Positions 1 through 34,011 of a stretch of DNA of 34,011 nt are shown here, piece after piece. The first letter of the stretch is position 1; every line of letters starts with the position of its first letter. The translations under genes and the position numbers were made by a program. A model generated the notes under the pieces. It saw only the letters and a program-made list of their open reading frames with translations, was not told where the DNA came from and searched no databases. Source of the stretch: an uncultured Bacteroidota bacterium (GTDB taxonomy: Bacteria; Bacteroidota; Rhodothermia; Rhodothermales; Salinibacteraceae); NCBI GenBank assembly GCA_937127285.1, contig CAKZLV010000039.1, positions 1 through 34,011 of the forward strand, written 5' to 3'.

Positions 1-849
1 GCCGACCTGATCGACGACCTGGGGGGAACCCAGCGCTACGGCGCGGAGGTCGATGAGATCCTGGTCTCCGGCCGCGGCCGCGCCGAGGGCGTGCGGCTCA
101 CCTCCGGCGAAACGATCGAGGCGGACCTCGTCGTCTCCAATGCCGACGTCGGCTGGACGTACCGCCACCTGATCGACGCGAAGCACCGCACCACCTGGAC
201 GGACCGGCGCGTCGAGTCGATGGACTACTCGATGAGCCTCTTCGTCTGGTACTTCGGCACCGACCGCATCTACGACGACGTCGAGCACCACACGATCTTG
301 ATGGGCCCGCGCTACCGCGGCCTGCTGGAGGACATCTTCGAGCGGAAGGACCTGGCCGACGACTTCAGCCTCTACCTGCACCGCCCGACGAAGACCGACG
401 CGTCGATGGCGCCGGCGGGGCACGACGCCTTCTACGTTCTCTCGCCGGTTCCGCACCTGGAGAGCGGGACCGACTGGCGGGCGGAGGCGGAGCCCTACCG
501 GCAGAAGGTGGAGGACTACCTGTCGGAGACGATCCTGCCGGACCTGGGGGACCGTCTCGTCACGAGCCGCATGCTGACGCCGCGAGAGTTCAAGACCGAC
601 TACAAGAGCCTGAAGGGAGCGGCGTTCAGCGTCGAGCCGCGGCTGACGCAGAGCGCGTGGTTTCGCCCGCACAACGAGAGCGAGGACGTGGAGGGCCTCT
701 ACTTCGTCGGGGCCGGGACGCACCCGGGAGCGGGGATGCCGGGCGTGATCTCGTCGGCGCGGGTGCTGGACACGGTGGTGCCGGACCCGCAGGACCTGTC
801 GCCGCGCGGATCAAAGGAGCCGGCGATGACGGCCTCGGTTCGGGATTAA
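1..849 (+). CDS. crtI: Phytoene desaturase/carotenoid oxidoreductase (CrtI family), C-terminal part, truncated at window start
   Basis: Frame is open from base 1 (ADLIDDLGGTQRYGAEVDEILVSG...) and continues into the 91..849 ORF; CrtI-type C-terminus LYFVGAGTHPGAGMPGVISSARV. Confidence 0.88.
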   Translation, partial: ADLIDDLGGTQRYGAEVDEILVSGRGRAEGVRLTSGETIEADLVVSNADVGWTYRHLIDAKHRTTWTDRRVESMDYSMSLFVWYFGTDRIYDDVEHHTILMGPRYRGLLEDIFERKDLADDFSLYLHRPTKTDASMAPAGHDAFYVLSPVPHLESGTDWRAEAEPYRQKVEDYLSETILPDLGDRLVTSRMLTPREFKTDYKSLKGAAFSVEPRLTQSAWFRPHNESEDVEGLYFVGAGTHPGAGMPGVISSARVLDTVVPDPQDLSPRGSKEPAMTASVRD

Positions 850-1131
850 GCCGCCGGTGAACGAGGGTGTGAGCCGATAGGTCCCGTCTGTGCTATCCGA
901 TTCTACCGACCTCGGGTGCGCCGGCAACTTTCGGTGGATGAAGTCATCTATCTAGTGCCCGTCCGTCTCCCGCCACGTTCTGCGCCGGCGGCCTGAGGTT
1001 GGAGGTCGGAAGACCTCCCGCCGGGCCGACGTCGACCGTGATCGCGCGGCGGCTGTCTGCCGGTCTGCGGAGGAGAACAGCGTGTGCGCGTGAGACCCCG
1101 TCCACTGGTCCGCCCGAGCCCGCCGTCCCCC

Positions 1132-1386
1132 ATGCCTCTTATCGACTACGACCTGCACCCCGTCGCTCTCGCCTTCGGCATCTTCTGCTTTCTCCTCACA
1201 TCGGCCCTCATCGCCGCCGTTGTATACATCGGAACGAGCGACGGCGAGCCGACCCCCTCTCCGACGTCAACCGGCGACCCCGGCGACGCACCGCCGTTTC
1301 TTGCCGACGAGTCGCCACCGGTGACGGCAGCGGATGCCCCCGTCGCCGCCGACGCGGACGCCCCGAGAAGGAGCGGGGAAGGGTGA
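1132..1386 (+). CDS. Small single-TM membrane protein, unknown function
   Basis: ATG at 1132; MPLIDYDLHPVALAFGIFCFLLTSALIAAVVYIG hydrophobic segment followed by a Pro/Ser/Thr/Asp-rich tail. Confidence 0.5.
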   Translation: MPLIDYDLHPVALAFGIFCFLLTSALIAAVVYIGTSDGEPTPSPTSTGDPGDAPPFLADESPPVTAADAPVAADADAPRRSGEG

Positions 1387-1691
1387 CGGAATCGTTCCCG
1401 AAGCATCTGGTCTCGAAGCATCTGGTCTCGAAGCATCCGTTCCCGAGACGAAATCGGATCCGGACGGGCGACGGCGGAGGGGAACCGATGGAGATTCATC
1501 GGCTGGGCGTCGCTCCGTTACTTTCTGGTCCGGTCGACGCGCCTTCACTTACTGGCAGTCCGTCCCCCGATGAAGGCCGCACTTCCATCGCGGTGCCGAT
1601 GGCCCGTCGCCTCGCGCGATGACCGACTGCCGGCTGCCGGAGCATCCCTCCGGCCCCGGCCCCGCATTCGTCTCACAATCGACCCTGGTCT

Positions 1692-2324
1692 ATGGAACGG
1701 TTTCTCTCTCCTCCCCCTCACTGGGCACCGCTCGCAGCGCTTCTGCTGATCCTCGGCACCGCCCCCGCACAGGCCCAGTTCGGCATCACCGGCGGCCTGA
1801 ACTTCGAATCGACCGACGACATCCGGAACAGTGCCGGCGGCGAGGCGGCCTTTAACAACTCGACCGGCTACCACCTCGGCGTCGTCTACAACCTGGGGAT
1901 CGGCCCGGTTGACATCCGCCCCGGCTTCCTGTACCGCCGGGTGGGAACCTACGAACTGCGGGGGAATGCCCTGGATGGTTCGTTCGACGTGACGGCGTAC
2001 GAGGTCCCGGTCGATCTGCGCTTCACGGTGCTGCCCACGCCGGTCGTCAGTCCGTACCTGTTGGCCGGGCCGCAATTTACGTTCGTGAACGGCGAGGACG
2101 ACTTTGATGATGCCACCGAGGACCTCTCGTTTTCCCTGAACGTCGGTGCCGGTACGGATATCACGCTGCCGGGCCTGCCGATTACCCTGCAGCCGGAGCT
2201 GCGCTACGAGTTTGGCGCGACGAAGTTTATCAAGGACGACTTCGAGATCGGCGGCCAGGACTTCAGTCCGGAGGACTCGCCGCGCTTCAGTGCCTTCAGC
2301 GTGCGTCTCACGGTCTTGTTCTAG
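1692..2324 (+). CDS. Outer-membrane beta-barrel (porin-family) protein
   Basis: Signal peptide ending AQAQF, alternating amphipathic strands, C-terminal aromatic residue (RLTVLF). Confidence 0.8.
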   Translation: MERFLSPPPHWAPLAALLLILGTAPAQAQFGITGGLNFESTDDIRNSAGGEAAFNNSTGYHLGVVYNLGIGPVDIRPGFLYRRVGTYELRGNALDGSFDVTAYEVPVDLRFTVLPTPVVSPYLLAGPQFTFVNGEDDFDDATEDLSFSLNVGAGTDITLPGLPITLQPELRYEFGATKFIKDDFEIGGQDFSPEDSPRFSAFSVRLTVLF

Positions 2325-2365
2325 CCGGCCGCGTCGCACCGCCCGGACTCAATCCGTTGGACCCA

Positions 2366-2409
2366 ACCGACTGCGGGCCGCTCCCTGACCGGGGCGGCCC
2401 GCAGTCGTT
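2366..2409. terminator. Bidirectional intrinsic terminator-like hairpin between convergent genes
   Basis: Perfect 14-bp arms cgactgcgggccgc (2368-2381) / gcggcccgcagtcg (2394-2407), with further ccc/ggg pairing inside the loop; lies between convergent stops. Confidence 0.7.
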
Positions 2410-2482
2410 CGTGCAGGGCAAAGCGGAGCGGGACGATAGAAACCACCGCCCCCGGCACGTCGCATCGGGCGTCGCATCCGGC

Positions 2483-3178
2483 CTACGAAATCTTTTCGTA
2501 GAAGCGGAAACGGCGGGCGTCGATCGTGTAGTTCCAGCCGGGGGATACGTTCTCCCGGTCCTCCGCCCAGAACGGAAACCGGTGTCCGGCCATCGACTGC
2601 TGGCTGAAGAAGTGGCGCGTTTTCACCGAGAACGGCCGATAGGCCGGATCGGCGTGCCGGACGTAATGGGCGATGCTGATGGCCCGCTGCCACCCCGGCA
2701 GCTGCATGTCCGGCGTCAGGCTGCGGTAGAACTGGCGCTTCGAAGAACCGGGATTGAACGCGCTGAACTGGTACGGGTCCAGGACGACCCCTCGGTAGGT
2801 GGTCTGGCCCCGGTAGTTGGTTTCCACGCGGTTGCGAACCACCCAGGCGACGAGTTCCTGCTCGTGCGGCTTCTTGGTTTCCGAATAAATGGCCCGAGCC
2901 AGCCACAGGGTCGGCGCCTCGATGCGCGGAAGAAGCGATGCAGGCTCCGATGCCGTGTACTGCGGACGCCCGTATACGGCGCTGAGCAGTTCGAAGTGTG
3001 TGCTGGAGGTGTCGACCTGCACGGACGCCTCGTTCGTCGACCCGATGATCGAGTGGACGAACGACGGGGAGCGCCCGTCTGTCGGCGACGGCGAGGCGCT
3101 GTCGAGCGTCACCTGGGCCGCCGTGAGAACCACGGCTGCTCCGATCGAGACACACACCATTGTAGCGCGTGTATTCAT
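2483..3178 (-). CDS. Cell wall hydrolase, SleB-like
   Basis: LARAIYSETKKPHEQELVAWVVRNRVETNYRGQTTYRGVVLDPYQFSAFNPG resembles the SleB hydrolase core; N-terminal signal-like segment from ATG at 3178. Confidence 0.75.
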   Translation of the reverse strand: MNTRATMVCVSIGAAVVLTAAQVTLDSASPSPTDGRSPSFVHSIIGSTNEASVQVDTSSTHFELLSAVYGRPQYTASEPASLLPRIEAPTLWLARAIYSETKKPHEQELVAWVVRNRVETNYRGQTTYRGVVLDPYQFSAFNPGSSKRQFYRSLTPDMQLPGWQRAISIAHYVRHADPAYRPFSVKTRHFFSQQSMAGHRFPFWAEDRENVSPGWNYTIDARRFRFYEKIS

Positions 3179-3523
3179 GTTTGGTACTCGGCTGTTCGGA
3201 ATCCAATGATTTGCGTGTCCAGAAGCGACATCAATCGAGCTGGAATCAGTCGCGAATCGCAGAAGAGAAACGAAATGAATCGTTGACTCCGCCCTCTTGG
3301 ACATGCTGAACCGGTCAACGAGCGGTGTGGGGGGAGGTTTCCTTGAATGATTGGCCGTAAATGTAACAAGAACAGAGTTTGTCCGGACTGCGATGCTTCT
3401 TAATGTGTGTTTGGACTCGTATTGACCCCGCGTTCATCAACGTGATCAAACGGATATCAGACGGTTTTTGAGCGTATATCCATTGTCCTTCCCTTCACAA
3501 CGTCCTGCCAGCGACCTGCCTCT

Positions 3524-4711
3524 ATGGCCGAAGACCGAATCATCTGTGCCGATCAAAACATCCCGCACGTCGAAGACGCCTTCAGTCGCTTCGGGACGGT
3601 GCGGACGCTTCCCGGCCGCGAGATCTCGCCGGATGCCGTTCAAGACGTAGATGTACTTCTCGTCCGCAGTGTTACACGGGTCGATTCGGCTCTTCTGAAA
3701 GACTCCTGCGTTCGGTTTGTGGGATCGGCCACAATCGGGACCGATCACGTCGATCGACAGGCGCTGCAAGACCGAGAGATCGCGTTTGCCCACGCGCCGG
3801 GCTCCAATGCCGACTCCGTGGCCGACTACGTGATTGCCGCCCTTCTTCACGTAGCCGTTCGGAGAGGGGTGTCCATCTCAGATTGCACAATCGGCATTGT
3901 CGGGTGCGGAAACATTGGGGGACGGCTTGCCCGTCGTCTTCCAAACCTCGGAGCAGCAGTGCTCCTTAACGACCCTCCTCGCCGCATGCAGGGAGATGCG
4001 CCCTCGGCGATCGGCTCTTCGTTTCGCCCCCTGAGTGAATTGCTGGATGCGGCGGACGTGATTACCCTCCACACACCGCTGACAACGGACGGACCGCACC
4101 CGACCCATCATCTCTTCGACGCCGACACGATCGCGGCCATGAACCCAGGAGCCTGGCTCATCAACACGTCGCGGGGAGCGGTGGTCGACAACCGGGCGCT
4201 CGTCCGCGCCCTCGACGACGGACCCGTTCAGGCGACGATCCTCGACGTGTGGGAGGAGGAGCCGTCGCCGCACCCGCAGTGGATCCGTCGGTCCGACGTC
4301 GCCACGCCCCACATTGCCGGATACGCCCGCGACGGCAAGCTGCGCGGGACGAAAATGCTCTACGATGCGTTCTGCCGGTTTCAGGGCGTGTCGCCCGTGT
4401 GGACGCCCGACGACGCCCTGCAGCCCGAGTCTCCCGACGCGCTCCGGTGCACCCCTCCCGACGGCTCGCTGCCGCCGACGGACTACCTGGACGCGCTGGC
4501 CGCCCAGATGGTCGACATCGAGGGAGATGATGCCCGCTTCCGAAGGGTTTTAGAAGTCCCTGCGGAGGACCGGGGCAACTACTTCAGCACCTTGCGAAAG
4601 ACGTATCCCGAGCGCCGGGAGATGCAGCAGCATCGCATCCCGGCCGCCGCCGTGCCCCACCGGTTCGCGGCGGCAGTGGAGAAGGGGCTCGCAGTATCCC
4701 TCGCACCGTGA
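3524..4711 (+). CDS. pdxB: 4-phosphoerythronate dehydrogenase
   Basis: D-2-hydroxyacid dehydrogenase fold (GIVGCGNIGGRLARR, NTSRGAVVDNRAL, DVWEEEPSP) with PdxB-type N-terminus ADQNIPHVEDAF and a C-terminal domain. Confidence 0.9.
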   Translation: MAEDRIICADQNIPHVEDAFSRFGTVRTLPGREISPDAVQDVDVLLVRSVTRVDSALLKDSCVRFVGSATIGTDHVDRQALQDREIAFAHAPGSNADSVADYVIAALLHVAVRRGVSISDCTIGIVGCGNIGGRLARRLPNLGAAVLLNDPPRRMQGDAPSAIGSSFRPLSELLDAADVITLHTPLTTDGPHPTHHLFDADTIAAMNPGAWLINTSRGAVVDNRALVRALDDGPVQATILDVWEEEPSPHPQWIRRSDVATPHIAGYARDGKLRGTKMLYDAFCRFQGVSPVWTPDDALQPESPDALRCTPPDGSLPPTDYLDALAAQMVDIEGDDARFRRVLEVPAEDRGNYFSTLRKTYPERREMQQHRIPAAAVPHRFAAAVEKGLAVSLAP

Positions 4712-4813
4712 CGCGACCGCACGGGATGCCGCCGGACGTGGCCGGACGGAACGCGACCGCACGGGATGCCGCTGACGAGATGCTACTGACGAGATGCTGC
4801 TGACGAGATGCTG
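4711..4813. repeat. Composite direct repeats: 22-bp pair acgcgaccgcacgggatgccgc (4711, 4751) plus 3x14-bp ctgacgagatgct(a/g)
   Basis: Read directly: identical 22-mers 40 bp apart, then three contiguous 14-mers 4772-4813. Confidence 0.85.
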
Positions 4814-4893
4814 ATTGCGGCCCCGCGGTGCGTTCCGGAGCGCGGGTGAGGCCGTCTCGCCCGTTGGCCCGGTTCGCCCGTTGGCCCCGACGG

Positions 4894-6018
4894 CTATCTC
4901 CGGTAGCCGTAGGAGCGAAGGAAGGACTCTCGGTCCCGCCAGTCCTCCCGCACCTTCACGTGTAGGTTCAAGTAGACGGGGCGTTGTACGAACGCCTCAA
5001 TGTCCTCGCGCGCGGCCGTTCCGAGGGCCTTCAACGCTCGGCCGCCCTTGCCGATCAAGATCCCTTTGTGCGACTTGCGCATCACCACGATCTCGGCGTC
5101 GATGTAGTCCTTTTCGTCGCCGTCCCGCTCCTCGTACTGCACGATGTTGACCTGCACAGAGTACGGGATCTCCTCGTGGTACTGCTGAAACGCTTTCTCG
5201 CGGATGATCTCCGCCACGAAGAAGCGCTCCGGATGCTCGCTGACCATCTCCTTCGGGTAAAACGGCGGCCCCTTCGGCATAGCCTCCACGATCAGGTCGA
5301 CGAGCGTGTCGACGTTCTGGCCGTTCAGGGCGGAGGTGGGCACGATCTCGTCGAAGGCCCGAAGGTCTTGATAGGACTCCACAAGCGGCAGCGCCTGCTC
5401 CTGCGGGATCAGGTCCATCTTGGTGAGTACGAGAAACGCCTGTTTCTGCCCGGCCTGCTCCAGGCTGAAGGTGTCCGGCTGCTCCTGCGTCGCTTCGTGA
5501 AGAAACAACAGAAGGTCGGCGTCGCGCACCGCGCCCTCGACCTGTCCCATCATGGCCTCGTGCAGGCGGTAGCGCGGCTTGATGATCCCGGGGGTGTCGA
5601 GGAAAACGACCTGATGGTCGGGCCCGGAATGAATGCCGATCACGCGGTTGCGCGTGGTCTGCGGCTTCCGCGTCACGATCGACAGCTTCTGACCGAGCAT
5701 CGCGTTCATGAGGGTCGACTTGCCCACGTTGGGCTTGCCGATGATGGCGACGTACCCGCTCCGGTGATCGTCCGGGACGTCCTCATAGAACGGCGTGCCG
5801 CCCTCGGACGCATCGCCGAGCACGTCGCCGGGGTCCTCCGGTTCCGAAAACGGGTCGCCGGCGAGAGGATCCGTCGCCTCGCGCGACGGCGCCTCGGAAT
5901 CGGGCGACGGCGCTTCGGAAGGAGAAGTCTCGGAAGGAGAGGTCGCGTCGGAGGACGCATCGGGAACGGAGGGCCCGGCGTCGCTGGAAGACGGGGCGGG
6001 ACGGGAATCGGAGGGCAT
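4894..6018 (-). CDS. era: GTPase Era with a ~90-aa Ser/Pro/Glu/Asp-rich N-terminal extension
   Basis: GKPNVGKSTLMNA, FLDTPGI, TKMD and C-terminal KH domain GILIGKGGRALKALG; likely ATG at 6018. Confidence 0.93.
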   Translation of the reverse strand: MPSDSRPAPSSSDAGPSVPDASSDATSPSETSPSEAPSPDSEAPSREATDPLAGDPFSEPEDPGDVLGDASEGGTPFYEDVPDDHRSGYVAIIGKPNVGKSTLMNAMLGQKLSIVTRKPQTTRNRVIGIHSGPDHQVVFLDTPGIIKPRYRLHEAMMGQVEGAVRDADLLLFLHEATQEQPDTFSLEQAGQKQAFLVLTKMDLIPQEQALPLVESYQDLRAFDEIVPTSALNGQNVDTLVDLIVEAMPKGPPFYPKEMVSEHPERFFVAEIIREKAFQQYHEEIPYSVQVNIVQYEERDGDEKDYIDAEIVVMRKSHKGILIGKGGRALKALGTAAREDIEAFVQRPVYLNLHVKVREDWRDRESFLRSYGYRR

Positions 6019-6115
6019 AACGCGGATCGAGACGGGCAGGATCGAGAATGGGCGGAAAGGGGAAGAGGACGGGCCGTGGAGAGCGCCGACCGGCAGCGGC
6101 TTGCCACCGAACCGC

Positions 6116-6838
6116 TCAGTGCTTGACGACGCCCGCCATGTCGCGCACGGCCGTGTCGAGCCCCGACAGGATGGCGCGGGCCATAACGGCGAAGCCAATC
6201 GAAACCTCGGCGACGTGGGGGACGGTGTTTCGGAAGAGAGCGAAGTTGTTGTAGTCGAGTCCGTGGCCGGCATGGACGCGCAGCCCGGCGCTGTGAGCGG
6301 CCTCGGCCCCGTCGGCTAACCGCTCGGCTTCCCGGTGGCACTCCGCCTCGGTGGTTGCGTTTGCATAGTCGCCGGTGTGCAGCTCGATGGTGTTGGCTCC
6401 GGTTGCAGCGGCGGCGTGAATCTGTTCGGGAACCGGATCGACGAACAGGCTCACCTGCTCGACGCCGGCATCGTACAGCCGGGGAATGACCGTGTCGAGA
6501 CGATCGCGGTTGGCCTCGACGTCCAGTCCGCCCTCGGTGGTCACCTCCTCGCGGCGCTCCGGAACGAGCGTCGCCAGGTCCGGCCCGACGTCGCAGCAGA
6601 TGTCGACCACGTCCGGATCGGTCGACAGTTCGAAGTCCAGCTTTCCCTGAACCGTTTCGGCAAAGAGGTGGACGTCGCGCTCGGTGATGTGGCGCCGGTC
6701 CTCGCGAAGATGAAACACGATCCCGTCCGCGCCGGCCTGCTCGCAGAGAGCGGCGGCATGAACGGGGTCGGGGAAGGTCTCCTGCCGGGCGTTGCGAAGC
6801 GTACCGACGTGGTCGACGTTGATGAGAAGATTGATCAC
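6116..6838 (-). CDS. pdxJ: Pyridoxine 5'-phosphate synthase
   Basis: NLLINVDHVGTLRNARQ...GADGIVFHLREDRRHI...ELHTGDYAN...HAGHGLDYNN are hallmark PdxJ motifs; probable GTG start at 6838. Confidence 0.93.
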   Translation of the reverse strand: MINLLINVDHVGTLRNARQETFPDPVHAAALCEQAGADGIVFHLREDRRHITERDVHLFAETVQGKLDFELSTDPDVVDICCDVGPDLATLVPERREEVTTEGGLDVEANRDRLDTVIPRLYDAGVEQVSLFVDPVPEQIHAAAATGANTIELHTGDYANATTEAECHREAERLADGAEAAHSAGLRVHAGHGLDYNNFALFRNTVPHVAEVSIGFAVMARAILSGLDTAVRDMAGVVKH

Positions 6839-7583
6839 AGGCACCTTGGGTGGGTGAAGAGAAGCAAGGAGAGGCAGGAACGGCACCGCCGGGATCGGCC
6901 GGGCTCTGCGCGGCGGGAGCGTGTGTGGCGCTGCCGCATGCAGTTCGATGCATCATCCCGTCCGTCTGGACGAGGCGGAGCCGTCGCGGCGAAACGAAGC
7001 GGCGAGAGGAGACCGACCGGGCCCGACCCGATCGGGCCGAGGCCAATCTCAGCCAATCTCTCTCGCCCGTCCCGTCGAACCCCCATCCGCCCTGCATTGT
7101 TTTCGTCCGGGTTTTCGTCCGGGTGTTTTCGTCCGGGTGGTTGGGCTCCGCTGGCGGCGCTTCGGCCGTAGGAGGCGCAGGAGGAACGGCCGTCCGGTGC
7201 GGTCCGGCGGTGCGCCGGGGCCAACCGCGCCGTGTAGGATGCGCTGCGGCCTGCGGCGGTCGCTGCGCCTTCTATCAATTTTTGTTGGAGGGATCGCCGG
7301 TCCACTTTCATCTTCCGGTTGCGATGGGTACATACGAACAAGGCCCTGTCCCGCACGGGGCCGACCCTGCGAAAATCCGACCCGCTCCGCGCACTGCCCC
7401 CGGCCGGGGACGACGTACCGGCGGGCAGCGCTGCTGGTTGCAATTCGCGGGGGTGCAAGCTACCTTCTCGGACGATGTCGCACCGCCTGTGTCCGGGCCA
7501 TCCGTCGCCGGGTACGTCGACCGGACGGGCACGTCCGTCTCCGCTATCAGTCTCTCTCCGTCTCACACGACCGCTACGCGCAC

Positions 7584-8045
7584 ATGGCTATTAGCAGCCA
7601 GGGCACTCGGACCGGCATTCAAGTCGGGCTGGGCATTGTGATCCTCGTGCTGGCCTTCTTCCTCTATCGATCGATCACCGAGCCCTACGATCGAATTGAG
7701 CGCCAGCAGAGAATCACCGAGCAGACGAGAGAGCGGATGTCGAAGATTCGGACCGCGCTCATCGACTACGAGCGCGACAGCACCGCCTACCCGGACAGCC
7801 TGCAGGTGCTTCGGCAGCACATCGAGAGCGATTCCATCCTGGCCACCCGCCAGGACAGCGTGTTCGGCGGGCCGGTGAATCTGGACTCGCTGTTCTTCTC
7901 GCCCCGCACCGGCAAATCGTTTCAGTATACGGTGAGCGACACCGGACGGGTCGAGACGTACCTTCTGGAAGACCCGGACACGCAGGACCAGATCGGAACC
8001 CTTTCCGGGGATCCGACCGAGACCAACGTGGCCAGCTGGGAGTAG
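7584..8045 (+). CDS. Membrane-anchored protein of unknown function (N-terminal TM, then coiled-coil/periplasmic domain)
   Basis: ATG 7584; GIQVGLGIVILVLAFFLYRSI TM helix, then a charged helix ERQQRITEQTRERMSKIRTALIDYERD. Confidence 0.7.
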   Translation: MAISSQGTRTGIQVGLGIVILVLAFFLYRSITEPYDRIERQQRITEQTRERMSKIRTALIDYERDSTAYPDSLQVLRQHIESDSILATRQDSVFGGPVNLDSLFFSPRTGKSFQYTVSDTGRVETYLLEDPDTQDQIGTLSGDPTETNVASWE

Positions 8046-8052
8046 CTCCCGA

Positions 8053-8078
8053 CCCGCCCGGCGGGGCCGTCGGGCGGC
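8053..8078 (+). terminator. Hairpin just after the 7584-8045 stop codon
   Basis: ccgcccg (8054-8060) / cgggcgg (8071-8077) inverted repeat; no strong T-tract. Confidence 0.4.
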
Positions 8079-8317
8079 CGCACGTCGCGTCAGGAGGGCG
8101 ACTGCCGGGTGCGACGCCTCGGCGGCTCCTCCCAAACGGCCCGACACCGGATGCCGATACCGGATGACCCGACACCGGTTGCCCGAAATCGGATCGGGGC
8201 CGTCGGCCGGTTCGTGGGACGGCCGGTCCTCATTTTCTGGTCCCGTATTCCGGGTCCATTCGAGTCCCGCCGCGATCCGCGTCACCAACTCTACTGCGGC
8301 AGCGAATCCGTGATATT

Positions 8318-9241
8318 ATGAGCGAGGCGGTCTCTGCAGGGATCCAGATTCAGGGGGCCGACCTCCGGTATGCAGAGGTTGGGTTCGGCGAATCCGGCCA
8401 TCGACTCGTGCGCATCGAGCGGTCGCGCCTCGATTTCGACGCGGCGCACGAACTCCTCCACCGCGACGCCCCGCGCCGCACCGACCGCATCGGGTACGCG
8501 CTCAAAGAGATGATGACGGGCACGGAGGCCGAGTCGCTGCGTCTGACGGTGCACCCGCCCGACGCCTACGGGTTCTTCACCCCGATCGAGGCCGACCTGC
8601 CGGTTCGCGAGCGGAAGCTGTCGCTGCTGCACCACGCCGCACTCGTCACCGGGGCGCGGTCGCCTCGGGACTTCCACCTGAGCACGAAGACGGTGCGAAC
8701 GGCGCAGGACAGCGATGGGGATTCTCTGATGTGGGTGCACGTTCTGGCGGTGCCGGGATCCATTCAAGACCGGGTGCAGGCCGTGGTCGATCGCTTGCCG
8801 GTCGGGTCGTTTTCCTGGATGCTCAGCACCGAGGCGGCCTCGCAGGTAACGGCGCGCATCGAGTTGACGGGCGTCACCCAGGAGCAGGCCCTGCGCCCCT
8901 TTACCCTCGCGGTGGGATCGTACGAATCGTTCACGGAGTTCACGCTCTCGCGCGACCGGCAGTGGTATCACAGCCACTACGCACCACGAGCCGACACCGT
9001 CTCCGACCGGGCCTACTACGCCGTCGGCCTGCTCAACCGGCTCGACGTTCCGCTCCATGCCGTCGGACGGCTGTTCATCTACGGGCGCCGCGTCGACGCA
9101 GAGGCGTACGAGCCGTTCGAATCGATCTTCGGCATCCAGCCGGAACCCCTCGACCCGTTCCGCGCCGTCGACCCGCTCGACGCCGAGCTGTCCGGTATCG
9201 AGCCCACCGCCTTCGTACCGTGCATCGGGGCGGCAATGTAG
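8318..9241 (+). CDS. DUF3822-like protein (unknown function)
   Basis: 308-codon ORF directly upstream of rsmD and coaD, an order I recall for DUF3822 in Bacteroidota-type genomes; assignment is from memory plus context. Confidence 0.6.
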   Translation: MSEAVSAGIQIQGADLRYAEVGFGESGHRLVRIERSRLDFDAAHELLHRDAPRRTDRIGYALKEMMTGTEAESLRLTVHPPDAYGFFTPIEADLPVRERKLSLLHHAALVTGARSPRDFHLSTKTVRTAQDSDGDSLMWVHVLAVPGSIQDRVQAVVDRLPVGSFSWMLSTEAASQVTARIELTGVTQEQALRPFTLAVGSYESFTEFTLSRDRQWYHSHYAPRADTVSDRAYYAVGLLNRLDVPLHAVGRLFIYGRRVDAEAYEPFESIFGIQPEPLDPFRAVDPLDAELSGIEPTAFVPCIGAAM

Positions 9242-9463
9242 CCGTCGCCGGCGGATCGTTGCTGGATCTCCCGCCGGAGTGCCCGGCGCATCCCGGGGCG
9301 CACCCGCTTCGGTCGAGATTCACCGGCCTCTCGTTCGGGAGGTCCCGGCTCCGGGAACGTTCAATGGGCCGTTCGGCTACCTCCATTGCGGAGGAGGGAA
9401 GAAGCTGCTTCGGCGTCTGCGCTCCCCGCAGCAGGCACTCTTTCTCAGGTTTTCCCCGTTGCC

Positions 9464-10306
9464 ATGCGAATCATTGCCGGAACCTACCGCGGACACGGAT
9501 TGATCTCCCCGGACGGACACGAAACGCGGCCGTCCACGGGCCGCACCCGGGAGTCGCTGTTCGGTCTGGTAGACGCTCGGATCTATCTGGACGGCGCCGA
9601 AGTCCTGGATCTCTTCTCCGGAACCGGCGCGTTGGGGCTGGAGGCAGTCAGCCGCGGCGCGGCCCTCGTTACCTTCGTCGAACGAGACCGCGAGGTGCTG
9701 GGCCTCGCTCAGCAAAATGCCGAGAAGCTGGGCGTGGAAGACCGCTGCATCTTTATCCCGGGCGATGCCGTCGACTACCTGCGCCACTACAGCGGCCCGG
9801 CGCTGGACTTGATTATGGCCGATCCGCCGTACAAGCTCGACGCGATGCGCGAGCTGCCCGAACTCGCCCTCCCGCACTTGAAGGACGACGGCGTGCTCAC
9901 CCTCGAGCACAGCACCCACGACTGGTTCGACGAGCACCCCCACCTCATGACGAGCCGGCAGTACGGCCGGACGGTGGTGAGCCTCTTCCGGCCGCCGCTG
10001 CCCCCTGCCGACGACGCCGACGACGAAGCAACTCCGTCGAACGACGACGCCGGGTGGAACGACTACGAAGCACCGGCCGCCCCGCCGGAGGACGCCGTTC
10101 CCGCCGCCGGCGAGGCCGACTCCGCCCCCGAACCGGCCGCGGCGAGCGGAACGTCGGAAGCGGCCTCCCCGGAAGCGGCCTCCCCGGAAGTGGCCCCCTC
10201 GAACGCCCCCCCTTCCGGCACAGCCCCCTCGAACGATCCGGCCGATTCGTCCGACGAAGACGCCGCGTCGGGAGCCCCGCCGCATGCTGCCCGCCCGGCC
10301 GAATAG
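9464..10306 (+). CDS. rsmD: 16S rRNA (guanine966-N2)-methyltransferase with a long Ala/Pro/Ser/Glu-rich C-terminal tail
   Basis: MRIIAGTYRGHGL, TGRTRESLFG, VLDLFSGTGALGLEAVSRGA, DLIMADPPY motifs; ~100 residues of low complexity after the catalytic domain. Confidence 0.93.
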   Translation: MRIIAGTYRGHGLISPDGHETRPSTGRTRESLFGLVDARIYLDGAEVLDLFSGTGALGLEAVSRGAALVTFVERDREVLGLAQQNAEKLGVEDRCIFIPGDAVDYLRHYSGPALDLIMADPPYKLDAMRELPELALPHLKDDGVLTLEHSTHDWFDEHPHLMTSRQYGRTVVSLFRPPLPPADDADDEATPSNDDAGWNDYEAPAAPPEDAVPAAGEADSAPEPAAASGTSEAASPEAASPEVAPSNAPPSGTAPSNDPADSSDEDAASGAPPHAARPAE

Positions 10307-10424
10307 CCTCCCGTCCAGCCCTCCGGTTGCTGCCGGCACGGCATGAATGCACGCCGCCGGCGGCGGTACAGGAAAAGCGCTGCCGGGAGCGCCCAGATCC
10401 TTTTCCCAACGTCTCTTCGCCCCG

Positions 10425-10919
10425 ATGTCCTCCACGCTCGCTCTCTACCCCGGCACGTTCGATCCGTTCACGTACGGCCACCGGGACGTTCTGGAGCGAG
10501 CCCTCCGCGTGTTCGACTACGTCGAGGTAACGGTCGGCGTCAACGCGGAAAAGCAGACGCTCTTCACCACCGACGAGCGCATCGAGCTGATAGAAGACTG
10601 CACCGAAGACCTCGCCGGCGTCCGCGTCGCTTCGCACGAGGGGCTTATCGTCGATCGCGCCCGCGACCTCGGAGCCGACGCGCTCGTTCGCGGCCTGCGT
10701 CAGGTGAGCGACTTCGACTTTGAGTTTCGGATGGCGTTTGCAAACCGAAAACTGTGCCCGGAAATCGAGACCATCTTCCTGATGACCTCTGAGGAATACG
10801 CCCTCATCAGTTCGACGATGGTTCGCGACGCCCATCGGTGGGACGGCGACGTATCGAAGTTCGTGCCGCCCCCGGTGGTTGACGCCCTCCGGGCAAAGAA
10901 GACGGAAACAGCCGAATAG
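10425..10919 (+). CDS. coaD: Phosphopantetheine adenylyltransferase
   Basis: ALYPGTFDPFTYGHRDVLERA; ALVRGLRQVSDFDFEFRMAFANRKL; SSTMVRD. Confidence 0.95.
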   Translation: MSSTLALYPGTFDPFTYGHRDVLERALRVFDYVEVTVGVNAEKQTLFTTDERIELIEDCTEDLAGVRVASHEGLIVDRARDLGADALVRGLRQVSDFDFEFRMAFANRKLCPEIETIFLMTSEEYALISSTMVRDAHRWDGDVSKFVPPPVVDALRAKKTETAE

Positions 10920-10942
10920 CCGCCGCGACCGGCGCCGAGTCC

Positions 10943-10990
10943 GCACCCCTCGACGTCTGCACCCCTCGACGTCTGCACCCCCCGACGTCC
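10943..10990. repeat. 3x16-bp tandem repeat gcacccctcgacgtct
   Basis: Direct reading; units start at 10943, 10959 and 10975, the last with substitutions. Confidence 0.85.
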
Positions 10991-11029
10991 GCTTCGCCCC
11001 TGTCCCGATTCATCAACCCTCCCTTTTTG

Positions 11030-12238
11030 ATGTCCACTGCACAGATTCGCCTCAACGACCGCGTGGCGGCGATGCAGCCGTCGGCCACGCTCGCCATGAA
11101 GTCGCGCGCCGCCGAGATGCGGCGACAGGGTCACCCGGTGGTGGCGCTCAGCGCCGGCGAGCCCGACTTCGACACGCCTGCACCCATCGCGAAGGCCGGA
11201 ATGCAGGCCATCCAAGACGGGTTTACGCACTACACGGAGAACCCCGGCATGCAGGCGCTTCGGGAAGCGATCGCCGAGAAGCTGGAGCGGGAGAACGACC
11301 TGCGGGTCTCGCCGGACCAGATCGTCTGCTCGAACGGAGCGAAGCAATCCATCGCCCTGGCCGTGCATGCGCTGTGCGACGAAGGGGACGAGGTCTTGAT
11401 CCCCGCTCCCTACTGGGTCAGCTATCCGGAGATGGCGCGCTTCGCCGGGGCGACCCCGCAGGTCGTCCACACCGCGGTCGATCACGACTACAAGCTTTCC
11501 CCCGAGCGCCTCGACGAGGCGCTGACCGAGCGCACCCGGCTGTTCATCCTCTGCTCGCCGTCCAACCCCACGGGGGCGGTGTACAGCGCCGACGAGCTGG
11601 AGGCGCTCGCCGACGTGCTTCGGCGCTACGACGACGTCCTCGTCCTCTCCGATGAAATCTACGAGTACGTTCTCTACGGCGCCGACCACGTCGCCTTCGG
11701 GTCGCTGCCGGGAATGCGCGACCGCACGATCACCGTCAACGGGTTCTCGAAAGGCTTTGCCATGACGGGCTGGCGCCTCGGCTACCTGGCTGCTCCGACC
11801 CCCATCGCCGACGCCTGCGCCAAGATTCAGGGACAGTTCACGTCGGCGCCGTCGAGCATTTCCCAAAAGGCCGGCGTGGCGGCGTACGAGATGGGGTCGG
11901 GGCCGGTCGACGACATGGTGGCGGCCTTCCGGGAGCGCCGCGACGTTGTGGTCGACCGTCTTCGCTCGCTGGAGGGCGTTCAATGCCCGATGCCGCAGGG
12001 GGCGTTTTACGTCTACCCGGACGTGTCCTCGTACTTCGGGGCCGAAACCCCCGGCGGAGAGACGATCAAAGACAGCAGCGACCTCTGCTTCTACCTGCTG
12101 GAGGAGCACCACGTGGCCCTCGTTCCCGGCACCGCGTTCGGCGCGGCCGACGGCCTCCGCATTTCGTACGCCTCCTCGATGGACGATCTAAAGACGGGGC
12201 TCGACCGCATCGAGGCCGGGCTGGAGGCTCTTCGGTAG
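11030..12238 (+). CDS. aspC: Pyridoxal-phosphate aminotransferase, class I (aspartate aminotransferase type)
   Basis: LSAGEPDFDTP, SNPTGAVYS, SDEIYEYVLY, NGFSKGFAMTGWRLGY (PLP lysine). Confidence 0.92.
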   Translation: MSTAQIRLNDRVAAMQPSATLAMKSRAAEMRRQGHPVVALSAGEPDFDTPAPIAKAGMQAIQDGFTHYTENPGMQALREAIAEKLERENDLRVSPDQIVCSNGAKQSIALAVHALCDEGDEVLIPAPYWVSYPEMARFAGATPQVVHTAVDHDYKLSPERLDEALTERTRLFILCSPSNPTGAVYSADELEALADVLRRYDDVLVLSDEIYEYVLYGADHVAFGSLPGMRDRTITVNGFSKGFAMTGWRLGYLAAPTPIADACAKIQGQFTSAPSSISQKAGVAAYEMGSGPVDDMVAAFRERRDVVVDRLRSLEGVQCPMPQGAFYVYPDVSSYFGAETPGGETIKDSSDLCFYLLEEHHVALVPGTAFGAADGLRISYASSMDDLKTGLDRIEAGLEALR

Positions 12239-12413
12239 AAGCGCGGGCCGTACCCGGCCCTCCGGATCACAGATCCTCGGACCCCAGGCCCGACGCGTCA
12301 AGAACCCGGAAAGGGGGCCGCGCGACGCCCGCGGCCCGGCACGCGTCGAACCCCCGCCGGGGCTTCGCGTTAGGCGTAGGTCCGTGTCTGCACACGGGCT
12401 CCCGTCGTCCCCG

Positions 12414-13733
12414 ATGCATCGTCCCCTCCGCCCGGCTGTGGAACCCCGCCCCTCAAACGCCGATTCGTCGCCGACCGCCCCGCAGACGACCGACGCGCCG
12501 TCGCCCCCCGAAGCGTCGCCCCCCGAAGCGTTGCCCTCCGAAGCGTCGCGCGACCGGCCCTGGCTGCACCTTCTTCTCTTTGCCCTCGCCCTCGTCTCGA
12601 CGATCTGGGCCGGGGGCGACTGGGCCAGCCGGCTCCTCTACTACAACGGGGAGGCGGCCTGGCTGGCCTTTGCAGATACCCACCAGAACCACGGCGCCTG
12701 GGTCTACCTGTTCAACACCGGATTCCTGTTCGACGGCCTCCGGTACGCCGTCGCCCTGCTCGGATTCCTGACCGTCCACGAGTTCGGGCACTACTTTACG
12801 GCCCGCTATCACCGCATCGACACCTCGCTGCCGTACTACATCCCGTTTCCGTTCAACGGAATCGGGAATTTCGGGGCGGTCATTCGAATCCGGGAGGCGA
12901 TCCCGTCGATGCGCTCTCTGTTCGACATCGGGGTGTCCGGGCCCCTGGCCGGCTTCGTCGTGGCGCTCGGGGCACTGCTCTACGCCTTCGCAACGCTGCC
13001 CGGCCCTGAGTATCTGCTCGATCAACCCGGGCACGAAGCACTGAAAGCCTACATCCGTCAGCACGGCACCTTCCCGTCGACGCATCCGGAGCCCGAACCC
13101 GGCACCCTGGTCATCGTCGTGGGGCAGACGCCTCTCTACTGGATGCTGTCCCAGTTCTTCCCTCACGTCCCGCCGATGTATGAGATGTACCATTATCCGG
13201 TTCTCTTCGCCGGATGGCTGGGCCTGTTCTTCACTGCGCTCAACCTGCTCCCGGTCGGGCAGCTCGACGGCGGACACGTTTTGTACGCGCTCTTCGGCCG
13301 AGCCTGGCACCGGCGCCTGGCCCGCGGATTCGTGATGATTCTTCTTCTCTCCGGAGGGATCGGGTTCATCGAATGGATCCAGGAGATGGACCTGGGCGCC
13401 ACCACGAACGCGCTCGCCTGGCCAGCCCTGGCCGGCATCCTCTACGGCTACATGCGCCGAACCTTCGGGTCGAACCGGTCGGCGGCGCTCCTCGCTCTGG
13501 CGGCTCTCCTTACCGGCGTGGGCATCGCCGACGCCGTCGGTCCCCCGCTGACCGGCTACGGATACCTCGGCTGGCTGATCTGGACGCTGCTCATCGTGTT
13601 TCTCGTCCGCGTCGAACACCCCCCGGTCCTCAACGAAGACCCCCTTACCCCGCGGCGACGCCTGCTCGGGTACGCAGCCATCGTCATTTTTCTGTTGTGC
13701 TTCAGCCTGCAACCCCTCTCCGTCATGAGTTGA
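12414..13733 (+). CDS. Site-2-type membrane metalloprotease (M50 family) with an acidic/Pro-rich N-terminus
   Basis: HEFGH zinc motif in a TM segment and LLPVGQLDGGHVLYALFG second motif; multiple TM helices. The GTG at 12384 is an alternative start. Confidence 0.88.
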   Translation: MHRPLRPAVEPRPSNADSSPTAPQTTDAPSPPEASPPEALPSEASRDRPWLHLLLFALALVSTIWAGGDWASRLLYYNGEAAWLAFADTHQNHGAWVYLFNTGFLFDGLRYAVALLGFLTVHEFGHYFTARYHRIDTSLPYYIPFPFNGIGNFGAVIRIREAIPSMRSLFDIGVSGPLAGFVVALGALLYAFATLPGPEYLLDQPGHEALKAYIRQHGTFPSTHPEPEPGTLVIVVGQTPLYWMLSQFFPHVPPMYEMYHYPVLFAGWLGLFFTALNLLPVGQLDGGHVLYALFGRAWHRRLARGFVMILLLSGGIGFIEWIQEMDLGATTNALAWPALAGILYGYMRRTFGSNRSAALLALAALLTGVGIADAVGPPLTGYGYLGWLIWTLLIVFLVRVEHPPVLNEDPLTPRRRLLGYAAIVIFLLCFSLQPLSVMS

Positions 13734-13820
13734 GCAAGCCGCAGGCGCCCCGGCCGCCGTCCCCCCGATCCTCGACTGGCTTTTGCCCGACGGAAGTGCT
13801 TTCTTGATCGCCGAGCGCCT

Positions 13821-14474
13821 GTGCCACACACGCCGCCCTGCACGTTCCCACGAACTTCCCGTCCGCCCTTTCTCTGCCGGATCTCCGGTTCCTTGCGCCC
13901 TCTCATCCGCCCGTTCGCTTCCGTGACCGATCGGCCTCGCTCTGACTGTTCGACCGACCATGCGCCTCCCCGCTCGTCGGTCCGATCAACGCCTCCCTTC
14001 CCCTCGGCCGGGAGTGCGTGGACGCCCCGGTTGCTCCTGGCCGCGACCGTGGCGGTGCTGCTCGTTGTGAGCGCGTGCGATGAAACCCCCGGCCCGCAAC
14101 CGCTCGACCGGCAGCCGCCGCGGGTGGTGGCCATGGACTATGCACCGGACAGCATCCGGGCGTCGGACCTTCCTCCCGAGCAGGTGCAGGATTCGGTCCT
14201 GCAAGCTCCCCTCGCCATCAACGCCCGAGTCCGCGACCCCGACGGCGACCTCTCCGCCGTTCTCTTCACCCTCGAGCCCGCCGCCGCTCCGCAGGCAACG
14301 GCCGTGGGTACGCTCCGCGTCCAGTCGGGAGCCGAGGACCTCTACGCCGTGCGGGCTGCGGTCAGCCTGCCGGCCGTCGAAGAACGCTACACCCTCCGGG
14401 TCTACGCCGTCGATACAGACAGCCTCTTCAGCAATCAAGCAGTCGGCCAGATTCGCGTTCTGCCGTCGCAGTAG
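13821..14474 (+). CDS. Putative surface lipoprotein, Ig-like fold possible (true start uncertain)
   Basis: Lipobox-like LLVVSAC|DE after a hydrophobic stretch; no in-frame ATG before it, so a GTG start is likely. Confidence 0.6.
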   Translation: MPHTPPCTFPRTSRPPFLCRISGSLRPLIRPFASVTDRPRSDCSTDHAPPRSSVRSTPPFPSAGSAWTPRLLLAATVAVLLVVSACDETPGPQPLDRQPPRVVAMDYAPDSIRASDLPPEQVQDSVLQAPLAINARVRDPDGDLSAVLFTLEPAAAPQATAVGTLRVQSGAEDLYAVRAAVSLPAVEERYTLRVYAVDTDSLFSNQAVGQIRVLPSQ

Positions 14475-14661
14475 GAGACCGCGCCCGCCGCGGGGCGGGG
14501 AGGGGGCCGACCGGTTCGTGTACGCTCCGTGAGACGGCGGGCCCGCACCCATCCGCCGCGGCCCGCGTTTCCGCAGCAGGCCGCGTTCGCTCGCCTCGGC
14601 GCCGTGGGCCGCCCCTGCCGAAGACCGGCCGCATCTGTTTCTTGAACCCATCTTCAATTGC

Positions 14662-16353
14662 ATGCACCGCATCGTCTGGATGGTTCTGCTCCTCACCGCC
14701 GGCGCCTGGGCCGCCTCTTCGCGGCCGGCCGCCTCGCAACCGACCTCGTCGACGAAGGCGGCCCCGAACGGATGGAAACAGCAGGCCGAGCACCTTCAGC
14801 CGCTGCGCGGCCCCTCCAGCAACTTCATCCAGAGCACCGCCGCCGCCGGCGACTCGCTCTGGCTCGGCCCCGTCCTCACGCTCTACCTCGACCGGGCGGC
14901 CGAGCGAACGGCGGCCCCCGGGTGTGCCGATTCTCCGGAGGAGGACGCCCGCGACTGCTTCCTTCAGGTCGACGCCCCGGCCTTCACCGAGTCCAACAAC
15001 GTCGTGTTCGGCCTCGACGTCGCCTCCGCAGATACGATCTGGGCCGGGCTCGCCTTCGCCACCCGCGACGGCACGGCCGGGGCGGGTGGATTTCTGGTCT
15101 CGCGCGACGGCGGGGCGACGTTCGAGCGCACCCGGGCTCAGCTCGACGGCGCGGCCGACACGCTCGTCACCTACGGCGCCAACGCGCTTCCCGCCATCCC
15201 CATCGTCGAGGAGGCCAACTCCGCTCCGCAGGCGATCGACCGAAACCCTCGAACGGGGCGCGTGTGGGTGGCCGGAGGGCAGAGCGGGCTCCGCTGGAGC
15301 GAAGACGGCGGCCAGACCTGGCAGCGTGCCGTCCTCCCGCCCGATACCAGCACAGCCATCACCCCCGCGCAGGACCTGAGCTTTACCGTCGGTCCTCCCG
15401 TCGACGCCGACCGCGGGTTCTTGAACCACGTCGCCTTCAGCGTGCTGGTGGATGAACGAGGCGTCGTCTGGGCCGGTACCCCCGACGGCCTCAACCGCTC
15501 CGACTCGCTGTTCGCCGGGGGCGGGCGGTCGTGGCAGCACCTCCGGTTCGACGGCCGCCTGGACGGGCTGACCGGGGCGAGCGTCGTCGCCCTGGCGGAG
15601 CAGCCCCGCCCCGACCGCCGCAACCCGGTCTGGATGGCCTCCTGGGCCGGCGGGGGGCGCGACACCGATCGGCCGGAGCGGTTCGGCGTCACCGTCACGG
15701 ACGACGGCGGGGAGACCTACCGGCAGGCCCTGATCGGCGAGCAAGTCTTCGACTTCGCCTTTCGGGGCCGAACCGTCTACGCCGCCGCCGGCCAGAGCGG
15801 TCTCTTCGTCTCCGGCAACGGCGGGCGGCGATGGAGATCCGTGGCCACCTTCCCGCTCAGCGATGCCTCCGACACGCAGACGCTCCCCCGCGACGTGCAG
15901 GTCCGATCGGTGAGTACGACGTCCGAGGCACTTTGGCTCGGCACCAGCGACGGGCTGCTGCGTCTGCCCCGACCGGCGGAGTCGGATCTCCTCCGCGGAG
16001 AGGCGCCGACGTGGACGCTCTTCCGAACCCTCGTGCCGGTCAACCCGGAGACGCCCACCGACGCGGCCCCCGACGTGGAGACCTACGCCTATCCCAACCC
16101 GTTCTCTCCGGCCGACGCCGACGTCGTGCGGATTCGCATCGAACTGGAGGAGGCGACGGCTGTCGATGTGTCCATCCTGGATTTCGGAATGAACCGAGTC
16201 CGCACCTTCACGCGACGCCTGGATGCCGGCCAGCAAGAGGTGGTCTGGGACGGCACGGACGAACGCGGCCTCCGCCTGCCCAACGGGCCCTACTTCTACA
16301 CGGTTGACACCGGCAGCCAGACCGTTCGGGGCAAGATTCTGCTCGTCGAATGA
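14662..16353 (+). CDS. Secreted beta-propeller protein with a FlgD-like / T9SS type A-like C-terminal domain
   Basis: Signal peptide; BNR-like repeats (SRDGGATFERT, SEDGGQTWQRA, TDDGGETYRQA, SGNGGRRWRSV); C-terminus AYPNPFSP...VVWDGTDERGLRLPNGPYFYTVDTGSQTVRGKILLVE. Confidence 0.85.
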   Translation: MHRIVWMVLLLTAGAWAASSRPAASQPTSSTKAAPNGWKQQAEHLQPLRGPSSNFIQSTAAAGDSLWLGPVLTLYLDRAAERTAAPGCADSPEEDARDCFLQVDAPAFTESNNVVFGLDVASADTIWAGLAFATRDGTAGAGGFLVSRDGGATFERTRAQLDGAADTLVTYGANALPAIPIVEEANSAPQAIDRNPRTGRVWVAGGQSGLRWSEDGGQTWQRAVLPPDTSTAITPAQDLSFTVGPPVDADRGFLNHVAFSVLVDERGVVWAGTPDGLNRSDSLFAGGGRSWQHLRFDGRLDGLTGASVVALAEQPRPDRRNPVWMASWAGGGRDTDRPERFGVTVTDDGGETYRQALIGEQVFDFAFRGRTVYAAAGQSGLFVSGNGGRRWRSVATFPLSDASDTQTLPRDVQVRSVSTTSEALWLGTSDGLLRLPRPAESDLLRGEAPTWTLFRTLVPVNPETPTDAAPDVETYAYPNPFSPADADVVRIRIELEEATAVDVSILDFGMNRVRTFTRRLDAGQQEVVWDGTDERGLRLPNGPYFYTVDTGSQTVRGKILLVE

Positions 16354-16413
16354 CGCCTTCTCGTCCCACCCCGCTCGGCTCTCTCCCGCCTTCGCAACCC
16401 CGCCTGAACCCGC

Positions 16414-17487
16414 ATGCCCCCGTCCCCGACACCGGCGATCGGAATGCCCGTTCGAAACGACCGTCGCCTCTGGACCGTCCTGCTCGCCGCCCTCATTGCG
16501 GGGCTTGCCTTCGCCTACACGAGGCCGGTGCACGCCCAGGAGGTCGGCGCCGGGGCGTTTGCCCGGCTGGGTTTCGGGTCGCAGGGGATGGCGCTGGGGA
16601 ACGCCCTCGGGGCCGACCCGACCCAGGACGCCAGCACGTACTACAACCCCGCCCTCGCTGCGCAGGCGTCGGAGCAGCGGCTGGCCGCCTCCGCGGCGCT
16701 GATGTCCTTCGACCGAGAGCTGCAGTTTCTGGAGTTTACCACCCCGATCGGGCCGACGGCCGGCCTCGGCGTCGGCTTGATTCATGCCGGGGTCTCCGGC
16801 ATCGACGGGCGCGACGCCGACGGCAACCGGACCGAGGAGCTGTCGACCGACGAGTTCAACGTGTTTCTGTCGTTCGGGAACCGATTTGCTGACCGGTTCG
16901 CCGTCGGGGCGACGCTGCAGCTGTACCAGGCCGACTTCGCCGACGATCTCGACGCTGTCCGCACGTTTGCGCTGAATGCCGGGGCGGTGCTGGATGTGAC
17001 CGACGATCTGCGGCTGGCCCTCACCGTGGACGACGTGCTGGCGAAGTACGAATGGGACGGCACGGGCGGGCGAAGCAACACCGATCGCTTTCCGCTGCGC
17101 GTCCGGGCAGCGGCCAGCTACACCTTCCTGGACGACCGCCTGCACGTGCTGGGAGAGGTCGAGTCGCGGACGGTCGAGCGCGATCTGCGTGCGCGAGAGG
17201 TGATCATCACGTCGTCCGGACCCCGGGCGCGCCTCGTGGAAGAACAGCGGCGCCTGCACGACCTGCGCGGGCGCCTTGGGGCGCGCTACGAACTTGTGGA
17301 TGTCCTGGAGGTGCGCGCCGGCGTGGATCGCCTGGGTGTGGACGGCACGGCCGGGGCGCGCCCCGGGGCCGGGTTCGGGCTCAACCAGACGCTCGGCAAC
17401 CTGGACCTGCGCGTCGGCTACGCCTTCGTTCTGGAGCCGTACGTGCGCGATGCCCTGAACCTGGTCACTCTCGAGATCTATCTGTGA
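16414..17487 (+). CDS. PorV/PorQ-like outer-membrane barrel protein
   Basis: ARLGFGSQGMALGNALGADPTQDASTYYNPALAAQAS is typical of the PorV/UPF0164 N-terminus; TonB-independent barrel pattern; follows its probable cargo. Confidence 0.8.
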   Translation: MPPSPTPAIGMPVRNDRRLWTVLLAALIAGLAFAYTRPVHAQEVGAGAFARLGFGSQGMALGNALGADPTQDASTYYNPALAAQASEQRLAASAALMSFDRELQFLEFTTPIGPTAGLGVGLIHAGVSGIDGRDADGNRTEELSTDEFNVFLSFGNRFADRFAVGATLQLYQADFADDLDAVRTFALNAGAVLDVTDDLRLALTVDDVLAKYEWDGTGGRSNTDRFPLRVRAAASYTFLDDRLHVLGEVESRTVERDLRAREVIITSSGPRARLVEEQRRLHDLRGRLGARYELVDVLEVRAGVDRLGVDGTAGARPGAGFGLNQTLGNLDLRVGYAFVLEPYVRDALNLVTLEIYL

Positions 17488-17619
17488 CGCACCCTGCGCA
17501 CGAACCGCGGAAGCGGTGAGCGTCCCCCCACCGCCACACGCCGACCCCACACGCCGACCTCGCACGCCGACCCCACGCAACGTCGCGATCGAGGCGCGGA
17601 CGGCGACGAGACCGAAAAG

Positions 17620-17668
17620 GCCCCCCGCCTTCTTCCGGGGGGAAGACCGGCGGCCGAGGCCCGCCGGT
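17620..17668 (-). terminator. Hairpin(s) between convergent PorV-like and CPBP genes
   Basis: accggcgg (17646-17653) / ccgccggt (17661-17668) perfect 8-bp stem adjacent to the minus-strand stop; second C6/G6 inverted repeat at 17621-17642. Confidence 0.5.
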
Positions 17669-17669
17669 G

Positions 17670-18452
17670 CTACAGCTGGGTGAAGACGCCCACCAGCGCG
17701 TCCAGCCCGATGCCGTCCACCCCGCTGCGCGCCCGCAGCGTGCACCACAGGTCCAGCATCAGCATCTGGGCAGCGTGAATCGGAACCGCAATCCAGAACG
17801 AGCGGCAGCGCCAGACGAGGGCCCCGAGCGCCACGCCGCCCACCACCGACAGCAGCGCCTCCGGCCAGGGTTTGTCGACGTGCAGGGCGGCAAACGGGAC
17901 GGCCTGCACGAGGATGGCGTAGAGCCCCAGCGAGTGCATCGTCCCGAAGATGACGAAGCCGCGCCACAGATACTCCCAGCCGATCCAGTAGAACAAGAAG
18001 AGCGCCTCGTAGATCAGAAAGACGGTCCAGTCCGTCTTTGCCTGAGACAGGTGCGGGTACTGCTCCTGAAAGGCGGCGCTGTCGGAGAGAACCCACGTCG
18101 CTCCCAGCACGAGCGGGAGGTACAGCCCGGCGATGAGGGTGGCGAGACGCCAGTTGCCGAGCCCGAGGCCCATCCCCTGGGCGGAGGCGCCAAAGAGAGT
18201 GCGTAGGGCCAGTACCGGAACGACAAACCCCAGAACCCCCTTCATCCCAAACCACCACCCCCAGGAGGCGAGGGCCCGCCACTGCGCGGGAAGGTGGGCG
18301 GCGAACTGGTCGTAAAAGAGCTGGCGGCTGCCCAGAATGTACTGCAGCACCACGGCAACGGCGGCGAAGGTGAGGACGAAGACGGTCTGCGAGTCCAACC
18401 GGGACAGGGCCGCTCGCAACCGCGTCCACTCGTCTTGGAGGACGGAAAGCAT
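17670..18452 (-). CDS. CPBP-family intramembrane metalloprotease-like protein
   Basis: YEALFLFYWIGWEYLWRGFVIFG...AVPFAALHVDKPWPE resembles the CPBP ExxxR / HxxxN/D motifs, somewhat degenerate; multi-TM. Confidence 0.7.
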   Translation of the reverse strand: MLSVLQDEWTRLRAALSRLDSQTVFVLTFAAVAVVLQYILGSRQLFYDQFAAHLPAQWRALASWGWWFGMKGVLGFVVPVLALRTLFGASAQGMGLGLGNWRLATLIAGLYLPLVLGATWVLSDSAAFQEQYPHLSQAKTDWTVFLIYEALFLFYWIGWEYLWRGFVIFGTMHSLGLYAILVQAVPFAALHVDKPWPEALLSVVGGVALGALVWRCRSFWIAVPIHAAQMLMLDLWCTLRARSGVDGIGLDALVGVFTQL

Positions 18453-18710
18453 GGGAGAAGACGTCGACGGTTCGTCAGAAGGAGGAGGACAGAAGGGCCC
18501 TCCGGTCCGGTCAACCCCGGAGCCCGGTCGGCTGTTCACGCGGCGAACGGCCGCCGCCCCACGCCCCGGTCGAAACGTTGACGAACATTCGCGGCGAGCC
18601 TACTTTGGCAGCAGGTCGGAGGCCGCCTCGCGCCGCCCGGCACCGCATGCGGTGTCGGAGACCGAAACCGCCGACCGCTCGCCCACCGTGTTCGCGTACC
18701 TTCGCCGCTT

Positions 18711-19649
18711 ATGACTCGCCGTTTCAGGATCGCCGTGGTCGTTGTCGTTGCTACCGTGACGGGCCTGCTCTCCGGGTGTTCGGGAACGTCGGGGTCCGGC
18801 GAGCCGGGACAGGCAGATTCCCTCGCCGCGCCGGCTACCGATATCTACCTGGCCCCGCTTCAAACGGACGGCGGCCTTGCGGTGGGAGAACCGGCGCCGC
18901 TCGTTGATCGCCCCGGCTACGACAACCAGCCTGCCTTCTCCGCTACCGGCACCAGCCTCCTGTTCGTGTCTCGGCGGGACGGACAGGCAGATCTGCACCG
19001 CATCACGCTGGGGACCTTCGACGTCACCCGCATCACCGGAACGCCGGAAAGCGAATACTCGCCGACGCCCCGCCCGGACGAGCGGATCAGCGTCGTGCGC
19101 GTCGAAGAAGACGGGCGGCAGCGGTTGTGGCAGTACAGCGCCTTCGGGCGGCCCATCGCCCCGATGCTCCCCGAAGCCGACTCCATCGGCTACCATGCCT
19201 GGATCGACCGAACGCGCGTCGCCCTCTACCGCGTCGGCGACCCCGCCCAACTCGTCGTCGCGGATGTGACCACGGACGTCGACACCGTCGTGGCCGACAG
19301 CATCGGGCGGTCGCTGCAGCCTATTCCGGGACGGGCGGCGGTCAGTTTCGTGCGCGTGGCCGCCGACGCGTCGACGTCCGTCCATCTCGTTGCTCGCTCC
19401 GATTCGCTGACCCCCCGCCCCCTGGTCGACGCGCCCGCCGGTACCCGCGCCGTCGATCACGCCTGGACGCCGGACGGGACGCTCCTTCTGGCAGGCGGGC
19501 AGACCCTTTATGCCTGGCGCCCCGGACGCGCGGGCTGGCGGCAGCTCCGCGACCTCGCCCCGCTGGAGGTGACGCGGCTCGCCGTGTCGCCGGACGGGAC
19601 GCAGCTCGCGCTCGTCGTCCGCGAACGAGGCGCTGGAGGTCGCTCCTGA
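18711..19649 (+). CDS. TolB-like beta-propeller lipoprotein
   Basis: Lipobox LLSGCSG; repeats such as QPAFSATGTSLLFVSRRDGQADLHRI and LAVSPDGTQLALVV. Confidence 0.75.
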   Translation: MTRRFRIAVVVVVATVTGLLSGCSGTSGSGEPGQADSLAAPATDIYLAPLQTDGGLAVGEPAPLVDRPGYDNQPAFSATGTSLLFVSRRDGQADLHRITLGTFDVTRITGTPESEYSPTPRPDERISVVRVEEDGRQRLWQYSAFGRPIAPMLPEADSIGYHAWIDRTRVALYRVGDPAQLVVADVTTDVDTVVADSIGRSLQPIPGRAAVSFVRVAADASTSVHLVARSDSLTPRPLVDAPAGTRAVDHAWTPDGTLLLAGGQTLYAWRPGRAGWRQLRDLAPLEVTRLAVSPDGTQLALVVRERGAGGRS

Positions 19650-19684
19650 GTCGTGGCCGCCACCGGCAACCCGAACCGTCGGCC

Positions 19685-19756
19685 CGCTTCACCGGTCGGC
19701 CCCGTCTCATCGGTCGATCCCGCTCCACGGGTCGATCCTGCTTCACGGGTCGGTCA
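19685..19756. repeat. 4x18-bp degenerate tandem repeat (cgctcCACgGGTCGATCC-type)
   Basis: Units cgcttcaccggtcggccc / cgtctcatcggtcgatcc / cgctccacgggtcgatcc / tgcttcacgggtcggtca. Confidence 0.8.
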
Positions 19757-22513
19757 CGGAGCAACCGGGTCGACGAAGCGGGCCGCGAATTCGTGGATGC
19801 GCACGATTCGGTCGATGCGCTGCAGCGGGGAGGCGCTGCGGAGGGCGTTGTGCCCGGCGCCGGGATAGCGCACGTACTCGACGGGTCGGTCGAGGATGGC
19901 CAGCGTCCGGTACAGCCGGTCGCTCTGCGACGCGTCCGTTCGGGCGTCGGCCCCGCCGTGAAGAAGAAGGAGGGGCGTCCGGATCGCGTGGGCGTAGGGG
20001 AGCGGCGAATTCCGAAGGAGCGCCTCACGCGGCGAGAGGAGGGAATCGGCCGGGGAGGGGGCGCCGGTGTTGCCGGTGTCGGCCGCGGCCTGGGCGGAGG
20101 AGGGGGCCTCAGACGTCGTCCCCCGGTTCGTGCCCGACCGGGCGGTGGAGGAAGAGGGAGCGGTGGAGGAAGAGGGGGCCGACGCCCGGCTGCGAGCCGA
20201 GACGACCACCGAGTCGGGGCGGCCGGCGGCCGGGGGGGCGGGCCCGTCCCACGGGTAGCCGCCGAAGTGCCGGGGCAGGAGGCGCCAGGCGCTGCTTCCC
20301 AGGAGGGCGGGCAGGTCGTAGGCCCCGCGTTCGGCCACGGCCGCATCAAAGCGGTCGGTTTGGCTGATGATCCAGGCGGTCAGGTATCCGCCGTACGATC
20401 CGCCCATCACCACCTGTTGCGACGCATCGATCCCGGAACGGCGGGCGGCGGTATCGGCCGCGGCGAGGACGTCGGCGGCGGGGCCCGGCCCCCAGTTCCG
20501 GTTGGGGAGGCGGCGGAAGGCGGCGCCGTAGCCCGGCGAGCCGCGCGGGGCCGCCACCACCACCGCGTAGCCCTGCGCGGCGAGGTACTGCCCGTCGTGC
20601 CACGTGGTCGGCGCGGCCGGTCCGGCAAGGCCCGGGGGCCCGCCCCGAATGGCAAGAAGAAGCGGCGCCCGAGCCGTATCCGGCCGTGCGGGGGGATGGA
20701 GCACCCAGGCATCGATGCTCAGCGTACCGCTCGCCACCGTCAGCGGCTCCGGCGTTGCCAGCGTCCGGCGCTCCAGCCAGGCTGCGTTGTGGCGCGAGAG
20801 GCGTCGTTCGCGGGAGAACCCGACGGTGTTGGCGTAGAGCTCCGACGGGTTGGCGGCGTCGCTCGCTACGTAGGCCACACTGGCATCCGTCACGTCGAAG
20901 GCGTGGATTCCTCGGTCGGTCGTCGTAAGGGCCTCGCGCGGGACCCGCCGGGTCATGGACGAGTCGATGGCAAAGGTGTCGCGCGAGGCACCGTCCCCGG
21001 CCACGGGCACCGGTTCCGGCACGTCGGTCGTGTCGCTCCGCCCAAAGGGAGCAAGGCGAAAGAGCGGCAGGCCGCCCTCCGCCGGTGCCGTCACGTACAG
21101 GTACCAGCCGTCCGGAGACCATCGCGGGGGCGACACGTCGCGGTCGAAGTCGCTCGTCAAGAGCTGCGGCTTCGTGCGGCCGTCCAGAGCAAAGAGCCCG
21201 AGGTCGTGCTGGACGGGGCCGGGCGTGCGCAGGTCCTGCATCCGGAAGGCGACGGTGGTCCCGTCCGGGGTGATGCGGGGGTCGGAGAGGGCGTGATCCT
21301 TCAGGTCCAGAAGTCGCTGCACGCTCGACGTCCGCACGTCGACCAGGAACAGGTCGCGGTCGCGGACCCGGTCCGGGGGACGATCCGTCGCGGGGGCGGC
21401 GCTGACCACGATCTGGGTTCCGTTCGGCAGCCAGTCTGCGTCGTGGAAGGAGCGGGCGCCGCGGGTGACGGGGCGAGACGGCCGCGGTGCGGTGCCGCCG
21501 GTAAAGAGCGACGGCGGAACGGTCACGACCCGGTAGTGGCGGTAGGAAACGTCCGGTTGCAGGCCGCGCTCGCCCTGAAAGTCGAGCCGGCGAACCACGC
21601 GCGCCGTCTCGGTGGAGCGGCGGCCGAGCCACTTGCGCACCTGGAGGAGGTCGCCGTCGGCGGCGGGCTGGAGCCTCTGTCGCGAGGCGGCCTGCAGAAC
21701 GGTGTCGCGGAGCGTTCCGAGGGAGTCGGACAGGGCCCGCAGACTGTCGCCGAGCGCGACGCTCAGCGTATCGACCGGGTCGAGGGTGGTCGAGTCGCGC
21801 AGCACCACCAGCGTATCGGGGGGGAGGGTGCGGAGCGTGTCCTGGGGCGACCGGCCGGGTCGGACGGTCCGGGGAACGCGGCCGGCCGAGCGAGAAAGGG
21901 CCCGTGCCGGGGTTTGCGTGGCGAAGAGCAGGCGGTTGCCGCCCGGAGACCAGGCCGGATTCGTCGCCCCGTGGGGCGCGTCGGTGAGCTGAACGGGTTC
22001 GCCGCCGGTGAGCGAGAGAACGAACACCTGCGGGGTTCCGTCGACGGGCCGGACGAAGGCGATCCAGTCGCTGTCTGGGTGCCAGGCCGGTTGGGAAGCG
22101 CCCGCCGCCGCCCGCGTCAGCGCGCGAGGAGGCTCTCGGCCGCTCGTCGGTACGACGTGCAGGTGCTGCTCCATCCGGTACCGAGCCCGTCCCGGCCCCG
22201 AAGAGTCCGCCACCACGCGGCGAACGGTGTAGGCGATGCTGCGGCCGTCCGGGGCGATCCGGGCCGAATCCAGGTGACGGACCCGCAGCAGGTCGGTTGC
22301 GCGTACGAGCGAATCGCGCACGAGCGAGTCGCGCACGATCGGATTGCCATCGGCCGCCGGCGCCGGGGGCGGCGCCTCGCGGGCCGGGCGGGCGGCGGAG
22401 AGAAGCGTGAGGGCGGCCAGTACGGCGAGCACCACCGCACTACTCGGGCGGGCGCGCCGGGCGGCCGGGGAGGCGAGGGAAGAGGGTGATTCCGACGTAG
22501 AGGAGGTTGGCAT
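19754..22513 (-). CDS. S9 family (prolyl oligopeptidase-type) peptidase, exported
   Basis: GGSYGGYLTAWII nucleophile motif, HGGADARTDASQSDRLY, PGAGHNAL; N-terminal propeller (AWSPGGNRLLF, RWSPDGWYLY). Likely ATG at 22513. Confidence 0.88.
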   Translation of the reverse strand: MPTSSTSESPSSLASPAARRARPSSAVVLAVLAALTLLSAARPAREAPPPAPAADGNPIVRDSLVRDSLVRATDLLRVRHLDSARIAPDGRSIAYTVRRVVADSSGPGRARYRMEQHLHVVPTSGREPPRALTRAAAGASQPAWHPDSDWIAFVRPVDGTPQVFVLSLTGGEPVQLTDAPHGATNPAWSPGGNRLLFATQTPARALSRSAGRVPRTVRPGRSPQDTLRTLPPDTLVVLRDSTTLDPVDTLSVALGDSLRALSDSLGTLRDTVLQAASRQRLQPAADGDLLQVRKWLGRRSTETARVVRRLDFQGERGLQPDVSYRHYRVVTVPPSLFTGGTAPRPSRPVTRGARSFHDADWLPNGTQIVVSAAPATDRPPDRVRDRDLFLVDVRTSSVQRLLDLKDHALSDPRITPDGTTVAFRMQDLRTPGPVQHDLGLFALDGRTKPQLLTSDFDRDVSPPRWSPDGWYLYVTAPAEGGLPLFRLAPFGRSDTTDVPEPVPVAGDGASRDTFAIDSSMTRRVPREALTTTDRGIHAFDVTDASVAYVASDAANPSELYANTVGFSRERRLSRHNAAWLERRTLATPEPLTVASGTLSIDAWVLHPPARPDTARAPLLLAIRGGPPGLAGPAAPTTWHDGQYLAAQGYAVVVAAPRGSPGYGAAFRRLPNRNWGPGPAADVLAAADTAARRSGIDASQQVVMGGSYGGYLTAWIISQTDRFDAAVAERGAYDLPALLGSSAWRLLPRHFGGYPWDGPAPPAAGRPDSVVVSARSRASAPSSSTAPSSSTARSGTNRGTTSEAPSSAQAAADTGNTGAPSPADSLLSPREALLRNSPLPYAHAIRTPLLLLHGGADARTDASQSDRLYRTLAILDRPVEYVRYPGAGHNALRSASPLQRIDRIVRIHEFAARFVDPVAP

Positions 22514-23294
22514 CAACACCGGGATTGATTTGACCGCGGAAGCCGTTGGACGTGTGATGATAGCGGTAGCCGACGGTAAGCATCGACGCATCCACGACCC
22601 GGACTCGAAGGCCGATACCGACGGAGGCGGTGAAATTCACGCTCTTGCCCTGCCGATCCGGGACGGGAGCGAAGAAATAAATAAAGCCGGTGTGTCCGCT
22701 GGCGAACGGACGAAAGCGGGCGGCGGCCGAGCCGGCCAGCTCCAGTCCGACGGGGGTAAGCCCCAGTCCGAGCGCACGAAAGTCCGAGGTCGGCCGGGTG
22801 CTGTCTGGGAGGGCCGGGCGGGCCGAGCGGGGAATTCGAAGATCGGCCCCCACGACGCCCCCGGTGTACGCCAGCGTCGGCCCCCCGACCCCGATCTGGG
22901 CCATCGTCTGTCGATAGCGCACCCCGAAGAGGTCGAACGACGAGTCGCGAATCTTCCCGATCACGCCCCCGGTCGCCATGGAGTGTCCGATCCAGATGTC
23001 GATTCCGCGCGTACCCACGGGGGGGTGGGGACGCGGAGCCGGTGCCGGATCCTCCGTTTTTGCATCCTCCGTTGCTAAATCCTCCGCTGCTGGGTCCTTC
23101 GTTGCTGGATTCTCCGCTGCTGCGGGTGCCGCTGAGGCCGGCTGCGTGGTGTCGGGGGCGGAGGACGGGGGACGGGTGTGGGTGGAAGGGCCGCCCAGAG
23201 CAGCAAGACCGATCGCGGCGGCGAGGCAAAGGGAGATCAACACGTTCGAAAAGAGGATTCGAGAGGACGACTCACGGAAGACAGCTCGCAACAA
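22440..23294 (-). CDS. Acyloxyacyl hydrolase / lipid A 3-O-deacylase (PagL-like) outer-membrane protein with a repeat-rich N-terminus
   Basis: C-terminal YRYHHTSNGFRGQINPGVDANLLYVGI matches the PagL H-x-S and NPG signature; barrel-like strands. Confidence 0.78.
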   Translation of the reverse strand: MLRAVFRESSSRILFSNVLISLCLAAAIGLAALGGPSTHTRPPSSAPDTTQPASAAPAAAENPATKDPAAEDLATEDAKTEDPAPAPRPHPPVGTRGIDIWIGHSMATGGVIGKIRDSSFDLFGVRYRQTMAQIGVGGPTLAYTGGVVGADLRIPRSARPALPDSTRPTSDFRALGLGLTPVGLELAGSAAARFRPFASGHTGFIYFFAPVPDRQGKSVNFTASVGIGLRVRVVDASMLTVGYRYHHTSNGFRGQINPGVDANLLYVGITLFPRLPGRPARPPE

Positions 23295-23544
23295 CGGCTC
23301 GCGAAAGACAGTTCACGAGAGACGAAAGGCGGAGCGGCGGGCTGCCCTCCCCCGTCCGGTTTGTTTTTCGCAAACCGAGGGCACGGCGGAGGGAACGCCG
23401 AACACCGGCGACGAAGGCAGGTAGCTTTGTGCGGATCGGAATTGGCCGACGGCTTCGGTCTTGCCGCACACAGGAAGGCCGAACGGCCGCCGCAGCCGCC
23501 GGATTCGAACGCTATCGAAGTCACGAGAGGTTGCTTCGTCCTGC

Positions 23545-24336
23545 ATGGATCTCTTCTACAAAGAATACAACGCCGCCGACGCGACGGACCCGTTGATGAT
23601 TCTCCACGGCCTCCTCGGGGCGAGCGGCAACTGGTACACGCTGAGCCGTACGGTTTTTCAACACCACGCCCACGTCTTCACCGTCGATCAGCGCAACCAC
23701 GGGCGGTCGCCGCACGCCCCCACGTTCGACTACGAGGCCATGGCGGCCGACGTGCGGGACTTCATCGCCCGCCACAATCTGGGGAGCGTCACGCTCATGG
23801 GGCACTCGATGGGCGGGAAGACGGCCATGCAGACGGCCCTCACCTACCCGACGCTCGTCGACCGGCTCATCGTGGTGGACATGGCGCCGAAGGCCTATCC
23901 ACCGCGCCATACGGATCTGCTTCGCGCCCTCCAGCGCATCGACCCGTCCGACTACGACGACCGCTCCGCCATCGATGCGGAGCTGGCGGAGAGCGTCCCG
24001 TCGCGGCCCATCCGGCAGTTCCTTCTCAAGAACCTACAGTATGACGGGGAGAGATACACGTGGCAGATGAATCTGGACGTGATCGCGGCCAATTACAACG
24101 CAATCAATGACGCGATCACGTCGTCGAGCACCTTCGACGGCCCGACGCAGTTCATCCGGGGGGGAGACTCCGACTACGTGGAGGTGGAAGACATGGTGTA
24201 CGCGCGGACGCTCTTTCCCGACGCCACGCTCGAGACGATCGACGGTGCCGGGCACTGGGTGCACGCCGACGCGCCGGAGGCGTTCGCAGACGCCGTCGTG
24301 GAGTTTCTGGAGCAGCATCCCGAAGCGGCGGCGTGA
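23545..24336 (+). CDS. Alpha/beta hydrolase (YbfF-like esterase)
   Basis: MILHGLLGASGNW, DQRNHGRSPH, TLMGHSMGGKTAM, DGAGHWVHADAPEAF. Confidence 0.9.
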   Translation: MDLFYKEYNAADATDPLMILHGLLGASGNWYTLSRTVFQHHAHVFTVDQRNHGRSPHAPTFDYEAMAADVRDFIARHNLGSVTLMGHSMGGKTAMQTALTYPTLVDRLIVVDMAPKAYPPRHTDLLRALQRIDPSDYDDRSAIDAELAESVPSRPIRQFLLKNLQYDGERYTWQMNLDVIAANYNAINDAITSSSTFDGPTQFIRGGDSDYVEVEDMVYARTLFPDATLETIDGAGHWVHADAPEAFADAVVEFLEQHPEAAA

Positions 24337-24393
24337 AGGGGGCAATTGGCGCATAGGTAGGTGCGCCGGAAAGAGATACGGGTATCAGGAGAA

Positions 24394-24417
24394 TCCCGAC
24401 CGCCGTTCCAGGTCGGG
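24394..24417. other. Inverted repeat cccgac...gtcggg, with a nearby ggcgca...tgcgcc inverted repeat (~24348-24367)
   Basis: Read directly; located after the 24336 stop and before the next gene; terminator-like. Confidence 0.35.
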
Positions 24418-24519
24418 GAGCGAATATGGGTCCGCACGTCGCCCACGATGGATACGGCTCACGGGCCGCGTTTGGGCCCCTCTCACCCTGCCCCGTTTTC
24501 CGTCCTGCGGACTCCCGCC

Positions 24520-26538
24520 ATGAGCCTCTCTTGTCGGTGCCTGTGCGTGCTGTTTCGATTTTCGCCCGCCCTCATCCTCCTTACGCTCCTCGTTGGAGGG
24601 AGGAGCGGGCCGGTTTGGGCGGCCCCTGCCGATGGAACAGTTCCCTGATTCGAGGCGGGGGACTGCCGCTTCGAGGTGCGTCCCGAGCACGGCGACGTCA
24701 CGTGCGGTCACGTCACCGTCTACGAAAACCGCGACGACCCGTCCGAGGGCACCCTTCGCCTCGCCGTTGTCATTCTCGAAAGCCCCAGCGACGACCCGGC
24801 GCCCGACCCGATTGTCTTCCTCATGGGCGGCCCGGGCGGCGCGTCGCTCGACCGCATGCCCTGGCGGGCGACGCATCCGTTCTGGAGCCGGTACCGCGCC
24901 ACGCGCGACATCATCTTCTACGACCAGCGCGGGACCGGCATCTCCGAGCCGACGTTCTGCCCGAACCTCAACCGTGCGCTGTTCACAGACGGGCTGCGTG
25001 GATTCTCGACCGAGGTGCTTCGCCAACGGCAACTGAAGGCCGTTCGCGAATGCCGGCAGGAGATGGAGGCCCGGGGGATCGACTTGTCTCAGTATAACAG
25101 CGTCGCGTCCGCCCACGATCTCGACGACCTGCGCGCCAGCCTGGGCATTGCGTCGTGGAACGTGCTGGGCATCTCATACGGCACCCGCCTCGGTCTCGAA
25201 GCCCTGCGACAGACGCCGGACGGCATTCGAAGCATCATCCTCGACTCCGTCCTGCCCGTCGACGCCGGGTACTGGCACGACGAACCCGCCGTCTTTGAGG
25301 CGTCCCTCCAGCGCGTCTTCGACCAGTGCGCCGCCGATCCGGCCTGCCGCGAGGCGTTTCCAACGCTGGAAGCCGATACGTACGATCTGTTCGCCCAGTT
25401 GGAGGAAGAGCCGATTGTCGTCGCCATGGACGACACCACCCGCTTTCCCGACCGGCGGATCGTCGTGGACGGAACGGTCATCGCCGCCGGCATCTTCCAG
25501 GGACTGTACTCGCATCACTTCGTGCCCTACCTGCCGTTGGTGGTGCGGGAGCTTCGTGCCGGAAACGCGGATCTCCTTGCGGCAATCGGCGAAACAATGG
25601 TTCGTGCACCGGACGCCATCAGCCGTGGGATGTATTACAGCGTCTCGTGCTACGAAGGGGCGCCGTTGACGAGCGCGTCGGAGCTTGCCGCCGAGCAAGC
25701 GGCCCATCCGCAGTTTGCCCCGATGTACGAGTGGACCGACCACCTTGCGGTGTGCGATGCCTGGCACCCCTACCGGGCCGACCCGACCGCGCTCGAGCCG
25801 GTTCGTAGCGACGTGCCGGCGCTCCTCCTGGCCGGAGAATTCGATCCGATCACCCCTCCGGCGTACGCCCGCCTCGCCGCACAGACGCTGTCGAATGGTA
25901 CCGTCCTCGAGGTGCAAAGCCGCGGCCACAGCGTCGTGCACACCACCGCATGCACGCGGGGCGTCATGGAGCGTTTTCTGGACGATCCAACGGCGCCGCT
26001 GGACACGAGCTGCGTGGCGGAGGTTCCGCCGGTGTCGTTCGTAACGGACGTGCACGTGCAGGGCGGCGTCTTCCGAACGACACAGCGCTTTGCGTCGGGG
26101 CCCCGTACCGGGCAGATCGCCGGACTGGGCGGCCTCGGCGTGATTCTGCTGTCGGGACTGCTGGCCTGGCCGGTGGGATTCGCCGTGCGCCGAGTCCGCA
26201 AACGGCCCGTGGCAACAACCGGTGTCCAGCGCATGGCGCGCTGGATGGCTGCGCTGACTGCGACCGTGGTGGTGGGATTTGCCGCTGGACTCGCGACGGT
26301 CGCGGCGAGCGCCGCATCCGCGAATCCGTTTGTGCTTACCCTCGGCGTGCCGGCCGGGGCGGGCTGGCTCTTCATCCTGCCGTGGGTGGCCGTCGTGCTG
26401 GCCGTCGGCACGGTGGGCGCGGCGGGATGGGCCTGGAAAGAGGGATGGTGGACGCCCGCTCACCGTGTGCACTACACCCTCGTCGCCGGCGCCACGGCCG
26501 CCGCCTGCGTTCTCCTCGGCATCGGTGGATTCCTGTGA
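24520..26538 (+). pseudogene. Exported alpha/beta hydrolase (TAP/proline-iminopeptidase-like) with a C-terminal multi-TM domain, interrupted by an in-frame TGA at 24646-24648
   Basis: Signal peptide ORF (MSLSCRCLCVLFRFSPALILLTLLVGG...ADGTVP*) and hydrolase ORF (FEAGDCRFEVRPEHGDVTCGHVTVYENR...DQRGTGISEPTFC...GISYGTRLGLEAL...LLAGEFDPITPP) share one frame, separated only by TGA. Confidence 0.75.
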
Positions 26539-26690
26539 GCGGCCTGCCGACATCACGCGCCACTCCACGCACCGATGTCTGGATATCCAGCCCGGAGGTC
26601 CAACGGGGGAGAGGTCGAGCCTTGGCTGCTCGTCCACCGACCCTGAACCGACAGCCCTCCAACCATTCCCGTCAACCAACAAAGGACCCA

Positions 26691-26735
26691 CAACGAAGAG
26701 CGGCAGCCTCCGGTCGGGAGACTGCCGCTCGTTGA
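26691..26735 (-). terminator. rnpB intrinsic terminator-like long hairpin
   Basis: caacga-agagcggcagcctcc / gggagactgccgct-cgttg arms; directly 3' of rnpB on the minus strand. Confidence 0.7.
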
Positions 26736-26744
26736 GACGCGGTG

Positions 26745-27187
26745 GCGTACGGGTCGATAAGCCGAATTTGGTCTTTCCGGGCCGGATTCCGCACGTCCGG
26801 CTCCCGGAGAGGTCATCATCTATCTGGGACGCCCGTCGCCGAGCGCCTCGAGCGGCCTACCTGCGCCATTCAGCGGACCGCTGACGGATCCCGTCCGAAG
26901 ACGGCCTCCCGGCGCGACTTGGCCTTACACCCCGTGGGGTTTGCCTGGCCGCCTCCGTCACCGAAGGCGCCGGTGCGCTCTTACCGCACCCTTTCACCCC
27001 TCACCAATCCGGCGCCCGAAGACGCCGGCGGCGGGTCTGCTCTCTGTTGCACGTGCCAGCACGCCCGGCCTCCGCGACGGGAGGACCCGAGCATGTCTTC
27101 CGGTTAGGAAGCACGGTGTCCTGCGGTGTTCGGACTTTCCTCACCGCCGACCGGGAGCCGACGGAGCGATGACCGAACCCGCACGCA
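26745..27187 (-). ncRNA. rnpB: RNase P RNA (bacterial type A)
   Basis: Minus strand carries GAGGAAAGTCCGAACACC, GGGTGAAAGGGTGCGGTAAGAGCGCACC, GCAAACCCCACGGGGTGTAAGGCCAA, AGATAGATGATGACC and ATTCGGCTTATCGACCC; P1-like pairing GCGTGCGGGT/ACCCGTACGC sets approximate ends. Confidence 0.95.
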
Positions 27188-27294
27188 CCGTCTGAAACGC
27201 AGAAGCGGTGTCGTTCGGTTCCTGGTCTCCGGTTCACAACGGGAGAGCACCGGCGTAGAAAAGGCCGCAGGCGGCGAGCCGCTGCGGCATCGGT

Positions 27295-28071
27295 CTACAC
27301 GCTCAGCTTCTCCTTCATGTCGTCGACCGTCTCGTTGTAGAGGTCCTGGTCGACGATGATGCGACCGGTGTGTTCGCACGCGATGATGCGCTTGCGCTGG
27401 CGAATTTCCACCTGTCGCTGCGGCGGCACGGCGAACCCGGCGGCGGCCCCGCGCTTCAGCGGAACGACGGCGCGTCCGTCGCGCAGACGATCGCGCAGCT
27501 TCGAGTAGGCCTTCAGGTACCGGTCGTCGACCTCGTCCTCGGCCTCGGCCCGAATCTCCTCCAGGGTCGTCTCCTCGTCCTCGGTGTCCTCCAGAACCTC
27601 GTCCAACTTTGCCTTCTTCTCTCCGAGCACCGCCTCGAGTTCCGACAAGCGCTCCCTGGTGTCCTCGATCGAGGATTCGTTGGACTGGATCGTCTTTTCG
27701 GCCTCCTCGATCGTCTCGCGGGCGTTCGAGATCCGCTCTTTCTGCCCCTCGATCTCTTTGGTGAGGGCGTCGTACTCGCGGTTGTTGCGGACCTGAAGCT
27801 GCTGGTCCTCATACTTGTCGATGAGTCCCTCCGCCTCTTTGATGTCAAGTTCCGCCTGTCGCTTCGCCACCTCTTTCTCCTTGACCTCTTCCTCGTAGTT
27901 CTCAAGACGGGTTTCAAGGCCGGCTTTCTCGTCCTCCAGATCCTGAATCTCCTCCGGGAGGTCGCCGCGGAGCTTGCGGATCTGGTCGATCCGGTTGTCG
28001 ATGTGCTGGAGGCGGACCAGAGCGCGGAGCTGGTCTTCGATCGTCGATTTCTTCTTTTCGGCCGTCGCCAT
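27295..28071 (-). CDS. Coiled-coil protein of the C4-type zinc-ribbon (CT398-like) family, zinc site degenerate
   Basis: Long coiled coil; C-terminal VPPQRQVEIRQRKRIIACEHTGRIIVDQ typical of the family; adjacent to Nif3. Confidence 0.85.
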   Translation of the reverse strand: MATAEKKKSTIEDQLRALVRLQHIDNRIDQIRKLRGDLPEEIQDLEDEKAGLETRLENYEEEVKEKEVAKRQAELDIKEAEGLIDKYEDQQLQVRNNREYDALTKEIEGQKERISNARETIEEAEKTIQSNESSIEDTRERLSELEAVLGEKKAKLDEVLEDTEDEETTLEEIRAEAEDEVDDRYLKAYSKLRDRLRDGRAVVPLKRGAAAGFAVPPQRQVEIRQRKRIIACEHTGRIIVDQDLYNETVDDMKEKLSV

Positions 28072-28216
28072 GGATGGAAGTCGGGGTGGTCAGTCGGGTG
28101 GGATATACGCCAATCAATGAATACCCACAGTGCGGGTGGAGGTTCGACCGCGACCCGCCCGGCATCGGAACGCCCTGTAAATTTTGCGTCTTGCCGACCG
28201 GCGAGCCCGGGCCGGT

Positions 28217-28254
28217 AAGGGCGCCCCGTGTCGAGGCCGCCCCGTGTCGAGGCC
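28217..28254. repeat. 2x16-bp direct repeat gccccgtgtcgaggcc
   Basis: Direct reading of intergenic sequence between the zinc-ribbon protein and Nif3 genes. Confidence 0.75.
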
Positions 28255-28278
28255 GCAGGACCGTGCCGGAGGCGGGAG

Positions 28279-29403
28279 TCAGCGGGGGGAGAAGTGCTTC
28301 ATCGGGCTGGTGCGATGGGAGGTCGGGTGGACGTCCACACCGGAGAAGCGCTCCTGGAGGAAGGAGGCAAGAAGGTCTTCGGTGAGGGCTTCCGTCTCGT
28401 AGTGGCCGGGATCCACAACCGCCATCTGCGGGATGCCGTCCGTCGCCAGCACGTCGAAGAACTCGTGGTAGGTTACGTCGGCCGTGACGTAGGCGTCGGC
28501 GCCCTGCGAGCGAGCGGTGCCGATGAGGTCGCTCCCGGCGCCGCCGCATACCGCAACCCGCTCGACGGCTGCATCCGCGTCGCCGGCGTAGCGGAGACTG
28601 CCGGCCTCCAGCCGGTCGGCCACGCGGGTCAGAAAGTCGGACAGCGGCTCCGGCGCCTCCAGCGTTCCGATCGTTCCGAGGCCCGCCCGCGTGTGCTCCT
28701 GCTCGACCGGGTAGAGATCGTACGCCACTTCTTCGTAGGGGTGGGCGTCGTCGAGGGCGCTGAGGACCGCGCTCAGATCCCAACGCGCAACCTCCACTTC
28801 GAGCGTGCGCTCATCGACCGATTCCAGGTCGCCGCCTGCCGTCCCCACGTGCGGGGAGGCCGCCTCGCCGGGACGAAAGAAACCGGTTCCGTCGGTGGAG
28901 AACGCGCAGGCCTCGTACGCGCCGATGCGGCCGGCCCCCGCGTCGGCCAGGGCGGCCCGGACGGTGTCGAAGGCCTCCTCCGGAACGAACGTGACGAGCT
29001 TGAGAAGAGACTGGTCCATCGGGTTCAGAAACTGAACCGCCTGCAGGCCGAGCCGCTCCGCCAGGGCGAACGAGACCCCGCCCGGGGCGGCGTCGAGGTT
29101 GGTGTGCGCGCTGTAGAGCGCCACGCCCGCTTCGGCGAAGGAGAGGGCAAGAGACGATACGTAGTCGTCGCCTGTCAGGGCAGACGGGGGGCGGAAGAGG
29201 AGGGGGTGATGCGTCACGACGAGCTGAGCATCCGCGGCGACGGCTTCCTGCAGCACCGCCGGCGTTGCGTCCAGTGCCGTCACCACCGTCGACACCTCCC
29301 GGTCGGCGCGGCCGACCTGCAGACCGACGTTGTCGTAGTCCTGAGCCGATCCGGTTGGGGCCCAGGCTTCAAGATGGCGAGCGATGTCGGCAACAGTAGG
29401 CAT
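28279..29403 (-). CDS. Nif3-like dinuclear metal center protein with a YqfO/CutA-like insertion
   Basis: DYDNVGLQVG, VTHHPLLFRP, SAHTNLDAAPGGV, DPGHYETE metal-ligand motifs; long middle segment KLVTFVPEEAFDTVRAAL...HPYEEVAYDLYP. Confidence 0.92.
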   Translation of the reverse strand: MPTVADIARHLEAWAPTGSAQDYDNVGLQVGRADREVSTVVTALDATPAVLQEAVAADAQLVVTHHPLLFRPPSALTGDDYVSSLALSFAEAGVALYSAHTNLDAAPGGVSFALAERLGLQAVQFLNPMDQSLLKLVTFVPEEAFDTVRAALADAGAGRIGAYEACAFSTDGTGFFRPGEAASPHVGTAGGDLESVDERTLEVEVARWDLSAVLSALDDAHPYEEVAYDLYPVEQEHTRAGLGTIGTLEAPEPLSDFLTRVADRLEAGSLRYAGDADAAVERVAVCGGAGSDLIGTARSQGADAYVTADVTYHEFFDVLATDGIPQMAVVDPGHYETEALTEDLLASFLQERFSGVDVHPTSHRTSPMKHFSPR

Positions 29404-29480
29404 AAGGCGAGAAACGTCAAGGCAGAAGAGCAAGCGCAGAAGAGCGAACGCAGAGGAGAGACCCGACGGCACCGTGTTTC

Positions 29481-30602
29481 TCAACCCGTCGCCCCCATCT
29501 GCGTTTCGAGCTCGGTCCGCAGATCCGACACCCCGAAGGACGTGCCGACGGCGAGGCCGGCCTGGATCAGGTCGTCGTCGGTCGGCACGGTGCGCGTCCG
29601 GTCGGCCACCTTCTCGAGCGGGAAGGGCACGAACTCCTGGCCCTGCAGCGCCACCATGACGCCGAAGCGCTCCTCCGCTACCAGACGCGCGGCGTGAGCG
29701 CCGAAGGAGGTGGACAGGTTGCGGTCGTACGGTGTGGGCGTTCCCCCGCGCTGCATGTGCCCGAGCACGGTCGTGCGCACCTCGCTGGCGACCCGACCGG
29801 AGAGCTGCTGCGCCAGCACCTGGCCGATCCCGCCGAGGCGAACGGGGTCGGGGCTGTCGGCGACGATCTTCTTCACCGCCCGCTCCCCGCCGTCCGGCTG
29901 GGCTCCCTCGGCAATGCAGATGATCGTAAAGCGCTGCCCCACCTGCTCGCGACGCGCGCAGACGTCCACCACGTCGTCGATCTCATACGGGAATTCGGGA
30001 ATGAGAACCACGTCGCTCCCGCTGGCCACGCCGGCGTGCAGGGCAATCCACCCGGCGTAGCGACCCATCGTCTCCACGATCATGACCCGGTGATGGCTCT
30101 GGGCGGTGGTGTGGATCCGGTCGATGGCCTCCGTGGCAATCGTCACGGCCGTGTCGAACCCGAACGTTCGGTCGGTGCCGACGATGTCGTTGTCGATCGT
30201 CTTCGGAACGCCGACGATGTTGAGGCCGAGCTCGCTGAGGCGGTGGGCGATGGACATGGTGCCGTCGCCGCCGATGGCGACGATGGCGTCGAGGCCGAGC
30301 TCGCGGTAGGTGTGAAGGCACTCCGCCGAGACGTCCGCCCCGCCCCGACGGTGGTAGTCGAACGGGTTGGCCTTGTTGGAGGCGCCGAGGATGGTGCCGC
30401 CCCGAGTCAGGATGCCGCTCACGTCGCGGTATTCGAGCGGCTCTCCGTCCTGCTCGATGAGGCCCTGAAAGCCGTCGCGAAAGCCGTAGACCTCGGCGTT
30501 GTTCAGGAGGATGAGGCTTTTGGTAACGGCGCGGATCACGGCGTTCAGCCCGGGGCAGTCGCCCCCGCCGGTCAGAATACCTACACGGAACGGTTGACTC
30601 AT
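29481..30602 (-). CDS. pfkA: 6-phosphofructokinase
   Basis: GILTGGGDCPGLNAVIRA, GGDGTMSIA, GVPKTIDNDIVGTDRTFGFDTA, MGRYAGWIAL. Confidence 0.93.
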   Translation of the reverse strand: MSQPFRVGILTGGGDCPGLNAVIRAVTKSLILLNNAEVYGFRDGFQGLIEQDGEPLEYRDVSGILTRGGTILGASNKANPFDYHRRGGADVSAECLHTYRELGLDAIVAIGGDGTMSIAHRLSELGLNIVGVPKTIDNDIVGTDRTFGFDTAVTIATEAIDRIHTTAQSHHRVMIVETMGRYAGWIALHAGVASGSDVVLIPEFPYEIDDVVDVCARREQVGQRFTIICIAEGAQPDGGERAVKKIVADSPDPVRLGGIGQVLAQQLSGRVASEVRTTVLGHMQRGGTPTPYDRNLSTSFGAHAARLVAEERFGVMVALQGQEFVPFPLEKVADRTRTVPTDDDLIQAGLAVGTSFGVSDLRTELETQMGATG

Positions 30603-30722
30603 GGGAAGACGGTCGGCTTCGAGAGGAAAAAGGGACGCGACGGGTTGCCTGCGGGGGGCGAACTGCTCGCAAGATCGAAACGGAGGAGATGGCGGTCAAG
30701 CGCTGCGGCACGGTGCGGGCGA

Positions 30723-30812
30723 GGGGCACGCCCGCAGGGGGCACGTCCGCAGGGGGCACATCCGCAGGGGGCACATCCGCAGGGGGCACATCCGCAGGGG
30801 GCACATCCGCAG
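30723..30812. repeat. 6x15-bp tandem repeat ggggcacatccgcag (last four units identical)
   Basis: Direct reading of contiguous units 30723, 30738, 30753, 30768, 30783 and 30798. Confidence 0.95.
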
Positions 30813-30865
30813 GGAGCGCAGGCGTCTGGCCGGCGGAGGGCAAAGGGCCGGCGGAAGCATCCGGG

Positions 30866-31654
30866 TCACGACGCCGAGAGGCCTGGAGGCTGTGCTGCGG
30901 CGTCGAGGAACCAGGACAGCTGCGATCGGGGCTGGATCTGGGCGGCGGGGAGGGACGGATCGGGGTCCGCGAGCACGCGGTGCAGCGCCTCCTGCTTGCG
31001 GCTGCCGGAGGCTAGGACGAGCGCCTGACGGGCCCCGTTGAGAACGGGGAGCGTGCATGTGACGCGCGTTCGCGGCGAGGCCTCAGGAGGCGCCTGCGAC
31101 GCCTTCGCCCAGGCCTCGGGTGCCGACGGGTCGGAGGGTGCGTCGGTGCGATCGAGGGGCGGGAAAAGGCTGGCCGTGTGGCCGTCGCTGCCGACGCCCA
31201 GCAGCGCGGCGTCGAACGTGCTCGCGGGGGAGTCGAAGGCGCGTTGCAGCGTGGCGGCGTAGGCGCGGGCGGCTGCCTCGGCCGTCGGCTCCGTCTCCGT
31301 CGGGATCGGATGCACATTGCCCTCCGGAATGTCGACGTGATCGAGGAGCGTCTCTCGGGCGAGGCGGACGTTGCTGTTGGGGTCGTCGTGCGGGACGAAC
31401 CGCTCGTCACCCCAGAAGACGTGTACCTGTTTCCAGGGGAGGTCGCCGCTGTACACCCCCGTCAGGAGTTCGTACAGGCGGCGCGGCGTGCTTCCACCGG
31501 CGAGCGCAAGCGTGTAGCGGTCCGCTTCGGAGAGGACGCGGTCCATGTGCGATACGATGTGCTGCGCCGCGGCCCGGCTGAGGGCCTCGATATCGGGGAA
31601 AACGTGAACGGAATTCCGGGGCGACTCACGGGGCGACTCAGGAGGGGAAGTCAT
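30866..31654 (-). CDS. pgl: 6-phosphogluconolactonase
   Basis: LALAGGSTPRRLYELL, VFWGDERFVPHDDPNSN, GVGSDGHTASLFP. Confidence 0.93.
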   Translation of the reverse strand: MTSPPESPRESPRNSVHVFPDIEALSRAAAQHIVSHMDRVLSEADRYTLALAGGSTPRRLYELLTGVYSGDLPWKQVHVFWGDERFVPHDDPNSNVRLARETLLDHVDIPEGNVHPIPTETEPTAEAAARAYAATLQRAFDSPASTFDAALLGVGSDGHTASLFPPLDRTDAPSDPSAPEAWAKASQAPPEASPRTRVTCTLPVLNGARQALVLASGSRKQEALHRVLADPDPSLPAAQIQPRSQLSWFLDAAAQPPGLSAS

Positions 31655-31859
31655 GGGGGCGAAGGTTCAGGACGCGACACGGACACGGGCCTCCGGAGGA
31701 GAACGCTCGCGGAGAGGGCGGTGGAGGGGGCGCCCATGCCGCAGGCAATGAGTGAGAGGCAGGCCGACGACAGCCGAGGGAAGCCCTCAGGGTACCGGAA
31801 GAGACATCCGGCTGAAGGAGGGGCTGAGCGCCGGGGACGAGATCTGGTTGCTGTGGGAC

Positions 31860-31915
31860 ACGGTCCGTACAACACGGTCTGTACAACACGGTCTGTATGA
31901 CACGATCCGCATGCG
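31860..31915. repeat. 4x14-bp tandem repeat acggtctgtacaac
   Basis: Units acggtccgtacaac / acggtctgtacaac / acggtctgtatgac / acgatccgcatgcg, in the pgl-zwf intergenic gap. Confidence 0.85.
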
Positions 31916-32069
31916 CAAAGGAAACGAATGGACGCGAGATGCGCAACGGGTTCGTGCTGTGCGGCCCGGCACCGCGCCCGCCCGTTCGCCAGCCCCTCGA
32001 TCGGGCTTCCCCGACCGGGGGCCGGTCCGGGTCCCAGCCAGGAGTACCGACGCGCACGTCGGGGTCCGG

Positions 32070-33602
<1,533 letters not shown>

Positions 33603-33898
33603 GGGAGAGCGGTGTGCAGAGGCGAAAGGGCGTCGGACGGAAGGGCGGAGAGCCCCGTTCAGGAAGAGCGCAGAAGAGCGATTGGGGACGGGCACCCCGG
33701 TGCGAAGAGGTTGAACGCGGAGCAGGGAGGACGGACCGCACGGCAGAAGACCGTCCCCGCGCTCCGCCCCGCCCCGTGTCCGGGCATCCGTCGGCCGTCC
33801 CTCCGTCGGCCGAAGCAGATCGGCCGCGCCGGTCGCTGCGATCTGCAACCGGGGAGAGAAGGAACGGCCGGCGGGGGGGCGAGATTGTGCGGCTCCCG

Positions 33899-34011
33899 TT
33901 ATTCTTGCGCGGCGTCCGTTGCGCTTTCCTTCACCGCATGCCCACCGAACTGGTTGCGCAGGGCCGCCAGCAGCTTGTGGGCGTAGGTGTCCTCCTGCCG
34001 CGACTGCAGGC
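33899..34011 (-). CDS. gnd: 6-phosphogluconate dehydrogenase, C-terminal fragment (truncated at window end)
   Basis: Minus-strand reading LQSRQEDTYAHKLLAALRNQFGGHAVKESATDAAQE* matches the Gnd C-terminus; absent from the ORF track because the start is outside the window. Confidence 0.85.
   Translation of the reverse strand, partial: LQSRQEDTYAHKLLAALRNQFGGHAVKESATDAAQE

Follow-up and report, generated by a model that had tools for sequence, protein, structure and literature searches.

The window—the whole stretch of 34,011 nucleotides analysed here—carries on its forward strand a reading frame in which a signal peptide and an enzyme part are separated by an in-frame stop codon. By direct reading of the sequence, the ATG at position 24520 opens MSLSCRCLCVLFRFSPALILLTLLVGGRSGPVWAAPADGTVP; the signal peptide reads MSLSCRCLCVLFRFSPALILLTLLVGGRSGPVWA (24520–24621), complies in translation with a simple signal-peptide rule and lies in the best of the six coding frames. 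The cleavage site, placed by eye between VWA and AP, is followed by the short linker APADGTVP (24622–24645), which in the alignment is the counterpart of QQTIP, EGQVP and DQQIP in the relatives, and then by the TGA at 24646–24648. Past this stop the frame is open from 24649 through to the terminal stop, likewise a TGA read directly at 26536–26538, thus giving a body of 629 residues, in whose codons neither a further stop nor a frameshift is present. The body consists of the mature TAP-like α/β-hydrolase domain (24649–26106) and a C-terminal hydrophobic segment (26107–26535, its start being approximate), a probable membrane anchor that is common to three aligned relatives (L020, L039 and L040). 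The first in-frame ATG, GTG or TTG after the stop, and hence the first candidate restart codon, is the GTG at 24676–24678, the tenth codon of the post-stop part.

With regard to the coding character of both flanks, a periodic fifth-order model was used, with cleaned open frames taken from 1.17 Mb of the same genome as its training set. The hydrolase frame is the best of six both in the 126 nucleotides 5′ of the stop, by a margin of 8.5 log units, and in the 240 nucleotides 3′ of it, by a margin of 24. The initial annotation, describing a TGA between a signal peptide and a hydrolase with the frame open to 26538, was therefore accurate, since the arrangement is read directly and both sides score as coding. 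It should be noted, however, that the signal peptide is by itself weak evidence, because 76 of 5000 random 285-nucleotide pieces (1.5%) contain a stretch that resembles a signal peptide and runs on to the end with no stop; directly upstream of the preceding stop, such a stretch was found in 3 of 384 genes, the hydrolase included, in a gene set partly contaminated with antisense frames. What places the signal peptide beyond chance is that the homologues keep an identical layout at identical spacing.

Concerning the enzyme itself, the 629 post-stop residues match the Pfam families PF00561 (62.4 bits against a cut-off of 25.8) and PF08386 (58.6 bits against a cut-off of 21), and the protein is related to the solved structures Hip1/CaeA. 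Three residues invariant in an alignment of eight sequences—Ser176 (25174–25176), Asp399 (25843–25845) and His427 (25927–25929)—form the probable catalytic triad. Judged from its sequence, the post-stop body is a TAP-like α/β-hydrolase with an intact Ser-Asp-His triad. The gene directly upstream (23461–24336, forward strand) encodes another α/β-hydrolase, the best NCBIfam match of which is the PRK10673 esterase, at 174 bits and thus under the cut-off of 399 for that model. A large prolyl-oligopeptidase-type S9 peptidase with a PD40 match is encoded at 19754–22591 on the reverse strand, so that the neighbourhood contains several hydrolases.

The nearest relative found, 44% identical, comes from Fodinibius (Aliifodinibius) salipaludis and is the best of three loci retrieved by a scan of genome contigs. 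In this gene the signal peptide, AQQTIPR and FEPGKCPFE follow each other in a single frame, with an arginine where the window has its TGA. The relatives from two further genomes (G032 and G054) also have arginine there, reading EGQVPR-FEPDS and DQQIPR-FEPDS where the window reads ADGTVP, stop, FEAGDC; all four share the layout of signal peptide, short linker and then (I/V)PRFE, apart from the stop in place of the arginine in the window. Three others (L021, L031 and L207) have isoleucine, leucine and valine, respectively, ahead of FE, and the position therefore tolerates substitution. None of the relatives compared at this position keeps a stop, and among the clear relatives, wherever the 5′ end could be read, there is no downstream start that leaves out an N-terminal export signal. 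A premature stop thus occupies a position that is a sense codon in intact relatives, which is the mark of a nonsense pseudogene, and the residue encoded before the stop arose was most likely arginine. These comparisons bear out the initial annotation on two points: its guess of an earlier arginine codon (VPRFEAGDC) agrees with three relatives, the closest one included, and the downstream-starting homologues lacking a signal peptide that would have spoken against it do not occur among those clear relatives in which the 5′ end could be read.

In this genome TGA behaves as an ordinary stop. It terminates 322 of 687 well-scored open frames, being the commonest terminator, and the genome encodes RF2. 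Searches of the genome, which is 87.7% complete, gave no match above cut-off for SelB or tRNA-Sec, the best eight weak matches of the latter falling on ordinary tRNA genes; selenocysteine at the TGA was accordingly rejected. The tRNA-Trp(CCA) has, as read by eye, a 5-bp anticodon stem and carries neither A9C nor G24A, the two tRNA-Trp changes named in PMC13092985, and a suppressor-type tRNA-Trp (UCA anticodon, 4-bp stem, A9C/G24A) was not found among the tRNAs scanned, which are part of the genome's set. Reassignment of UGA to tryptophan was rejected, too, given TGA as the main terminator, the presence of RF2 and the ordinary tRNA-Trp, as was a strong RNA structure past the stop, the fold of the 3′ sequence being no better than that of shuffles (z −0.83). 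Thus neither a stop conserved in relatives nor a stimulating RNA structure, the features of programmed readthrough, was found.

A scan for stops with same-frame coding sequence on both sides, covering 1.17 Mb with a sensitivity of about 88% well inside genes—lesions near a gene start, as in the hydrolase, would be missed—yielded 48 junctions, 18 of them TGA (38%, versus 47% TGA among terminators). Most of the 48 have the look of gene boundaries, with one gene ending and another beginning, and no class of TGA-interrupted genes emerged from the scanned 1.17 Mb. Taken together, the scan, the stop usage and the machinery searches give no sign of a genome-wide habit of TGA decoding. Three stops (L148 at 595, reverse strand; L180 at 4692 and L197 at 1403, both forward strand) have coding-like flanks in the same frame and no obvious new gene start, and these are possible interrupted genes of the same genome.

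The gene is unevenly distributed. In most genomes of the family nothing matches it, and no genome of the family has an orthologue of comparable similarity, the nearest full-length relative belonging to another order; plasmids gave no nucleotide match, only protein relatives of approximately 25–31% identity. Within the genome, a single fragmented draft of 370 contigs, there is no second copy. Two relatives of the same class look, from their sequences, like independently broken copies: in genome G127 the match (L027, 1113–2430, reverse strand) shifts frame between 1573 and 1508, and in genome G129 a relative 49% identical over 67 residues (L031, 1456–1836, reverse strand) ends after about 127 codons, with an unrelated open frame directly after it. 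In view of this patchy distribution and the two independently broken relatives, the hydrolase gene looks dispensable.

Based on the above results, it appears probable that a recent nonsense change of a single codon, in the simplest case one for arginine, has hit an accessory gene in the window whose product is an exported, membrane-anchored TAP-like hydrolase. One such change, giving the TGA at 24646–24648, would end translation from the ATG at 24520 after a signal-peptide stub of 42 residues, and the exported enzyme would be lost or sharply reduced. We infer that the organism really carries this base and that expression has been lost, and likewise that the lesion is young, as the remainder of the gene is still intact. 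A single change in the body can take 5661 forms, 156 of which would create a stop; none of these is present, and from this our own arithmetic limits the time since the lesion, under neutral drift, to about 6% divergence. Such a limit is compatible with a lesion of recent date, with an assembly error and with continued use alike, and the last two would agree equally well with the intact triad and the open body. The stop agrees with the picture drawn in PMC7918605, where many in-frame stops in bacterial genes are described as often short-lived, on the scale of population polymorphism. Among the four options listed by the initial annotation, the nonsense mutation is thus the best supported, while readthrough and restart found no positive support.

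A smaller but real chance belongs to the TGA being a consensus error of sequencing or assembly, or the base of a minority strain, with the gene intact in the organism. The draft state of the genome, the otherwise intact body and the scarcity of other interrupted genes in the sampled 1.17 Mb would suit such an origin, but no homopolymer lies at 24646, no repeat spans it, and the stop is not close to a contig end. Short-read assemblies usually contain few substitution errors in their consensus, an argument that counts against an error only if the platform was of that kind.

It is improbable that some ribosomes pass the stop, by leaky or regulated readthrough, and make full-length exported enzyme in small amounts. 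The intact body and triad would agree with this, the insertion of a residue would matter little at a position tolerating arginine, isoleucine, leucine and valine, and a proline ahead of a stop can slow termination; against it, a T directly after TGA is held to make termination efficient in E. coli. Although in-frame stops under purifying selection have been reported in bacteria (PMC7918605), here the stop is kept by no relative, the unexceptional fold of the 3′ flank, the lack of SelB and tRNA-Sec matches above cut-off and the ordinary tRNA-Trp speak against readthrough, and TGA is an ordinary stop not enriched among the coding-flanked ones. A functional leaky switch, in which rare readthrough at the residue-tolerant linker would keep the dose of exported hydrolase low and most ribosomes would let go of a bare signal peptide, is most improbable; readthrough, if true, would mean a stop codon controlling the export of an enzyme. 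A restart at the GTG at 24676, which would leave the enzyme cytoplasmic or mis-sorted, is very doubtful. This codon is in frame, 28 nucleotides past the stop, and is the likely choice of gene callers; no well-placed Shine-Dalgarno sequence was, however, seen by eye before it, the start would discard FEAGDC, the Cys6 of which is common to L020 and L021, and an N-terminal export signal occurs in every clear relative in which the 5′ end could be read. Annotation thus calls for caution, as callers starting at this GTG would have the enzyme called cytoplasmic, whereas homology shows an exported enzyme interrupted by a single stop.

Compared with known systems, the locus resembles UGA recoding—selenocysteine, UGA-to-Trp reassignment or suppressor tRNA—solely in the in-frame TGA, the machinery being undetected here and TGA being the main terminator. 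With the TAP-like α/β-hydrolases (PF00561 and PF08386; Hip1/CaeA) it shares the domain content and the catalytic motif, as well as the export signal present in the relatives; the copy in the window, however, has an in-frame stop between the signal peptide and the domain, and its C-terminal membrane segment is absent from many relatives. Although the stop is known from one genome only, in contrast to the cases in PMC7918605, the gene is like the nonsense pseudogenes and polymorphic in-frame stops of bacteria described there in that its frame is intact except for a lone stop, at the position of which the relatives have sense codons.
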